Below are positions 1 to 64,000 of a stretch of 64,000 bases of DNA, piece after piece; positions within the stretch are counted from its first letter, which is position 1, and each line of letters starts with the position of its first letter. The DNA is taken from positions 1 to 64,000 of the forward strand of contig NC_017527.1 in NCBI RefSeq assembly GCF_000235565.1, read 5' to 3'. The position numbers and the translations under genes were made by a program. The notes beneath the pieces are model-generated. The model saw only the letters and a program-made list of their open reading frames with translations, was not told the DNA's origin and ran no database searches. Source of the DNA: Methanothrix harundinacea 6Ac (GTDB taxonomy: Archaea > Halobacteriota > Methanosarcinia > Methanotrichales > Methanotrichaceae).

Positions 1-16
1 GAGAAAAAAAGAGCTC
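1..16 (-). terminator. poly-T terminator after the DUF11 surface protein
   Basis: Read on the minus strand, the bases after the stop codon at 50 run into a string of seven Ts (plus-strand As at 4-10) following GAGCTC. Archaeal transcription commonly ends in such T-runs. Only the left edge of the window is visible. Confidence 0.45.
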
Positions 17-49
17 AGAATGAGGAAAGAAGTGAGGCCCTGCGCCTGT

Positions 50-3000
50 TCAGGCCGCAGGGCAGGATGTTCCTCCGACACATGTCGTAAGATCCTCGCA
101 TGTCATCTCGCCTGCAAAGCTGCCGACGTATTCGAAGTCCCAAGCAGGGGGGCTCCACAGCCCGCAGGCTGTGGATTCGCACTCGTCCGGCTCGCCGACC
201 TCGATCACCGAGCTTGCCCGGATCGGCTGGACGACGGGGCCGTCGACGGACCGCGGATCGACCTCAACGGAGTTGACGAACCGGCCGGGGTGCTGCGCCG
301 ATACACGATAGGGTATGGTCACCGTTTCAAGCGGCGCGATCTCGATCAGGTTCCAAGTGATGGTGCGGCCATCGTAGGACGCGAAGGGGACCATCGTGTC
401 CAGGAAAATCATCCCTTCGGGTAGGTGATCGGTCACCGTCGCCACCCTGGCGACGTTGTCGTGGTTTGTGATATCGATCCTGTACCAGACGACGCTCGCA
501 TTAGCCCCGTCCAGCTCCGCCGTCTTGATCAACGAGACCGTCCCGCTCGCGCAGCAGCTGAGCCAGTTCAACTCCAGAGCGCTGAAGTTCGAGGCGCAGA
601 CATACTGGGCGCCACTATTTATGCCGCCGCAGACCTGAACTCTGTTGGTCAGCTCCTGGGGATAGCGCTTGGTCACGTCAAGCTGTAGGGTTATCTCCAC
701 CACGTCGCCGATGCCCAGGTGGGTCAGAGTCCAGTTGGCGCTCGTCCCAGTCAGCTCCGTCGGCCGGAGCGACGAGGGCTCTTTGAAGATCGCCCCCGGC
801 GGGAAGAGGTCCTTAACATAAATCGGCCCGAGGGCGGCGTTCCCGTCGTTCTCGATTGCTATGGTGTAGGTCGCGACCTTTCGGATCTTCTCCTCGCCAG
901 GAAGGTGGGTCTCGTTGTAGCCCCAGGGCTCCATCTCCTCGACGATCCCGTCCAGGGTCTTGGTGACGTTCAGGTGGGGCCGGTCGTACTTGGCGACGCC
1001 GGTGAAGATCACCCTCCGCTCCACCGAGTAGTCGCCCTCATACTCTTCGTCGAAGTCGACCTCGTCCTCCAGGACCACCCGATATCTTGCCCGGCCCGAG
1101 AAGTCGGCGTCCGTCGCCATATCGTTCAGGCCCCGGGCCACCGTCTCTTTGTCGAGCTCAGTGATGGAAGTGTACTCCTCGCCGATGTAGCTCGTGTTCT
1201 CGACCTTGGAGTACATACCCTCCTTCCACTTCATGGAGGCGCCGACGAAAGAGAAGTCGTCGGTGAAGCTCTGGTTCATTGGGGCGTGGACGAGAGAGAT
1301 GTCCTTGGCGATGTAGCTGGTGTAGGTCTCGATCAGCTCCTCGGAGTCGTAGCTGCCCGTACCGGACTCGTAGGACCTCTGGCTGTCGCCGAGGCGCTTG
1401 TCCACGACGACGAGCCCAGCGCCGGAGGCCGCCTTCTCCGACGAGACGCCGGAGCCGTACTCGTCGATCCGCTCTACGACCTTGAAGCTTCCCGTATAGT
1501 CCTCGGTCGCCTCAAAGATTGGGGCCGTCTGGTTGGACGACGTGCTCGGCATCTTCAGAAAGCCCATAGAGCCCATGCCGTCGAAGGTCGAATCGATATC
1601 CATCAACGACTGGTTCTCGTCGAGGAGGAGCCTCGACTCCCGATCGATGAACGTGGCGTATCGATACGACTCGCTCATGCTGGTGCCGGTGACCCGGTTC
1701 TTCGCCCGAGCCTCCTCGGTCCACTTCGACGCGAAGGCTACCGTCCGGTTGTTGTAGAGCCCCAGGGTCGTCGGAGCGTAGGTCGCCGAGACGTCCTTCA
1801 TCATCTCGATGGACTTGTTCTCCGTCAGAAGCAACACCGTCTCCTCGCTGTCGTAGAGGCCTGAGCCGTGCTCATGGATATCAAGCTCTGTTCCGGAATC
1901 CTCCACAGTCACTGAGGCTGAAGCGCTCATGGGGACGGTCTCTGCAGAAGTGATGGTGACGGAGTTTTTCAGGTCGAGGGGGTCTCTGCTTGTGGAAACG
2001 CTTCCTCTGGTATTTACGAACCCCTCTCCAGATATCTCTCCATATCCGGAGAATTCTAGATCCTGCAGCTGAGAAACCCTTACGGTCACGATGATCTTAC
2101 CTGTGCCATCCACGGGCAGATCACCGATGGTCCACTGGTTCCTAGTGCCGGGGTCGGGCGCTGGAGACGAGGAGATGAACTCGACCCCTGCTGGATACTT
2201 CTCGGTTATCACCACCTCGGTCAGGCGATTGTATCCTGTGTTCGTGTAGATTATGGTGTAATTCAACAGGTCTCCCGGGGCGACGGTCCTCGAAGACGCT
2301 CTCTTTTCTATCTCAAGCCCGGGAATTCTCTTGTCAGGCGGCAGGTTCCGAAACTCGGTGGGAAAGCCGAGCTTCTCCAGATCTTCTTTGCTCAGATCCC
2401 TCCTGTTTCCAGCCAGATCAGTAAAGTTGAAGTGGGCTATCTCCCAGATCCCCTCTTCACTACCTTGAGGATATTCCATTTCAAGCTCATATGTATAATA
2501 ATTTTGTTCGGACCTGAGGCCCCCTCCTCCATAACAGCAGGTCAACCATTTTGAGGGCCGAGTAATGCAAGTGGTTGCCGAATCCAATCCACTCAGGTCG
2601 TCGGTCAAATGTGCGTTTATGGTGACAGTCTGAGAGGAGTTGGACGTGTCTATCAACTTGGGATGGATCTCAAAGCTCAGAATGCTGGGCGGCTTCGTGT
2701 CGCCTTCAGATACCACCTCAAACTCGGTCGGAAATCCCATCGCCACTAAATCTTCCATCTCCAAGCGCACTTCATTTCCCGCACGATCGACCAGGATCAG
2801 GAAGGACAGCTCCCAAGTGCCTTTTTCGCTGTATCGAGGAACTTTTATTTTAGTATCGGAAGTCTCAAATCGTCCAGAATCAAAGAGCATAAAGGGAGGA
2901 TCGATGGGTGTAAAGGGTAGCTTGTTATCAATATATTGATCCCCCGATGGACTGCAAAATCTGATCTCTGATGACGCAAAGCCGCTAAGGTCATCGCTTA

Positions 3001-3295
3001 CCTTTAAAGTAACTGTGATCTCCTGGGACGATGTCCAGGCGTCTATCACCTTTGGGCTGAAATCAAAGCTTAAGATCTCTGGCGGCTTGGTATCCAGCTC
3101 AATATTGGGGTCTCCAAAGTTGTTCCCCACAGAATCCCCTTCTTTTAGCTTGATCGAAGGAGAACCTTCCGGCGGATAGTCGATACCGAGAATATTCGGC
3201 GGCCTTATATCTTGTGCATAAACCGTCTGAAACACAAAAAGGCAAGCTAAAAGCGCCAGCAACCGAGATGGACCTGACAGGTGACTTCCCTCCAC
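50..3295 (-). CDS. Large secreted surface protein with Ig-like and DUF11 repeats
   Basis: This 1081-residue protein begins with a signal peptide (hydrophobic residues about 11-26, ending VYA). Two copies of an Ig-like module follow (about 65-200 and 200-320), each starting DTKPP and ending in MGFPTEF or LGFPTEF. DUF11-type repeats come at about 325-420 and again near 810-1030, recognisable by NYTIIYTNTG and YTIAIENDGNA. The middle (about 450-790) is threonine/serine/glutamate-rich with several N-glycosylation sequons. The C-terminal tail carries a cluster of cysteines and no membrane anchor. DUF11 proteins are typical exported envelope proteins of methanogens; adhesion or sheath function is inference. 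The ATG at 3295 lacks a clear Shine-Dalgarno site, so the start is somewhat uncertain. It stands alone, read away from the adjacent insertion element. Confidence 0.85.
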   Translation of the reverse strand: MEGSHLSGPSRLLALLACLFVFQTVYAQDIRPPNILGIDYPPEGSPSIKLKEGDSVGNNFGDPNIELDTKPPEILSFDFSPKVIDAWTSSQEITVTLKVSDDLSGFASSEIRFCSPSGDQYIDNKLPFTPIDPPFMLFDSGRFETSDTKIKVPRYSEKGTWELSFLILVDRAGNEVRLEMEDLVAMGFPTEFEVVSEGDTKPPSILSFEIHPKLIDTSNSSQTVTINAHLTDDLSGLDSATTCITRPSKWLTCCYGGGGLRSEQNYYTYELEMEYPQGSEEGIWEIAHFNFTDLAGNRRDLSKEDLEKLGFPTEFRNLPPDKRIPGLEIEKRASSRTVAPGDLLNYTIIYTNTGYNRLTEVVITEKYPAGVEFISSSPAPDPGTRNQWTIGDLPVDGTGKIIVTVRVSQLQDLEFSGYGEISGEGFVNTRGSVSTSRDPLDLKNSVTITSAETVPMSASASVTVEDSGTELDIHEHGSGLYDSEETVLLLTENKSIEMMKDVSATYAPTTLGLYNNRTVAFASKWTEEARAKNRVTGTSMSESYRYATFIDRESRLLLDENQSLMDIDSTFDGMGSMGFLKMPSTSSNQTAPIFEATEDYTGSFKVVERIDEYGSGVSSEKAASGAGLVVVDKRLGDSQRSYESGTGSYDSEELIETYTSYIAKDISLVHAPMNQSFTDDFSFVGASMKWKEGMYSKVENTSYIGEEYTSITELDKETVARGLNDMATDADFSGRARYRVVLEDEVDFDEEYEGDYSVERRVIFTGVAKYDRPHLNVTKTLDGIVEEMEPWGYNETHLPGEEKIRKVATYTIAIENDGNAALGPIYVKDLFPPGAIFKEPSSLRPTELTGTSANWTLTHLGIGDVVEITLQLDVTKRYPQELTNRVQVCGGINSGAQYVCASNFSALELNWLSCCASGTVSLIKTAELDGANASVVWYRIDITNHDNVARVATVTDHLPEGMIFLDTMVPFASYDGRTITWNLIEIAPLETVTIPYRVSAQHPGRFVNSVEVDPRSVDGPVVQPIRASSVIEVGEPDECESTACGLWSPPAWDFEYVGSFAGEMTCEDLTTCVGGTSCPAA

Positions 3296-3574
3296 ATATA
3301 CAGAAGAGGCATCATACGATAAACATTTCGCTCCATCTATGACGCCATATTTCCTCCAAATTTTATTAAAAATGGTCGTAACAGAGACAAAAAACGAAAA
3401 TTTTCGTTAGATCTGAGCTTGGCTGTCCTCAGCCTCCCAGTGCCAACGGCGCGGATCGAGGGCTGGCCAGCCACTGAGCGGCCGCCTCCCGGCCGAGACT
3501 GCGAGAAGGGAGGTGAAGCCTTCCCTTCGGCGGATAGTGAGGTGAGGAGCGCAGAGAAGAGAGATCAAAATTAA
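3296..3574. other. Intergenic region before the insertion element
   Basis: It holds an AT-rich stretch (about 3350-3410) that can contain the promoter of the minus-strand DUF11 gene, then GC-rich sequence with a stem-loop at 3505-3528 (GAAGGGAGG paired with CCTTCCCTTC across a short loop, one bulged base). No convincing gene or known RNA family was recognised. Confidence 0.4.
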
Positions 3575-3582
3575 GGCGGACG
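3575..3582. repeat. Target-site duplication, left copy
   Basis: GGCGGACG lies directly outside the left terminal inverted repeat and is repeated exactly at 5009-5016 outside the right one. Eight bases is the duplication length characteristic of IS66-family insertion. Confidence 0.9.
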
Positions 3583-3596
3583 GTATGTGTTTAGCT
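3583..3596 (+). repeat. IS66-like left terminal inverted repeat
   Basis: GTATGTGTTTAGCT matches the complement of 4995-5008 at 13 of 14 positions and forms the left end of the element. Confidence 0.9.
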
Positions 3597-3644
3597 CCAT
3601 CCTCAATTCATGCGAATTGACCTAGAATCCACCTCGACCAGAAA

Positions 3645-3656
3645 AATTATATAATT
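3645..3656 (+). promoter_or_regulatory. TATA element of the transposase gene
   Basis: AATTATATAATT is a 12-base palindrome centred about 33 bases before the ATG at 3684, the expected place for an archaeal TATA box giving a very short leader; GGGAG just before the ATG can act as a ribosome binding site. Confidence 0.6.
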
Positions 3657-3683
3657 CTTTCGCTATACCTGCTAGTTGGGAGT

Positions 3684-5000
3684 ATGCACGAAGAAGAGAT
3701 AATCAAGCAACTTAAAGCTGAGAATGAACGATTAAAGCGTGAGAATGAGTTTCAAAGAGAACAGATAGCGAAGCTTGAAGCTCGACTAGCTAAATATGAG
3801 AATGCCCATACTCCGCCGAGCTTGAGACGAGGTCGCAAACGGAAAAAAGGGTATGACGAAGGGTTTAATGGGAAACCAGGCCAAAAAGAGGGTCATAAAG
3901 GGGTATCAAGACCTCGTGCCAATCCTGATAGACAAGTCGAAGTCGCCATAGATCTTTGCCCAGATTGCGGAGCCAAGCTTGGCGATCCTATCAGAAAAGA
4001 GTCAAAGATCATCGAGGAAATCCCTGAACCCCAGCCGATAATCGTCACCGAATACAAGATTGCTCATTACAGATGTCCATCTTGTCAAAAGGAAGTTGTA
4101 GCCAGCGATCATGATCTTCCTGCAGAAGGCAGATTCGGAAACAATGTAATTGCGCAGACAACGTTACTGAAATACGAGGATAGGCTACCCCACAGGAAGA
4201 TCCAAAATGCACTGAAGCGATTGCATGGACTGACCATATGCGCAGCTACGGTCCTCGATCTGACTCGCAGAGCTGCTGATGCGGTTCAGTCTCAATATGA
4301 TGCAATTTTAAACAGCGTTCGGAATGCACCAATCCTGTATGTGGATGAAACGTCGATAAAGGTCCAAGGAGAGCGTCACTGGATCTGGGTATTTACCACA
4401 CCATCTGAGACGTTTGTTGTGATACGAAAGAGTCGTGGGATGAAGGTCCTGATGGAAGTTCTGACAAGAAGATTCGATGGCATCATAGTGTGCGATGGTT
4501 GGAAGCCTTATGCCAAATTCACAAAACGGTTACAGCGATGTTGGGCACATCTACTCCGAGAATCAAAGGACCTTGCTGATAAGATTGAGGAGGCGGTTCC
4601 TTTACATGGGGATCTCAAGGATCTATATGAAGAACTTACTGATGCTCTAGAAAACGATCCACCACCCGAAGTCAGGATGGGATTGTTGGAAATGGCACGA
4701 TCAAAGCTCCACCAATGGATTATGAAAGAATACATGAGTGAGAAAGTCAAAAAGCTAATCGGCAAAATTAGTAACGGCTTCGAGTACTGGTTCACGTTTA
4801 TCATCCAGCCCGCCGTAGAGCCGACCAATAATAGAGCAGAGAGGGCTCTCCGGGAGCATGTCGTTCTGAGAAAGATCATTGGTACACTGCGAAATGAAAA
4901 AGGGACTTCGATTCATGAACGAATTATGACCGTGCTGGCGACATGGGAGCAAAATGGACTCGATGGCCTAAAGATGCTAAGATCGAGCCTGGTCAGCTAA
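3684..5000 (+). CDS. IS66 family transposase
   Basis: This 438-residue DDE transposase opens with a coiled coil (about 1-40, E/K/R-rich), followed by a linker with the glycine-rich GxNGKPGQKEGHKG segment seen in IS66 proteins. A zinc-finger-like region follows, with CPDCG near 92 and CPSCQ near 130. The catalytic core follows, with YVDET near 220 and CDGWKPY near 275; the final acidic residue probably lies in the NNRAERALR segment near 385. The length matches archaeal and many bacterial IS66 transposases. The TAA stop lies inside the right terminal repeat. Nothing suggests inactivation. Confidence 0.95.
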   Translation: MHEEEIIKQLKAENERLKRENEFQREQIAKLEARLAKYENAHTPPSLRRGRKRKKGYDEGFNGKPGQKEGHKGVSRPRANPDRQVEVAIDLCPDCGAKLGDPIRKESKIIEEIPEPQPIIVTEYKIAHYRCPSCQKEVVASDHDLPAEGRFGNNVIAQTTLLKYEDRLPHRKIQNALKRLHGLTICAATVLDLTRRAADAVQSQYDAILNSVRNAPILYVDETSIKVQGERHWIWVFTTPSETFVVIRKSRGMKVLMEVLTRRFDGIIVCDGWKPYAKFTKRLQRCWAHLLRESKDLADKIEEAVPLHGDLKDLYEELTDALENDPPPEVRMGLLEMARSKLHQWIMKEYMSEKVKKLIGKISNGFEYWFTFIIQPAVEPTNNRAERALREHVVLRKIIGTLRNEKGTSIHERIMTVLATWEQNGLDGLKMLRSSLVS

Positions 5001-5008
5001 ACACGTAC
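4995..5008 (-). repeat. IS66-like right terminal inverted repeat
   Basis: AGCTAAACACGTAC is the inverted counterpart of the left end with a single mismatch; it includes the transposase stop codon. Confidence 0.9.
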
Positions 5009-5016
5009 GGCGGACG
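5009..5016. repeat. Target-site duplication, right copy
   Basis: GGCGGACG is identical to 3575-3582 and abuts the right terminal repeat. Confidence 0.9.
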
Positions 5017-5104
5017 AATATCGCGCCGTGTCAAGACTGGGTTTGCCGAGCCGCCTCCTCCAGCTGGCGGCCGCGTCGTCCGATCGTCACCGGACCTCGG
5101 CGGA

Positions 5105-5128
5105 GACCGGGGGAGTCTGACCCCGGTC
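5105..5128 (-). terminator. Stem-loop after the tubulin-like gene
   Basis: GACCGGGG (5105-5112) pairs perfectly with CCCCGGTC (5121-5128) over an 8-base loop, starting 14 bases after the stop codon at 5142 in the direction of transcription. It could end or stabilise the mRNA. There is no T-run. Confidence 0.4.
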
Positions 5129-5141
5129 GATCCGGGAAGAT

Positions 5142-6245
5142 CTAGTAGACCTCTTCCAGGTCCTCGATGTAGGCGAAGGCGTCGTCGAGCTGCTTTTTGG
5201 CTCTGGTCTTCCGGCTCTTCTCGTCCTGGATCGCCTGGGCGGCCTGGGCGTAGAGCATCTCCAGGTCGGGGACCTGGCCGAGGGTGAAGACGGAGAGGAT
5301 CTTCGGCCTCCCCTTCTTTATGACGATACCCTTGAAGACCTGGCCGATCTTCGTCGAGAGCTTCTCCACGGACTTGGTGATCTCGTCGACGTCGAGGGAG
5401 TCCCTCGACCCCTGGATGATGATCATCGCCCTCGCGGCGTCCTCGTAGACGTCGGCGGGGTAGAGGAGCCCCGACGGCTTGAGGGAGCTCTCGATCGCCG
5501 AGGTGAGGGAGGCGGTCTTCTTGTCCGACTCGTAGAAGCCGAGGGTCCCCATCCCCAGGCCTCCCTTCATCACCGTCTTGAAGTCCCCGAGGTCGGTGAC
5601 CGAGAGCATCTCGCTATCTAAGGACTCAATGAGGAAGAGGAGCCTCTCCGCCACCATCTCGTTAATCTTGTCGTAGGCGGTCTTTATGTCGCCGCTCAGC
5701 CGCTTCAGGTACTGGTTGTCCACTAGGATGATCCCGTCGGACTCCACCTCCATGATGTCCCTCATGCTGAAGGCGGCGTTCTGGAGGTATATCGACCCCT
5801 CCTCCCGGAAGGGGAGGACCATCACCGGGATGACGGTGATCTTCTTGTAACGCTCCCTCAGCTCGTGGACGACGAGGGGGGTGAAGGAGGAGCCGGTCCC
5901 TCCGGAGGCGGAGGTCATCACGAAGGCGATGTCGAAGTCCCCCCTCCGCTCGATCTCCTCCATGATCATCTCGCGGTTCTCCCAGAAGCCCTGCTTTCCG
6001 ATCCCCCGGTTGGCTCCGACTCCGTGGAGGTTCGGGACGTGGAGCCGGTCTTTGGCGGCGGTGAACCGGAGCTCCTTGAGGTCATTTACGGCGGTGTTGA
6101 TGGCGAGGGTCTCAACCCGGCTGGGAAACTTCTGCCGCGAATAGTACTTGGATAGCCTGGAGGAGCCTCCGAAGGCCTCCCGGTTGACGGCATCCAGGAT
6201 CCTGTTGCCACATTGGCCGATCCCCAGCATCAGTACGTTCAACAT
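5142..6245 (-). CDS. Tubulin/FtsZ-superfamily GTPase (CetZ/FtsZ-like)
   Basis: The protein is about 367 residues from the chosen ATG. It has the Rossmann GTP-binding start MLGIGQCGN (residues 6-14) and the tubulin signature ASGGTGSS (near 108-115). The T1 loop reads GQCGN, as in eukaryotic tubulins, rather than the GGGGxN of cell-division FtsZ. The family forms GTP-dependent cytoskeletal filaments; archaeal CetZ proteins affect cell shape and motility. Which subfamily this belongs to cannot be settled by eye. The frame stays open to 6314, but the conserved fold begins at MLNVL, so the ATG at 6245 is preferred. It is a single-gene unit with a stem-loop downstream. Confidence 0.85.
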   Translation of the reverse strand: MLNVLMLGIGQCGNRILDAVNREAFGGSSRLSKYYSRQKFPSRVETLAINTAVNDLKELRFTAAKDRLHVPNLHGVGANRGIGKQGFWENREMIMEEIERRGDFDIAFVMTSASGGTGSSFTPLVVHELRERYKKITVIPVMVLPFREEGSIYLQNAAFSMRDIMEVESDGIILVDNQYLKRLSGDIKTAYDKINEMVAERLLFLIESLDSEMLSVTDLGDFKTVMKGGLGMGTLGFYESDKKTASLTSAIESSLKPSGLLYPADVYEDAARAMIIIQGSRDSLDVDEITKSVEKLSTKIGQVFKGIVIKKGRPKILSVFTLGQVPDLEMLYAQAAQAIQDEKSRKTRAKKQLDDAFAYIEDLEEVY

Positions 6246-6374
6246 ATATCTCAGTCCGGAATTGTTGGATGGAGAGGCGCCATACCGGCGCCCCGCGGCG
6301 TTTTTTAAGGTCACGCCCTCCGCGCCCCTCCCCGGGGTCCCGAGGGCTCATCGGTTGTATCAACTGACTCCGAC

Positions 6375-7565
6375 TTAATATTTATATTCTTTGTACCGTC
6401 GGAAGAGCCAAGCCGCCAGGATGACGGCGGGGACGATGGGGAGGAGGTAGAGGAACGGGAGCTCCCTCTGCAGCACCGTCACATCGAAGGAGGTCCCTCG
6501 CTGCATCATCTCCCCGTCGGCCTGGAAGCTGGCAACAAGGTCGATGGTGTAGTTTCCGCCCCGGGACCCCCGGAGGGTCGCAGAGTAGCTCTCAGACCCT
6601 CCCGCCGGGATCTCAAAGAAGCTCTGATCGAGGGCCCCCTCCACCACCTCCAGGTCGGATCCGACGGACCTGAGGTTCGACCTCACCTCCACCCTGGAAG
6701 CGCTGGCATCCCCCTGGTTTCTTATGGTGACGGTGAACGTCCCCTCCCCGCCATAGCTGATAGGACCTGCGGAGGCGACGGATAGGAGCAGATCCGGCTT
6801 CCTCTTGGGCTTGATGGTGACGCTGGTGGCCTTTGAGCTGGCGGAGGAGACCGCGGACTTCGAGTCGGCGTACCTGACCACCGTCGCCGGGATCTTCGCC
6901 TCCCCCTCCGTCGCCGCCACCATCGAGTAGACGGCGAGGTCGGACTCGCCGACCTGGAGGCTGTTCTTGATCTTGGGGGGATATCCAGCGACGTACCTGA
7001 ACGCCGGCAGCGGCGGAGAGTCCTGGACCGCCACATCCCGGGCGGTATCGTTGCCGACGTTCGTCACGGTGATCGTCACCTTCACCTCGTCTCCGACGCT
7101 GAGGTCCGTTCTGTCCAGGGAGGTCGAAACCTCCAGCTTCGGGAAGGTCCTGGGGGCGAGCCCCCTCTCGGTGACATACTTCTGGGGGTATCCGTAGCTC
7201 GACCGGTACTTCGCCCTCATCCTGACGGTATCGTCGTCGAAGATGTCGATGACCGTCAGGGTGAGGCCGCCCCGGTCGGCCCCCTCATCGAAGTTGGCGT
7301 CCCTGTGATCCTCCATCACCCTCCAGTCCTCAAAGGTGCCGACCCTCTTCCAGACCTTCACCTCGATCAGGCCGTCTACCATCGATACGACGTTTATCAG
7401 CTCCACCCGATAGTCTCCTATCCTCACCCCCTCCCCCACCCTGAGGGAGAAATCCCGGGATGTGGTATCCTCCGCCTTGTCGCCCCCATCGTCGGAGGCG
7501 GCTTGTGCCGCCGGAATGGCGGCCATAAGGAAGAGAGCCATCGCCACGAGATAGATCGGTCGCAT
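6375..7565 (-). CDS. Membrane-anchored exported protein with CARDB/DUF11-like domains
   Basis: Its 396 residues comprise a signal peptide (1-22, ending AQA), an N-terminal beta-rich region of unknown type (about 35-140), and two tandem CARDB/DUF11-like beta-sandwich domains (about 145-250 and 255-365). The domains are recognisable by VTITVTNVGNDTARDV and FTVTIRNQGDASASRV. A C-terminal transmembrane helix (about 370-388) is followed by a basic RRYKEYKY tail. It should sit in the cytoplasmic membrane with the bulk outside. Such proteins are common in Methanosarcinales; a specific partner or role is unknown. The gene is transcribed toward the tubulin-like gene, 129 bases away. Confidence 0.8.
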   Translation of the reverse strand: MRPIYLVAMALFLMAAIPAAQAASDDGGDKAEDTTSRDFSLRVGEGVRIGDYRVELINVVSMVDGLIEVKVWKRVGTFEDWRVMEDHRDANFDEGADRGGLTLTVIDIFDDDTVRMRAKYRSSYGYPQKYVTERGLAPRTFPKLEVSTSLDRTDLSVGDEVKVTITVTNVGNDTARDVAVQDSPPLPAFRYVAGYPPKIKNSLQVGESDLAVYSMVAATEGEAKIPATVVRYADSKSAVSSASSKATSVTIKPKRKPDLLLSVASAGPISYGGEGTFTVTIRNQGDASASRVEVRSNLRSVGSDLEVVEGALDQSFFEIPAGGSESYSATLRGSRGGNYTIDLVASFQADGEMMQRGTSFDVTVLQRELPFLYLLPIVPAVILAAWLFRRYKEYKY

Positions 7566-7635
7566 TCCACCCCACCGAATTTGGACCTCGTTAATAGGAC
7601 GGTCAATATAACGTTTACCATCTATCCGGCCGGGA

Positions 7636-8451
7636 TCAGACCTCGATCTCCAGGCTGAAGTCGATCCATGGGGAGGACCTGGTGAGGGCTCCCAGGGAGA
7701 TGACGTCCACTCCCGTGGCGGCGTATTCGGGGACCGTCTCGGGGGTTATCCCCCCCGACGCCTCCAGGATCACCCGGTCTCGGAGCCCCTCCCGGACGAG
7801 AAGCTCAACCCCCGCCCGGATCTCATCCGGCCTCATGTTGTCGAACATAATTATGTCCGCCCCCAGCCGGGCCGCCTTCACCGCGTCGGTGACCCCCTCC
7901 ACCTCCACCTCGATCTTCTTGGTGAAGCTGGCCATCCGCCTGGCGGCGGCCAGGGCCTCTTCGAGGCTCATCAGCTTGAGGTGGTTGTCCTTGATCATGA
8001 CGGAGCTGGAGAGGTCGAACCGGTGGGGGTCACCGCCCCCCACCGCCACCGCCCTCTTCTCGAAGGACCGAAAACCCGGCGTCGTCTTCCGGGTGGAGGC
8101 GACCCGCACCCTCCCGGCTAGGGCCGCGCAGTCCCGGGTGAGGGTGGAGATCCCGCTCATCCTCCCCATGAAGTTCAGGACCAGCCTTTCGGCCCTGAGG
8201 ATCGCCGCCGCTGGACCCCGGATCTCCATCACCCTCCTCCCTGCGGCCACCTCCTCCCCCTCCGGGACGAGCCCCGACCCTTCGAGGCCGAAGTAATTGA
8301 GGATGGCGAAGGCCTCCGCGACCCCAGAAACGACGCACCTCTCTTTGGCCACGATCGCAGCCTTCGCATCAACTTCGGGGACTGGGGGGATGTCATCCTC
8401 CATCGCCCCCAGATCTTCCCTGACGAACCGCTCCAGCTCAGATGGAAGCAT
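7636..8451 (-). CDS. nadC: Nicotinate-nucleotide diphosphorylase (carboxylating)
   Basis: NadC converts quinolinate and phosphoribosyl pyrophosphate to nicotinate mononucleotide and CO2 in NAD synthesis. About 271 residues, the usual family length. Visible motifs are RKTTPGFR (near 125), HRFDLSSSVMIKDNH (near 143) with the quinolinate-binding residues, EVEVEG and MFDNM in the barrel, and ASGGI near the end. A longer frame starts at 8475, but a TATA box at 8477-8486 would start the message near 8456, so the ATG at 8451 is chosen. It is divergent from nadX, which makes the precursor for the same pathway. Confidence 0.95.
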   Translation of the reverse strand: MLPSELERFVREDLGAMEDDIPPVPEVDAKAAIVAKERCVVSGVAEAFAILNYFGLEGSGLVPEGEEVAAGRRVMEIRGPAAAILRAERLVLNFMGRMSGISTLTRDCAALAGRVRVASTRKTTPGFRSFEKRAVAVGGGDPHRFDLSSSVMIKDNHLKLMSLEEALAAARRMASFTKKIEVEVEGVTDAVKAARLGADIIMFDNMRPDEIRAGVELLVREGLRDRVILEASGGITPETVPEYAATGVDVISLGALTRSSPWIDFSLEIEV

Positions 8452-8476
8452 ACCGCAAAAGTTTTGTTGTCCCATT

Positions 8477-8486
8477 GATTTATAGG
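8477..8486 (-). promoter_or_regulatory. TATA box for nadC
   Basis: CCTATAAATC on the minus strand is centred about 31 bases before the ATG at 8451, predicting a leader of only a few bases. It lies inside the short nadC-nadX divergent gap. Confidence 0.6.
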
Positions 8487-8491
8487 CTCCG

Positions 8492-9304
8492 ATGGTTCTG
8501 AAGATAGGGCTGGTGGGATGCGGCGCGATCGGTCTGGAGATCGCAAGAGCGATAGACAGAGGCGAGGTCGAGGCGGAACTGGTGGCGGTCTTCGATCGGA
8601 ACGGAGATAGGGCGCGGGAGCTGTTGAAGGGGCTGAGGGGAAAGCCGAGGCTCCTGGAGCTGGAGGAACTGGTGGAGGGCTCCGATATCGTGGTGGAGGC
8701 TGCCTCTCAGAGGGCGGTCCCCGAGGTGGCCAGGGCAGCCCTCGGGAGGGGGCGGGACCTGATGATCATGTCCGTAGGGGCCCTTCTGGACCCCGGCCTC
8801 CGCCGGACGGTGGAGGAGCTCGCAAGGGATAGGGGCTGCCGGGTTTACCTCCCCTCGGGGGCGATATCAGGGCTCGACGGCCTCAAGTCCGCGGGGGCCG
8901 GAAGGATAGACATCGTCACCCTCACCACCACCAAGAACCCCAGGGGGTTTGCGGGGGCGCCCTACATCGAGGATAGGGGGATCGACCTCTCGGCGATCTC
9001 CAAGCCGACGGTGATCTTCGAGGGGCCCGCCGAGGAGGCGGTATCGGCCTTTCCCGCCAACGTCAACGTCGCAGCTACCTTAAGCCTCACCGCCCGGGGG
9101 GCGAGGGTGAGGGTGAGGATAGTGGCAGACCCAGATATCGAGGTGAACATCCACGAGATATGCGCGGAGGGGGACTTCGGTCGGATCACCACCCGGGTCG
9201 AGAACGTCCCATCGCCGAGGAACCCCAAGACCAGCCGCCTCGCCGCCCTATCGGCGATCGCCACCCTCCGGTCGATCGTCGAGCCGGTGAAGATCGGAAC
9301 CTAA
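8492..9304 (+). CDS. nadX: L-aspartate dehydrogenase
   Basis: NadX oxidises L-aspartate to iminoaspartate with NAD(P), supplying NadA for quinolinate formation; archaea often use it instead of NadB. The 270 residues carry a Rossmann motif GLVGCGAIG (5-13), and the catalytic-domain segment PSGAISGLDGLKSA (near 125) and NVNVAATLSL (near 190) are characteristic. It is divergent from nadC with 40 bases between start codons, so the two NAD genes probably share a regulatory region. The 3' end overlaps the convergent NosD gene by four bases. Confidence 0.93.
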   Translation: MVLKIGLVGCGAIGLEIARAIDRGEVEAELVAVFDRNGDRARELLKGLRGKPRLLELEELVEGSDIVVEAASQRAVPEVARAALGRGRDLMIMSVGALLDPGLRRTVEELARDRGCRVYLPSGAISGLDGLKSAGAGRIDIVTLTTTKNPRGFAGAPYIEDRGIDLSAISKPTVIFEGPAEEAVSAFPANVNVAATLSLTARGARVRVRIVADPDIEVNIHEICAEGDFGRITTRVENVPSPRNPKTSRLAALSAIATLRSIVEPVKIGT

Positions 9305-10689
9305 GCCCACCACTTGGCCGGCTCCGTCTTCCCCGGCTCCTTCTTCCGGATCACTATGGTATCGTTCTCCATCCTGTAGGGGAGGTCGTCTTCGGGGTTG
9401 TAGGTGGCGTATCGGGCCAGGTCGAGGCGGGCCTCCTCGATATCGACGATGCCATCGGCGGGGGTCATCAGGGGGCGCCAGTCGACGACGCAGCTGCTCC
9501 CCTTAGGTATCCAGTAGGGATCGTCCCCTACCCCGTCGCCGTCCCGGTCCCGGCCCCGGTAGTCGTCGTAGTAGTTTCCAACGGAGCCGTTCCAGAAGTT
9601 GTGGCTCGCGTTGTCGTAGCCGGTGATGAGGTTGCGCCTGAAGTTGTTTTTGTATACGAGGTTGTTCTCGTTCTTGTCCAGCCGGATGCCGTTGCTGTTC
9701 TCGTAGATCTCGTTTGAGAAGATCAGGTTGAACCTGCAGCCCCTGGTCAGGTCGAGGCCGTTGAGGTTCTCGGAGAGGACGTTGCCGGCCACCAGGTTGT
9801 AGGTGCTGTTCTCCTGGATGCTGATGCCGAACCCCTGGAAGCCGTAACCTCCGCCGCCGGTCTTCCTCGCCTCATTGTTCAGGATCGAGTTGTTCGATCC
9901 CGAGGCGATGACCATCCCGTAGTATACGTTCCGGTCGGCCTCGTTCTCCATCAGGTCGCAGAATGAGGAGTTCCAGAGAAAGAGCCCCTGCCAGTTCTCG
10001 ATAAAAGAGTTCCACCGGAGGGTGCATCCGGTGGAGTCTTTGAGCATAATCCCGGCGCCGGGGTTTCCGATGACCTGGTTCCTCTCCAGGGAGAAGCCGC
10101 TGGAGGCTTCTATGCTCGCCCCGTACTTCTTGCAATCCTGAAAAGTCGACCCCGCCACCCGTCCCCCGCTCCCCTCTTGGATCAATAGGCCGATATCACA
10201 TCTCTGGATGGACGAGTTTAGGATGGTGAAGTTTCTGGCATATTTGACGAGGATCCCCGCCTCAGATCCGTTCACGATCATATCTTCGAGGAGGACGTCG
10301 TTTCCATCCACCAGGATCCCCGAGTTGGGCTGGTTCAGGGAGTACTGGGGCTTGCGGCTCGCCAGGTCCATGTAAAATCTGAACTTGTCCTCCTGGTTCT
10401 TCGGGACGCCGTCGACCTGGAAGCCCAGAATCTGCACGCCGTGGCCCCTGATGGTGATCGCCGGATTCTGGGTCTTGGCCCGGACCGACGGACGCCCCTC
10501 CCCCAGGATGGTGAGGGGCCTGTCCACGGTGAAGGGCTGGTAGACCCCGGCGGGGACGATCAGAGTGTCTCCGGGGCTCGCCCCCGCGATCGCCGCCTGG
10601 AGGTCCCCGGCGACGAGGATCTCAGATGCCCCGGCCGTACCCGCGAGGGCGAATAGGAGAACCCATACCGATATGAAGGTCGATGCCAT
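9301..10689 (-). CDS. Exported NosD-type right-handed beta-helix protein
   Basis: Of 462 residues, a signal peptide occupies 1-21. The opening module ILVAGDLQAAIAGASPGDTL is typical of NosD/pectate-lyase-like proteins, and many parallel beta-helix coils follow (about 60-390) with N-ladder repeats such as NGIRLDKNENNLVYKNNF. The region around 370-390 (YDDYRGRDRDGDGVGDDPY) is an aspartate-rich, calcium-type closing motif common in this family. No membrane anchor is visible. The NosD/CASH fold binds polysaccharide or metal in known cases; the ligand here is unknown. Two further members lie in this window (24339 and 45686). Confidence 0.85.
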   Translation of the reverse strand: MASTFISVWVLLFALAGTAGASEILVAGDLQAAIAGASPGDTLIVPAGVYQPFTVDRPLTILGEGRPSVRAKTQNPAITIRGHGVQILGFQVDGVPKNQEDKFRFYMDLASRKPQYSLNQPNSGILVDGNDVLLEDMIVNGSEAGILVKYARNFTILNSSIQRCDIGLLIQEGSGGRVAGSTFQDCKKYGASIEASSGFSLERNQVIGNPGAGIMLKDSTGCTLRWNSFIENWQGLFLWNSSFCDLMENEADRNVYYGMVIASGSNNSILNNEARKTGGGGYGFQGFGISIQENSTYNLVAGNVLSENLNGLDLTRGCRFNLIFSNEIYENSNGIRLDKNENNLVYKNNFRRNLITGYDNASHNFWNGSVGNYYDDYRGRDRDGDGVGDDPYWIPKGSSCVVDWRPLMTPADGIVDIEEARLDLARYATYNPEDDLPYRMENDTIVIRKKEPGKTEPAKWWA

Positions 10690-10747
10690 AGCCGGGGCTG
10701 GGGCCGGTGGGGGATGGCTCCCCCATGCGACGGGGCCGGGCCCCGGA

Positions 10748-12124
10748 TCAATGTCTGAAGTGGCGCATGCCGGTGAAGACCATCGCCATGCCGTGTTCGT
10801 TTGCAGCTTCTATCACCTCAGCGTCCCTGATGGAGCCTCCGGGATGGACGACGGCGGTGGCCCCCGCCTCGAAGGTCCGATCGAGGCCGTCCCTGAAGGG
10901 GAAGAAGGAGTCGGTGGCCGCCACCGTGCCCCTGGTATCCAGGCCGTGCTCCTCGGCCTTCTCGGCCCCGAACCGGGCCGAGTCGACCCTGGAGACCTGC
11001 CCCGAGCCGATCCCTATCGTCTGGTTCGCGGTGGTGTAGACGAGGGCGTTGGACTTGACGAACTTCGTCACCTTCCAGGCGAACCGGAGGGCCAGTGTCT
11101 CGGCAGGGGTCGGCCCCCGCTCCGTCACCACCTTCCAATCCTTTATGTCCCCGGTGTCGTAGTCCTGAACGAGGAGGCCGCCGAAGACGCTCCTCGACTG
11201 CCTCCCCGCGTAGAGCCGGCTCCGGCCGGAGAGGAGCTCGGATATCTCCAGGATCCTCCGGTTGGGCTTCTCCCGGAGGATCTCGAGGGCCTCGGGGTCG
11301 TAGCCGGGGGCCAGCAGGACCTCGATGAAGTGGTCGCGCATCTCCTCGGCGAGGTCCGCATCCACCGGCTCTGAGAAGCCTATGACCCCTCCGAAGGCGC
11401 TCTTGGGGTCGGTGGCGAGGGCCCTCCGATAGGCCTCGATCTCGTTTGAGCCGTAGGCGACGCCGCAGGGGTTCGCATGCTTGACGATCACCGCCAGGGC
11501 CCGCTCTTCCCTCACCCCGTCGTACTCCAGGAGGTCCATCAGCATCTCCAGGGTCGTCTCGGCGTCGACGACGTTGTTGTAGGACATCTCCTTCCCGCAG
11601 AGCTTGGGGGCCCGGTGGAGGCCGAAGCCGTCGGGCTTCGAGTACAGAGAGGCGGTCTGGTGCCAGTTCTCTCCGTACCTGAGGTCCTGGACCTTCTCGT
11701 ACGTCTCCACTAGGTAGCGGGGGCCCTCACCCTGGAGGGCCGAAAGCTTCTCCGCATCCCTGGTTATTAAAAAGTAAAGGGCTTCGGTGGCGAGGAGCCG
11801 TCTCGTCTCCTCGGAGAGGCGCCCCTCGGCCATCAGATCCTCCATGACGATCCCCCACCAGCCCGAACGGATGAGGACCGCAGAGCCGCAATTTGCGGCC
11901 TCCCGGACGATCACCGATGAGGACGGCGACGAATCGAAGTTCAGATCGAAGAGGATGAGGCTCTCCGGCCCCCATACCCCCCCACCCTCCGGGGAGGCGA
12001 GATCCCTCAGGACCTCGGAGGCGGCGGTCCTCTTGATCTCAATCCCTCTATCCTCCAGGTCCCGGAGGAGATCCTTCACCTCGGGGGGCTCATCTGCCAG
12101 GACGACAACTTGCCTAATCTGCAT
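10748..12124 (-). CDS. purH: AICAR transformylase (PurH) with degenerate cyclohydrolase domain
   Basis: The C-terminal two thirds (about 130-458) is the AICAR formyltransferase domain, which adds a formyl group from formyltetrahydrofolate or an equivalent to AICAR in purine synthesis. The catalytic KHANPCG segment (near 222) is intact, and HPGGSIRD near the C-terminus is conserved. The N-terminal 125 residues have the size of an IMP cyclohydrolase domain but lack its usual opening motif and look eroded. The normally RYGENPHQ motif reads RYGENWHQ. IMP closure is probably done elsewhere (PurO in many archaea). A possible TATA element lies near 12160. Confidence 0.9.
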   Translation of the reverse strand: MQIRQVVVLADEPPEVKDLLRDLEDRGIEIKRTAASEVLRDLASPEGGGVWGPESLILFDLNFDSSPSSSVIVREAANCGSAVLIRSGWWGIVMEDLMAEGRLSEETRRLLATEALYFLITRDAEKLSALQGEGPRYLVETYEKVQDLRYGENWHQTASLYSKPDGFGLHRAPKLCGKEMSYNNVVDAETTLEMLMDLLEYDGVREERALAVIVKHANPCGVAYGSNEIEAYRRALATDPKSAFGGVIGFSEPVDADLAEEMRDHFIEVLLAPGYDPEALEILREKPNRRILEISELLSGRSRLYAGRQSRSVFGGLLVQDYDTGDIKDWKVVTERGPTPAETLALRFAWKVTKFVKSNALVYTTANQTIGIGSGQVSRVDSARFGAEKAEEHGLDTRGTVAATDSFFPFRDGLDRTFEAGATAVVHPGGSIRDAEVIEAANEHGMAMVFTGMRHFRH

Positions 12125-12282
12125 GAAAACCTTGATCCTAATGGTCTCCAGGTTATTTTAACATTGCCCCTCATTTGCGATTTTGAGGCTAGAGGCGGCG
12201 AATTTCATCCAACGCGTCGGGCCCGAGGCGGTCTATTTGGCAACCGGACTTGACGAATTGGCGGAGGCCGGATCGACGGGGC

Positions 12283-12292
12283 AAATATTTAA
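12283..12292 (+). promoter_or_regulatory. TATA box for the DUF167-Toprim-THEP1 operon
   Basis: AAATATTTAA is centred about 31 bases before the ATG at 12319, predicting an almost leaderless message. Confidence 0.6.
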
Positions 12293-12318
12293 GTCGTCCC
12301 GGCGGCGCTCTTCTGACC

Positions 12319-12654
12319 ATGATCTCCCCCGAAGACGCCCGGGAGGCGATAGACCCCCACCCCCAAGGGGTCCTCATCCGGTTTGAGGTGGCTCCGGGGT
12401 CGTCGAGGCTCCTCGTCCCCTCGGGCTATAACCCCTGGCGGAAGGCCTTGGAGGCGAAGCTCACCGAGAGGGCCGAGAGGGGGAGGGCGAACCAACAGCT
12501 CGAATCTGCAGTAGCCGAGATCTTCGGGATCCCCAGCCACCGGGTCCAGGTCGCCTCCGGCACCAAGAGCTACCGGAAGGCCGTCATCGTCCTGGGGGTC
12601 GGCCCGGAGGAGGCGGCGAGGCGGCTGGCGGCCGGGGGGCTCCCGGCCCCATGA
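12319..12654 (+). CDS. DUF167 (YggU) family protein
   Basis: A 111-residue protein of the small DUF167/YggU family, with the conserved GRANQQLESAVAEIFGIPSHRVQVASGTKSxxK region in the C-terminal half. The biochemical function of the family is unknown. An upstream extension to 12250 is open, but the TATA box at 12283-12292 lies inside it, so the ATG at 12319 is used. Its stop overlaps the start of the Toprim gene, indicating a translationally coupled operon. Confidence 0.88.
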   Translation: MISPEDAREAIDPHPQGVLIRFEVAPGSSRLLVPSGYNPWRKALEAKLTERAERGRANQQLESAVAEIFGIPSHRVQVASGTKSYRKAVIVLGVGPEEAARRLAAGGLPAP

Positions 12655-13112
12655 CCCGAAGAAGGCGAGCCCTCCGGAGGAGCGGCGACGAGGGGAGGGG
12701 CAGGCGGGCCGGGATCGACCCCGACGCCCTGGAGGAGCTTCTGGCGGGGATCCTCGAGGCCTCGGGGGAGGGCGCAGCGATCGTCGTCGAGGGGGAGCGA
12801 GACGAGCGTTCCCTCCGGGAGCTGGGGGTGGAGGGGCCGATCGTCAGGGCCGCCCGGCGGCCGGCGCTGGAGGTGGCGGAGGACGGGGTCATGGGCTACG
12901 AAGAGGTGGTCATCCTCACCGACTGGGACCGGGCCGGGGACGAGCTGGCGAGGAGGATCGAGCTCCACCTCCGGGGGATGGGGGCAAGGGTCGATACCGA
13001 GACGAGGGAGCGGCTGAAGCGGATGGTCCGCCGGGAGATAAAGGACGTCGAGAGCCTCAGCGGGTTCGTCGAAAGGGTGAGGTCTGAGATATGTCCCGAA
13101 GAGCTGCGGTGA
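12651..13112 (+). CDS. Small Toprim-domain protein
   Basis: 153 residues. A basic, arginine-rich N-terminus (1-20) precedes a Toprim fold with the catalytic glutamate in VEGERDE (near 46) and the paired aspartates in LTDWDRAG (near 88). Toprim domains cleave or synthesise phosphodiester bonds with Mg2+ (topoisomerases, primases, RNase M5, OLD nucleases). The stand-alone archaeal members are uncharacterised, and an RNA-processing role by analogy with RNase M5 is only a guess. It overlaps both neighbours (4 bases upstream, 22 bases downstream). Confidence 0.8.
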   Translation: MTRRRRALRRSGDEGRGRRAGIDPDALEELLAGILEASGEGAAIVVEGERDERSLRELGVEGPIVRAARRPALEVAEDGVMGYEEVVILTDWDRAGDELARRIELHLRGMGARVDTETRERLKRMVRREIKDVESLSGFVERVRSEICPEELR

Positions 13113-13603
13113 CCGGCGCCCCCGGCGTCGGGAAGTCGACCCTGGTGGAGAGGGCGGCGGCACTGATCGGCGGGAGAACGGGGGGCGTCTCTGCCCGGGA
13201 GGTCCGGATCGGTGGTAGAAGGATCGGCTTTCAGCTCTCCGACCTCCTCACCGGAGAGGTGGGGACCCTCGCCTCCCTCGATGGGCCGGGGCCGAAGGTC
13301 GGCAGGTACCGGGTCCACCTCGCCGACCTGGAGGAGGTGGGGGCGAGGGCGATCGAGAGGGCGGTCCGGGAGGCGGAGCTGGTGGTCATCGACGAGGTGG
13401 GGCCGATGGAGCTCCTCTCCGAGGAGTTCGTCGAAGCGGTGGAGGCGGCCCTCGACTCCGATAAGCCGATCCTAGCCGTCGTTCATATGAGGTCGGAGCA
13501 CCATCTCGCAAAGAAGATCCGGGAGGGGTTCCGGCTCTTCGTCGTAACCCCGGAGAGCCGGGACCGCCTCGCCGGGGAGGTGGCCGCCGAGACGAGGCCC
13601 TGA
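13091..13603 (+). CDS. THEP1-type nucleoside-triphosphatase
   Basis: 170 residues with Walker A GAPGVGKST (8-16) and Walker B VVIDEVGPMEL (about 98-108), the pattern of the THEP1 NTPase family (KAP-like P-loop, broad NTP specificity). Family members hydrolyse several nucleotides in vitro; the cellular role is unknown. It is the last gene of a three-gene overlapping operon with DUF167 and Toprim genes, so a nucleic-acid-related housekeeping role is plausible. The ATG at 13091 lies within the Toprim gene. Confidence 0.9.
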   Translation: MSRRAAVTGAPGVGKSTLVERAAALIGGRTGGVSAREVRIGGRRIGFQLSDLLTGEVGTLASLDGPGPKVGRYRVHLADLEEVGARAIERAVREAELVVIDEVGPMELLSEEFVEAVEAALDSDKPILAVVHMRSEHHLAKKIREGFRLFVVTPESRDRLAGEVAAETRP

Positions 13604-13613
13604 GGCTTCCGCC

Positions 13614-14840
13614 TCAGGAGCCGCCGTGGATCTCCTCGAGCTTTGTGATATTCCGGATCTCCTCCCTGAGGGCCGGCGGGAGGCCCTTGATCTCCACGTC
13701 GAGGAAGCCCCGGACGATGACGCTCGTCGCCTCGTCGGGGGATAGCCCCCGGGCCATCAGGTACTCCAATTCCTGCTGGGAGATCTTCCCGACGGCGGCC
13801 TCGTGGGACATGTCGAGGCCCCCGCACCAGCCGTCCAGCTCCGGTATGGAGTAGATCCTTCCCTTCTCGGTGAGGATGAGGCCGGTGCACTCGACGTGGG
13901 CCCGGATATCGGGGACCTTCCCGACCATCCGGCCCCGGTTGATGATCTCGCCGCCGGTGGATACGACCCTGGATATCGACTCTGCGCTGGTCTTGGGCGC
14001 CTCCAAGATCGTCTGGTTTCCGATGTCGATATTTCCCCGGCGGGCGTACATGATGGTGCTGAAGCTGGCGACGGCCCCCTCCCCGGCGAGGGTCGCCGTT
14101 GGGAAGGCCTGGAGGCTCTTGACGGGGGTGAGGGTGATGTAGTTCTCGGTGATGGAACCGCCGGCCTCCACCAGGCTCGCCCCCCTCGGCCTCACCTCCA
14201 CCTCCTCCCCCCAGTTGTGGACCATGGTGAAGGTGACGTGGGCCCCTCTCTTGACGTAGACCTCGGAGACCCCCAGGTGGAGGCCCCTCCCGGCGTGGGA
14301 GGGGGTGGTGCAGCCGGTGATGATGTGAAGCTCGGACCCCTCCTCGGCGATGACGACGTTGTGGACCCGCTGCCGCTTGTTATGCCCCCCCATAAATAGG
14401 CAGGTCTTGAGGGGGAATACGGTCTTCGTCCCGGGCTTGGCGCGGATGAAGTAGCCGGCGGGCGGGTGCATCCCCACGTCGGCGGTGTACTTGTCGGCGT
14501 CGATGGGGACGAGCTTCCAGAAGTAGTCGGCGAGGTAGCTGTGCTCTTTGAGGGCGGAGGCGATGTCCATCACCTCGACCCCCTCCACCGCGGAGCCCCT
14601 GTGGACGGGGGACTGGTCGACCTGGAAGTAGTGGCCCGAGGCCTCGCCGGCGAGGCTCACTCCGGCGCTGAGGGCAGCGGTCTGGACCGCCTCCGGGAGC
14701 ATCTCCAGCTCTGTGATCTCTCCGACCTCCTCGGCCTCCGCCTCGTAGGTATCGAGATCTATATCCGTCCCCAGGGCGGCCTTCTTGTCGGCGGCCTTCT
14801 TCGCCTTCTCCTCTAGACGGGACATAGACATGCGGCGCAC
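13614..14840 (-). CDS. sufB: SufB/SufD-family Fe-S cluster assembly scaffold
   Basis: A 408-residue SufBD-core protein. Most of it is the right-handed beta-helix scaffold on which Fe-S clusters are built, with a conserved C-terminal segment (HEAAVGKISQQELEYLMARGL). Methanogens usually carry a minimal SufB-SufC pair, which is what is seen here: its start overlaps the end of the sufC gene by 28 bases. In-frame ATGs at 14831 and 14825 are alternatives. It acts in the cytoplasm with the SufC ATPase. Confidence 0.92.
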   Translation of the reverse strand: MRRMSMSRLEEKAKKAADKKAALGTDIDLDTYEAEAEEVGEITELEMLPEAVQTAALSAGVSLAGEASGHYFQVDQSPVHRGSAVEGVEVMDIASALKEHSYLADYFWKLVPIDADKYTADVGMHPPAGYFIRAKPGTKTVFPLKTCLFMGGHNKRQRVHNVVIAEEGSELHIITGCTTPSHAGRGLHLGVSEVYVKRGAHVTFTMVHNWGEEVEVRPRGASLVEAGGSITENYITLTPVKSLQAFPTATLAGEGAVASFSTIMYARRGNIDIGNQTILEAPKTSAESISRVVSTGGEIINRGRMVGKVPDIRAHVECTGLILTEKGRIYSIPELDGWCGGLDMSHEAAVGKISQQELEYLMARGLSPDEATSVIVRGFLDVEIKGLPPALREEIRNITKLEEIHGGS

Positions 14841-15589
14841 CCCTCGTATCCGTTGGCCTTGATCTGTTCCAAAATCTCCTTCGGGCTTCCCGAGCAGACG
14901 ATCGTCCCCTCGATCATGACGTGGGCCTTGTCCGTCGCCATGTAGTCGAGGATGTGGCCGAAGTGGGTTATGATCACCCCGGACTTCGTCCTCATGGAGG
15001 GCTTCGCGTCCTTCTGGGTGAGGATGTTGATCGCCCGGCCGATGACCTTGATGTTCTCCAGGTCGACCCCGGAGTCGGGCTCGTCGAGCATCACGAAGTC
15101 CGGCTCCTGGGCGAGGAGCTGGACCATCTCCGACCGCTTCACCTCGCCGCCGGAGAAGCCCCTGTTCACCTCCCGGTCGGCGAACTCGGTGAAGTCCAGG
15201 TCCTCGAGGATCTTCCCGGCGTCTGCCTGGGGGTTACAGAGCTTGATCATGTCCAAGACCTTCAGCCCCCGGATGGTGGGCGGGTGCTGGAAGGCGATCC
15301 CGATCCCAAGCCGCGCCCGCTCGTGCATCGACATGTGGGTTATGTCGACGCCCTTGAAGGTGATCGTCCCCCTCTCCACCACGTACCGGGGGATCCCCGC
15401 TATGGTGCTGAGGAGGGTCGTCTTGCCGCAGCCGTTGGGGCCGAAGAGGGCGTGGGTCTCCCCCTTCCCCACGCTCATGTCCACCCCTTTCAGGACCTGC
15501 TTCTCCCCTATCCTCACCCAGAGATCATCAATTTCTAACGTCGAACCGCCTCCTGGAGCCGCTTCGGATGACCGATGCGGAGTTCTCAT
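14813..15589 (-). CDS. sufC: Fe-S cluster assembly ATPase SufC
   Basis: 258 residues: an ABC-type ATPase with Walker A FGPNGCGKTT (near 53), signature NRGFSGGEVKR (near 150) and Walker B VMLDEPDSGVD (near 175). SufC drives conformational change of the SufB scaffold. The C-terminus ends in a cysteine-rich GCAACLCPV tail, which is often present in archaeal homologues and could bind metal. GGTGAT lies about ten bases before the ATG at 15589, and an AT-rich TATA-like element is centred near 15616. It is co-transcribed with sufB. Confidence 0.94.
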   Translation of the reverse strand: MRTPHRSSEAAPGGGSTLEIDDLWVRIGEKQVLKGVDMSVGKGETHALFGPNGCGKTTLLSTIAGIPRYVVERGTITFKGVDITHMSMHERARLGIGIAFQHPPTIRGLKVLDMIKLCNPQADAGKILEDLDFTEFADREVNRGFSGGEVKRSEMVQLLAQEPDFVMLDEPDSGVDLENIKVIGRAINILTQKDAKPSMRTKSGVIITHFGHILDYMATDKAHVMIEGTIVCSGSPKEILEQIKANGYEGCAACLCPV

Positions 15590-15680
15590 ACACCCATATC
15601 ACCGCCTTCACTAATAATGGCTTCCCCTTAGAACAGTTCTTCCCTGGCCCGAAGAGTTCCGGCCGGAATGTCATCAAAGA

Positions 15681-16571
15681 TCAGACCCCGAACCGCCGGT
15701 AGGTCATCGCTGAAAAGGAGCTGACGCCCAGCGCCTTCGAGACCAGGGCGACCTCCTCCCCCCTCACCGGCCGGTCCCGGGCGGGGGGGATCGGCTTTCC
15801 CTTTTGGGCGTAGACGGCGCCCCCGGTCATCTTGGCGCAGATGAAGCCTCCGGCGTCCCCGGCGACGAAGATCTCGCCCCCCCTCATCTCGGCGGCGGTG
15901 AAGTCGTCGGCCTTCCCGGCGATGACGATCCGGCCGCCTTTCATCAAAACGCCCGCGTTCCTCCCGGCGTCCCCCTTTATCTCGATGGAGCCCGACCTCA
16001 TCAGGATCCCGGCGCTCATCCCGGCGTCCCCCTCCACCCTAAGCCTCCTGCCGGATCCGGACCTCGCCGCCAACGTCTCCCGGAGGAGGCCGTCCTCCAG
16101 GACGAGCTCGCCCCCGTCGATGCGGTTGGGATCCAGGACGAGGCCTCCCCGCTCCAGGACCTCGGTTATCGAGAGGTACCTACGGTAGCCGGTCAGATCC
16201 GACTCGACCTCGAGGACGTTTCCTGCGGGCATCCCTACGGAGCCGCTGACGTAGATCGAGCCCCGGAGCATGCTGATCCCCATCCGGGGTCCGACGTCCC
16301 CGTCGACGACGATGGTGCCGGTCGCCTCGATGGGCGCCCCCGTCCCGCCGAAGCTCGCCAGGTCTACCCCGAGGCTCGAGCCGAGGCGGCCGCCGACGTC
16401 CCCCCGGATCATCACGCCCTCGCCCCGCCTCAGGGCCTCCACCAGCCCCCTCCAGGTGGTGGCGCCGGAGACGACCCCCTCGGGGTCGAGGCGGGAGCCC
16501 TGGTGCTGCCAGTAGAAGTCGAAGGTGAAGTCGCAGAGGCAGCTCTCGCCCCCGGCGTCGATCTCGATCAT
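15681..16571 (-). CDS. FwdC/GltS-type GXGXG beta-helix domain protein
   Basis: 296 residues, mostly built of repeats such as GDVGxxxGxxMxxGxIxVxG, the GXGXG beta-helix fold of formylmethanofuran dehydrogenase subunit C and the glutamate synthase alpha C-terminal domain. Similarity in style is closest to FwdC/FmdC, but no other fwd/fmd gene is adjacent and a CLCDF motif near the N-terminus (12-16) adds two cysteines. It may be an orphan FwdC paralogue or a structural subunit for another enzyme. It lies upstream of sufC on the same strand. Confidence 0.72.
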   Translation of the reverse strand: MIEIDAGGESCLCDFTFDFYWQHQGSRLDPEGVVSGATTWRGLVEALRRGEGVMIRGDVGGRLGSSLGVDLASFGGTGAPIEATGTIVVDGDVGPRMGISMLRGSIYVSGSVGMPAGNVLEVESDLTGYRRYLSITEVLERGGLVLDPNRIDGGELVLEDGLLRETLAARSGSGRRLRVEGDAGMSAGILMRSGSIEIKGDAGRNAGVLMKGGRIVIAGKADDFTAAEMRGGEIFVAGDAGGFICAKMTGGAVYAQKGKPIPPARDRPVRGEEVALVSKALGVSSFSAMTYRRFGV

Positions 16572-16596
16572 GGGAGGGGCCCCGGAACGAGAGGCC

Positions 16597-17691
16597 TCAT
16601 CTGCCCGCCACCACCCTCTTGGAGATCTTCACCCCTACGAGGGCGATGATGATGGCGAGGATGGCGGAGGCCGCCAGGTACTGGGTGCTCTGCCCCGAGA
16701 TGAGGGGGAAGGCGACCCCGGCGCTGTTGACGAGGATGAAGGCGCTGGCGGACCAGAATATGAGGCCGGTGGCGAAGATGAAGAAGGGATAAGAGTGGTA
16801 GGTGTAGGACCGCTCGTCCCTGCCGCCCTCGAGGTAGAGGTCCAGGATCTTGCCGAGGTTGACGCAGATGGCGGCGGCGACGTACCACCAGACGCTGTAG
16901 TTGACGAAGACCATGACGAGGACTATGTACCCGTACCATATATCCCCGGTGTAGTAGTCCCAGAACCTGGCAGACCCCTGGATCGTGGCGATCAGGACCA
17001 GGACCGCCGCCAGGACGTAGGTGACGAAGGCGACCTTCCCGCGGTATAGGTTCCCCTTGAAGGTCTCCTTGGTGCTCTCGATGAAGTCGTCGAGCCCCAG
17101 ACCCCGGAAGAGGAGGTAGACCCCCACAGCGGCGAGGATGGCGACGACGGCGAAGTCCGACCTCCCCAGGAAGCTGAAGGTCGAGTAGATGAGGAGGGCA
17201 AGGCCTATCGGTATGAAGAAGGTGTGGCTGATCTTCGGGTCCCGGAAGACCTGCTTTAAGAGGTAGTAGGTGCTCTCCAGGTTGTGGCTCTGCTTGACGA
17301 GGACCCTCTTCACCCCCTCGACCTTAACCCGGGACTGGATGATCGGGAGGATCGCCTCGTCCTCCGCCCCGTCGGAGACGACCACCACCCCCTCCGGCCT
17401 GAACCTCTCCAGGAGGTAGTCGATCTGATGGGCTATCTTACCGTCGGAGACGAGGCCGACGTTGGGGTCCCCAGCCACCGAGGCGATCTCGACGGTCCGC
17501 CCCTGGGAGGCGAAGTCGTCGTAGACCTGGATCCCGCCGAGGATGGTGTTGACGTCCGAGTCCTCGGGGTCGGCGAGGCCGAGGGAGAGGGTCGCCTCGA
17601 CGTTGGCCGCCCTCCCGACGACGGGGCTCTCGATCCCCGCCTTCCGGCCCAGGTCGTCGTCTCTGTCGATGCAGAGCACCAGGATTTCCAT
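16597..17691 (-). CDS. DUF373 family integral membrane protein
   Basis: 364 residues. A soluble N-terminal domain (1-140) begins ILVLCIDRDDDLGRK and includes VVSDGAEDE. Six or more hydrophobic helices follow from about 148 to 355. This is the archaeal DUF373 family, conserved across euryarchaea, of unknown function. It is divergent from the 17805 gene; an upstream TTTAAGTA element (about 17719-17729) may be its TATA box. Confidence 0.85.
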   Translation of the reverse strand: MEILVLCIDRDDDLGRKAGIESPVVGRAANVEATLSLGLADPEDSDVNTILGGIQVYDDFASQGRTVEIASVAGDPNVGLVSDGKIAHQIDYLLERFRPEGVVVVSDGAEDEAILPIIQSRVKVEGVKRVLVKQSHNLESTYYLLKQVFRDPKISHTFFIPIGLALLIYSTFSFLGRSDFAVVAILAAVGVYLLFRGLGLDDFIESTKETFKGNLYRGKVAFVTYVLAAVLVLIATIQGSARFWDYYTGDIWYGYIVLVMVFVNYSVWWYVAAAICVNLGKILDLYLEGGRDERSYTYHSYPFFIFATGLIFWSASAFILVNSAGVAFPLISGQSTQYLAASAILAIIIALVGVKISKRVVAGR

Positions 17692-17804
17692 ACCGTCCTC
17701 AAATAGGGATAAGAACGTACTTAAAGATTCTCCGAGCTCGTCCTATGGCGGAGAAAGTTTCGATGCAAAAAGGCTAATAATCGGCGGAAAGAAACCCTGA
17801 GGCC

Positions 17805-18269
17805 ATGAAGATGGCCTTCTTGCTCCTGGCGGCGACCCTGGCCTGGGCCGGATCGGCACCGGCCTCCGGAGTCGCCTTTGAGGATATTCAGCACGCCGTC
17901 GAGATATACAACATGGGCGTAGAGAGCGCACCAGAGGTGGTAAAGACCCTTCTTGGAGACGAAAGGGTCCAGATCGAGATATCCGGCGAGGATGGGCCCT
18001 CCCTTCTGGCGGGCCTCGAGACGAGGAGGGCCGTGGTCGTCAACGTCACCGAGGGGGAGATCCCAGACCCCACGATCCTGGTGGAGGCGACGGAGGATGC
18101 GATCCAACGGGTCTTCCTCTCCCCCGACCCCGCCGGGGCCTTCCAGGAGGCGAGAGACCAAGGCGATATAAAAATCACCGGCACCACCTGGTCGGCGAAG
18201 GCGAAGGTGGCGGCGGCCCTGGCCAGCTCCTCAGCCCTCCGGTTCTTCGCGGGGCTCATCGGAGGATGA
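17805..18269 (+). CDS. Small exported protein, possibly SCP2-like
   Basis: 154 residues with a signal peptide (about 1-20, ASG). The rest has alternating strands and helices (VVVNVTEGEIPDPTILVEATEDA, then IKITGT) in an order reminiscent of SCP2 sterol-carrier domains, but no diagnostic residue supports a firm call. The TATA-like CTAATAATC near 17775-17783 lies 26 bases before the ATG. It faces thiC, with only 31 bases between the two stops. Function unknown. Confidence 0.65.
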   Translation: MKMAFLLLAATLAWAGSAPASGVAFEDIQHAVEIYNMGVESAPEVVKTLLGDERVQIEISGEDGPSLLAGLETRRAVVVNVTEGEIPDPTILVEATEDAIQRVFLSPDPAGAFQEARDQGDIKITGTTWSAKAKVAAALASSSALRFFAGLIGG

Positions 18270-18300
18270 AGATCAGATCCTGAGTTATACGTCTTGAGGT

Positions 18301-19584
18301 CTACCTCCTGAGGTCTATATTATCCGCCACGATCTTGTGGGCGCAGAAGTCGCCGCACATGGTGCAGACCTTCCCGTCAGCGGGCGCCCTCTCGGCCCGG
18401 ATCTTCTCCGCCATATCCGGGTCGAGGGCGAGGCGGAACTGCTCTCCCCAGAGCATGTCCCGGCGGGCCCGGCCCATGGCCAGGTCCTGGTCGCGGGAAC
18501 CGTTCTTGATCATGTCCCCGACGTGGGCAGCTATCCTCGCGGCCATCACCCCCTCCCTCACGTCCTCGACGTTGGGGAGGGCGAGGTGCTCCGCGGGGGT
18601 GACGTAGCAGATGAAGTCCGCCCCGGCGGCGCTGGAGAGGCTTGCGCCGATCGCCGCCACGATGTGGTCGCGGCCGGGGGCGACGTCGGTGACCAGGGGC
18701 CCCAGCATGTAGAAGGGCTTCTCCCCCGAGAGGCGCTTCATCACCTTGACATTAGCCTCGATCTCGTCGATGGGTATGTGCCCCGGCCCCTCGACGATCG
18801 TCTGGACCCCGAAGGCGTGAGCCTCGTCCGCCAGCTCGCTGTTTATGATCAGCTCCTGGATCTGGGCCCGGTCGGTGGCATCGTGGACGGCGCCGGCCCG
18901 AAAGCCGTTCCCCATGCTGAGGGTGACCTCGTGCTCCTTTAAGATCTCCAGGAGGTAGCCGAAGTCGCTGTATAGGGGGTTCTCCTGGTCGTTGTGGAGC
19001 ATCCAGGCGACCATGAAGGCCCCGCCCCGGCTGCAGAGGCCGCCAAACCTGCCCCCCTGCCTCTTGATCCTCTCGATGCAGATCCGGTTGATCCCGGTGT
19101 GGATCGCCATGAAGTTCGTCCCGAGGCGGGCCTGCTCCTCGGTGATCTGGAAGAGGTCGTCCTCGGTCATATCGACGCCGGACCCGTATTTTCTTATCGC
19201 CTCGATGAAGGCCTGGTAGAGGGGGACCGACCCTACGGATAGGCTGGTGTTCTCGACGACCCGCTTTCTGATCTCGAAGAAGTCGCCCCCCGTAGAGAGC
19301 TCCATCAGGGTGTCGGCCCCCGCCTCCTCGGCGGCCCTCGCCTTGGCCACCTCCATCTCGACGTCGACGATGTCGCTGCTGGTGCCGACGGTGGCGTTCA
19401 CCTTCGTTTTGAGGCCCTTTCCTATCCCGCAGAAGCGTACGTCCCGGTAGGGGCTGACGGGTATGACGATGGTGCCGCCGGCGATCCCTCGCCTTATGAA
19501 CTCGGGGGTCACGCCTTCGTCTTTTGCCACCATCTCCATCTCAGCGGTAATCCGGCCAGCTCTGGCGTCTTCTATAATTCCCAT
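18301..19584 (-). CDS. thiC: Phosphomethylpyrimidine synthase ThiC
   Basis: A radical-SAM enzyme that rearranges aminoimidazole ribotide to hydroxymethylpyrimidine phosphate in thiamine synthesis. 427 residues, the usual length for the archaeal form without the bacterial N-terminal extension. The 4Fe-4S-binding C-terminal motif CTMCGDFC (about 412-419) is intact, as are EGPGHIP (near 264) and GGTIVIP near the start. No TPP riboswitch was recognised upstream. The leader is short (TTTAAATAC about 40 bases before the ATG). Confidence 0.96.
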   Translation of the reverse strand: MGIIEDARAGRITAEMEMVAKDEGVTPEFIRRGIAGGTIVIPVSPYRDVRFCGIGKGLKTKVNATVGTSSDIVDVEMEVAKARAAEEAGADTLMELSTGGDFFEIRKRVVENTSLSVGSVPLYQAFIEAIRKYGSGVDMTEDDLFQITEEQARLGTNFMAIHTGINRICIERIKRQGGRFGGLCSRGGAFMVAWMLHNDQENPLYSDFGYLLEILKEHEVTLSMGNGFRAGAVHDATDRAQIQELIINSELADEAHAFGVQTIVEGPGHIPIDEIEANVKVMKRLSGEKPFYMLGPLVTDVAPGRDHIVAAIGASLSSAAGADFICYVTPAEHLALPNVEDVREGVMAARIAAHVGDMIKNGSRDQDLAMGRARRDMLWGEQFRLALDPDMAEKIRAERAPADGKVCTMCGDFCAHKIVADNIDLRR

Positions 19585-19654
19585 GAACCATCACACCGAA
19601 TTTGTCCCGAGAAGGTCGTATTTAAAGTTGGCCGGAAAATCGGAGAGACCAGCC

Positions 19655-21010
19655 TCATCCTCTCCGGACGATCCTTTTGATCAGGACGACCCCGACGACG
19701 TTCACCGCCACGATCAGGAGGGCTGCGACGTACCTCCTCGCCTCCGGATCGAAGATCGACGAGAGAAGCCCTCCGGCCCTCGGAGGTCGGCCGGAGGCGA
19801 GGTCGATCGAGCCGTCCCTCGTCAGGTGGACCTCCTCGGACCTCCCTCCCGACTCCACCGAGTAGGTCCCCCGGTCGAGGTTCCTAAAGATGTAGCGAGA
19901 ATCCCCGGTCGCCTTTGCCACCAGGACCCCGCCCCGCCGGACCTCCACCTCGGCCACCTCTCCGGCGTCGACGACCAGGTCAGATCGCTTTGAGATCGGG
20001 ATCACCCGCCCCTCGGAGAATGGGAGAATTGGGCTTTTGCCGAGCAGGTCGAGGAGGGTGGGGGCGAGGTCCACCTCCGACCAGTTCCCCGTCACCGCGA
20101 CCTCGTCGACCCCCGGCCCCACGAAGACCGCCGGGACCATCACCGACTCGGCCAGGGACGAGTACTTGGCGGAAGAGTGTCCGCCTTTGCCCTCATCAGA
20201 GGAGAAGGACATGCCGTGGTCGGCGGTAATCAGGAGGAGGACGCCTCCGGCCTCACAGCCCTCAACGAGCCTCCCCAGGGGTCCGTCGAGGCCGGAGATC
20301 GTCTCGACGTACCCCGCGGGGCCGAGGTTGTGGCCGGCGCTGTCGACGGCCCCGACGTTGACGATCAGAAGGAAGGGGCGCTTTCCCATCGCCGCCACCA
20401 GATCCGAAGCCGCGTCCAGAGCCCAGGCGTTGTAAGCCACGTAGCCGGGGACGCCCCGCTCCCGGTTGTACGAGGGAAAACGATCCCTCCAGCTCTGGAG
20501 GAGGGCGGCCAGGTCCGGAGGGAGGGCGGGGCCGGAGCCGACCAGGGGCTCGGCCCCCCAGAGGGCGTTGTCGTCGAAGAAGAGGACGCCGTCCTGCTCC
20601 AGGAGCATGCTGATCGAGTCGCCCCGCTGGAGGATGGCGAGGCGGAGGAGCCCCTCCTCGCAGGCCCCATCGAAGATCGTCGCCCCCGGAGTCCCCAGGA
20701 TGGTGGGGTCCATCCAGGAGCAGCCCGTCACCAGGACCGAGTGGCTCGGGCCGGTCTCCGGGACGGGGACCGTCACGTTCAGAATTCGAGCCCCCCTCCC
20801 CGTGAGGTTGAAGAGGCAGGCCCGCGGCAGGGGCGACCCGTCGATCCCCCGGGGCGAGAGCTCGGGGTAGACGTAAGCCGACCCCATCCCGTCTACTACC
20901 AGGACGACGGCGCCGCCGGGATCGGCGCCGCCCACCGCCCGGACCTCAGTGGTGGGGCGGGCGGGGCCTGCCAGGGCCAGGAGGAGAAGGAGGACGAAGA
21001 GGAGGCGCAT
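19655..21010 (-). CDS. Exported alkaline-phosphatase-superfamily hydrolase
   Basis: 451 residues with a signal peptide (1-19). The metal-binding core has VLVVDGMGS (near 37), ETGPSHSVLVTG (near 86), GAVDSAGHN (near 225) and TADHGMSF (near 262). This arrangement belongs to the alkaline phosphatase/phosphoglycerate mutase/sulfatase superfamily. A PEGA/beta-type tail (about 340-400) and a C-terminal transmembrane helix (about 430-447) ending RIVRRG anchor it outside the cell. Substrate unknown; phosphate-ester or glycan modification is plausible. It starts one base after the fae-hps stop, so the two are probably one transcript. Confidence 0.8.
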   Translation of the reverse strand: MRLLFVLLLLLALAGPARPTTEVRAVGGADPGGAVVLVVDGMGSAYVYPELSPRGIDGSPLPRACLFNLTGRGARILNVTVPVPETGPSHSVLVTGCSWMDPTILGTPGATIFDGACEEGLLRLAILQRGDSISMLLEQDGVLFFDDNALWGAEPLVGSGPALPPDLAALLQSWRDRFPSYNRERGVPGYVAYNAWALDAASDLVAAMGKRPFLLIVNVGAVDSAGHNLGPAGYVETISGLDGPLGRLVEGCEAGGVLLLITADHGMSFSSDEGKGGHSSAKYSSLAESVMVPAVFVGPGVDEVAVTGNWSEVDLAPTLLDLLGKSPILPFSEGRVIPISKRSDLVVDAGEVAEVEVRRGGVLVAKATGDSRYIFRNLDRGTYSVESGGRSEEVHLTRDGSIDLASGRPPRAGGLLSSIFDPEARRYVAALLIVAVNVVGVVLIKRIVRRG

Positions 21011-21011
21011 C

Positions 21012-22202
21012 TCAGAAGTCTGTCATCACCCTGTACTGGTCGATCTCCGTCTGTTTCAGCTCTGCGAGGAACTGCTCGGCGGCGTCCCTGACGTCCTTGG
21101 AGCCGGTGATCGCCCGGCCGGTGACGACGATGTCGGCGCCGGAGCTGAGGGCCGAGGCGACGGTATCGACCCGGATCCCGCCGGCTACGGCCACCAGGAC
21201 CTTCCGGTCGGAGGAGGCGGCCATCCTCTTGATCTCGGCTATCGCCTCCCAGTTGTGCCGCTCCGCCTCCTGATCGATAGCCCGGTGCATCTCGACCACG
21301 TCCGGCAGCACCGCCAGGGACCTGAGGACCTCCAGGGGGTCGGGGACGTTCAGCATGTCTATCACCGAGTAGATCCCGGTCTTCCTCGCCTCCCGGATCG
21401 CGAGCTCCAGGGTCTTCTGGGGGGCGAGCCCCGATATCACCACGGCGTCGGCGGTGGCGTCGGCGGCGAGCCTCACCTCAAGATTTCCTGTGTCGAGGGT
21501 CTTGAGATCGAGGACGACGAAGGAGCTGGGCCGGACGTTCCTGATCTCCTTCACCACCGAGGCGCCGAACTTCTTGACGAGGGGCGTCCCCACCTCTATC
21601 AGGAGATGGTCGCTATCCGGAAGCTGGGAGAGGACCCTCCGGACGACGGTGAGGTCCACCAGGTCCAGGGCCACCTGGAGGTAGGGCGGGTCCCAGAGCC
21701 GGATGACCCGGAATCCCATGATCGGGTGGGTGGACCTGTCCTTCTCGTAGAGGACGGTATCGATGTCAGGGAAGCCCTCCATCGCCCTTTTCACCGCGAG
21801 CTTCGTCGCCCCGTAGTTGTACCGATAAATGGCGTCGTAGTCCCGGGCCTGGGGGTGGATGAAGACGCTGGCGATCACCACCAGGTTCTCGACCTCGGCC
21901 TTCGGGATCACCCCCTCGGCGACGGAGTCGGCCACCGCCTTGGCGACGGCGTTCTGGGCCGGGCCGAATATGGCGGCGGCCTGCTCCATGTTCTTGACCG
22001 TCACCTTCGGGACGATCAGGGTTGCGGGCTTCGGAGGCAGGTTCGGCCTGATCACCGAAAGGAGCGGGGTGTGCCCCGCCGAGAGCTGGGCAAGGCCGCT
22101 CGCGAAGGCCGTCCCCACAGGACCGTCTTTGTCACCGATCAGCAGATCAACATGAGCGAGTTCGGGCTCGTCCCCTATCAGCGCCTCTCCTATCAAAAAC
22201 AA
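21012..22202 (-). CDS. fae-hps: Bifunctional formaldehyde-activating enzyme / 3-hexulose-6-phosphate synthase
   Basis: 396 residues. The N-terminal half (1-165) is Fae, which condenses formaldehyde with tetrahydromethanopterin; HVDLLIGD (near 17) contains the expected catalytic histidine. The C-terminal half (about 170-396) is HPS, an OMP-decarboxylase-type barrel with the DLKTLDTG motif. In methanogens the fusion mainly runs toward ribulose 5-phosphate, supplying pentoses without a classical pentose-phosphate pathway. The start is a TTG at 22202 directly preceded by GAGGTGA, a strong ribosome binding site. prs, which uses ribose 5-phosphate, lies at 62588. Confidence 0.96.
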   Translation of the reverse strand: MFLIGEALIGDEPELAHVDLLIGDKDGPVGTAFASGLAQLSAGHTPLLSVIRPNLPPKPATLIVPKVTVKNMEQAAAIFGPAQNAVAKAVADSVAEGVIPKAEVENLVVIASVFIHPQARDYDAIYRYNYGATKLAVKRAMEGFPDIDTVLYEKDRSTHPIMGFRVIRLWDPPYLQVALDLVDLTVVRRVLSQLPDSDHLLIEVGTPLVKKFGASVVKEIRNVRPSSFVVLDLKTLDTGNLEVRLAADATADAVVISGLAPQKTLELAIREARKTGIYSVIDMLNVPDPLEVLRSLAVLPDVVEMHRAIDQEAERHNWEAIAEIKRMAASSDRKVLVAVAGGIRVDTVASALSSGADIVVTGRAITGSKDVRDAAEQFLAELKQTEIDQYRVMTDF

Positions 22203-22301
22203 GCGTTCACCTCAAAGGCGAGAGACTTCGTGCCTGTATTAATCTCTTTGCACCCGCCGGAAGAAGCCGCCCGGCTCTGGAAGGCCGGCGGGCCACCCCC
22301 C

Positions 22302-23444
22302 TCAGATCACCTGCCAGTATATGAGGGGGGCGAGGAGGAGGAGGGTCAAACCCGTCACAAGCCTGATTGCGGCCCGGTGGTCCTTCCGGAAGCTGTCGAC
22401 CCTGGCGGGGCTCATCCCGAAGGCGATCACCCCCCCCAGGAGGAGGATGGGAAGGATAACCCCCAGGTTGTAGAGGAGGAGGTAGACCGCCCCCGAGGAG
22501 TACCCCTCCTCGGAGATCAGCCCCAGGATGGCGATGTAGACGGCGCCGACGCAAGGGGCCTTCACCAGGGAGAAGAGGGCCCCGAGGAGGAAGTACGAGC
22601 TGTACCTCCCCCGGGCGAGGGCCCCCTCGACGTACCTCTGCGACCAGCTCGCCTTGAAGAGGGATCGGCCGCCGGCCGATAGGCGCCTTGCGTCCTCGAT
22701 ATGGACGAGCCCCAGAGCGATGAGGAGGACCGTCAGGCCGGTCCGCAAATGGGCGGCTATCGCCCCGGCGTGGAGGGTCCGGAGGAGCCCCACCCCGAAG
22801 AGGTAGTACATCACGAAGATCCCAAAGGAGAAGAAAGCCACCATCATGACCAGATCCCGGCGGCGGCCGGAGCTGGAGATGATGGCGGTGGCAAGAAACG
22901 CCAGGATCCCCAAGAGGCAGGGGTTGAACCCGGCGAGGAGCCCCGCCACGAAGACCGTCGCCATGGAGAGAGAGGAGACGTCCACCTCCTCGGCGGAGCC
23001 GTCCCGGACCGGGGCCGTCGGCCCGGGAATCGACCCCGCGGAGGCCGGGATATCGGCGCCGGAAGCTCCGTCCAGCCCCTCCCACCCTGCCGGTGTCGCG
23101 GCGAGGGCGGCCCGGACCATCTCCTCCAGGAGCTTCTGGTCCCCGTCGTAATCCCTGTAGGCTATCGATAGGTTCCCGACGGCGATCGCCGGGACCCCGC
23201 CCCGGAGGCGGTGCTCCCTTACGGCCTTCCGCCCCTCCTCGGAGTAGACGTCGTAGACGGCGAGCTCGACCCCCGGATGGTCTGCGAGGATCATCTCCAA
23301 CGTCCTCTCGGCGGCGGCGCACTTGGTGCATCCCGGCGAGGATACCAGGACCACCTCTGTACCCGAGGCCAGGGGAAGAAGGAGGAGCAGGGCCAGGGTG
23401 AGGAGAGCGAGAGAGAGCCTCGAGGCCTTTGAACTGATCGACAT
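22302..23444 (-). CDS. Thioredoxin-like domain fused to CcdA/DsbD-type membrane domain
   Basis: About 380 residues from the ATG at 23444 (an open extension to 23474 has no support). A signal/anchor helix comes first. An exported thioredoxin-like domain follows with SSPGCTKC (CxxC near 40-43) and cis-Pro segment GVPAIAV. A linker leads to a six-helix CcdA/DsbD-type domain with the paired membrane cysteines in GFNPCLLG and KAPCVGA. Such proteins pass electrons from cytoplasmic thioredoxin across the membrane to reduce extracytoplasmic disulfides. The single-chain thioredoxin-CcdA fusion fits an organism with many cysteine-containing exported proteins. Confidence 0.87.
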   Translation of the reverse strand: MSISSKASRLSLALLTLALLLLLPLASGTEVVLVSSPGCTKCAAAERTLEMILADHPGVELAVYDVYSEEGRKAVREHRLRGGVPAIAVGNLSIAYRDYDGDQKLLEEMVRAALAATPAGWEGLDGASGADIPASAGSIPGPTAPVRDGSAEEVDVSSLSMATVFVAGLLAGFNPCLLGILAFLATAIISSSGRRRDLVMMVAFFSFGIFVMYYLFGVGLLRTLHAGAIAAHLRTGLTVLLIALGLVHIEDARRLSAGGRSLFKASWSQRYVEGALARGRYSSYFLLGALFSLVKAPCVGAVYIAILGLISEEGYSSGAVYLLLYNLGVILPILLLGGVIAFGMSPARVDSFRKDHRAAIRLVTGLTLLLLAPLIYWQVI

Positions 23445-23562
23445 CTCGGATCCGGAGAGGGGGTATGGCATCAAGGGAGGGAAGACGGGGAGGGCGTATA
23501 AAAAGTTAATTTGGGGCGGGCCGGAAAACCCCCAGGCCGCTCCAACATCCCCGGAGGAGGGT

Positions 23563-24156
23563 TTAATGGTCGCTGGTGACGACCGTCAGCACCGGGACGT
23601 TCCCGTCGGAGTCCTCCTTGGAGGCAAAGCCGATGGAGGCGTCGTCGGCCGCCACCAGGACCATGGAGAAGGGACAGTCGGGGCACTCATCGATGGCCTT
23701 CTTCACGATGCTGGTGGCATCGAACTCGTACCACCCGGAGCCGTCGATCTCCTCGACCCCGTCGACCTCATCGTCATACTCGGGCTTGCCGTCCCAGACG
23801 ACGGTATCTTCGAAGAAGCCCTCGTAGTAGAAGTGGAGCTCCACCTCCCCTGGGGCCTCCACCTCCTTGGCATAGATCTTCAGGGTCGCCGATGCGACCT
23901 CGTCGGAGGACTCGATCCCCAGGGCCTCTTTGATGCTGTTGGTGTCGAAGTAGAGCCAGGACTCTCTCACTGGCTCGCCCCCTTCGGAGGAGACCCAGAG
24001 GATCTCTTCGGTGCCGAAGTTGTCGTCCTCAGCATACTTGTCGATGTACGCGTCCCCCATCAGGACCTTCTCAGAGGACCAGCTCGCGGCTGCGGCCGCT
24101 CCCACCATCAGGAGGGCGCACCCCAGGGCAAGGCCCAGTTTTAGCGGATATCTCAT
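23563..24156 (-). CDS. Exported DNRLRE-type domain protein
   Basis: About 197 residues with signal peptide (about 1-24, AAA). The body matches the DNRLRE pattern: AYIDKYAEDDNFG, SWLYFDT, ATLKIYA, WYEFDATSIVKKAI, and a C-terminal VLTV strand. DNRLRE domains occur in secreted surface proteins including methanosarcinal disaggregatase; they bind or modify surface polysaccharide in described cases. A GTG at 24165 is in frame, but GAGGTG covers it and sits six bases before the ATG at 24156, so that ATG is chosen. Confidence 0.78.
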   Translation of the reverse strand: MRYPLKLGLALGCALLMVGAAAAASWSSEKVLMGDAYIDKYAEDDNFGTEEILWVSSEGGEPVRESWLYFDTNSIKEALGIESSDEVASATLKIYAKEVEAPGEVELHFYYEGFFEDTVVWDGKPEYDDEVDGVEEIDGSGWYEFDATSIVKKAIDECPDCPFSMVLVAADDASIGFASKEDSDGNVPVLTVVTSDH

Positions 24157-24338
24157 ACTGAACACCTCAATCCAAATATGATATGCGGCGATAAAAAGAC
24201 TTTGTGTTCACCTCTAACCTACGTGAGCCCTACAGAGGCCTCGCCTAGGCCGGATCAGAAGATCTCCGTCTCGAAGGCGGGAGGAGGGCCACGTTAGCTT
24301 TATTAACTGAAGATCCTCCTTAAGGCCGGTGGGTTAGA

Positions 24339-25832
24339 TTGAAGAGTTCTGCGCATCTCAGCCCCTTCCTGGGAGCGACGGCGATTTTGGCGTTTCTGCT
24401 GGTGACGGCCGCCTCGGCGGCGACGATACAGGCGGGCTCTGACCTCCAGGCGGCGATAAACCAGGCGGTTCCAGGCGACACCGTCCTGGCGGCCCCGGGG
24501 GTCTACGGAGGGGTGGAGATAACAAAGAGCATAAACCTCATCGGCGACGGAGCCAGGATCAGGGCGGACGACCGGCAGATCGGGATGAAGGTCGGAGCGG
24601 ACGACGTCACCATCTCAGGCTTCACCGTCGAGGGGGGGTTTTACGGGATCCACCTGGTAGGCTCGAGAAACTGCACCATCTCCAATAACACCATCACCGG
24701 CTGCGTCCAGTGGGGGATCGGCCTCATCTCCTCCGACGATAACAGGATCGAGAATAACGTCGCGAACTACAACGGCCTCGGCGGCGAGGGATGGTACGGG
24801 ATCTACCTCTCCGGCTCCCACCGCAACCTGATCCAAGATAACGTGGCGAGCTTCAACGGCGAGTACGGGATAGCCCTCTTCCCGAGCTGCTCCGAGAACG
24901 TCATCCGGGAGAATGTGGCGGAGAGAAACGACTACGGCATCTACATGTTCACCAACTGCGCCGACAACCTGATCCAGAAGAACCGGCTCGCCCAGAACTT
25001 CAACTCCGGGATCAAGATGATCAACGGCTGCTCAAAGAACCAGATCCTGGAGAACGATATCGTCGAGAACGGGGTCGTGGGCATATTCCTCCAGAGGGGG
25101 TCGGGATACAACCTGATCCGAGGTAACGAGATCGCGGATAACTCGAAATTCGGTATCCAGATCCAGGAGGGGCCCTCCGGAAACAACACCATCGTCGAGA
25201 ACAACATCTCGGCAAGCCAGCGCGGCATCTTCGTCAACACCGACGGAAACCACATATACAAGAACAGGATCTTCGACTGCGTCATCCCCGCCGAGGATAG
25301 GGGGGTCAACCAGTGGTACGCAGACTACCCCGAAGGCGGAAACTTCTGGGGAGACTATATCGGAACCGACGAGTTCGGTGGCCCCGGCCAGAACATCTCG
25401 GGGAGCGACGGATTTGCTGACCTCCCCCGGATCATCAACGAGAGGGCTCGTGACATCTATCCCGTCATGGGCGAGGCGGTCCTCCCCCTCCAGCTCGTCG
25501 ACGCCTCGATAAACCCCGCCCGGGCATCGATAGGGGCCGAGGTGACGGTGGAGGCGGTCCTCGACTCAAAGAACGGCGTCGCCCAGGTCTCAGCCCGGAC
25601 GAGGAGTCTCCTCAGATCCTCCGAACGGACCCCCTACATCAGGATGGACCGGGCCGGGGACGGAGCCTACGTCGGCACCCTCCAGACCGCCCTGATGGGG
25701 CCGGGGAGGTACGAGATAATCCTCTCGGCGAAGGACTCCAAGGGGTACGAGGTGGAGGAGACGATCGGGGAGCTGGAGCTGATCCCGAGGGCGGGATGGA
25801 GCTTCGACGAAGCCCTCTCTAAGGGGCTTTAA
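24339..25832 (+). CDS. Exported NosD-type beta-helix protein with C-terminal Ig-like domain
   Basis: 497 residues from a TTG preceded by GGTGGG; a TTTATTAACT element lies about 37 bases upstream. It has a signal peptide (1-26, ASA), and IQAGSDLQAAINQAVPGDTV opens a NosD right-handed beta-helix (about 30-360) with NxIxxNxxxxN coils such as NRLAQNFNSGIKM. A beta-sandwich-like domain (about 390-480) follows, resembling the C-terminal domain of the 27708 subtilisin (SINPARASIGAEVTVEA). It is the first of three consecutive secreted proteins on this strand. Confidence 0.85.
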   Translation: MKSSAHLSPFLGATAILAFLLVTAASAATIQAGSDLQAAINQAVPGDTVLAAPGVYGGVEITKSINLIGDGARIRADDRQIGMKVGADDVTISGFTVEGGFYGIHLVGSRNCTISNNTITGCVQWGIGLISSDDNRIENNVANYNGLGGEGWYGIYLSGSHRNLIQDNVASFNGEYGIALFPSCSENVIRENVAERNDYGIYMFTNCADNLIQKNRLAQNFNSGIKMINGCSKNQILENDIVENGVVGIFLQRGSGYNLIRGNEIADNSKFGIQIQEGPSGNNTIVENNISASQRGIFVNTDGNHIYKNRIFDCVIPAEDRGVNQWYADYPEGGNFWGDYIGTDEFGGPGQNISGSDGFADLPRIINERARDIYPVMGEAVLPLQLVDASINPARASIGAEVTVEAVLDSKNGVAQVSARTRSLLRSSERTPYIRMDRAGDGAYVGTLQTALMGPGRYEIILSAKDSKGYEVEETIGELELIPRAGWSFDEALSKGL

Positions 25833-25867
25833 GATCATCATGATTCAATTCTTTCAGGGGAAAAAAA

Positions 25868-27682
25868 ATGTTTGGGGTTAGAAGAAAGATCAACTCAGCT
25901 GAAGGGCCCTGCCCGTCGGCTGGCCGCAGGTCCGGGAGTCTCCGGTCAGGAGCGGCCCTGTGGGTCCTGACCATCGCGGCAGTATTCGCCTTGGTCTCTT
26001 GCACGACGGCAGATTTGGATATTGACGAGAAGCACGCAGGAAAATGGGACTGCCCCGAATGCAAAGGCCAGTCGAACTCGAGCCTCGCGATCTTTGAGTT
26101 TTTGGGCTACAATCCGACGGTGATCGAGGCCGGGACGCCCAAATCCGCGAAACAGGCGCGGGCCGATATGGAGGCCGGAAAGGAGGAGACTGAGGATCTC
26201 AACTCAGCCCAGAGGGCGCGGGCAGAGATGGAGGCGGAAAAGGCCGAGAGAAAGGCTGATGGTTACATTCGCGGCGAGTTTCTCGCCTCCGTCGAAGACG
26301 CGAAGGCCGCGGACGTGATCCTGGACGTGGGATCCCACTACGGCACTATCCACATCAAGGGGGCCATCCCCCTATACTGGGAGGAGCTCCTCGACGAGAA
26401 TAACAACCCGAAGTCCGCCGAAGAGATGGCCGAGATCTTCGGGAACGCCGGCATATCCCCCGAGGACTCGGTGGTGATATATGGCGACTGTGAGCCCTGT
26501 GATGACATATCCGTCGCTCCCTTCGTCTTCTGGGCGATGAGGTACCTCGGCCACGACTCCGTCCAGGTCCTGGACGGCGGTCTGGACGCCTGGACCTCTG
26601 CCGGCCAGCCCACCGAGAGGGTGGAGAACGCGAGGCCCGCCGTCACCTACACCCCCCGGGTCAGGTCCGGCCTCATGGCCGACTACGAGGGGGTCTCCAG
26701 CGGCGACCTCCAGCTCGTCGACGCGAGGGTCCTCCGGGACTTCTCCGCCGATAAGATCGCTGGGGCCATCCACATCGACTACTCCGAGGTTTTGACCGGC
26801 GGCAGGATGAAGGGGAGCGACGACCTCGACCGGGCCTTCTCAGGCCTTGATGAGGAGAGGCCGGTCGTCGTCTACTCCTACGCCGGCGCCAGGGCTGCCA
26901 TGGTCTGGCTCGCCCTCCAGCTTATGGGCTACGAATCGAGCGTCTACTCCTTCAACGACTGGGAGGCGAGGAGGCCCCCCGTCAAGGCGATCCTGGTGAG
27001 CTCCAGGGCGGACCCCAACCCCGCCCCCCCTGGACCGGTCAAGATATTCGCCACCTTCGATGTCGTCCCCGACGAGGCGGACTCGATGCCGGAGTTCTCC
27101 GAGGCGGAGGGCTCCGATGAGGTGACGACGACCGAGACCGTCGAGGAGGCGGTCTTTGAGGACGGGGGCATCGACGATATCGGTCCGGCGGAGAACCTAT
27201 CCATCGAGACAAATGGATCCATCGTCAGCGGTGCCGAGATCGAGGATATCATCTCCAACGCCACCTCCATGGAGAAGCCGACGGCCAAGACGATGGGATG
27301 CGTCGCCTGCTTCGATCCCATCCTCCTCTACGCCTCGGGGTCCAACCCCTCGGAGATCACCAGCGGGGTCAAGCTCGGCTCCATCGGCGGCTCCGCCCTG
27401 GCCCCCATCACCGCCGCCGGGGCCCTGATCCAGGACTCCGAAGGGAGGGTGATGGCCACCATCGAGCTCGTCCCCACCCTCACTGACGAGTACCTGGGGA
27501 CCTGGGACGCCACCGGAGCCCCCGCCGGGGCCTACAACGTCACCCTGGCGGCGGCGACGGGAGGGAAGACCTCCTACTTCGAGGACGTCCTGACGATAGA
27601 GATCGACGGCTCGGCCCCCGCCCCGACGGCGCCTACGGCGCCAGCCGCGACGGATGGCATCAGAAAGCTGGGAAAGTATTAA
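25868..27682 (+). CDS. Exported double-rhodanese protein with three CxxC motifs
   Basis: 604 residues. A hydrophobic segment (about 28-44) ends ALVSC, a lipobox-like site with Cys45. The first rhodanese-like domain (about 130-255) has YGDCEPCDD in the active-loop region. The second (about 265-370) has VVVYSYAGARAAM where an active rhodanese would have a cysteine, so it looks inactive. CxxC pairs occur at 62-65, 208-211 and 478-481. Residues 92-128 hold an imperfect 18-residue duplication (SAKQARADMEAGK/SAQRARAEMEAEK). The C-terminal part (about 495-585) is a beta-sandwich. Possible roles are sulfur transfer, thiol redox or structural disulfides outside the cell; none is proven. Confidence 0.8.
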   Translation: MFGVRRKINSAEGPCPSAGRRSGSLRSGAALWVLTIAAVFALVSCTTADLDIDEKHAGKWDCPECKGQSNSSLAIFEFLGYNPTVIEAGTPKSAKQARADMEAGKEETEDLNSAQRARAEMEAEKAERKADGYIRGEFLASVEDAKAADVILDVGSHYGTIHIKGAIPLYWEELLDENNNPKSAEEMAEIFGNAGISPEDSVVIYGDCEPCDDISVAPFVFWAMRYLGHDSVQVLDGGLDAWTSAGQPTERVENARPAVTYTPRVRSGLMADYEGVSSGDLQLVDARVLRDFSADKIAGAIHIDYSEVLTGGRMKGSDDLDRAFSGLDEERPVVVYSYAGARAAMVWLALQLMGYESSVYSFNDWEARRPPVKAILVSSRADPNPAPPGPVKIFATFDVVPDEADSMPEFSEAEGSDEVTTTETVEEAVFEDGGIDDIGPAENLSIETNGSIVSGAEIEDIISNATSMEKPTAKTMGCVACFDPILLYASGSNPSEITSGVKLGSIGGSALAPITAAGALIQDSEGRVMATIELVPTLTDEYLGTWDATGAPAGAYNVTLAAATGGKTSYFEDVLTIEIDGSAPAPTAPTAPAATDGIRKLGKY

Positions 27683-27707
27683 TCGGATAGGGACGTAGGA
27701 TGAGGAG

Positions 27708-29582
27708 ATGAGCTGGCGAAGCCTCTCTCTTCTCCTCGCCCTGGCGGCGATCGTCTCGACCGCCTCCAGCGGCGCCGCCATCTCCATATCCTTAAAGCCT
27801 CCCCAGGAGGTCCCGCCGCCGTGGTTCCTCCAGAGGATGAGCTCGGTCCTCAGCCCTGAAGACGACGCCGAGCCTCCGACGATCCAGTACGCCCACGTCT
27901 CTCCGATGATCATAAAACGGGGGGACCCCCAGGTGGAGGTGAGGGCCTGGGTGAGAGACGACGTAGGGGTGGAGACGGTCTACGCCGAGGCAGCCGGGCT
28001 TTTTATTCCCATGATCGACCTCACCCGGAGCGGCAGGTACGCCGGTCGATGCAGCTCGAACCTCCCCCCCGGAGACCACCCGATAGAGATCATCGCCGTG
28101 GATAAGGCCGGCAACGCCGCAAGGAACGCCGAGCTGGTCCTCAGGGTCCTCGACCCCCGGGACCTCAACTCCAACCGGATCGAGGACAGCCTCGAGGAGG
28201 CTGAGGACGAGGAGGTGAGGGTGATAGTCCTCGTCGATGAGAACGCCACCCTGGAGGGGGAGGGCGAAAAGTTCAGGATCCTTCCCGGCGCCTCGATGAT
28301 CGTTCCCCGGGGAGAGCTGGAGAGCATCGCCGGTACGACGGGGGTGAAGGGGGTCTACGAGGACAAGAAGCTCAGGATCCTGGGGGAGCCTATCGAGGGA
28401 TACAGGCCCAAGAACGACCCCAGGTTCGCCGTCGACGACTACTCCGGGTGGGGCGTTACCGTGGCGATCCTCGACACCGGGGCCGACCCCAACCACCGGT
28501 CCCTCGACGATATGGACGACGACCTCTTCACCCCCGGCGCAAAGATCGTCGCCTTCAAGGACTTCGTCAACGGGAGGGAGGATGTCTACGACGATCACGG
28601 CCACGGCACCCATTGCGCTAGCCTCATCGCGGGGACCGGGGACGGGAGGGGGATCGCCCCGGGGGCGGGGCTGGTGGTCATCAAGGTGATGGATAGAGAC
28701 GGCGCCTGCTACCTCTCCGACGCCCTCACCGCCCTAGACTGGTGCCTCGAAAACCGGGATTCCCTGGGGATAGACGTCCTCTCCTTCAGCGTCGGTGGGG
28801 AGGTGCCCAGCGAGGGGGCCACCCTCCTGGACGAGGCCTGCGACAGGATGGTGGACGCGGGGATCGTCGTCTCCGTCGCCGCCGGGAACGCCGGGCCTGC
28901 CACCAGATCGATCGTCACCCCCGGCACCGCCGAGAAGGTGATCACCGTCGGCGCCACCGACCCTGGGGGGATGATATTCCAGAGGTCTTCCCGGGGGCCC
29001 ACCCTCGACAACCGGGTGAAGCCCGACCTGGTGGCGGTGGGGGTGAACGTCACCTCCGCCAAGGCGGGGACCCTCCGGGGGGAGGAGGATATGAGCGGAA
29101 CCTCCATGGCGGCGCCCCAGGTGGCCGGGGCCTGCGCCGTGATCCTGGAGAAGCAGCCCGGCCTCGACCCCGCCGGGGTGAAGAGGGTCCTTCTGAGGTC
29201 CGCCGACGACATCGGGCCCTCGGGCCCCGACAACACCTTCGGCTACGGAGCCCTCAACCTCTCCCGAGCCATCTCCCTCGTCGAGGAGAGGCCTGCAGAC
29301 CCCGAGGTCTACAGCCTCCAGCTGAGCAGGACCGCCGCCACCCCGGGGGACCCCGTCACCATCGAGGCGGGGGTCTCAGGAGATCCGGCCACCGTGGAGG
29401 TCCACGTCATCGGCCGGGATAGGGAGATCAGGATCCCCATGGGGGACCTGGACAGAAACGGCGTCTACACCGGCCGCTGGGAGACGAGGTTCTGGGAGCC
29501 CGGAGATTATTCGATCGCAGTGGAGGCGAAGGACCCTTTCGGGGGGGTGGGGTCTAAGGCCGTCTCCTTCGCCCTGACGTGA
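27708..29582 (+). CDS. Secreted subtilisin-like serine protease (S8)
   Basis: 624 residues with signal peptide (1-24). A propeptide-like region follows (about 40-235). The S8 catalytic domain carries Asp256 (AILDTGAD), His299 (HGTHC) and Ser466 (GTSMAAP); the oxyanion segment AAGNAGP is present. A C-terminal Ig-like/beta-sandwich domain (about 530-620) resembles the one in the 24339 NosD protein. It should mature outside the cell and cut envelope or foreign proteins. It lies 25 bases after the rhodanese gene, so co-expression is likely. Confidence 0.92.
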   Translation: MSWRSLSLLLALAAIVSTASSGAAISISLKPPQEVPPPWFLQRMSSVLSPEDDAEPPTIQYAHVSPMIIKRGDPQVEVRAWVRDDVGVETVYAEAAGLFIPMIDLTRSGRYAGRCSSNLPPGDHPIEIIAVDKAGNAARNAELVLRVLDPRDLNSNRIEDSLEEAEDEEVRVIVLVDENATLEGEGEKFRILPGASMIVPRGELESIAGTTGVKGVYEDKKLRILGEPIEGYRPKNDPRFAVDDYSGWGVTVAILDTGADPNHRSLDDMDDDLFTPGAKIVAFKDFVNGREDVYDDHGHGTHCASLIAGTGDGRGIAPGAGLVVIKVMDRDGACYLSDALTALDWCLENRDSLGIDVLSFSVGGEVPSEGATLLDEACDRMVDAGIVVSVAAGNAGPATRSIVTPGTAEKVITVGATDPGGMIFQRSSRGPTLDNRVKPDLVAVGVNVTSAKAGTLRGEEDMSGTSMAAPQVAGACAVILEKQPGLDPAGVKRVLLRSADDIGPSGPDNTFGYGALNLSRAISLVEERPADPEVYSLQLSRTAATPGDPVTIEAGVSGDPATVEVHVIGRDREIRIPMGDLDRNGVYTGRWETRFWEPGDYSIAVEAKDPFGGVGSKAVSFALT

Positions 29583-30142
29583 GGTGGAGACCTTTGGACC
29601 CGAGGAAAGAGATATCGAAGTTTGGAAGCAAGATCGTCTCGTCCGGCCTGACCTACGCCCACTTTGGAAACATCAGCCTCCTATCCGAGGGGATGATCCT
29701 GATCACCTCCACCGGATCGATCCTCGACGAGCTGACGGAGGACGAGGTGATCGCCGTCACCCCGGAAGCCCCCTGCCCCGAGGACGCCCTCGCCAGCTGC
29801 GAGACGGTGGTCCACCGGGCCATCTACGAGAAGACGACGGCCCGGGCGGTGATCCACACCCACTCGCCTTACGCCGTCGCCACCTCCATCCTGGAGGAGG
29901 GGCCCTTCGAGCCGATGGACGGCGAGGGGGCGAAGTTCCTCGGGGCGGTGCCGATCGTCGAGGGGGAGATGGGGAGCCGAGAGCTCGCAAAGAACGCCTC
30001 GGCCGCCCTGAAGGGGAGCAGAGCCTGCATCGTCCGGGGGCACGGGGTCTTCGCCGTCGGCTCGACCCTCGAGGAGGCCTACGTCGTCGCCTGCATGGTG
30101 GAGCACAGCGCCATGATAAGAAGGCTCGTCAGCGTCGGATGA
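29579..30142 (+). CDS. Class II aldolase (fuculose-phosphate aldolase family)
   Basis: 187 residues. The zinc-binding histidines appear as HTHS (near 98-101) and RGHG (near 156), with the catalytic acidic residue in the ELTEDE region. Archaeal members cleave fuculose 1-phosphate-like substrates to dihydroxyacetone phosphate and lactaldehyde, and a role in providing lactate for F420 or in pentose handling has been suggested for methanogens. The start is a GTG overlapping the protease stop; a TTG at 29594 is an alternative. Exact substrate not determinable here. Confidence 0.85.
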   Translation: MRWRPLDPRKEISKFGSKIVSSGLTYAHFGNISLLSEGMILITSTGSILDELTEDEVIAVTPEAPCPEDALASCETVVHRAIYEKTTARAVIHTHSPYAVATSILEEGPFEPMDGEGAKFLGAVPIVEGEMGSRELAKNASAALKGSRACIVRGHGVFAVGSTLEEAYVVACMVEHSAMIRRLVSVG

Positions 30143-30267
30143 TAATTCGAGGAAGCTGATCGGGATAGAGGGTTGCAAGGCCCAACCACCGGGCTTCATG
30201 GGAGTACCGGCGATCCAAAGTCCGACGGCTCGGGAGCCGAGGGAGCCGATCTGAACCCCTCAAAAAA

Positions 30268-30276
30268 GATATTAAC
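30268..30276 (+). promoter_or_regulatory. TATA box for the site-2 protease gene
   Basis: GATATTAAC follows a run of six As and is centred 26 bases before the ATG at 30298, predicting a leaderless transcript. Confidence 0.6.
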
Positions 30277-30297
30277 GGGCAGGGCCTCTCCAATACC

Positions 30298-31428
30298 ATG
30301 AGCGCCGCCTTCCAGATCGGGAGGATCGCGGGGATCCCCATCAGGCTCCACATCACCTTCCTTGCGATCATCCCTATAGTCGCCTACATCTTCTCGACCT
30401 TCACCGCCACCACCCCCCTCGAGGTGCTGGGCCGGGTCTACGACCTATCGTACGGCTTTGCCGCCGTCGAGCCCCCGGAAGTGCGAATGGCCTACTCCTT
30501 CGCCTTCGCCATCCTCCTATTCCTCTGCGTCGCCCTCCACGAGCTCGGCCACTCCTTCGTGGCGATGAGGTACGGGATAAAGATCAGGAGCATCACCCTC
30601 TACATCTTCGGGGGGGTCGCCTCGATGGAAGACATCCCCCGGGACCCAAGCATGGAGGCGAGGATGGCGGTGGCGGGGCCCGGCGTCAGCGGGATCCTCG
30701 GAGCCGGGACGATCCTCCTGAGCCTCCAGGCCGCCTCCCTCCTGGGAGGGGGCCACCCCCTCACCACCCTCCTCTGGACCCTGGGGGTGATCAACATCAT
30801 CCTGATGATCTTCAACCTCCTTCCGGCCTTCCCCATGGACGGGGGCAGAGTCCTTCGAGCCTGGTTTGCTTCCAGGCTCCCTTATGTAGAGGCGACGAGA
30901 CGAGCCGCAACCATCGGCAAGTTCTTTGCGGTCATCATGGGTTTTTTGGGGCTATTCGGAGGCGGCATTCTTCTGGTGGTCATAGCCATCTTCATCTACA
31001 TCGCCGCCAACGATGAGGAGAAGGCCACAGCCATCGTCGTCCCCCTGGAGGGGGTGAAGGTCAGGGACATCATGTCCAGGGACCTCCGGACCGTCTCCCC
31101 CGATACGACGGTCCCGGAGATCATGAACCTCATGTTTCGGGAGAAGCACCGGGGATACCCGGTGATGGAGGGGGGAAGGCTCGCGGGGATCGTGACGATA
31201 TCCGACGTCCAGAAGGTCCCCGAGGAGAGGAGGGGGACGACCGTCGTGGGGGACGTCATGGTGAGGGCGATATACGTCATCGAGCCGAACGCCGATGCCG
31301 CCGAGGCGATGAAGAAGATGATGGAGCAGCAGATCCGGAGGCTCCCCGTCATGGAGGACGGCGAGCTTGTGGGGATCGTCTCCAGGTCAGACCTCCTCCG
31401 GGCGATCGAGATCTGCACGGGGTGGTGA
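30298..31428 (+). CDS. Site-2 protease (M50) with two CBS domains
   Basis: 376 residues. Membrane helices carry the zinc motif HELGH (81-85) and the third ligand in FPMDGGR (near 180). Two CBS domains occupy the cytoplasmic C-terminal part (about 258-310 and 322-375: VRDIMSRDLRTV, VGDVMVRAIYVI). S2P/M50 enzymes cut transmembrane segments to release regulators; the CBS pair probably senses adenine nucleotides. Substrate unknown. It is followed at once by the TraB-family gene. Confidence 0.93.
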   Translation: MSAAFQIGRIAGIPIRLHITFLAIIPIVAYIFSTFTATTPLEVLGRVYDLSYGFAAVEPPEVRMAYSFAFAILLFLCVALHELGHSFVAMRYGIKIRSITLYIFGGVASMEDIPRDPSMEARMAVAGPGVSGILGAGTILLSLQAASLLGGGHPLTTLLWTLGVINIILMIFNLLPAFPMDGGRVLRAWFASRLPYVEATRRAATIGKFFAVIMGFLGLFGGGILLVVIAIFIYIAANDEEKATAIVVPLEGVKVRDIMSRDLRTVSPDTTVPEIMNLMFREKHRGYPVMEGGRLAGIVTISDVQKVPEERRGTTVVGDVMVRAIYVIEPNADAAEAMKKMMEQQIRRLPVMEDGELVGIVSRSDLLRAIEICTGW

Positions 31429-31496
31429 CGGCCCCGGGCGCAGAAAGGGTTTTTAGGGGGGGCGCCCCTCTGGGGCCCCACGGCGAGGTAATCGAC

Positions 31497-32732
31497 TTGG
31501 AAGAGATGGTCTCAGGCAGCTCAATCGAGGGGGGCGAGGGCCCCTCCGCCCCCGGAGGGGAGAAGGGCGAGATCGTGATCGTGGGGACGGCCCACGTATC
31601 CGAAAAGAGCGTCCAGGAGGTTCGGCAGGCGATCGAGGATCTCCGCCCCGACGTCGTCGCCGTGGAGCTCTGCCGGGGAAGGTACCGGGCCCTCCGGGGG
31701 GAAGAGGAGACGGGGGAGATCCAGATAAAGGAGATCCTCAGCGGCGGCAAGCTCTACCTCCTCCTGGTCCAGTGGTTCCTAGCCTACGTCCAGAAGAAGA
31801 TCGGATCGGACCTGGGGGTGAAGCCCGGATCGGAGATGATAGCCGCCATCGAGGCCGCCGAGGCCGCCGGCGCGAGGGTGGCCCTGGTGGACAGGGATAT
31901 TGCCGTCACCATCCAGAGGTTCTGGACTTCCATGAGCTTCCTGGAGAAGGCGAAGCTCGTATTCTCGATGATCCCCGCCGCCTTCGGGAAGGGGGAGGAT
32001 ATCGATATCGACAAGGTGACCGAGGAGGACGTCGTCTCCGCGATCATAGAGGAGTTTCGAGAGGTATCCCCCAGGGCAGCCGAGGTTCTGATCGACGAGA
32101 GGGACGCCTACATCGCCCGAAACCTCATCCGGCTCGCAAGGACGGGGAGGGTCCTGGCGGTGGTCGGCGCAGGCCACCGGGAGGGGATCGCGAGATACCT
32201 CGACCACCCCGAGAGGATACCTCCCATGGAGGAGATGGCCAGCCCGGCCAGGAGGAGGAGGATCTCCGCCCCGAAGGTCTTCGGAGCCCTCCTGATGCTC
32301 CTCGTCCTCGTGACGATCGGAGCCGTCCTGATAGCCGGAATCGACAGCGCCCGGATCCTGGCAGCCCTCAAGATCTGGTTTCTCGTCAACGGCGCCCTCA
32401 GCGCCCTCGGGGTGATCCTGGCCCGGGGCCACCCCCTCTCCGCCCTCACCGCCTTCATGATCGCCTGGCTGACGAGCCTCAACCCCCTGATGGCTGCGGG
32501 CTGGTTTGCGGGGATCGTCGAGGCGTGGAAGAGGAAGCCCACGATGGCAGATATGAAGAAGCTCGCCGAGGCGGAGACCTTCAAGGAGATGATGGCCATC
32601 CCCCTCTTCCGGGTGATCCTGGTCGCCGCCCTCGCCAACCTCGGGAGCGTGGCGGGGACGGTCCTGGGGGCCTATCTGATCCTCCGGATGGCCGGGGTGA
32701 GCCCCGAGGACCTCGTCGGCGGGGTCCTTTAG
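31497..32732 (+). CDS. TraB/PrgY family membrane protein
   Basis: About 411 residues from the TTG at 31497, which has GAGGT seven bases upstream; the frame is open back to a GTG at 31422, which would add 25 residues of low-complexity sequence. The conserved GTAHVS (near 27), VAVELCRGRY and GAGHREG segments define the TraB family. Several transmembrane helices follow from about 255 to 410. Bacterial TraB/PrgY reduce pheromone activity and are thought to be peptidase-like; archaeal function is unknown. Neighbouring a membrane protease, it may take part in membrane protein turnover. Confidence 0.85.
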   Translation: MEEMVSGSSIEGGEGPSAPGGEKGEIVIVGTAHVSEKSVQEVRQAIEDLRPDVVAVELCRGRYRALRGEEETGEIQIKEILSGGKLYLLLVQWFLAYVQKKIGSDLGVKPGSEMIAAIEAAEAAGARVALVDRDIAVTIQRFWTSMSFLEKAKLVFSMIPAAFGKGEDIDIDKVTEEDVVSAIIEEFREVSPRAAEVLIDERDAYIARNLIRLARTGRVLAVVGAGHREGIARYLDHPERIPPMEEMASPARRRRISAPKVFGALLMLLVLVTIGAVLIAGIDSARILAALKIWFLVNGALSALGVILARGHPLSALTAFMIAWLTSLNPLMAAGWFAGIVEAWKRKPTMADMKKLAEAETFKEMMAIPLFRVILVAALANLGSVAGTVLGAYLILRMAGVSPEDLVGGVL

Positions 32733-32733
32733 C

Positions 32734-33396
32734 TCAGCACGATACGACGTTTATTCCAGCGTTCTTGATCTTATTCAGCCGGCCTATGTTCAGGAGGAGG
32801 GGCGTCAGCCCCTCCACCTGGGCCGCCAGCTCCAGGGGCCCCCCATCCAGGGGCCTCAGATCCTTTACGACCCGGACCAGGTCGGCGACGACCTCCTTTG
32901 CCTCGGGATCGTCCCCAACGATCAGAACGTCCCCCCCAAGGGTCAGGTCAAGCTCCTGGAAGGCCGCGTAGGAGATGGTGTGAAAGGCCGCCACCACCCG
33001 GACCGAGGGGGGGAGGAGGTCTCTCGCCAGGAGGGCGGCGCTCCCCTGGGCCGGCGGTGTGTACTCGAAATGGCGCCCCACCCTGGCCATGGGTACGACG
33101 GGGGATATCACGATCTGGTCCCCGTAGCTCTCCCTCAGGTTCGAGGTCATCGACTCGACGAAGTTGTAGGGCACGCTGAGGACCACCAGGTCGCTAGCCT
33201 CGATGGCAGCAGCGTTGTCCATCCCCTTTATCCTGGAGTCTATCCCCCTCGACTTCAGAAAGCGCGTCAGCTCCGCCGCCGCAGCCTCGGCCTTATCGGC
33301 CTTCCTCGACCCTATGACGATCTCGTGCTCCCCCGCCCAGCGCTTGATGAAACCCTGGCCGCAATCTCCCGTTCCTCCGACAACTGCGATCTTCAT
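32734..33396 (-). CDS. npdG: F420H2:NADP oxidoreductase
   Basis: 220 residues. It moves hydride between F420H2 and NADP+ to provide NADPH for biosynthesis. The NADP-binding VVGGTGDCGQGF (5-16) opens the protein, and GSRKADKAEAAA and VPYNFVESM are typical of the Fno/NpdG family. A longer frame starts at 33483, but a TATA box at 33417-33430 makes the ATG at 33396 the sensible, leaderless start. It is convergent with the TraB-family gene. Confidence 0.93.
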   Translation of the reverse strand: MKIAVVGGTGDCGQGFIKRWAGEHEIVIGSRKADKAEAAAAELTRFLKSRGIDSRIKGMDNAAAIEASDLVVLSVPYNFVESMTSNLRESYGDQIVISPVVPMARVGRHFEYTPPAQGSAALLARDLLPPSVRVVAAFHTISYAAFQELDLTLGGDVLIVGDDPEAKEVVADLVRVVKDLRPLDGGPLELAAQVEGLTPLLLNIGRLNKIKNAGINVVSC

Positions 33397-33416
33397 GTAG
33401 AGCCAATCTCGGATCC

Positions 33417-33430
33417 ATTTTATTTTATCA
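33417..33430 (-). promoter_or_regulatory. TATA box for npdG
   Basis: On the minus strand, TGATAAAATAAAAT is centred about 28 bases before the ATG at 33396, indicating leaderless transcription. Confidence 0.6.
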
Positions 33431-33483
33431 TTTGCCACGCCCCCGATACTCCCACGGCTATGGTGGAGCAGATCGGTGGGCAT

Positions 33484-33779
33484 TGGAGCCTAAGGGAATA
33501 AGGATGGAGATGGGGGGTCTCGAACAGTTCAATATCTAGGGATGTATAAAGAGGAGGATCGGGAGTTAGGAGATCAATTGGGGATTCGATGAGATGGCAG
33601 TCCTGGAAATGGTCTCATTCGAGATGGAGGAGAGGAACCTAAGGGTCAATGAAGGGTTGGCACGAGGTGACGTAAGGGAGTAGCAATGAAGGGGGTAATA
33701 TTTCATCATCTCGTGCCACTAAGCCGAAGCGCATCTGGCTTTGGCCATCCCAGACTATGTTTCTTATCCCATATTAACT
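33484..33779. other. Intergenic region without a supported gene
   Basis: Nearly 300 bases between npdG and trm1 contain no convincing coding frame. They hold a TATA-like TGTATAAAG (about 33543-33551) and the long inverted repeat at 33658-33718 annotated separately. An unannotated small RNA is possible. Confidence 0.4.
33658..33718. repeat. Inverted repeat, 13-bp arms
   Basis: TGGCACGAGGTGA (33658-33670) and TCATCTCGTGCCA (33706-33718) pair along their full length (12 Watson-Crick pairs and one G-U in RNA) around a 35-base loop. Purpose unknown: an RNA stem, a terminator for one of the flanking genes or a remnant of a small transposable element. Confidence 0.55.
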
Positions 33780-34904
33780 TTAGGGTCCATGGGAAGATGA
33801 GCCGCCTCGCGCCCCCGATCTGGGGGGAGGAGCGGTGAGGACCTCCCTCAGGACCTCGATGGGGGCATCGGTCTTGACCCCCACGCCGCTGAAGTGGGTC
33901 CTGGAGGCGCTCCAGCCCAGGGATCGGAGCTCCTCGACGAGGTCGGAGGCTGTACCGGGGGTCGCCTTGAATCTTCTGCAGAGCCTGTGGTGATCGTAGT
34001 ACATGGGGAGGTCGATCTCGTCGGCGCACGCTTGGAGGAGCCGGACCCCGCGGTCGGACCGGGCCGCCGACCCCTCCATCGCCGCCAGGGCCCTTCCTAT
34101 CACCCCGGGATCCTGGATCGGCCCCAGCCACAGGGGGCCCGCCACCTCAGCCCTCCCGCCGCAGAAGGAGCATTTTCCCGATGAGGGGCAGCCCACCCCC
34201 GAAACCGTCCGCCAGAGGCCACAGCTGCGACACTGCTCGAGGTACCCCATGGATTCGAGGGCCCTGTCGGCGCTCTTCGCCCCCTTCGCGATCCCGAGGT
34301 AGACCCGGACGTAATGGTCGGTGGCGTGGGTGAGGAGGGGGCGGACCCCCTTGTCGACCCGGGCGAGCTCCCTCGCCGCCGCCCCGAGGAGGATCCGCGC
34401 CCCCATCTCCCGGTGGTGCTCGGCCTTGACGGGGACGGCCATGTACTTTCGGATCCCGCTCTTGAGGTGAGCTCCGCAGAGGGGGGCGGTGTCCGTCGCG
34501 GTGATGAAGAGGTAATCCAGGGCGGATCGCGCCGCCGCCGCCAGAAAGGGGGCGGGGGAGCCGAAGGGGTCGAGGTCTACAGCCTCAAACCTCCTCTGAT
34601 GGAGGAGGACGTTGGCGTTGGACGAGAGGACCTCGCATCCCACGAGGCCGTTAAGCCTCGCGTTCTCTCGGATGAGGGCGACGGCCCTGGGGCTGACGTC
34701 GTTGAGGGCGACGGCGGCAGCCCCCGCCTCCTTCGCCACCCGGAGGCCCCGGGCTCCGCTGGCGGCGAGGGCGTCCAGGTAGTCGGAGATCCCCAGTGCC
34801 CTTACCATCGCCACCCCCAGGTCCCGGTTTAGCCTCATCCTGGGGTTGTAGAAGGCCCCCTCGACGTTGAGGGTGACCGCCCCCTCCACCACCATCTCCG
34901 CCAT
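33780..34904 (-). CDS. trm1: tRNA (guanine26-N2)-dimethyltransferase
   Basis: 374 residues. Trm1 makes m2,2G26 in tRNA. The Rossmann SAM site is visible as ALAASGARGLRVAKEAG (near 44), the catalytic DPFGSPAPF (near 112) is intact, and a zinc ribbon (CRSCGLW near 222 and CSFCGGR near 246) lies in the C-terminal domain. It is the last gene of a minus-strand operon, starting four bases after the zinc-ribbon gene's stop. Length and motif order are normal. Confidence 0.95.
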   Translation of the reverse strand: MAEMVVEGAVTLNVEGAFYNPRMRLNRDLGVAMVRALGISDYLDALAASGARGLRVAKEAGAAAVALNDVSPRAVALIRENARLNGLVGCEVLSSNANVLLHQRRFEAVDLDPFGSPAPFLAAAARSALDYLFITATDTAPLCGAHLKSGIRKYMAVPVKAEHHREMGARILLGAAARELARVDKGVRPLLTHATDHYVRVYLGIAKGAKSADRALESMGYLEQCRSCGLWRTVSGVGCPSSGKCSFCGGRAEVAGPLWLGPIQDPGVIGRALAAMEGSAARSDRGVRLLQACADEIDLPMYYDHHRLCRRFKATPGTASDLVEELRSLGWSASRTHFSGVGVKTDAPIEVLREVLTAPPPRSGARGGSSSHGP

Positions 34905-34908
34905 CAGC

Positions 34909-35106
34909 TCACTGGTACCCCTTCTCCACCAGCCCCTCGCTCCAGTAGTTGTCGCATTTGGGGCAGTAGTAGATCGCCTCCACCACGATCTTCTTCCAGT
35001 TCTCCGAGTCCAGGGCCCGTCTCAGCTCCCGGGCCTCGCACTCGGTCCCGCACTTCGGGCAGAAGGGCACAAACTGCGCCTCCAAGACGACGTCGTTCTC
35101 CTCCAC
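34909..35106 (-). CDS. Small zinc-ribbon protein
   Basis: About 65 residues. Two Cys pairs, CPKCG (near 15-19) and CPKCD (near 48-52), form a zinc ribbon; the rest is short and charged. The open frame extends to 35289 through sequence belonging to the neighbouring presenilin-type gene, but a GTG at 35106 has GGAGGT seven bases upstream and is the probable start. Its position between the presenilin-type protease and trm1 suggests an RNA- or translation-related role, but function is unknown. Confidence 0.75.
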   Translation of the reverse strand: MEENDVVLEAQFVPFCPKCGTECEARELRRALDSENWKKIVVEAIYYCPKCDNYWSEGLVEKGYQ

Positions 35107-35164
35107 CTCTTTGACCTCCGGAGGTACAGATGCGCCGCCGCCAAAAAAAGTTGTCGTCGGACCC

Positions 35165-36046
35165 TCAGAAGGCGAGGGGGCCCGAGGCGAGAACCGCCAG
35201 GAGAAAACCGAGGATCGCACCGCCGTTGAGGAAGGGGAGCCCCGCCTGGGGCCTATCCCTGGGGGTGGTGGAGAGGAGGAGGAAGCCAAAGGCGGTGCCG
35301 GCCATCGCCCCCAGGGCGGGGAGGTTCGCCGCCATCCCCAAGACCTCGACGGCGGGGAGGTCGAGGGACCAGTTGGCGGAGATCACCAGGACGGTGGGGA
35401 TGATGGCGTCCCCCAGGCCGAGGAAGTAAGCGCCCCGGGCCTCCCCGGACCCGAGCCCCTCGCGACGGAAGCTGTACCCCCTTCGCCGGGGGATGACGAA
35501 GAGGAGGGGAGCCCTCATCTCCATCACCCCCTCCGCCAGGGTGACCATGTGCCGGGTCTTGTAGACCGAGATGGCGTCGTAGGCGGCGAGGACGACGAGG
35601 AGGATGATGGCGGGGAAGGGGGTCATGCTGAGGCCGAAGAGGGTCCCCACCCCGGCAGAGACGAGGAGGCCGACGAAGTCGATGACGTACCACTCCGGAT
35701 AAGTGTAGAGGAGGGCCAGGACGGCGGCAGAGACGAGGAGGGCGGAGAGGGGCGGAGCAAAGGCGGAGATGACGTAATATACCCCCATCGCCACCGCCAG
35801 CAGGACCACCCAGGTGACGATCCAGCCCTTCTTCAGCCTCATGGCCATCAGGATGAAGACCGTGAACCCCAGGACGAGGAAGATGTAGCTGAAGGGGTTT
35901 GCGGCGGATTCGGGGTCCTCGAAGACCCTCACCTCCGTCTCGGATAGGGGGGGCATCAGGGCGAGGGAGAGGAGCTGGACCGCCACCAACAGGGCCAGCA
36001 TCCCCACCATGGGGACGGCCCGCTCGGCGAAGGGCTCCGGAGGCAT
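35165..36046 (-). CDS. Presenilin/signal-peptide-peptidase-like aspartyl protease
   Basis: 293 residues with about nine hydrophobic helices. The diagnostic motifs of intramembrane aspartyl proteases are present: YD in LAAYDAIS (near 158), GLGD in FLGLGDAI (near 218), and a PAL-like motif in LPALGAM (near 257). Archaeal homologues cleave membrane-embedded helices. It starts one base after the cyaB-like gene stop, within the valS operon. Confidence 0.92.
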   Translation of the reverse strand: MPPEPFAERAVPMVGMLALLVAVQLLSLALMPPLSETEVRVFEDPESAANPFSYIFLVLGFTVFILMAMRLKKGWIVTWVVLLAVAMGVYYVISAFAPPLSALLVSAAVLALLYTYPEWYVIDFVGLLVSAGVGTLFGLSMTPFPAIILLVVLAAYDAISVYKTRHMVTLAEGVMEMRAPLLFVIPRRRGYSFRREGLGSGEARGAYFLGLGDAIIPTVLVISANWSLDLPAVEVLGMAANLPALGAMAGTAFGFLLLSTTPRDRPQAGLPFLNGGAILGFLLAVLASGPLAF

Positions 36047-36047
36047 A

Positions 36048-36560
36048 TCACCGCTCCGCCAGGAGCTCGAGGTAGGACTTTCTTATCGATTCCGAGATCC
36101 CCAGCCTCGCCAGAACCTCGAGGGCCGCCCTCTTCTCCTCCTCCCAGACCTCGCCGCCGGAGAGCTCGACTTCAAGGAAGCTCCCCAGCCCCTCCACCTC
36201 GTCCAAGCAGAGGGTGGCCCTCCCCAGGGAGTACTTCGTCCTCCTCTTCTTGACGACGGCGGCCCTGAAGAACCCCAGGGACTCCAGGATCGACTCGAGG
36301 TTGTGAGGGTCGTCGACCTGGACGGTCACCTCCCGCCGGGACTTCGTCTCGGGGTCGAGCTTCGGCCCCTTGTAGGTGAGGAAGGCCCCCGCCTCCTTGA
36401 TCCGGATCCTGAGGGCCTCGTCGGTTTCTGCGAAGTTTCTGGACCTTGAGCCGAAGTAGAGGTCGAGGTGGACCTCCGCCCCCGTCCTCGCGCCCCCCAG
36501 GCCCGCGATCTTCTCCTCGATCCCCGGGGGGGCCCGGGCCTTCACCTCCACCTCGATCAT
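36048..36560 (-). CDS. CYTH-domain protein (class IV adenylate cyclase/thiamine-triphosphatase family)
   Basis: 170 residues. The N-terminal ExExK motif (EVEVKA, 3-8) and further basic and acidic strands define the CYTH triphosphate-tunnel fold. Members make cAMP or hydrolyse inorganic or thiamine triphosphate; the archaeal CyaB-type proteins are mostly uncharacterised, so the substrate remains open. Its ATG overlaps the valS stop, showing translational coupling. Confidence 0.88.
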
Positions 36561-39145
36561 GTTCCCGTCCGGATGAGGACGGTGGCCTCCGGGAGGCCGA
36601 TCATATCGACGGCCCTCCCCGCGGAGAGGGTCTCGGATGCGATCTCCACCGCCCCGGGGGCGAGCTCTGCGACCTCGCCTCCGAGATCGACGAGGACCTT
36701 CCCCGCCTCCGCCATCCGGGCCACCTCCTCGGGGTCCATCTCCCTCAGCCTCCTGATGATCTCGCCGCTCTTCTCCTTGAAGACGGGGCCTATCGCCTTC
36801 ATCTGCGGCTTCACCTCCACGGCCCTCGTCTCGATCTCGGGGCGGCCGCGCTTCACCGCCACCGTCGAGCTGGTGGAGCCCGCGAGGTCCGCCGTCTCCA
36901 GATCCAGCTCCGAGTAGACCTCGATGCCGGCGAGGGGGGCGTTCAGGGCCATCCCCCGGTCGGACTTGTACCTCCGAACGGCCGCCGCCACGTCCTTGAT
37001 GAGGCTTCCCTCGGGCTGGGGCAAAACCTTCGGGGGCTCCGGCCAGGAGGCGGTGTGGACCGACTCCCCTGCGAGGCTCATCCTGATCTCCTCAGCGATG
37101 AAGGGGGTGAAGGGGGCGAGGAGGCTCGTCAGGGCCTCCAACGCCTCATAAATAGTCGCCTGGGCCGCCCTCTTCTCGGGGCCGTCGGGGCCGTAGAGCC
37201 GGGCCTTGACGAGCTCGATGTAGTTGTCGGCGAACTCCTCCCAGGCGAAGGATCTGATGGCCCTGAAGGCCTCGTCGAAGGCGAACCGATCCATGGAGCC
37301 GGTGACCGCCTCGATCATCTGCGAGAGCTCGAAGAGGAGCCACCGGTCGACCTGGTTTGGGGCCGTCCCCTCGGACCTTTTGGCGTGGGGGGCAGCGAAC
37401 CGGTACATGGACCAGAGCTTCTGGAGGAACCTGCCGCCGGAGACGACGTCCTTCCACCGGAACATCACGTCGCTCCCGGGGCTTCCGCCGACGGCCGCCC
37501 ACTGGCGGAAGGCGTCGGCGCCGTACTTCGCCACCACCTCCTCGGGGGCTATGAAGTTGTTCAGGGACTTGGACATCTTGTGGCCGTCCTCCCCCAGGAC
37601 CATCCCGTTGACCAGGATCGAGTCCCAGGGCCTCGTCCCCACCAGAGCCCTCGCCCGAAGGATGGTGTAGAAGGCCCAGGTCCTGATGATGTCGTGGCCC
37701 TGGGGGCGGAGCTGGGCGGGGTAGCGGGGTTTGTGGTCGCTCAGCCATCCGGTGACGTTCAAAACGGATATGGAGCTGTCCATCCAGGTGTCGAGGACGT
37801 CGGTCTCGGGGTCGAACTCTTCAGAGCCGCATTTAGGACACGGGACCGGCGGACCCGTCAGGTTGGGGTCGAGGGGGAGCCACTCCTCCTCCGCGACGAG
37901 GGGCTCGCCGCAACCCCGGCAGTACCAGACGGGGATGGGCGTCGCGAAGATCCTCTGGCGGGATATGCACCAGTCCCAGTCCATCGTCCCGGTCCAGTTC
38001 AATAGCCGGATCTCCATGTGGTCGGGGACCCACTTTATCTCGCCGGAGGTCTCGATGATCTCTTCGGGGTTTATCCTCACAAACCACTGCCTCTCGGAGA
38101 GGATCTCGATTGGGGTCTTGCACCTCCAGCAGAGGCCGACGTTCTGGTCGAGGGGCTCCTCCTTGTAGATCGTCCCCTCCGACCTCATCTCCTCGATGAT
38201 GGCGTCCTTGCACTCGGAGATCTTCATCCCTGAGAACCTGCCCGCGATCTCCGTCATCCTCCCCGTCCGGTCGATGGCCTGGCGGAGGGGGAGGGCGTGC
38301 TCGACCCACCATCGGACGTCCTGCTTGTCGCCGAAGGTGCAGATCATGACGACGCCGGTGCCGAAGGCGGGGTCGACGACCTCGTCGGCTATGACGGGGA
38401 CGTTGTAGTCGAAGACGGGAACCGAAACCTCGGTTCCTATGTACTTTCTCTTCTTCTCGTCCTCGGGGTGGACGGCGACGGCGACGCAGGCGGCGAGGAG
38501 CTCAGGGCGGCTGGTGGCGATCTCCAGGTCTCCGAGGGGGGACCCGAAGCGGAGGTAGTTTAAGGTCGTCGTCCTTGAGTCGTACTCCACCTCGGCGAAG
38601 GCGATGGCGGTCCCGCAGCGGGGGCACCAGTTCACGGGGTGGTCTTCCCGATAGATCATCCCCTTCTCGAACATCTGGACGAAGGAGCGCTGGGTCTTGG
38701 AGTAGTACTCCGGGGTCATCGTCACGTACTCGTTCGACCAGTCGTTGGAGAAGCCGAGCCTTTTCATCGTCACCCTCATCTTGGCGATGTTCTTTGCGGT
38801 CAGCTCCTCGCAGAGGCGGCGGAACTCCTCTCTTGGGACCTCGTTTTTGGTGATGCCGTGGATCTCCTCCACCTTCACCTCCGTAGGAAGGCCGTGGCAG
38901 TCCCACCCCTGGGGGAACATGACGTTGTAGCCCCTCATCCTCTTGTACCGGGCGACGAAGTCGATGTAGCACCAGTTGAGGGCGTTTCCAATGTGGAAGT
39001 TTCCGGTGGGATAGGGCGGAGGCGTATCGATTATGTACTGGGGCGCGCCGGAGTTCCAGTCGAAATAGTAGATCGACTCGTCCCAGGCGCCGACCCACCT
39101 CTCTTCGATCTGCTTAAAGTCGTACTCCTTGGAGATCTCGCTCAT
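36557..39145 (-). CDS. valS: Valyl-tRNA synthetase
   Basis: About 862 residues from the ATG at 39145. The class I signature HIGN follows PPYPTGNF (near 45), and KMSKS appears near 515; editing and anticodon-binding domains fill the rest. AGAGG lies eight bases before the chosen ATG; in-frame ATGs at 39166 and 39205 would add 7 and 20 residues without homology value. It heads a five-gene operon (valS, CYTH protein, presenilin-like protease, zinc ribbon, trm1). It is divergent from tsr3. Confidence 0.96.
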
Positions 39146-39206
39146 CGGGATGGCCTCTGAGTTCATTTTTTCGGCATAGGTATGATGCTGGGAAGTTGCA
39201 AACAAC

Positions 39207-39216
39207 GTTAATAGGA
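39207..39216 (+). promoter_or_regulatory. TATA element in the valS-tsr3 divergent promoter
   Basis: CGTTAATAGG is centred 27 bases before the tsr3 ATG at 39238, indicating a leaderless message. Read on the other strand as CCTATTAACG, it could also serve valS with a leader of about 20-40 bases. Confidence 0.55.
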
Positions 39217-39237
39217 TTATCGGTAGAAGATAGGACC

Positions 39238-39741
39238 ATGGATCTCCTCATCTACACCGCCGACCAGTGCGACCCCAAGAGGTGCACCGGAAGGAAGATG
39301 GTCCGGTTCGGCCTCGCCCGGACCACCAAGCGGTATAACCGGCTCCGGGGCCGCCTCGTCTTAAGCCCCTTCTCCGAGAGGGCCCTCTCCCCCGCCGACA
39401 GATCGGAGGTGGGGCGGGGGCTCGCGGCCCTCGACTGCTCCTGGGCCCACGCCGAGGAGGTCTTCGGCACCGTCCGCCTCAAGGCGAGGGCGCTTCCCTT
39501 CCTAGTCGCCGCAAACCCCGTCAACTTCGGAAAGCCCTTCAAATTATCGACGGTGGAGGCCTTCGCCGCCGCCCTGGTGATCCTGGGCGAGCGGCCCCAG
39601 GCAGAGGAGATCCTGGCGAAGTTCTCCTGGGGGCACGTATTTCTGGAGCTGAACCAAGAGCCTCTGGCCGAGTACGCCGCGGCGAGGGACAGCCGCGAGG
39701 TCGTAGCCATCCAGGCGGAGTATCTATCGCAAGATATTTGA
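39238..39741 (+). CDS. tsr3: Tsr3-type rRNA aminocarboxypropyltransferase
   Basis: 167 residues. This is the DUF367/Tsr3 family, which transfers the aminocarboxypropyl group from S-adenosylmethionine to a small-subunit rRNA pseudouridine. Typical segments: [10 protein letters not shown] near the N-terminus, [12 protein letters not shown] (near 63) and [17 protein letters not shown] (near 94). The TATA element at 39207-39216 selects the ATG at 39238 over an upstream in-frame ATG at 39196. Confidence 0.93.
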
Positions 39742-39775
39742 GTTTTGAAGTACGATCTACTGGAGGTGATAGATC

Positions 39776-40282
39776 ATGACAGGATTGGTTCCAAGAGACG
39801 ACTTCAAGCGCCTCCAGAACAGGATGAACCGGCTCCTGGAGGAGTTCGGGATCTCCGACCCCGAAGCGAGGTACATGCCTGAGATAAGGAAGATCCAGGA
39901 GAGGATGAACCAGCTGATCGACGACTTCGCAGTCGAGGCCCCGATGGCCGCGGGAGATGTGATGAAGCCCCTCGCCGATGTCAAGGAGACCGACGACGAG
40001 GTCGTCGTAGCCGTCGACCTACCGGGGATGGATAAGGGAGATGTGGAGATCTCCGTCGCCGAGGACCTCCTGGAGATCAAGGCGGAGCGGAAGGTGGAGA
40101 AGGAGGAGAAGGGCGAGGAGTTCTACCGGAAGGAGAGGAGCTTTTCGCGGTATGAGAGGAGCCTCACGCTCCCGGCGGGGGTGAAAGCGGAGGAGGCGAG
40201 GGCCTCCCTCCAGGACGGGGTCCTGACCGTCCACCTCCCCAAGGTGGAGGTGACGACCCGAAAGAAGGTGAAGATAGAGTAG
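39776..40282 (+). CDS. hsp20: Small heat-shock protein (Hsp20/alpha-crystallin)
   Basis: 168 residues. A coiled or helical N-terminal arm (about 1-58) leads to an alpha-crystallin domain (about 60-155) with VAVDLPGMDKGDVEI, the FYRKERSFSRYERSLTLP strand region and the GVLTVHLPK motif. It prevents aggregation of unfolded proteins. GGAGGTGAT eight bases before the ATG is the strongest ribosome binding site in this stretch, consistent with high expression under stress. Confidence 0.95.
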   Translation: MTGLVPRDDFKRLQNRMNRLLEEFGISDPEARYMPEIRKIQERMNQLIDDFAVEAPMAAGDVMKPLADVKETDDEVVVAVDLPGMDKGDVEISVAEDLLEIKAERKVEKEEKGEEFYRKERSFSRYERSLTLPAGVKAEEARASLQDGVLTVHLPKVEVTTRKKVKIE

Positions 40283-40289
40283 TTCGACA

Positions 40290-40324
40290 GGTCGGGGACC
40301 GGAAGGTTCAGCCGTTCCCCGACC
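40290..40324. terminator. Stem-loop between convergent hsp20 and ribBA
   Basis: GGTCGGGGA (40290-40298) pairs perfectly with TCCCCGACC (40316-40324). The right arm lies inside the last codons of ribBA. The structure could stop or protect transcripts from either side. Confidence 0.45.
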
Positions 40325-41525
40325 CCTCCTGGAGGAGGAGGTGATGAAGCTTGTCCCTCTTCGTCTCCAGGTACTTCCTGTTTTTATCGTTGGGCGGTAT
40401 CTCGATGGGGGCCCGATCGACGATCTCCAGGCCGTACCCCTCCAGGCCGACGATCTTCCGGGGGTTGTTGGTGAGGAGCCGCATCCTCTTGATCCCCAGG
40501 TCGACGAGGATCTGGGCCCCGACGCCGTAGTCCCGCAGGTCGGCCGGATACCCCAGCCGGTGGTTCGCCTCGACGGTGTCGTAGCCCCGCTCCTGGAGGG
40601 CGTAGGCCCGGAGCTTGTTCGCAAGGCCTATCCCCCGCCCCTCCTGCCGCATGTAGAGGAGGACCCCGTTTCCGCTATCGGCGATCATCCTCATGGCGAG
40701 GTGGAGCTGGTCGCCGCAGTCGCACCGCCTCGACCCGAAGACGTCCCCGGTGAGGCACTCGGAGTGGACCCGGACGAGGGCGTCGTCGGAGGAGGGGTCT
40801 CCGGCGACGAGGGCGAGGTGGCACTGGCCGTCGACGAGGCTCTCGTAGCCGATGGCCCGGAAGTCGCCGTAATCCGTCGGGAGGGAGACCTCGGCGATCC
40901 TTCTCACCAATTTCTCGCTCCGCATCCTCCTCTTGATCAGCCGATCTATGGTGAGCATCTTGAGGCCGTGCTCGGCGGCGAACCGCTCCAGCTCCGGGAG
41001 CCTCGCCATCGTCCCGTCCTCCGCCATCACCTCGCAGATGACGGCTGCCGGATACAAACCAGCCATCCTCGCCAAATCGACGGAGGCCTCGGTGTGGCCC
41101 GCCCGGCGGAGGACGCCCCCATCCTGGGCCCGCAGCGGGAAGGTGTGGCCCGGCATCACCAGGTCGTTTAAGGTCGCCGCAGGGTCGATGAGGGTCCTGA
41201 CCGTCTCGGCCCGGTCGAAGGCGGAGATCCCGGTCGTCACCCCCCGCCCCTTGGCATCGACGGAGACGGTGAAGGCGGTCCCCATCTTCTCGGTGTTGTT
41301 CTGGGTCATGAGGGGGAGGGAGAGCTCCCCGACCCGCTCGCCGGATAGCGGGACGCATATGAGGCCGCGGGCATGCTTCGCCATGAAGTTGATCGCCTCC
41401 GGAGTCACCTTCTCCGCCGCCATCACCAGGTCCCCCTCGTTCTCCCGCCCCTCGTCGTCCAGGACGAGGATGAACCGGCCGGCCCTCACCTCCTCGATCG
41501 CTTCTTCTACGCTGCAGAACGGCAT
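40308..41525 (-). CDS. ribBA: Bifunctional dihydroxybutanone-phosphate synthase / GTP cyclohydrolase II
   Basis: 405 residues. The N-terminal RibB domain (1-200) shows [16 protein letters not shown], and the C-terminal RibA domain (about 205-400) has the zinc site CxxDxxxxRRCDC ([16 protein letters not shown]) and RQEGRGIGL. Together they provide both entry reactions of riboflavin synthesis. GTP cyclohydrolase II is unusual in archaea, which generally use a type III enzyme. A TATA box at 41552-41559 places the leaderless start at the ATG 41525, not at 41543. No FMN riboswitch was recognised. Confidence 0.94.
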
Positions 41526-41551
41526 ACAGTTTGGGACTTTCACTCCGAGAA

Positions 41552-41559
41552 CTTATAAG
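41552..41559 (-). promoter_or_regulatory. TATA box for ribBA
   Basis: CTTATAAG (palindromic) lies about 30 bases before the ATG at 41525 on the minus strand, so transcription should begin within a few bases of that codon. Confidence 0.6.
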
Positions 41560-41908
41560 CGTTGGGGGAAGAGTATTAGCTTCTCGGAGCGGAGATCAAT
41601 TTTACGATCTGCCTATGCCGATATTTATTAATTGATTCCAACCCGAATTATTCGATAAATTTAGGGCATCGGCCCGAAGATCCTGTGGCTTGACGGAGAA
41701 AAGGTTTTAGAAGCGTTCATTTCACCTTCGGACCTGAGTCCAAGGGTATAATATCGGATTTCTTCCCATATGGATCGATAATTTCCGGATTAAGAACCGC
41801 GAATTATTAGATATAATTATTTGTATATTATTTTTGTTTTCCCTTTAAATCGAAAGGTATTTACCGTTGCAATTCATAATAATACGCATCTGATGCAGGA
41901 GAGGGATC
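41560..41908. other. AT-rich intergenic region
   Basis: About 350 bases rich in A and T hold several possible TATA elements, for example TTAGATATAATTATTTG near 41806-41822. GAGAGGG sits just before the ATG at 41909. No gene or known RNA was found; it marks the left edge of the AT-rich accessory block. Confidence 0.45.
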
Positions 41909-42616
41909 ATGATTGTCGACAGAAAATTTGCATGGACCGCCTTGCTCGTTATTTTGAGCGCAGCCTCGTCGGCGGTTCTTGCATCGGCGCTGGCTGCGCC
42001 GCCTGAGGACTGCGATGACGGGACTTCTTCCCCCGAGGAGGGATGGACGAGCTGCGATGGAGAGATCATCGGCGCCGGAGAGGGGAGCTTTACGGCATAC
42101 AATGAATCCTGCGAGGGCCCGCTAATCCTCAAATTCAGGCTCAAAGACCTCTCTGGCGGGATGCACGTCAACGTAAACGTCAGCGGCCAAAATCGGTACG
42201 CAATCGGGCTCAAGAGCGAGGATGACGGGCTACTATCAACTTACATCTTCAGGGAGGCAGGGACGGTTCCCTCCCCCGAAGAATGGGTGGCCGGAGAGCC
42301 CGTAGCCTACAACCATACCCAGGAGTATGAGGTGGAGATCCTATCCTATAATGGAGAGATCCGGGTCATGTTCAATGAGCCGGACCATGAAACTGGGGGG
42401 CCGTTTCCAGCGATCGATTACCTCGATCCCGATCCCCTCCCCCCCGGCAGAATCGACTTTGAAGCCCTGAACGGGACCTTCGTCCGGTTTTCCAACGTCA
42501 CCGTCGTATGTCCATCCCCAACAACGGAAGAGGATGCGGCCTCGGAGGAGCCTGAGGGGAATCTGGACCTGGGGGTCGGCTACTTCGAGAGGCCGGAGCA
42601 AGATTCTCTGGTATAA
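41909..42616 (+). CDS. Exported single-domain protein related to the next protease's N-terminus
   Basis: 235 residues with a signal peptide (about 1-29, ending ALA). The body is a jelly-roll-like domain with blocks SFTAYNESCEGPLILKF, MHVNVNVSGQNRYAIGL and DYLDPDPLPPGRIDFEAL. All of these recur in residues about 35-230 of the subtilisin at 42780 (SWAGYNESCEEGDLNLSF, MRVNINIDGSNRYSIGF, DYADPDPLPPGIIDFETL). The fold may be a LamG/DUF1080-type carbohydrate-binding sandwich. The two genes are neighbours on the same strand, so this looks like a duplicated, stand-alone copy of the protease's N-terminal domain. Confidence 0.75.
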   Translation: MIVDRKFAWTALLVILSAASSAVLASALAAPPEDCDDGTSSPEEGWTSCDGEIIGAGEGSFTAYNESCEGPLILKFRLKDLSGGMHVNVNVSGQNRYAIGLKSEDDGLLSTYIFREAGTVPSPEEWVAGEPVAYNHTQEYEVEILSYNGEIRVMFNEPDHETGGPFPAIDYLDPDPLPPGRIDFEALNGTFVRFSNVTVVCPSPTTEEDAASEEPEGNLDLGVGYFERPEQDSLV

Positions 42617-42678
42617 TCCCGCTGAGGATAGAAGAATACCGAAAGAGCAATGGCCAAGGATGGAACCTGACCGGCGAT

Positions 42679-42722
42679 GCGGCGTTGACGCCGCGGTTAC
42701 GACCTGAGCCCACCGACGGTGG
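42679..42722 (+). other. Two GC-rich hairpins between the paralogous secreted genes
   Basis: GCGGCGT-TG-ACGCCGC (42679-42694) and CCACCG-A-CGGTGG (42710-42722) are perfect stems in the 163-base gap. They could be an mRNA processing or stability element, or a terminator for the first gene; no riboswitch family was recognised. Confidence 0.4.
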
Positions 42723-42779
42723 CATCTTCCGGAGGGGACCACAGAAAGTTTCAGGAGACGAAGTTGCAAGGAGACTGCT

Positions 42780-45650
42780 ATGAAGACGGAGGGGTTGCTC
42801 ATCAGGTCTATCCTGATAATAATTTTGGGCTTATCCCTGGGGGCCAGTCTGGAGGTCGGCCTTGCTCGGGAGTTCGGCGGCCCTCTCACCGCTGTGAGGA
42901 TGGCTGGCTGGACCATCGACGACGGTAACCTCACCGGCTACGGCGCCAGCTGGGCGGGATATAACGAGTCCTGCGAAGAGGGGGACCTCAATCTCAGCTT
43001 CAAGCTCAAAAATCTCACTGGCGAGATGCGCGTCAACATCAACATCGACGGCTCAAATCGCTACTCGATAGGCTTTACCAATACCCCATCTCTGGCGATA
43101 GATGCTCCGGCTGCTTTCGTTGGCTTAATACCCTCGGCCGATTATACCCTTTCTACATTTATCTTCAAATACGTTGGAGAGACAGAAGCCCCAGAAAAAT
43201 TTGCTGGCAATTCAATACCATACGACCCGACCAAAGAGCATCAGGTATCCATCATCTCCAGGGAAGGACATATCCAGGTCTATATCGAGAGGATAGAAGA
43301 AGCGGAGAAGACGGTGATCAGAGAGATCGATGGGGAGATGATGGAGGGGAAGATCTCCGCCCTTCAGCAGGTGATCGATTATGCAGATCCGGATCCACTG
43401 CCCCCGGGGATCATCGACTTCGAGACTCTGGAGGGGGCGTACGTCGAGCTTTACGACCTCGTATTAACTTGCCGGCCGAACCAGCCTCCGACGGTGACCT
43501 CTCTGGGACCAGACCCCACCGCCCTGAGGGTGGATCGGGATGCGATCTGGACGGCTTCTGCTTCCGACCCCGAAGGCGATCCCGTCTTCTACTGCTTCTG
43601 GCTCCGGGGCCCATCGACCGGGGACGACTGGGTGCTCCAGCAGAACTGGTCCGCTGAGGCAAAATGGGAGTGGCGTCCATCCCAACGAGGAGTCTACCGG
43701 ATCGGTGCATACGCCACCGACGGCAGACACTCTGCCGATGAGATTTTTTATAGCAAAGGGAGCTGGAAGGACGACCTGGTCTACGTGGAGGAGAGACCGC
43801 TTGTCCTCGGCGAAGAGGACAGCTTTCAGCGACCCGATCCCGAAGAGCTGGTGGATGGAACCGCTGATGGGATTGATTGGGGTGGGAAGGTCCCGATAAA
43901 TCATGTATTGGTCGTAGTGGACGAACGGTTCTCGTTCGAAGAGGCGACCGGCATAGCTGAAGATCTGGCTAAAGGTCTAAATGGGTCGGTGGTGGGTCAG
44001 TTCGAAACCATACTAATGTTCCAGATCAAAACCAACCGGACAACGGCCCGGGGGGACAGCATTGAAGGACTAATTAGAGACATCGCCACTGCAAGAGAGG
44101 ATCCCTCCATCGAGCTGGCCTTTCCAAACCAACAGATCTATCGAGAATCTTCGCTGAGCGACTCCGTTTATGCGGAGGAGAACTGCAAGGGCTACGAGAT
44201 GGTCCGGGTCCAGGAGTCCTGGGACAGGGTCAACGAATCTGGCGTCAGGCTATTTCCCGTAAAGGTGGCCGTCATCGATGACGGGATCTACAGATGGGAG
44301 AACTGTTGTGAGTTTGATAATGCCACTATCAACACCACCGTCGGGGGGGACGCATTCGCGCCCGCGGTGCTGGAGGAACCCCTGCCGGGGTTTGAGATCG
44401 CCGGGAGCCACGGCACTGGCATCATGAACATTCTGGCCGCAGATCCCGATGATGGCGGGCTTGTGGGCATAGCGTCTCAGCCCCTCGGGAATAAATTGAT
44501 GATTAATTTATATAACATATATCCCCCTGATGATAATATGAGTTTTTCTACCGACGCATTTCTCTCTCTCAAGTACGCATTGGAGAACGGAAGCACCATC
44601 ATCAGCTGCTCCTGGGGGAACGATAGGGCGAATAACGCGTTGAACGTGGCATACAAAAAGTTCTTCAAAAACATTAGCAATATAGCCCCGGAGAGGTTGT
44701 TTGTATGCAGCGCTGGAAACGGCGGGGTGACGACCCGACACAGTGATTACAAGCACGCCCCAGGCGGCATCGAAATCTCCAATATGATCACCGTCGGCAA
44801 CGTCATGAACGATCGAACACCAGCGCCGGACAGCAACCAAAATATAAAAGACTTTTTTGAAGTGACCCTCGCCGCTCCCGGCGCTCAGGCCGTCTGGGGA
44901 AGGAATGATTCGGGAGATATAAAGAATAATTCTGGTGGCACCAGCATGGCGGCGCCCCACGTCACCGCCGCTGCGGCGATGATGAGGTCGATATATCCCA
45001 GTCTTGAAGCCAAGGATATGAAGGATATCCTCAGAGATACGGGAGATATCACCCCAGACGATCCAGACGAGCTGGTCGGCAGAGTCCTGAACATCGACGG
45101 ATCTATTGATAACGTTCTGGAGAATCTGCCGGAGACATTAAAAGACGAGACGAGGGCGCCCCTCCATGTAGAGATCCCCCGCATAGACGGCGTGGTGACG
45201 AGACATACCACACCCAAAGGAACAAACTGGTCCTTGGATCTGACCTTGTCAGATGGATCCGGCGAAGCAAAGGCAGAGTTGAAGCTGACCCAGCATGAGA
45301 CCGTCATCTCTGGCAATGGAAATTTATATTTTTTACCAGAAGAAGATATCGACGGATCGGCCTCTCCGAGGTCCAAGTGCCCTAGAGACGACATCTTTGG
45401 AGATGTGGCAGAAGCTTTCCTCGGCAACGCCCTCCCAACCCCGTCCCAGCAACCGGTGGAGGCCAGGGGATCGTTTGAGGAGACGAATTTGCAATTGAGC
45501 ATCGTCTCTCTGAACGACATGGTCCGCTACGAGATGACGCTATCGGTCATTGGAAGCCAGATAACGGGGACTTTTAAGTCGTACGATGGCAGAGGGATGG
45601 CTCGATCCAGGGGGGTCTGTTATGGGAGCCTCAAAAAAGAGGATATATAA
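42780..45650 (+). CDS. Large secreted subtilisin-like protease with N-terminal binding domain
   Basis: 956 residues. A signal peptide (about 1-29) is followed by a domain paralogous to the preceding gene product (about 35-230), then an Ig/PKD-like domain (about 235-345: LRVDRDAIWTASASDPEGDP). After a propeptide-like region (about 375-470) comes the S8 catalytic domain with Asp500 (AVIDDGI), His544 (SHGTG) and Ser722 (GTSMAAPH); SAGNGG forms the oxyanion segment. The last 150 residues form an unassigned beta-rich tail. The catalytic triad is intact, and the histidine motif is SHGTGI rather than the commoner GHGTHV. Codon composition is more AT-rich than the metabolic genes. Confidence 0.88.
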   Translation: MKTEGLLIRSILIIILGLSLGASLEVGLAREFGGPLTAVRMAGWTIDDGNLTGYGASWAGYNESCEEGDLNLSFKLKNLTGEMRVNINIDGSNRYSIGFTNTPSLAIDAPAAFVGLIPSADYTLSTFIFKYVGETEAPEKFAGNSIPYDPTKEHQVSIISREGHIQVYIERIEEAEKTVIREIDGEMMEGKISALQQVIDYADPDPLPPGIIDFETLEGAYVELYDLVLTCRPNQPPTVTSLGPDPTALRVDRDAIWTASASDPEGDPVFYCFWLRGPSTGDDWVLQQNWSAEAKWEWRPSQRGVYRIGAYATDGRHSADEIFYSKGSWKDDLVYVEERPLVLGEEDSFQRPDPEELVDGTADGIDWGGKVPINHVLVVVDERFSFEEATGIAEDLAKGLNGSVVGQFETILMFQIKTNRTTARGDSIEGLIRDIATAREDPSIELAFPNQQIYRESSLSDSVYAEENCKGYEMVRVQESWDRVNESGVRLFPVKVAVIDDGIYRWENCCEFDNATINTTVGGDAFAPAVLEEPLPGFEIAGSHGTGIMNILAADPDDGGLVGIASQPLGNKLMINLYNIYPPDDNMSFSTDAFLSLKYALENGSTIISCSWGNDRANNALNVAYKKFFKNISNIAPERLFVCSAGNGGVTTRHSDYKHAPGGIEISNMITVGNVMNDRTPAPDSNQNIKDFFEVTLAAPGAQAVWGRNDSGDIKNNSGGTSMAAPHVTAAAAMMRSIYPSLEAKDMKDILRDTGDITPDDPDELVGRVLNIDGSIDNVLENLPETLKDETRAPLHVEIPRIDGVVTRHTTPKGTNWSLDLTLSDGSGEAKAELKLTQHETVISGNGNLYFLPEEDIDGSASPRSKCPRDDIFGDVAEAFLGNALPTPSQQPVEARGSFEETNLQLSIVSLNDMVRYEMTLSVIGSQITGTFKSYDGRGMARSRGVCYGSLKKEDI

Positions 45651-45685
45651 GGAGGAAGAAAAATATAATATGAGGTTGATCTATA

Positions 45686-48568
45686 TTGAATGACCACATT
45701 AACTTGATATTGGCTGTTTCAGTTATTTTGTTGGGATTGGCGCAAGGAGAGACCTGGGTCGTGAGCCAGAACGAATCCATCCAGGAGAAGATAGACATGG
45801 CAAGCCCCGGGGATACGATCCTGGTGGAGGATGGAAGAGATCCTTACCGCGAAAACGTGGACGTCAATAAGCCCCTCACCCTGAGGGGGGTCGGGCTGCC
45901 GGTGGTGGACGGAGGCAGAAACGGGAGCTCGATAACTCTTTCTGCCGACGGAATCGTGGTTGAGGGTTTCGTCTCGACGAACTACAGCCGCGGCAGATCT
46001 CCAGAAGAGGCGGCAGGAGTGAAAATATATTCTAATAATAATAAAATAAGAAATATTACTATATATAATGATGGTGCGGGGACCGGGATAGTCCTCAACG
46101 GCTCGATGAATAACTCCGTTGAGGCGAACAATGTCAGCCATAACAGATTTGGCATCTTGATCTTGAGGGGCCAGGGAAACTACATCCAGGGGAACAATGC
46201 CACCAATAACGGCCTGGGAATTAAGCTCCAGGACTCCGGGAATAACACGATCGAAGGGAACAATGCGAGCTTCAACGCCGATTACGGCATCTCTCTGGAG
46301 AGGTCCCAATACAACACCTTGAGGAAGAACGTTATGAATGAGAACGGTCGGAGCTTCGAGGCCGCCGGCCTAAATTACATAGATACCAGCAACCGGATTG
46401 ATGGTGGCGCCATTTATTATCTGGTTTTAGCGGCCAACATGACCATCGATTCGACCTCGGAGGATGCTGCCGTCGTCTACTGCCTCAGCTGCAGCAACAT
46501 CACAATAAAGGAACAGGTCTTCGATGAGACCGGATACGGAATTCGATTATATAATACGGCCAACTCCATGATAGCAGATAACGTATTAAATAATAAAAAT
46601 TCAATTGAACTTCATGAGTCCGAGAAGAACACCGTCGGGGGCAACCACATCATCGGCCATTCTGACGCCGACGGCATCCACCTCAACAGATCCCGGAATA
46701 ATTCGATCGAAGGGAACAACATAAGCGACGGAAGCGGGGGGATCAGCCTCGTCCGATCCGAAGGGAACACCATCGAAGACAACATTATCGTCAAGAACGA
46801 GAAAGGTGGCGTGATATTACAGGAATCCTCCTACAACACAATCAAGAGAAATGTCGTCTCCCTCGATAACGGGGAAGGCGGCGTATACCTCGAGGGCTCG
46901 CATAACAACACGGTGACGGAGAACAACGCCAGCTACAATGACATCGGGATTCACCTATCAAGCAGCCTCGAAAACAACATCTCTGAGAACGATGGCAGCT
47001 ACAATCATGTTTCTGGGATCTTCATAGAAGAATCGAACAAGAACATCATAAAGGATAACAACGCCAGCCACAATGATTGGTGCGGAATAAAGATCGAGGG
47101 AAGCGGGGAAAACAGGATAGAGGCCAACAACGCCAGCTATAACGGGAACGGTCTTTTATTTGAGTCATCCAACGGAAATACCATCTCCCGGAACATCGCC
47201 AGCCATAACGTTGAGTATGGAATCCGTCTGTATGCAAGCTACGGCAACAACATCGCGGGAAACGATGCCAGCTACAACAACCTCGCCGGCATCAAGCTCG
47301 TCGATTCCCAGGAGAACGGGATCGCCGATAACTTCCTCCACGGGAACGGAGTGAACGGCCTGGCACTTATGAATTGTGTCAGAAGTTCCGTTGCAGGAAA
47401 CGTCGCCAACAACAACCCAGCCTGCGGCATCACCCTCATAAACTCGATGAACAACAACCTCACCGATAACGGAGCCTCCAATAATTCTGATGGGATCGCC
47501 CTCTGCGACTCGTCATCGAACCTCATCAAAAACAACACCGCCAGCTACAACCGAATCGGAGTATACCTCTACCAGTCAAATCTCAACGAGTTAAAAGATA
47601 ATTACATTAATAAAAATGAAGTTGGCGTTTCGTTCAATTCCTCGGAGAATAATACAGTGGATGATAATTTTACAGGGGATAACAAGTACGACGTGCTGAT
47701 CGATAACGATACGTATTTTGGCCACTGCATCCGGGAAGAATCGGGGTATACAAAGGGTGAGACTTCCGTCGAGATACCGATCACGCACACAGCCCCGGTC
47801 GACACAACGGTATACACGGGCGGTGTCCCTGGTGACGGCAGAACAAAGATCGGAAAGGGGGTACCATATCAGCCGCCCTCGGAGAGGACGACAGAAGCAA
47901 CGTCTCCCGCTCAGCCCTCCTCAGAAGATTATCAGAAGATGGCTGAGAAGGCCCTCGGGATGGTCGGCTGGGATCCGCCCAGAGAGATGATTGTACGCCA
48001 CAAGTATAAAATAAATGTAACTCTGGGAGAGGATCGGGAGCGCCTGGCGGGGTACCTCGAGGAAGAATATGCCATCTACCAGAAGGTCAATCTTTCGCCC
48101 AAGTGCGTTTATGAGGTCAACCTGACGGGGGACAATTTCGACATCTCGCTCAAGGAAGGGTTGGCTCAGCAGATGTACATCCCCGATGAAGAAGAGCTGC
48201 CCAAGTGGGTATGGGAAGTAACGCCGACGAAAGGAGGCAACCAAACCCTGAAACTCGTGGTTAATTACCAGGAAAAATCAAATATTGGGGAACCAGCCTG
48301 GGCGACTAAGAAGAGGCTCGACGAGTGGCCGGTCACGGTGACCGTCGAAGAGAAGACCGCCTCCGACTACCTCAACGACGGCAAAAATTTTATTAAAAAA
48401 TATTGGCAGTGGCTGGCCACCGTCTTGATAATTCCAATCGTCAAATGGTGGATGGGCAAAAGAAGATCTTTGAAGAAAGAGAAACCTGGACCCACCCAGG
48501 ATATGGCCGGGACGTCGAAAGGACCCTCCACCGAGAGGCCCCCGGGTCCCGGCGGCGGTGAGACTTGA
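45686..48568 (+). CDS. Very long NosD-type beta-helix protein with C-terminal membrane anchor
   Basis: 960 residues from a TTG with GAGGTTGAT upstream. It opens with a signal peptide (about 1-22) and the NosD start WVVSQNESIQEKIDMASPGDTI. More than twenty parallel beta-helix coils follow (about 50-680), many with the consensus EGNNASYNxxGIxLxxSxxNTIxxN. A beta-rich region (about 740-890) precedes a single transmembrane helix (about 905-925) and a basic, proline-rich cytoplasmic tail. Asparagine-rich coils offer many N-glycosylation sequons. It is probably a cell-surface, membrane-tethered protein; its ligand is unknown. Expression with the preceding subtilisin is likely (35-base gap). Confidence 0.85.
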   Translation: MNDHINLILAVSVILLGLAQGETWVVSQNESIQEKIDMASPGDTILVEDGRDPYRENVDVNKPLTLRGVGLPVVDGGRNGSSITLSADGIVVEGFVSTNYSRGRSPEEAAGVKIYSNNNKIRNITIYNDGAGTGIVLNGSMNNSVEANNVSHNRFGILILRGQGNYIQGNNATNNGLGIKLQDSGNNTIEGNNASFNADYGISLERSQYNTLRKNVMNENGRSFEAAGLNYIDTSNRIDGGAIYYLVLAANMTIDSTSEDAAVVYCLSCSNITIKEQVFDETGYGIRLYNTANSMIADNVLNNKNSIELHESEKNTVGGNHIIGHSDADGIHLNRSRNNSIEGNNISDGSGGISLVRSEGNTIEDNIIVKNEKGGVILQESSYNTIKRNVVSLDNGEGGVYLEGSHNNTVTENNASYNDIGIHLSSSLENNISENDGSYNHVSGIFIEESNKNIIKDNNASHNDWCGIKIEGSGENRIEANNASYNGNGLLFESSNGNTISRNIASHNVEYGIRLYASYGNNIAGNDASYNNLAGIKLVDSQENGIADNFLHGNGVNGLALMNCVRSSVAGNVANNNPACGITLINSMNNNLTDNGASNNSDGIALCDSSSNLIKNNTASYNRIGVYLYQSNLNELKDNYINKNEVGVSFNSSENNTVDDNFTGDNKYDVLIDNDTYFGHCIREESGYTKGETSVEIPITHTAPVDTTVYTGGVPGDGRTKIGKGVPYQPPSERTTEATSPAQPSSEDYQKMAEKALGMVGWDPPREMIVRHKYKINVTLGEDRERLAGYLEEEYAIYQKVNLSPKCVYEVNLTGDNFDISLKEGLAQQMYIPDEEELPKWVWEVTPTKGGNQTLKLVVNYQEKSNIGEPAWATKKRLDEWPVTVTVEEKTASDYLNDGKNFIKKYWQWLATVLIIPIVKWWMGKRRSLKKEKPGPTQDMAGTSKGPSTERPPGPGGGET

Positions 48569-48775
48569 ATGAGGCGCGGCCCGCCCCCGGCCAGGCGAAA
48601 CCTTAGGCCGGGTTGCCCAATCATCGAAACATTTTTCGCCTATCCCGGCATGATTATAGCAGGAAGCCCGCCGGATCAAAAAGGCCATCGAGGACCTTCA
48701 GTTCCTGGAAGGATCTGGCAGCTCTGGCGGATCATAGATCAACGATGGTTGATGCTCGATAAGAAGGTGATGTGA

Positions 48776-49090
48776 ATGCTGGGATACAAAATAGCTATTA
48801 TGGCGTTGGCGCTGGCGCTGCTGGCTCCGGCCGCATCGGCGATGTTCGAGGGGGTTCACGGCCCCGGGCTGTATTACGGCGGGGTCGTCGGCGGAGAGAG
48901 GTTCGAAGGCGTAAAGGGCCCGGTCCTGAGGTACGACGGCTATCATGGAGGTCATGCTTACTCCTTCGGCCTCGACCGATGGGTCTCCATCGGGGGGGAG
49001 GCGGGGGCCGAGCCGAGCTTCGTCGAGATGGTGAGGGCGCGTCAGAATGACTTCAACCTGCTGAGGGCGGTCTTGAGCCTCGGACCTTAG
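48776..49090 (+). CDS. Small exported glycine-rich protein
   Basis: 104 residues with a clear signal peptide (about 1-22, ending ASA). The mature part has two similar pieces, GVHGPGLYYGGVVGGERF and GVKGPVLRYDGYHGGHAY, and no cysteine. AAGGTGATG lies seven bases before the ATG, so translation is well supported. No family recognised; a surface or sheath component is a guess from its position at the end of the secreted-protein block. Confidence 0.65.
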   Translation: MLGYKIAIMALALALLAPAASAMFEGVHGPGLYYGGVVGGERFEGVKGPVLRYDGYHGGHAYSFGLDRWVSIGGEAGAEPSFVEMVRARQNDFNLLRAVLSLGP

Positions 49091-49198
49091 AGGCCGGGGG
49101 AAGGGCGACCCACCGCGGGCGCGGCCGCCCCAAACCTGCACCTCCAGTCTTCATTTTCATAGCTTCTGACGCCCCTTCCCTATCTGCCTCCTCCCGAT

Positions 49199-49687
49199 TC
49201 ATCCCACCCTAAGATCCGAGAAGCCCCACCGATCACCGGCGTAGCTTGCGAGCATCTTATATAACTCATCGAAAGAGATCGGAAGCCACGACCACTCGTC
49301 GACGGCGGAGCCGCCCCCCTCCTCGCCCTCCTCGGCGAGCCCCTCTTCCACCTCCAGGGGCTGGAGATAGCTGTGGAGCCGGTAGACCCTCTCGCCGACA
49401 GGGACCCGGTAGCAGTATAGGGTCCTGGTCGAGCCGTCGACCCCGCGGTACCAGGGAGGCGGCGGCTCGTCTCTGACTTTCCGGCCGCTGGTGGCGTACC
49501 TGAGGATGAACTCGTCCTTTATGGCGTAAAACCGGTCCCTAGACTGGGGGGATTCCGTCTTCACCATCTTGTTCGCGGCCCAGATCGCCTCGGCCAAAGC
49601 CTCCAGCTCATCGTCGAACTGGTCGCACCAGAGCCGCCACAGCTCCTGGCCGCCGAGTCCGGTCCGGAGTCGGAGTCTCGTCCTCAA
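49199..49687 (-). CDS. Hypothetical protein at the end of the ATPase-TPR cluster
   Basis: 162 residues if started at the TTG 49687; no ribosome binding site is obvious and the frame is open further upstream, so the N-terminus is uncertain. Helical, acidic and tryptophan-rich (ELWRLWCDQFDDELEALAEAIW; DEWSWLP near the end), with no signal peptide or recognised domain. It follows the small helical gene by 114 bases on the same strand and may belong to the same unit. Confidence 0.55.
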   Translation of the reverse strand: MRTRLRLRTGLGGQELWRLWCDQFDDELEALAEAIWAANKMVKTESPQSRDRFYAIKDEFILRYATSGRKVRDEPPPPWYRGVDGSTRTLYCYRVPVGERVYRLHSYLQPLEVEEGLAEEGEEGGGSAVDEWSWLPISFDELYKMLASYAGDRWGFSDLRVG

Positions 49688-49801
49688 AGTAGGGGATGCA
49701 AAGATCCGTCCCGCTGAAAAACCCTTCCCCTTTGTCTTCCCTTTTTTCGCGCCCTTCCCCTCGATCGCCCTGTTTTTGCGGGCGCTGGTTCTGCTTGCCG
49801 C

Positions 49802-50095
49802 TTACGTGTTCTGCCCCGCAGGGCCCTTCGACCGGGAGTCGGCGAAGTAGGCGTCGATATCCATGTCCATGTCCGCCTTCATCACCACCCAGCCGGTGAT
49901 GTGCCCGGCGAGGAACGCCATCCTCTCCCCCTCGGTCTTTGCGAACCGATCGAGGGCCCGCTGGAGGAGGTCGTGGGTGTCTTTCGAGCTTGCGAGGATC
50001 TCCTCGATGACGACCCGGTTCACCAGGTCGCACTCCTCTTGGGATAGGCGGAAGATCTCGGCAATTCTTCGTTTCATTATAGCTTCATCTTTCAT
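49802..50095 (-). CDS. Small helical protein encoded after the TPR protein
   Basis: 97 residues from the ATG at 50095, with GGAGG about ten bases upstream; the longer frame from 50209 overlaps the TPR gene and is not supported. It is predicted almost entirely helical (IMKRRIAEIFRLSQEECDLV, LQRALDRFAKTEGERMAFL) with an acidic MDMDIDAYF segment near the C-terminus. No known family. It begins 19 bases after the TPR gene ends, so it is probably a third component of that operon. Confidence 0.65.
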   Translation of the reverse strand: MKDEAIMKRRIAEIFRLSQEECDLVNRVVIEEILASSKDTHDLLQRALDRFAKTEGERMAFLAGHITGWVVMKADMDMDIDAYFADSRSKGPAGQNT

Positions 50096-50114
50096 CGACG
50101 GTGGGCCTCCGGGG

Positions 50115-52136
50115 TCACGTTTCGTTTCCCTCCGACATTTTTTCAACCGCGATCTTCTTCTCCAGTCGTTCCCGGACATAGCGGGCGTTTTCCGCCGTGG
50201 GACTTTCAAGCTTCATGAAGAGCGCCTCTGCCTCGCGGATCAGGTCTAGGGCCTGCTCCAGGTTGCCTTCCTCTTCCTCCAAAAGAGCACTTTGGGCTAA
50301 AGCGAAGGCGATGCCTGTCTTGTCGTCAAGATCCTGGGCGATCTTCAGACTATCACCATAAAGGCTAAGAGCCTTTTTCAGTTCCCCAGAATTCTGGGCC
50401 AAAACTCCCAAATTGAATAGCGACTTTAGGAAGGTGCTCTTGTCCCCGAGTTCTTTGGAGATTTTCAGACTTTCACCATAGAGACGCTTCGCCTCACCGA
50501 TATCGCCAGAAAGCTGAGCAAGAAGCCCCAACTGGTGCAAAGACCGTGAGATTCCACTCATGTCGCCCAGATCCTGTAAAATCTTCAAGCTATCGCCGTA
50601 AAGATGGTAGGCCTCAGCGATATCGCCCCTTGCCTGCGCAAGCACACCCAGTTGATGAAGCGACCTTGCTATGCCGCTCATATCCCCTAGATCTTCGGAG
50701 ATTTTCAGGCTCTCGTTAAAGAGGCGGTTGGCTTCCGTCAGATCACCACTACGCTGTGCCAATATCCCACACTCATGTAGTGAAATAGCTATGCCGCTCT
50801 TGTCACCAAGCTCTCGTTTGATCTTAAGGCTCTCTCCATAGAGGCGGCGCGCCTCCGAAATGTCACCGGTGTCATATGCTAGCATCCCAAGTTGGTGTAG
50901 TGACGATGCTATACCGCTCTTATCGCCTAATTCTGATGCGATCTTAAGCCCCTCATTATAAAAGCGGCCCGCCTCGACTATATCGCCGGTAGCCTGCGCT
51001 ATAGCGCCTAGATTGTGTAGCGATTTTGAGATAGTGCTCTTGTCCCCAAGCTCCTCAGATATCTTAAGGCTCTCTTCGTAGAAACGACGCGCTTCGACGA
51101 TGTCACCGGTGGCCTGTGCAAGCATTCCAAGTTGATGCAATGACCTCGCAACGCCGCTCTTATCGCCCAGATCCTGTAATATCTTCAGGCTCTCGCCGTA
51201 GAGGCGGCGGGCCTCGGTGATGTCGCCAGTCGCCTGTGCCAGCATTCCAAGTTGGTGCAGCGATCTTGAGACAGCGCTCTTATCACCCAGCTCCCGTGCA
51301 ATCCGAAGGCTCTTGCAATGGAGGCGGCAGGATTCAGCGATATCACCTCTATCCTTTGCCAGAATCCCAAGCTGGTGTAGTGACCTTAAAACGCCCCTAT
51401 TATAGTCAATCTCCTCGCTAAGTTTCAATTCATGTTTCAGATAATCTGAGGCGTTATCATAGTCGCCTAAATTATAAGAGATCTCACCAAGTTCATCCAA
51501 AATCTTGACTGTTTCCTTCTCATCCTTCACCTTTTCAAGGAGGTACTCGTTAATCCTCCTCCGCCTCAGAAGATCCTCCTTGCTCTGATAACGAAGAGAT
51601 GTGGCCAGAACATCGATCGCCTCGAAGACAGGGCCCCGGTCGCGCCCCTTAAGCTCGTAATAGTTCCCCCTGTACCTCCAGAAGTCTGGGGCTCTTCTTA
51701 TCACGTCGTCTAGAAAGCTCTGGCTCATAAATACGAGGCTGGGAACCCCCGAATCGTAAAATAGTTCCCGGAAGTTGTTCAGCGCATCCGCCAGCTCCTC
51801 GGTGAGCTTTTCAGGCATCGTCCAGATACGCACACCGGCGTCGCCGAAATCTCCGCTCTTCAGGCTCTGTATTACGTCTTCGCCATCTTCGACAGCGATT
51901 ACTTTCGTCCTGAATCTGCGGCTCAAGGTCCGGATGATCCCGTCCCGGTAAGCTGGGGCGTTGACGACGCAGATTATGAGGTTGCCCCTACCCTTCGAGA
52001 CCTCCAGCTCCGCGATGATGGTATCGATCTCTTCCAGGTCTTCAGTCCTCGCTTCCTCTAATCCTGAATCTTCAATTCTCGCGTCTTCGATCCTCGCGGC
52101 TTCAGCCTTCGCGTCTTCTATTCTTGCATCTTCCAT
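50115..52136 (-). CDS. TPR protein with STAND-like N-terminal domain
   Basis: About 673 residues from the ATG at 52136. It starts with a repetitive, charged ARIED-type helix (about 1-30). An alpha/beta domain (about 40-165) follows with NLIICVVNAPAYRDGI and a strand-helix end VFMSQSFLDDVIRRAPDFWRYRGNYYEL; this resembles the piece found between P-loop and TPR arrays in bacterial STAND-like proteins. A short helical linker leads to eleven 40-residue TPRs (about 208-647), consensus SLHQLGMLAQATGDIxEARR. No catalytic site is recognised. The start lies 18 bases inside the ATPase gene, so the two proteins are translationally coupled and probably form one complex. Confidence 0.82.
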   Translation of the reverse strand: MEDARIEDAKAEAARIEDARIEDSGLEEARTEDLEEIDTIIAELEVSKGRGNLIICVVNAPAYRDGIIRTLSRRFRTKVIAVEDGEDVIQSLKSGDFGDAGVRIWTMPEKLTEELADALNNFRELFYDSGVPSLVFMSQSFLDDVIRRAPDFWRYRGNYYELKGRDRGPVFEAIDVLATSLRYQSKEDLLRRRRINEYLLEKVKDEKETVKILDELGEISYNLGDYDNASDYLKHELKLSEEIDYNRGVLRSLHQLGILAKDRGDIAESCRLHCKSLRIARELGDKSAVSRSLHQLGMLAQATGDITEARRLYGESLKILQDLGDKSGVARSLHQLGMLAQATGDIVEARRFYEESLKISEELGDKSTISKSLHNLGAIAQATGDIVEAGRFYNEGLKIASELGDKSGIASSLHQLGMLAYDTGDISEARRLYGESLKIKRELGDKSGIAISLHECGILAQRSGDLTEANRLFNESLKISEDLGDMSGIARSLHQLGVLAQARGDIAEAYHLYGDSLKILQDLGDMSGISRSLHQLGLLAQLSGDIGEAKRLYGESLKISKELGDKSTFLKSLFNLGVLAQNSGELKKALSLYGDSLKIAQDLDDKTGIAFALAQSALLEEEEGNLEQALDLIREAEALFMKLESPTAENARYVRERLEKKIAVEKMSEGNET
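50196..51515 (-). repeat. Eleven tandem 120-bp repeats encoding TPRs
   Basis: The coding sequence repeats with a 120-base period (40 codons). The seven or so central units keep long identical stretches, including SLHQLG, GDKSG and YGESLKI blocks; the outer units are more diverged. This suggests recent expansion by unequal recombination. Confidence 0.85.
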
Positions 52137-53380
52137 TTTTCCACCAGGGGAAGAAGCAGCGGATCTACGTCGCACCATCTTCCGTTCTCGTCCTCGTACT
52201 CGACGGCCGTCAGGCTGAAGAGAAGCTCTCTGCTTATGCCATCGTCCTTGTCCAGGTCGCGGGCCTCCTTCGATTCGTGGATCGCCAGAGCCCTGCGCTT
52301 GTGGGCCTCGGTGAGGGTTCTGTCGTAAGTCCTCCTCAGCTTCTCAAGGGCGCTCTCCACGTCCTCGTTCACTATCTTTTCTCTCTTATTTCGGTAAGCC
52401 TTGATCGTGGCGTCTCTCATGATCGAGACGAACTCCGAGAGCTTTCCGGTGGAGAGGATAGCCTCGTCCAGAACGGCGTCGTCGATCAGGTGATCCTCCA
52501 TCCGGTTTCTTACAACGGATCTGTAAAAGCCGAGGTTCGTCTCGTTTCTGCTGCCGTCTCTGTTGATCACCGGAAGCTGCGGCAGGATTATAGCGTCGTC
52601 GAAGGCGGGCCTGACGTTCTCGAAGTAGGGGTTGAAGGTGAGGGGGATAGGGAAGGTGTAAATCACAAAACAGCTCGGCTGGGTGAGAAGCTCGTAGTTC
52701 TTGTAGAAGAACTCCTCCGCCTGCTCGACGCGGGTGAGCTTGTCCAGGTCGTCGACGATGACGACGAGCTTCTTATCGGTCTTATCCTCTACGTCGACGA
52801 TCAGCCAGTTGAGCCTCTGGATGAGGTCGCTGATCTGCATCTCCAGCTCTTTTCGGACGTATTCCCGGGTCTTCGCCTCTCGACCCAGCTTCAGGAGGAG
52901 AACTTTGGCGAGGGTCAAAGAGATCCCCGCGGCTCTGGACCCGGAAACCTCATCCTCTTCGACCTTTGTGATGCGCTTTACGAAATCCTTGAAGTCCTCC
53001 TCGATGTCCCGGTTGAGCTTGACGCCGTCGACCTCTGCCCTGTCGTAGATCATCAGGGCCATCGAGACGAAGAAGTCTCGAAAGTCGAAGTCGCTGACGT
53101 TCAGCTGGTCACGGATCGAGTAGCTGACCACAAGAAACCGGTGGGGATCGATCATATCAAGAAGCCGGTTCAGCTCCGTGCTCTTCCCCGAACCCCTGAA
53201 CCCGAGAAAGAGGTACTTCTCCTTCCGATCCGAGATCTCGATCCGGTCCCTCAGCTCCTCGATGGGGGATGGCGCCTTCGCCGGCCTCTCGACGTAAAAA
53301 TCCCTGAACTCCTCCGCGGTCTCTAGCGGCTCCACCACCAGGTTGTTGTAGGCCTCTTTCAAGTTCTTCGCCTTCGGCAT
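52118..53380 (-). CDS. P-loop ATPase of AAA/STAND type
   Basis: 420 residues. Walker A GFRGSGKST (60-68) and Walker B VVIVDDLDK (206-214) are intact; a sensor-like SxxxSTGKLSEF and a helical lid region (about 310-380) follow. The pattern resembles ORC/Cdc6- and NACHT-like ATPases used as switches. The C-terminal 50 residues overlap the ribosomal start of the TPR gene. No DNA-binding or nuclease domain is visible. Together with the TPR partner it looks like a STAND regulator divided over two genes. GAGGGGATC precedes the ATG. Confidence 0.82.
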   Translation of the reverse strand: MPKAKNLKEAYNNLVVEPLETAEEFRDFYVERPAKAPSPIEELRDRIEISDRKEKYLFLGFRGSGKSTELNRLLDMIDPHRFLVVSYSIRDQLNVSDFDFRDFFVSMALMIYDRAEVDGVKLNRDIEEDFKDFVKRITKVEEDEVSGSRAAGISLTLAKVLLLKLGREAKTREYVRKELEMQISDLIQRLNWLIVDVEDKTDKKLVVIVDDLDKLTRVEQAEEFFYKNYELLTQPSCFVIYTFPIPLTFNPYFENVRPAFDDAIILPQLPVINRDGSRNETNLGFYRSVVRNRMEDHLIDDAVLDEAILSTGKLSEFVSIMRDATIKAYRNKREKIVNEDVESALEKLRRTYDRTLTEAHKRRALAIHESKEARDLDKDDGISRELLFSLTAVEYEDENGRWCDVDPLLLPLVEKWKMQE

Positions 53381-53557
53381 ATCGATGATCCCCTCTGCTC
53401 CAAGATCGGATCCCGTTCACCATCAAGAAATGATCCCATGCTCAATAAATCTACCTCTGCCGCCACCCAGAAGAGTATCTGCTCAGCGTCTCAGACCAAA
53501 ACCGCAGATCAAAAAAGATATTCAAGGCAGATCCATCTCTGCCCGCCAATCCTCGAA

Positions 53558-53962
53558 TCAGACTACCTTCTTTCCCGCCGTCGGCCCCCACATGGCGTTG
53601 AAGACCTCCTCCACCTTCACCACCACGGCCGCCTTCGCCGGAAGCTTGTTGTTGACGGCAAGAACCCACTTGGTCATCTCGTCGAAGTGCTTCCCCTCCT
53701 TATGGACCGTCGCAGTCCCCTTGATCTGGAAGGACTTCTTCGTCTCGGTGTCGTAGCAGAGGATCGATACCTTGGGGTTCTCGGCGAGGTTTGCCGCCGT
53801 CTTGTAGAAGAAGTTGTCTCCGATCATGATCGTCTCGTCGTCGAGGACCTTCAAGAACCCGACGTAGACGACGTTCGGCGTTCCCGAGGCGTCGGCGGTG
53901 GCGACGGGGGCGGGCTTCTGCTTCTCCAGGGTTGCTCTTACATCTGGTGGCATCTTCACCAT
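53558..53962 (-). CDS. PNPOx-like flavin/F420-binding protein (copy 1)
   Basis: 134 residues of the pyridoxamine-phosphate-oxidase-like split-barrel fold, with VATADASGTPNVV near the N-terminus, the DNFFYKTAANLAENP helix region and ILCYD strand. Such small proteins bind FMN or F420; the substrate is unknown. GGTGAT precedes the ATG. It is closely related to the gene at 54127, from which it is separated by 164 bases. Confidence 0.85.
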   Translation of the reverse strand: MVKMPPDVRATLEKQKPAPVATADASGTPNVVYVGFLKVLDDETIMIGDNFFYKTAANLAENPKVSILCYDTETKKSFQIKGTATVHKEGKHFDEMTKWVLAVNNKLPAKAAVVVKVEEVFNAMWGPTAGKKVV

Positions 53963-54126
53963 TTAGATCACCTTTCTTCAAATAGAATAGCAATATATTT
54001 ACTCTTTCCGCCGGGGGGGATGGGGCCGAAGAGAGGGCCTGAAGGGCGGAGGAGCCAACCGTAAAAATTCCTGATAAAATATGGGGGATAGAAGGCCCGC
54101 CCCGGGCCGAACCCCGGCCGCCGGAA

Positions 54127-54531
54127 TCAAACGATCCTATCCCCGGCGGTGGGGCCGGAGTTCGCCTCGTAGATCTCCTCGACCTTGAAGATCACGGCCC
54201 GCCTCATCTGGAGGTCGGGCTTGCGGGCCCGGACCGACTCTGCCATCTCCTCGAAGATCGGCCCCTCCTCCGCGAAGGCCACCCTCCCCTTGATCTGGTA
54301 GGAGCTCCTGGGGTCCTTCGACCAGCAGACGACCGAAGCCCAAGGGTTCTCCGCCAGGTTCGCTGCGGTCTTGTTGAAGAAGTTGTCGGCAAAGACCAGG
54401 GTCTCGTCGTCTTTTACCTTCAGGATTCCCATGAAGACGACGTTCGGCTTTCCTTCGGTGGAGGCGGTGGCGAAGGGGATAGGCCACTGCTTCTCCAGGG
54501 TCTCTCTCACCTCGGTGGGCATCTTCACCAT
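54127..54531 (-). CDS. PNPOx-like flavin/F420-binding protein (copy 2)
   Basis: 134 residues, the same length and layout as the 53558 product: identical MVKMP start, TLEKQ, DNFF-KTAANLAENP, QIKG and GPTAG blocks, but different residues around the ligand site (VVCWSKDP for ILCYDTET). The two are tandem paralogues, perhaps with different substrates. GGTGATG-like sequence lies just upstream of the ATG. Confidence 0.85.
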   Translation of the reverse strand: MVKMPTEVRETLEKQWPIPFATASTEGKPNVVFMGILKVKDDETLVFADNFFNKTAANLAENPWASVVCWSKDPRSSYQIKGRVAFAEEGPIFEEMAESVRARKPDLQMRRAVIFKVEEIYEANSGPTAGDRIV

Positions 54532-54563
54532 TCTATCATCACCACACCCAAAAAGAGGGCAGT

Positions 54564-55955
54564 TTATTTATCCCTTGCCTCCCGGGCGGACTTTATGAAA
54601 TGGCTCGGGAAGAGCCGATAGGATGCTCCGTGGAAGTGGTTGTAGGAGGCGACGAGGTTCCCATCGACGATCCCGTCTCTCACCCCATCGATCCCCGTCC
54701 CCCGCCGGAGGCGGATGGCGTACTCCACCTCTGCTCCCGGGTCCAGGACCAGCTCCGAGTGGTGGAACTCGTGGCCGAGGAAGGATGCGCCCCGGGGGCC
54801 CATGGAGCAGTCGCGAAGGAAGGTGCCCTCGGTGTAGCTGACGATCCTTTGCCCCCCCTTCCTGGTCTTTGCCGGAACCAGGCCGACGGCCGGGCGGGAC
54901 TCTCCGCCCCAGTCGATCTCCTCACAGAGGTACATCAGCCCTCCGCACTCGGCGAAGATGGGGACCCCCTCCTCGTGGGCCCCCCTGATGGACCCGATCA
55001 TCGACCGGTTCTCCGATAGCTCCTTTGCGTAAAGCTCGGGATACCCCCCGCCGATGTAGAGGCCGTCCACCTCCGGCAGGCTCTGGTCGTGGACCGGGCT
55101 GACGGGAACGACCTCCGCCCCCGATAGCTCGATCAGCTCCAGGTTGTCCCGGTAGTAGAAGTTGAAGGCCTCATCCAGGGCGACGCCGATCCTGACGCCG
55201 TCGCCCTCCCGGCTGGGCCGGTAAAGGTCCAGCTCCGGCGTCGGCAGGGGCTCCGCCTCGGCGGCGATCTCCAGGATCCGGTCGATATCGAGCCCCTCCT
55301 CCACCACCCGGCGGATCTTATCCAGCCGCTCGGCGAACCCCGCGTGCCTCTTCTCCCCCTCCAGCATAGGGACGAGCCCCAGGTGGCGCATGGCTAGGTG
55401 CATCGAGTCGTCCCGGGGGATGACGCCGACGACCTCCACCCCGGCGTGATCCCGGATCGCGGAGATCGCCTTATCGGCGTGGCGACCGCCCCCGACCTTA
55501 TTGAGGATGACGCCCCTGATATCGACAGCGGGGTCGAAGTCGATGTACCCCTTCACCAGGGCCGCAGCGCTCCGGGTGATGGACCGCGCGTCCACCACCA
55601 GGATCACCGGCGCCTTCAGCATCTTGGCGATCTGGGCGGTGCTGCCGCGATCGCCGTCGTACCCCTCGTAGAGCCCCCGCACCCCCTCGATGACGGCGAC
55701 CTCCGCCCCCTCGGCGGCGTGGGCGTAGACCTCCCGGACCGTCTCCTCCGGCATCAGGTGGCCGTCGAGGTTCCGACACCACCGGCCGGTGATCCCGGTG
55801 TGGTAGCTCGGGTCGATGTAGTCGAGGGCGACCTTGTAGGACTGGACCGTTAGATCCCTGTTCCGAAGGGCTGAGAGGAGCCCCGCCACGATCGTCGTCT
55901 TGCCGCTGGAGCTTCGGTCCCCCGCCAGGAGGACCCGCGGGATCTCAGAGCTCAT
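54564..55955 (-). CDS. cfbB: Ni-sirohydrochlorin a,c-diamide synthase
   Basis: 463 residues. It amidates the a and c acetate side chains of Ni-sirohydrochlorin in coenzyme F430 assembly; it is homologous to cobyrinate diamide synthase CobB/CbiA. Walker [11 protein letters not shown] (11-20), the triad cysteine of the class I amidotransferase in AECGGLMYL (near 338), and HEFHHSEL near the end are present. Linkage to cfbC (four-base overlap) favours the F430 assignment over cobalamin synthesis. Confidence 0.92.
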
Positions 55956-56746
55956 ATCAGGGACAGCTCCCGGAGCTTATCATCATCGATGGGCGAGGGA
56001 TGCCTCGGCTTTGAGTCCCCGGCGACGTGCTCCGCCAGCCTCCGGTAGACTTGGGCGATCTCCGAGTCGGGCGCCCCCTCGATCACCGAGACACCCCGCC
56101 TCTCGCACCTCTGGACGATGGGATCTTTGGGGATGAAGGCGACCATTTCGCTTCCGAGCTCCCGAGCGAACTTCTCCACGATCTCCCGTTCGCCGGCGGC
56201 CTCCCGGGAGTTGCATATCACCCCCGCCAGGGGGGTGTTCAGCCTCCTCAGCCCGCGACAGATGTTGTTGGCGGCGTAGATCGGCATGTACTCCCCCGAG
56301 GTTATGATGTAGGCCTCGGTGACCAGCCCCTTCCTGATGGGGGCGGAGAACCCGCCGCAGACGATGTCCCCCGGCACGTCGTAGAGGGTGAGGTCGATCT
56401 CGTCCAGGACCTTCGAGACCTTCCTGAGAAACTCGATGGCGACAATGATCCCCCGGCCGGCGCAGCCGACGCCGGGCTCCGGCCCCCCCACCTCGATGCA
56501 CCTGACGCCGCCGTACCCCTCGAAGACGACGTCCTCCTCGGCGATCTCGCCCCCGGCCCGGATCAGATCCATCATCGTCGGGATCCTCCGTCCGACCAGG
56601 GTTATCGTCGAGTCGCTCTTGGGGTCGCAGCCGACCATCAGCACCCGAAGACCTTTCTCGGCACAGGCGGCCGCTACGTTGGAGGCGGTGCAGGACTTTC
56701 CGATCCCCCCTTTGCCGTATATCGCAACATGCTTAACCTGGGACAT
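55952..56746 (-). CDS. cfbC: NifH-like reductase of F430 synthesis
   Basis: 264 residues. A nitrogenase iron protein homologue: Walker [11 protein letters not shown] (10-19), the two 4Fe-4S cysteines in GCAGRGI (near 95) and VCGGFSAP (near 131). With CfbD it delivers low-potential electrons to reduce and cyclise Ni-sirohydrochlorin a,c-diamide. CfbD is not visible here. The length and the immediate link to cfbB argue against true nitrogenase. It is divergent from the S-layer gene. Confidence 0.94.
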
Positions 56747-56854
56747 GTTCTATCTCCAGAACGCCCAGAGCTTCGCCATCGGATATACACGTTATCCAGA
56801 GGGGGCGTAAGAGAAGAGTCGGCAGGCAGGGGAGATCAGATCTAGTTCGGGGGT

Positions 56855-59821
56855 ATGAGATTAGCATCTATCGCCGGTAGAAGAGAGAGGGGAACCTTCG
56901 GCTCCAGGGCCCTCCTATCCGTCGGGGCGGTCTTCTATCTATTGACCATGACCATGGGGGCCTTGGGGCAGGTGCCGATGGCCGAGGTCCGGGGCACCTT
57001 CTCCGGTGGGAACGGGAGCTGGGACGCCGAGAGCTTCGGCTGGTTCTACTACGACCTGGACGAGGGGGTCGGAGGCGAGAGGCTCGCCGCGGAGGCTGAA
57101 GAGAGACGGATCCCGGAGGGTCACCTCTACTATTCGAGCAGGGTCTGGACCGAGGAGTTCGACTACCCCGGATGGGGCCGCTATCAGGCCGTCGCCTTCC
57201 TGGGAAAGAAGTACCTGGCCGGCTACCTGAAGAGCAACTTCACCGACGCCGTCTCCGCCCTGGAGGAGGGGGAGCTCCGGGAGGTCCTCCTCGACTATGA
57301 GGGGATCCAGACCGCCACCTCCAAGGCCCCCCTCTTCCTCGAGGGCGGCTACTGGATCGAGGTGGCGGGGGCCTCCTCCGATGGGAAGATGGCCTACCTG
57401 ATATTGAAGAAGAACGGCGTCGAGGTGGATCGGGCGGTGGTGAGGGTGGGGGATACCTACACATACAAGGTGGGAGACCACCGCCTTCCCATCATCATCG
57501 CCTCCGTCAGCGCGGCGATGCAGGGGACCCAGATGGCGATCGTCGACATCGACGGCCTCTTCCAGGTCCGGGACGTGCCCACCTTCAAGATAGAGGTTGG
57601 AGACCAGATCGGCGCGATGGAGGTGACAGCCCTCGCCGAGGGGAGGATAGAGCTGGAGAACGCCCGGGACATCATCCTCCGGCGGGGGAGCACCATCCCC
57701 CTCGCCGGAGGCCTGATGCTGAGGGTGAGAGACACCCCTGAGCTGATCTACTACCCCCTGGGGGAGATCACGGAGTACGGCCTCCACAAGATCAGGGGGC
57801 CGGTTTATAGCGAGAGCTCCCAGGTTCCGATCAGCACGGCCGTCGGAGATTTTGTCGGATACGCCGCGGCCCGATGGAACGACGAGAACTTTACAGGTTT
57901 TTATTTTGATGATGATAAAAAAATGGGTTCGGAGAGCTTGATAATTCACAGAACCGATGAGAGATACATAAGAACCCCCGCCAGAGAGGGGCCTAGGCTG
58001 GTGGATGGAGCTGAGTATATATGCTTCGTCCATGAGGTGGAGTTCGAGTTCGATCCTTGGGGCAGCTATCAGGTGGTCTGCTTTCTGGGAGACGTCTGGT
58101 TTGTGGGTTATGGAACCACCGCCCGCCTGGATGTGAAGCCGATCAGCATGCTGGCCCAAGAGCAGATCGGCCGCATCATCATCGACACCGACCAGAGAGA
58201 TACGGCCGTGGCGGGAGATCTCTACTACCTGGGGGAGGGGTATACCCTCTCCATCCGCGATGTCACCAAGGATGAGGTCAAAGACGACAAGATCTTCATC
58301 GAACTGAGAAAGAACAACCAGCTGGTGGACACCGCAGTGATGAGACCGAACTCAACGTATATCTACAAGAGAGACGTGGGCAACGTCAAAGACCTGCCCA
58401 TAATCGCCCTTCACGTGGAGAACATCTTCAGCGACGGTGAGGATCAGTTCGCCATAATTGACGGCCTATTTCAGGTATCCGACAGCCAATTTCTCCCCAT
58501 AAAGGCCGGTGACGAGCTCGGCGAAATGACCGTCGTTTTAATCGGGCCCGATCTCGGGATCTACATGGTCAACATGGACTACATCAACCTGAAGCGCGAT
58601 TCCGTCGTCGGCATCCTCCCGGGGATGAACATCGCCGTCGCCGACAACGATACCCTCCGATATTACATCTACAAGAATGAATACGTACTGCCACCTCCCG
58701 AGGTTGTAGAGATTTACCTTCCACAAGAGCCGGTCCCCTCGGGGGGGGTGGCCAACTTCTCGGCGTTCATCAGGGCTGGGGATATCGTCAGCGTCACCGC
58801 CGAGACCGTCGACGCCGGGGGTCGGCGGGTGATCCAGGGAGACCTCACCCGGTCGGGGGTCGGGGCGAGGGACCAGTGGCTCTACTCCTGGCAGTGGAAC
58901 GCCACCGTTCCCGCCCTCAGCGACGACGGGACCCTCCTTCCCGAGTCGGACCTTCAGGGAGGGGTCCTGAAGCTGAACGATACCGCCGAGCCGGTGCCGG
59001 TCTCGGTGAACTTCGACACCTCCGGGAGGATCGGCCTGATCCGGGACACGGCGGGAGAGATCTACTACATATCCCCCGCCGAGTACGAGAGGCTGGGGCT
59101 AAACGCCACATACGCGGAGATGGCCTCCGACGAGGCCCTCCGGAATAGGTACGTCAAGATCGAGGCCGGGGCGAGCGAGATCAGGTTCTTCCAGGTCGTC
59201 GACGGCAATGCAGTCCTCGGCAATAGGAGTCACAAGCTCTGGTTCTCGCCCCAGGGGATCGAGCCCCACCTAGTCCGGGTCGGAGCCCCGGCGGGGCGGT
59301 ATGAGGTGAGGCTGAGGGTGGAGAACGCCATGAACGCCCTCCAGGCGACGGGGCTCTACTTCGAGGTCTCAGGATCGAAACTCTGGTCCGCCGCCGTCGG
59401 GTCGGCGACGGTCCGGGCCGGCGAGAGGTTCGCCCTCCCCCTGGAGATCCCGCCGTCGGAGAACGGGACGATGGTGGCCCTCACCTATGACCCCCGCCGC
59501 CTCACCTTCGAGGGGATCGAGGACGGGGCCGAAGAGGGGTGCGGCCTCTCTCCGGACTTATCGGAGGAGGGAACGATCGGCCTCGAGGTCCCAGGAGGCT
59601 GCTCCGCCTTCAACCTCACCTTCCGGGCCGGGATGGCGGAGGGGGAGAGCGAGGTGGGGATCAGGGAGATGGGGGGGGGAGAGTTCAGAAGGGTAATCAA
59701 CGGGACTGTGAACGTCACCGCCCCTGCAGAGCCGAGGGGGAGGATCCCGGCGCCGGGGGCGGCCTTCGCCCTGCTGGCGGTGGGGCTAGCCTTCGCCCTG
59801 GCGGGACGGCGGAGGAGGTAG
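56855..59821 (+). CDS. S-layer protein with duplicated S-layer domains and cohesin-like domain
   Basis: 988 residues. It has a signal sequence (about 20-40, ALG), two tandem copies of the Methanosarcinales S-layer domain (about 45-310 and 320-610: RGTFSGG...WFYYDLDEGVGGERL and YAAARWNDENFTGFYFDDDKKMGSESL), then linker beta domains. A cohesin-like domain (about 850-955: LWSAAVGSATVRAGERFALPL, MVALTYDPRRLTFEGI) precedes a PAPGAAFALLAVGLAFALAGRRRR-type tail, a C-terminal anchor like those processed by archaeosortase. It should be a major envelope or sheath component. The second S-layer copy is more AT-rich, hinting at separate origin. Confidence 0.88.
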   Translation: MRLASIAGRRERGTFGSRALLSVGAVFYLLTMTMGALGQVPMAEVRGTFSGGNGSWDAESFGWFYYDLDEGVGGERLAAEAEERRIPEGHLYYSSRVWTEEFDYPGWGRYQAVAFLGKKYLAGYLKSNFTDAVSALEEGELREVLLDYEGIQTATSKAPLFLEGGYWIEVAGASSDGKMAYLILKKNGVEVDRAVVRVGDTYTYKVGDHRLPIIIASVSAAMQGTQMAIVDIDGLFQVRDVPTFKIEVGDQIGAMEVTALAEGRIELENARDIILRRGSTIPLAGGLMLRVRDTPELIYYPLGEITEYGLHKIRGPVYSESSQVPISTAVGDFVGYAAARWNDENFTGFYFDDDKKMGSESLIIHRTDERYIRTPAREGPRLVDGAEYICFVHEVEFEFDPWGSYQVVCFLGDVWFVGYGTTARLDVKPISMLAQEQIGRIIIDTDQRDTAVAGDLYYLGEGYTLSIRDVTKDEVKDDKIFIELRKNNQLVDTAVMRPNSTYIYKRDVGNVKDLPIIALHVENIFSDGEDQFAIIDGLFQVSDSQFLPIKAGDELGEMTVVLIGPDLGIYMVNMDYINLKRDSVVGILPGMNIAVADNDTLRYYIYKNEYVLPPPEVVEIYLPQEPVPSGGVANFSAFIRAGDIVSVTAETVDAGGRRVIQGDLTRSGVGARDQWLYSWQWNATVPALSDDGTLLPESDLQGGVLKLNDTAEPVPVSVNFDTSGRIGLIRDTAGEIYYISPAEYERLGLNATYAEMASDEALRNRYVKIEAGASEIRFFQVVDGNAVLGNRSHKLWFSPQGIEPHLVRVGAPAGRYEVRLRVENAMNALQATGLYFEVSGSKLWSAAVGSATVRAGERFALPLEIPPSENGTMVALTYDPRRLTFEGIEDGAEEGCGLSPDLSEEGTIGLEVPGGCSAFNLTFRAGMAEGESEVGIREMGGGEFRRVINGTVNVTAPAEPRGRIPAPGAAFALLAVGLAFALAGRRRR

Positions 59822-59870
59822 ACCTGCCGTTTCGCCATCGACAGCCCCCTCCGGCAGGGCAGGAGCTGAT

Positions 59871-60686
59871 CTAGGGGGCTGGCTCCCGCCCCAGGCGGGC
59901 GAGCTCCCTCAGATACTGGAGCCTCCTCGCCTGGTACGCCCGCCGCCGCGAGCCGAAGGGGACGTACTCGGAGACCGCCCACCCCTGGCCCGCAAGCTTC
60001 TCCTTGGTCAGATCGGATAGCCCCATCAGAAAGCCGAACTCCACGAGGGTCTTCTCTTCTGATAGCCGCCCCAGGGCCCACTCTATGACCTCCGGATCGT
60101 GGGTCGCAAGAGAGAAGGGCCTCTCAAAAGCGAGGGCCGCCTCCACCAGACCCTTCAAGCGCTCCTGGACCTCCCGGAAATCGGCGACGTCGCCGGGGTA
60201 TGCCCCCTTCACCAGCCGGGGCCGGATCCCGCTCCCGAGAAAGGCCTCCAGGTCATCGGTCGTCCGGTCGAAGTTCGCGGCGACGGCCAGGGTGAGGGGC
60301 CCCTCGGCCGCGCATTCCAGGGCCGCCTCGAGGGTGAACTCCACCAGGGGCTTTCCCTCCATGTCGATCTCAAAGCCGACCCCGGCTTGTGCGGCCTCTC
60401 TGGAGAGGGTTCGCAGGTTCTCCAGGCAGAGCCTCCGGTCGAAGAGCGCCCCGAGGTCGGTCAGCTTCACCGATATGGAGGCGGAAAGCCCCTCCTCTTC
60501 CTCAAGAGCTGTCAGGCAGGAGCGGTAGGCATCCACCGACCCTGCAGCCGCCTCCTCATTCCTGGCGTTCTCCCCCAGAACGTCCAGGGTGCAGCGGATG
60601 CCCCGAGCGTTCCTCCCTCTGCACCACCTCAACGCCCCCGCCAGGTCCGGGAGGGCCCAGCGGTCCTCTGATCCCGTCATCTCCAT
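59871..60686 (-). CDS. Proline dehydrogenase family protein
   Basis: 271 residues. A TIM-barrel with KLTDLG, FEIDMEGK, LVKGAYPG (the conserved KGAY) and a C-terminal VPFGSRRRAYQARRL that matches the flavin/proline-binding R-rich motif. PRODH oxidises proline to pyrroline-5-carboxylate using FAD. Stand-alone PRODH is uncommon in methanogens, so the enzyme may use another amine. An open extension to 60785 is rejected because the TATA element at 60711-60720 lies within it. Confidence 0.82.
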   Translation of the reverse strand: MEMTGSEDRWALPDLAGALRWCRGRNARGIRCTLDVLGENARNEEAAAGSVDAYRSCLTALEEEEGLSASISVKLTDLGALFDRRLCLENLRTLSREAAQAGVGFEIDMEGKPLVEFTLEAALECAAEGPLTLAVAANFDRTTDDLEAFLGSGIRPRLVKGAYPGDVADFREVQERLKGLVEAALAFERPFSLATHDPEVIEWALGRLSEEKTLVEFGFLMGLSDLTKEKLAGQGWAVSEYVPFGSRRRAYQARRLQYLRELARLGREPAP

Positions 60687-60710
60687 CTTAGAGGCGGTTC
60701 TTCGAAGATC

Positions 60711-60720
60711 GATAATAAAT
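60711..60720 (-). promoter_or_regulatory. TATA box for the proline dehydrogenase gene
   Basis: On the minus strand ATTTATTATC is centred 30 bases before the ATG at 60686, giving a near-leaderless start. Confidence 0.55.
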
Positions 60721-60726
60721 TTTCCG

Positions 60727-60981
60727 AGATGGCTTGCGGCGGTGAGGGACGAGATCCTCTCCCGGCCGGAGCTCGCCAACGTCAAAGCCGTCAGGGACGG
60801 GAGGGTTCACGTCCTAAACAGCAAGGCCAACAGCGGTTTGCGGTCCATAATCGGGGAGCTTTATCTCGCCAAGTGGTTCCATCCCCAGCTCTTCGAGGAT
60901 GTCGACCCCGGAGAGGTTCACCAGGATATGATCCGAAGGTTCTTCGACCTGGAGCTCGATGGAGCCTACGCTTATCCCTGA
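60727..60981 (+). pseudogene. C-terminal remnant of an iron-complex ABC transporter binding protein
   Basis: About 84 codons from RWLAAVRDEI to the stop read like the end of a FepB/BtuF-type periplasmic binding protein: VKAVRDGRVHVLN, then LYLAKWFHPQLFEDVDPGEVHQ. The start and the N-terminal two thirds are missing; the upstream bases are the promoter of the divergent gene. No transporter permease or ATPase is nearby. It is a decayed fragment. Confidence 0.75.
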
Positions 60982-61004
60982 GCTGGAGAGATAGATCGAT
61001 CAGG

Positions 61005-61330
61005 AGCCTGGCCGAAGGTTCGGTCAGGCTGTTTCCAGGTCGCGATCCCGGCAAGCACATCTCGCAGCGGTGGATACGGATGGTGATCGACAAGGCGGCG
61101 AGGCAAGCGGGGGTCAGAGAGCTTATGCCACATCCAAAGATGGCAGGTCGATGAACATCGTCAGCCCACACACCTTGCGCCATCTGCATGCTGTGGCTGC
61201 TTTGGATAGCGGTGTTCCATTGAATGACTTACAGCAGCAGCTAGGCCACACCAATCTGAAGACGACCTCAATCTATCTGAAGGCGGACATCAACCACCGG
61301 CGGAAGAGGTACGAGGGATTCAATATCTAA
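61005..61330 (+). pseudogene. Frameshifted, truncated tyrosine integrase
   Basis: One frame reads VRLFPGRDPGKHISQRWIRM and continues to about 61120, where the match moves into another frame: YATSKDGRSMNIVSPHTLRH then LGHTNLKTTSIYLKADINHRRK. HTLRH, LGH and the IY tyrosine belong to the catalytic domain of phage/XerD-type integrases. A one-base indel near 61118-61121 and the missing N-terminus make it nonfunctional. It marks an old mobile-element integration beside the binding-protein remnant. Confidence 0.85.
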
Positions 61331-61497
61331 GACCTTAGTCCCGAGAAACATAGCACGGGCATGGGAAGACTACTGGGACACGACTGCGAAAAATACTATG
61401 CTCTGGAGCGTTGATACGGAAAGCCAGTATAATCCTAAACTTAGACTATTTATAGTTTTAAAGCCGTGGCCTCATTGAGACTTCTAGGAGGGAGGAC
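61331..61497 (+). promoter_or_regulatory. Promoter region of the 61498 gene
   Basis: CTATTTATAG (61446-61455) is a likely TATA box, placing the transcript start near 61476, and AGGAGGGAGGA (about 61486-61496) is a strong ribosome binding site before the ATG at 61498. The rest of the gap shows nothing recognisable. Confidence 0.6.
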
Positions 61498-62481
61498 ATG
61501 TTGAGCAAGAAAGGAAAAACAGTAGCGGCGGTCATGCTCTTCATAATATATTCGCTCTCAATGATGGGGAGCTTGGGCTATTTCTCTCTGGATTACGGCT
61601 ATGTCAATATCACAGTGATAACGCCTCAGCCTACGGTTTGGTATACGAATACTACAATCTACCCGTCAGGAAAGGTCGTGGATGGCTTCTTGATAAATAT
61701 GTCTGCATCAGGAGCTATTGGCAACGAGGTTGTGTTTTGGGCAGATGCCACTCCTTCGCAGGGTGGACAATTTACTCCCCCCGATCCCAACGGGTTACTG
61801 AATCAAATAAATACTTCTACTTCTTCCGTGGAGAAATATTTAAGGACTAATTTAGGCTATTGGTATGCGTTCATACTACTGCCGGATGGGTCGGTGACCC
61901 TGAAGGCTGAGGATAATGCGACATTGCAAGCAATGTTTCCACTCCTTACGTTTGATTGGAGGAATGAAACATTGGCTGAGGCGTATAATACGACAAAGTT
62001 TGTCGTGTCGCCAACCTATGAGAACGATTTCCCGTTCCAAGTTGATTTTCCAGGAGGTATCAAGGCTGTTCTTGATATCGACTCTTACAAATCGGTTTGG
62101 TTTGATCGAACAGATGATTTTCCCTCGGGAAAGAGTACTTACAAGGCAGCGGTAGATATGAACGCTTCGGGATCAATAGGGAGAGAGGTTGCCTTTTTTG
62201 TTGACGAGAACCCGGAGCAAGGACCGATTGCTATACCATGGACTGATGAAGACATGGCTCTCTACAATAACTCTGCGATAAATACCACCTTGATCCCAGA
62301 GTTGGATGGAGAAATGCACACGTTCAACGCCTCCGGGTACTATTATGCTTTTGTCCTGTTTGAGCATGGGGCGGTTGCTGTAACCGCCGAAGATAATCAA
62401 ACGCTTGAAAGGATGATGGATCTTCTCTATTTTGAACAAAGAGACGACCCCCCATTCCATATTTTATTATATAACGTATAA
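61498..62481 (+). CDS. Exported or membrane-anchored protein with internal duplication
   Basis: 327 residues with one N-terminal hydrophobic segment (about 8-28). The remainder holds two related halves: SGKVVDGFLINMSASGAIGNEVVFWAD / SGKSTYKAAVDMNASGSIGREVAFFVD, and YWYAFILLPDGSVTLKAEDNATL / YYYAFVLFEHGAVAVTAEDNQTL. No family is recognised. Many N-glycosylation sequons suggest exposure outside the cell. The gene is clearly more AT-rich than its surroundings and lies directly after the integrase remnant, hinting at horizontal acquisition. Confidence 0.7.
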   Translation: MLSKKGKTVAAVMLFIIYSLSMMGSLGYFSLDYGYVNITVITPQPTVWYTNTTIYPSGKVVDGFLINMSASGAIGNEVVFWADATPSQGGQFTPPDPNGLLNQINTSTSSVEKYLRTNLGYWYAFILLPDGSVTLKAEDNATLQAMFPLLTFDWRNETLAEAYNTTKFVVSPTYENDFPFQVDFPGGIKAVLDIDSYKSVWFDRTDDFPSGKSTYKAAVDMNASGSIGREVAFFVDENPEQGPIAIPWTDEDMALYNNSAINTTLIPELDGEMHTFNASGYYYAFVLFEHGAVAVTAEDNQTLERMMDLLYFEQRDDPPFHILLYNV

Positions 62482-62570
62482 TATGTATGGCTAGTTATGT
62501 GGCTTTCAGATCGAAGCTTCCGTTTCTTGCAGATATCGGAACAACATGTTTTCCAGCGAGATTTACTGGT

Positions 62571-62582
62571 AAAAAGAAAAAA
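62571..62582 (-). terminator. T-rich terminator of prs
   Basis: Read on the minus strand, TTTTTTCTTTTT begins five bases after the prs stop at 62588, a typical archaeal T-run terminator. Confidence 0.6.
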
Positions 62583-62587
62583 CGTCC

Positions 62588-63442
62588 CTACCGCCGGATT
62601 GCCTCGGCGACGAGCCCCGCGACCGTCACGGTGCTCACCGCCTTCTCCAGGGTGTCGGTCGCGATGATCGACTCGACCCCCGCCCGGCACAATTTCAGGA
62701 CGGCACTCCCCGTCAGGACGGGATGGACCGAGCCGAGGTAGACCCTCTTCGCCCCCTTCGACTTGAGGATCGATATCGCCTGGGCCATCGTCCCGCCGGT
62801 GGCGATCATGTCGTCGAGGATGACGACGTCCCTTCCGGCGGCGTCGATCTCCTTTGGAGCCATCGAGACCTCGGTCCCGCTGTGCCTCGTCTTCTCCAGG
62901 TAGTCGTAGGGGACGCCGAGCCTCTCGGCGGCGGCCCTCGCCATCCGGACCGCCCCCTTGTCGGGGGATATGATCACCGGGTCGTCCAGCCCCATCTTTT
63001 TGATCTCGTCGGAAAGAAGAGGCGTTGCGTCGAGGTCCGTGGCCTCGTGTCGGAAGTTGTTGAGGACCGACCGGTCGTGGATGTTGATGGTGAAGATCCG
63101 GGAGCCCTCCGCGAGGAAGGAGTCGATGGCTCCGGCCATCGCCCTCGCGGATAGGGGCTCGCCGGGCTTGAACTGCTTGTCCTGGCGGGCGTAGCCGAAG
63201 TAGGGGATGACGAGGTCGATCTTCCTTCCCCGGCAGACGTCCAGAAGCTGGAGGAGCTGGATGATGTCCCGGTCCGAGGGGGTGCTCTGGACGACGACGA
63301 TCCGATCGTCGAGGTCGGAGCAGACCTGAGTATAAGCCTCGCCATCGGGAAAGCTGCTGTACTCGCACAAAGCCAGATCTTCTTTTAAAATTGCCGCTAT
63401 CCTACCCCCCAGAAGCTGGGAGGATGGTCCACCGATGATCAT
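62588..63442 (-). CDS. prs: Ribose-phosphate pyrophosphokinase
   Basis: 284 residues from the ATG at 63442. It makes PRPP from ribose 5-phosphate and ATP. FPDGE near 36, RQDKQF near 90, NIHDRS near 122 and the PRPP loop DDMIATGGT (near 210) are intact; the archaeal-type length is normal. A TATA element at 63458-63470 favours the ATG at 63442 over the upstream in-frame one at 63457. PRPP feeds nadC, purH and other pathways in the window. Confidence 0.96.
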   Translation of the reverse strand: MIIGGPSSQLLGGRIAAILKEDLALCEYSSFPDGEAYTQVCSDLDDRIVVVQSTPSDRDIIQLLQLLDVCRGRKIDLVIPYFGYARQDKQFKPGEPLSARAMAGAIDSFLAEGSRIFTINIHDRSVLNNFRHEATDLDATPLLSDEIKKMGLDDPVIISPDKGAVRMARAAAERLGVPYDYLEKTRHSGTEVSMAPKEIDAAGRDVVILDDMIATGGTMAQAISILKSKGAKRVYLGSVHPVLTGSAVLKLCRAGVESIIATDTLEKAVSTVTVAGLVAEAIRR

Positions 63443-63457
63443 CAATAATCGCCCCAA

Positions 63458-63470
63458 TATTTTAATTTAA
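63458..63470 (-). promoter_or_regulatory. TATA box for prs
   Basis: TTAAATTAAAATA on the minus strand is centred about 23 bases before the ATG at 63442, indicating a leaderless message. Confidence 0.5.
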
Positions 63471-63507
63471 ACAATATAGCTTGAGACCCCGTCTGCCCGA
63501 TCCATTC

Positions 63508-64000
63508 TCAGCTCCCGACGACCTTCATCTCCGCCCTGACGGTGGGGACCACAAACGACCCCACCATCCGAGGGTCGGTCCCGACCTTGACCGAGGAGAG
63601 GAGGTCGAAGACGTTCCCCGCCAGCATCAGGGACCGGATCGGTTTTTGGGCGGCGCCGTCTTCGACCACGAAGACGTTCCTCGCCTCCACCGAGAAGTCG
63701 CCGGAGACGGGGTTAGCGGTGTGCGCCCCGATGACGCCGGTGACGAGGTAGCCCCGCTCCGTCTCCGCCAGGACGTTCGAGGGATCGGCGGAGGAGATGA
63801 TGACGTTCGTCGTCCCGATCCGCGGGATCCCCGCGTACCCCGGCCGGTCGGCGTTCCCCGTGCTCAGAGTCGCCATCGGCGCCTTCCCCGCGGTGTAGGT
63901 GTCGTAGAGGTAGGCCCGGAGGATCCCCCCCTCCACCAGGGCCGTCCTCTGGGAGGGGACGCCCTCGCCGTCGAAGCTGGAGGTGGCCATCCCGCCGGGG
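63508..64000 (-). CDS. TldE/PmbA-family protein, C-terminal part (cut by window end)
   Basis: At least 163 residues read in from the window edge; the frame stays open at 64000, so an ATG at 63990 is internal. Segments SFDGEGVPSQRT, LYDTYTAGK, TGVIGAHTANPVSGDFSVEA and SLMLAGN are typical of the C-terminal half of TldD/TldE (PmbA) proteins. TldE is the non-catalytic partner of the TldD metalloprotease, whose HExxxH is absent here. A tldD gene would be expected just beyond the window. Confidence 0.88.
   Translation of the reverse strand, partial: PGGMATSSFDGEGVPSQRTALVEGGILRAYLYDTYTAGKAPMATLSTGNADRPGYAGIPRIGTTNVIISSADPSNVLAETERGYLVTGVIGAHTANPVSGDFSVEARNVFVVEDGAAQKPIRSLMLAGNVFDLLSSVKVGTDPRMVGSFVVPTVRAEMKVVGS

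Follow-up and report, generated by a model that had tools for sequence, protein, structure and literature searches.

The GT4 section of Kaur et al. (2021; PMC8195603) describes nSTAND2 as a mobile two-gene operon in which an active P-loop/STAND subunit is combined with a subunit whose NTP-binding motifs are eroded. The inactive subunit is there fused to variable modules, most commonly GT4 or HEPN, and the system is described as bacterial. The MoxR-vWA ternary systems are multi-gene conflict systems whose third component, the inactive STAND-type domain iSTAND, does the sensing (Kaur et al. 2020; PMC7159879). Immune signalling in archaea is poorly charted (PMC12988326). The window analysed here, the whole stretch of 64,000 nucleotides from Methanothrix harundinacea, contains a gene pair that is a variant of these known STAND/inactive-STAND systems. 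Its nearest counterparts are iSTAND and nSTAND2, the latter likened to it by published description, and as a family the pair is absent from Pfam, NCBIfam and PADLOC. The reading that we favour, with a little more than even confidence, is a laterally spread, two-subunit STAND-type NTPase switch that probably serves conflict or defence signalling, either antiviral or in self/non-self recognition. The features of the locus are as follows.

52118..53380, minus strand: subunit 1, a predicted ORC/STAND-like P-loop ATPase of 420 aa (AlphaFold and Foldseek)
53171..53203, minus strand: Walker A, GFRGSGKSTEL, residues 60-70, intact
52742..52762, minus strand: Walker B, VIVDDLD, residues 207-213, intact
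52118..52136, minus strand: 19-nt overlap between the 3' end of the ATPase gene and the 5' end of the partner gene
50115..52136, minus strand: subunit 2, the ND-TPR protein of 673 aa, start ATG at 52136 (ORF, Pfam)
51522..52019, minus strand: ND domain, residues 40-205, a predicted five-stranded alpha/beta P-loop-type fold with no Walker motifs (AlphaFold, Foldseek)
51765..51782, minus strand: ND motif LNNFRE, residues 119-124 (Arg in 59/59, Asn in 57/59)
51678..51692, minus strand: ND motif APDFW, residues 149-153 (A in 59/59, D in 58/59)
50181..51500, minus strand: TPR array of exactly eleven 40-residue units, residues 213-652, the presumed sensor (TRF period 120)
49802..50095, minus strand: 97-aa helical ORF, flanking and outside the module, present without the pair in the sister genome G009 (L138)
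49199..49687, minus strand: 162-aa ORF, conserved with the 97-aa ORF, flanking and outside the module

This gene arrangement agrees with the preliminary description, which had reported an ATPase with intact Walker motifs, a 19-base overlap with a gene for an alpha/beta domain and eleven TPRs, and a 97-residue helical protein encoded 19 bases further on. The absence of a recognisable effector was also borne out, as profile searches with the pair gave no match to an effector model, whether of a nuclease, a TIR domain or another type. A further in-frame ATG of the partner gene lies at 52178, and its use would lengthen the overlap with the ATPase gene.

The AlphaFold model of the ATPase (pLDDT 91, pTM 0.89) comprised a P-loop domain, a helical lid and a C-terminal winged-helix-like region. 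Foldseek matched this model to Cdc6/Orc1, TnsC, CED-4 and SSO1545 (TM about 0.4-0.57; best E 8e-8), and the predicted fold belongs with the ORC/STAND clade. Alignment with relatives demonstrated a Walker A motif of the form G..G.GK[ST][TVS]EL in 60/60 sequences and conservation of the Walker B residue D213 at 90% or more. A sequence search of the PDB with the ATPase as query returned nothing significant. None of the curated STAND models (NB-ARC, NACHT, nSTAND) matched the ATPase above cut-off, and the nSTAND5 and NACHT models matched its relatives below cut-off only.

The partner protein was matched by Pfam TPR_12 (E=5e-63), and no Pfam model matched its ND domain. ND was modelled confidently (mean pLDDT 89); Foldseek matches of the model were to MuB, clamp-loader delta, IstB and ORC and were weak (best E 6e-4; TM about 0.4). 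Compared profile to profile, ND and the ATPase showed no significant similarity, although their Walker B and sensor-1 strands do align. ND is a conserved domain, and its model points to an AAA+/STAND domain that is probably inactive.

The ATPase and the TPR protein form a conserved two-gene unit. Across 80 loci from archaea, Chloroflexota, Cyanobacteria, Lachnospiraceae and others, one of which (L083) stops at a contig edge, ND was found in 72 of the 73 adjacent partners of the ATPase; ND was lacking beside the ATPase at L107, L109, L125 and L126. The partner gene overlaps or nearly abuts the ATPase gene at almost all related loci, and 32 of the 38 NDs detected in 295 Halobacteriota genomes adjoin an ATPase. 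Divergence of the two proteins was correlated (Spearman 0.38, against a permutation maximum of 0.12), including when divergent pairs only were compared (0.26 against 0.18). The same Methanothrix harundinacea genome has another ATPase/ND pair, at 1.89 Mb. No third gene is conserved at related loci, and 17 co-directional neighbours share no effector. Genes flanking the pair are unrelated and housekeeping-like at most loci.

The distribution of the pair is patchy. The ATPase family occurs in 25/295 genomes of the phylum Halobacteriota and in 16/50 genomes of the order, and some copies of the pair have been lost or have decayed. The pair is also present in methanogens and ANME archaea, and several filamentous cyanobacteria carry 10-13 ND copies per genome. 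The G+C content of the module is 0.52-0.56, compared with 0.61 for the window and 0.67 for cobB. Among copies whose ATPases are 93-96% identical, ND is 83-84% and the TPR array 60-78% identical, and the number of TPR units is 11, 4 or 6, of which the counts from draft genomes may be assembly artefacts. The module appears to spread laterally and to be lost often, and lateral transfer would account for its distribution. No relatives of the pair were found in the viral contigs and phage records searched, and a virus-borne element is therefore unsupported. A TnpB-type gene adjoins the G011 copy; linkage of the pair to a transposase was rejected, as this neighbour is limited to that copy. Scans for promoters and terminators gave counts at about chance level.

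Domain scanning of relatives linked the pair to conflict systems. Elsewhere, ND partners carry EAD1, NB-ARC, NACHT with cNMP and cyclase domains, or nSTAND1, and some carry WD40 repeats. On a Nostoc plasmid (L025), the ATPase domain lies C-terminal to SAV_2336-N within a VMAP-MoxR locus, where it occupies the effector position of that conflict system. A Methanotrichaceae copy (L039) is adjoined by genes encoding TIR-NB-ARC-TPR and calcineurin-TIR proteins. The window contains no recognisable defence island, and apart from L025 no MoxR/vWA genes were found beside the pair in the window or at the related loci examined.

The preliminary description had proposed that the two large proteins work as one divided STAND unit. 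The conserved pairing, the predicted ORC/STAND fold and the relatives with conflict-system domains support this proposal in part. However, more than the splitting of a single STAND protein is involved: the partner has a predicted degenerate P-loop-like domain of its own, and in relatives ND occurs joined to whole NACHT, NB-ARC or nSTAND1 modules. In the model that we propose, subunit 1 would be an ATPase of the ORC/STAND clade whose catalytic motifs are intact, and subunit 2 would combine a probably dead P-loop domain, ND, with a repeat array, here of 11 TPRs, that senses or binds the trigger. Most likely the two would assemble into a heteromer, with ND bound to the ATPase in the way that inactive AAA+ subunits dock in clamp loaders or ORC. 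Engagement of the TPRs by the trigger would lead to an ATP-dependent reorganisation through which an effector is exposed or, presumably from elsewhere, recruited.

More tentatively, the pair may exemplify an uncatalogued class of prokaryotic NLR-like immune systems in archaea and bacteria, a broader proposal that we regard as possible and still doubtful. An active ORC/STAND ATPase would here act in trans with an inactive ND adaptor borne on TPR, WD40 or NACHT/NB-ARC receptors, so that many sensors could be exchanged while the design of the ATPase stays the same, and ND would perhaps supply the ATPase site with its invariant arginine (residue 123). If this is true, it shows how many sensors can be coupled to an ATPase through a dead P-loop domain used as an exchangeable adaptor. 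The pair would be a further, widely distributed candidate system, occurring in methanogens and ANME archaea as well as in Lachnospiraceae and filamentous cyanobacteria.

A two-subunit switch of the same architecture could instead serve ordinary regulation, such as stress responses, multicellular development or the assembly of protein complexes. The many copies in filamentous cyanobacteria, the housekeeping-like neighbours at most loci and the lack of an effector domain in the pair are all compatible with such a role. However, the patchy presence of the pair with its lost or decayed copies, the fusions to EAD1, NACHT, NB-ARC and nSTAND1, and the place of the ATPase inside a VMAP-MoxR system argue for conflict, and we consider ordinary regulation rather unlikely.

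It is improbable that the pair is a DNA-bound ORC- or TnsC-like ATPase module, regulated by the TPR protein and active in replication, transposition or the control of transcription. Cdc6/Orc1 and TnsC are the best structural matches of the ATPase, including its C-terminal winged-helix-like region, and MuB and IstB are among the matches of ND. However, no transposase gene or gene linked to an origin is a conserved neighbour of the pair, and repeat partners and NLR fusions are traits of STAND signalling rather than of replication. Assignment of the ATPase to Cdc6, which the preliminary description had named as evidence against its proposal, does not apply despite the nearest fold being Cdc6/Orc1, because the ORC1 model scored only 25.5 bits, far under its cut-off of 354, and the family is confined to the minority of Halobacteriota genomes given above.

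The 19-base spacing and shared orientation favour a three-gene split NLR with the 97-aa protein as effector or regulator, as earlier suggested, but this reading is highly improbable: the pair recurs across genomes, whereas the 97-aa gene adjoins it in the closest genomes only (G000, G007, G011), no homologue was found at the other pairs examined, and G009 retains an 82% identical copy with its 162-aa companion at an otherwise collinear locus from which the ATPase and TPR genes are absent, so that co-occurrence and this empty site led us to reject a third component.

The two-subunit STAND-type switch that we favour can be placed among known systems. Similar to archaeal Orc1/Cdc6, the ATPase has these proteins as top Foldseek matches and its lid sequence is weakly similar to theirs; in contrast to them, it is not universal, falls far below the family cut-off and is encoded next to a repeat protein in a two-gene operon. 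Some of its relatives pass the Pfam KAP_NTPase cut-off of 20 bits (L094, 27.0; L102, 33.1; L116, 22.4; L025, 34.4), and the window ATPase scores 16.1. Among catalogued defence proteins, including the BREX BrxB-type iSTAND, PADLOC models gave zero matches to ND and weak matches only, to generic ATPases (mad8 and others), for the ATPase. Like iSTAND, ND is probably an inactive STAND-type domain in a multi-gene setting, but its partner is an ORC/STAND-like ATPase, and MoxR/vWA are missing from most loci. Like nSTAND2, the pair is a two-gene operon in which an active P-loop/STAND subunit is coupled with an inactive one, the assignment of ND resting on its predicted model. Unlike nSTAND2, the pair is also archaeal, and ND is fused to TPR, WD40, whole NLR modules or EAD1; neither GT4 nor HEPN was detected on the ND proteins that were domain-scanned, the rest being judged by eye. 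As in classical STAND/NLR proteins (AP-ATPase/NB-ARC, NACHT, MalT), an NTPase switch is tied to TPR or WD40 repeats, but here the switch and the repeats reside on two polypeptides, and the repeat protein carries a P-loop-like domain of its own.

The preliminary description had named three genes, and all three open reading frames were confirmed on the minus strand, with a fourth beside them:

52118-53380, minus strand: P-loop ATPase, 420 residues
50115-52136, minus strand: ATPase partner, consisting of a conserved N-terminal alpha/beta domain (ND) and TPRs, 673 residues as read from the ATG at 52136
49802-50095, minus strand: 97-residue protein
49199-49687, minus strand: 162-residue protein

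With the ATG at 52136 taken as the start of the second gene, its 19-base overlap with the ATPase gene was reproduced, as were the intact Walker A (GFRGSGKSTEL) and Walker B (VIVDDLD) motifs of the ATPase, the eleven TPRs of the partner (40 residues each) and the 19 bases preceding the 97-residue frame. The ATPase was left unnamed by curated libraries: the top Pfam match was AAA_22 (21.9 bits, cut-off 27), and the NCBIfam Sll1717-family ATPase model scored 26.6 against a cut-off of 75. Assignment to Cdc6 was rejected, the ORC1 model scoring 25.5 against a cut-off of 354. PADLOC models gave nothing beyond weak generic matches.

The proposal that the ATPase and TPR protein belong to one unit was supported by recurrence of the pair. 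When 84,980 species genomes were scanned for the ATPase, at least 543 relatives were found, the best 80 loci of which were analysed. A readable adjacent downstream partner was present in 73 of these 80 loci, and iterated profile searching detected the ND in 72 of the 73. Among the best 80, the ND was truncated at loci L066 and L122 and lay one gene further downstream than usual at L102; L083 stops at a contig edge, and no ND was found at L107, L109, L125 or L126. Within Methanotrichales, the ATPase was present in 16 of 50 genomes, with an overlapping ND-TPR gene at nearly all complete loci. A second, divergent pair, whose ATPase is 35% identical, lies at about 1.89 Mb of the window's own genome (L030, 5890-8761), with helicase-like and ABC-transporter-like genes nearby. 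Among 295 genomes sampled evenly across Halobacteriota, 25 carried the ATPase, 27 the ND and 23 both, and 32 of 38 NDs adjoined an ATPase. Two of the six NDs without an adjacent ATPase (L196, L199) still neighbour fragments of a deleted one, and two others (L200, L201) are solo NDs close to STAND-TPR-type genes, including NB-ARC in L200. At L196, L199, L205 and L206 the ATPase gene is fragmented or internally deleted alongside an ND gene, which suggests that the ATPase decays while the ND persists. Divergence of ND and ATPase was correlated beyond permutation, a figure to which shared host ancestry adds.

The predicted ATPase model (pLDDT 91, pTM 0.89) matched archaeal Cdc6/Orc1, TnsC, CED-4 and SSO1545 (E 8e-8 to 7e-5), the clade in which STAND proteins originated (PMC8195603). 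The ND, for which there is no Pfam model, was predicted as a five-stranded alpha/beta unit whose strands and helices succeed one another as in a P-loop domain (pLDDT 89). Its top Foldseek matches, with modest scores (E 6e-4, TM about 0.4), were MuB, ClpL, clamp-loader delta subunit, a gamma-related protein and IstB, and ORC ranked below these. A Walker A string occurred in only 1 of 59 NDs; one Arg and one Ala never vary, and an Asn and an Asp do so rarely (motifs LNxxRE and APDFW). With moderate confidence, the ND is read as an inactive AAA+/STAND domain.

The 97-residue protein had been suggested as effector or regulator of the unit, and this did not hold. Its frame adjoins the pair in two other genomes of the order, G007 and G011, and the protein was found in 3 of the 295 sampled genomes, one match being marginal. 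A further genome of the order, G009, encodes it at 82% identity and has neither ATPase nor ND. The G009 locus is collinear with the window, running from cobB through two PNPOx genes and then, within about 160 bp, to the 97- and 162-residue frames, and without window bases 50063-53556, the pair. Therefore, the pair forms a separate and dispensable unit, and the small gene is a flanking one. Because flank identity places G009 nearest G011, a carrier of the pair, a loss in G009 is likelier than several independent insertions. The two small frames (49199-50095, minus strand) travel together in G007, G009, G011 and the window's genome, and neither matched a curated family above cut-off.

Distribution of the pair was patchy in the order and phylum samples, and close copies at 60-70% identity were common to Methanothrix, Methanoperedens and ANME-1. 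In the ATPase tree, drawn quickly from bins and so not proof of lateral transfer, bacterial phyla were intermingled. G+C content was 0.52-0.56 in the module, compared with 0.61 in the window and 0.67 in adjacent cobB. Among G007, G011 and the window's genome, identity was 93-96% for the ATPase, 83-84% for the ND and 60-78% for single TPRs, and TPR number was 4, 6 and 11, respectively, although short-read collapse is possible in drafts. These values fit a motor that is conserved and a sensor that changes fast. In the G011 copy (L032, 7410-9835), the ATPase has a broken Walker A (GFRGLEKSTEL) and is separated from the PNPOx gene by a gene for a TnpB-like transposase.

Partner proteins were mostly ND plus TPRs; cyanobacterial partners joined the ND to WD40 propellers. 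Other partners carried NACHT-TPR-cNMP-binding-cyclase (L085, L116), NACHT-TPR (L089), NB-ARC-TPR (L092), nSTAND1 (L101) or EAD1-TPR (L118), EAD1 being among the effector-associated domains of conflict systems (Kaur et al., PMC7159879). On Nostoc sp. C057 plasmid p057_J, the ATPase domain makes up the C-terminal region of a SAV_2336-N protein whose gene adjoins VMAP and MoxR-like genes, which puts it in the effector position of an apparent ternary conflict system. A Methanotrichaceae copy (L039) adjoins TIR-NB-ARC-TPR and calcineurin-TIR genes. In filamentous cyanobacteria a single genome may hold as many as 13 NDs, in ATPase-ND pairs and as solo NDs, resembling the pattern described for effector-associated domains; stand-alone NDs of 165-215 residues without an adjacent ATPase occur at L240, L245, L247 and L248. 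The ND-TPR protein at L253 (4283-5878) has a hydrophobic, possibly membrane-spanning C-terminal segment and is possibly a membrane-acting variant. A conserved frame that comes after ND-TPR in a subset of the Methanotrichaceae copies (L038, 1503-1934; L042, 9338-9838) looks by eye like a carboxymuconolactone-decarboxylase family protein. No third gene was common to the pair loci, and flanking genes were otherwise unrelated between the loci compared. Viral contigs and phage records held no relative; the eight plasmid records with one were all cyanobacterial.

The best-supported reading, in which we infer complex, trigger and output, is a heteromeric STAND-type switch in which an active ATPase would combine with an inactive ND-repeat subunit and be triggered through the repeats. 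Since the pair encodes no effector, the assembled complex would itself act, or would recruit another protein via ND- or repeat-mediated contacts. Domain company and turnover favour a role in conflict or defence, with ordinary regulation as a less likely alternative.

Identity with MoxR-vWA iSTAND was rejected, BREX gave no match, and a description of the pair was not found among the open-access papers searched. Of the arrangements already described, nSTAND2 comes nearest, being a mobile operon of two genes in which one STAND module is active and the other eroded (PMC8195603). The architecture agrees at the level of description, whereas the fused modules differ: GT4/HEPN in nSTAND2, and TPR, WD40 or NLR modules in the ATPase-ND pair.
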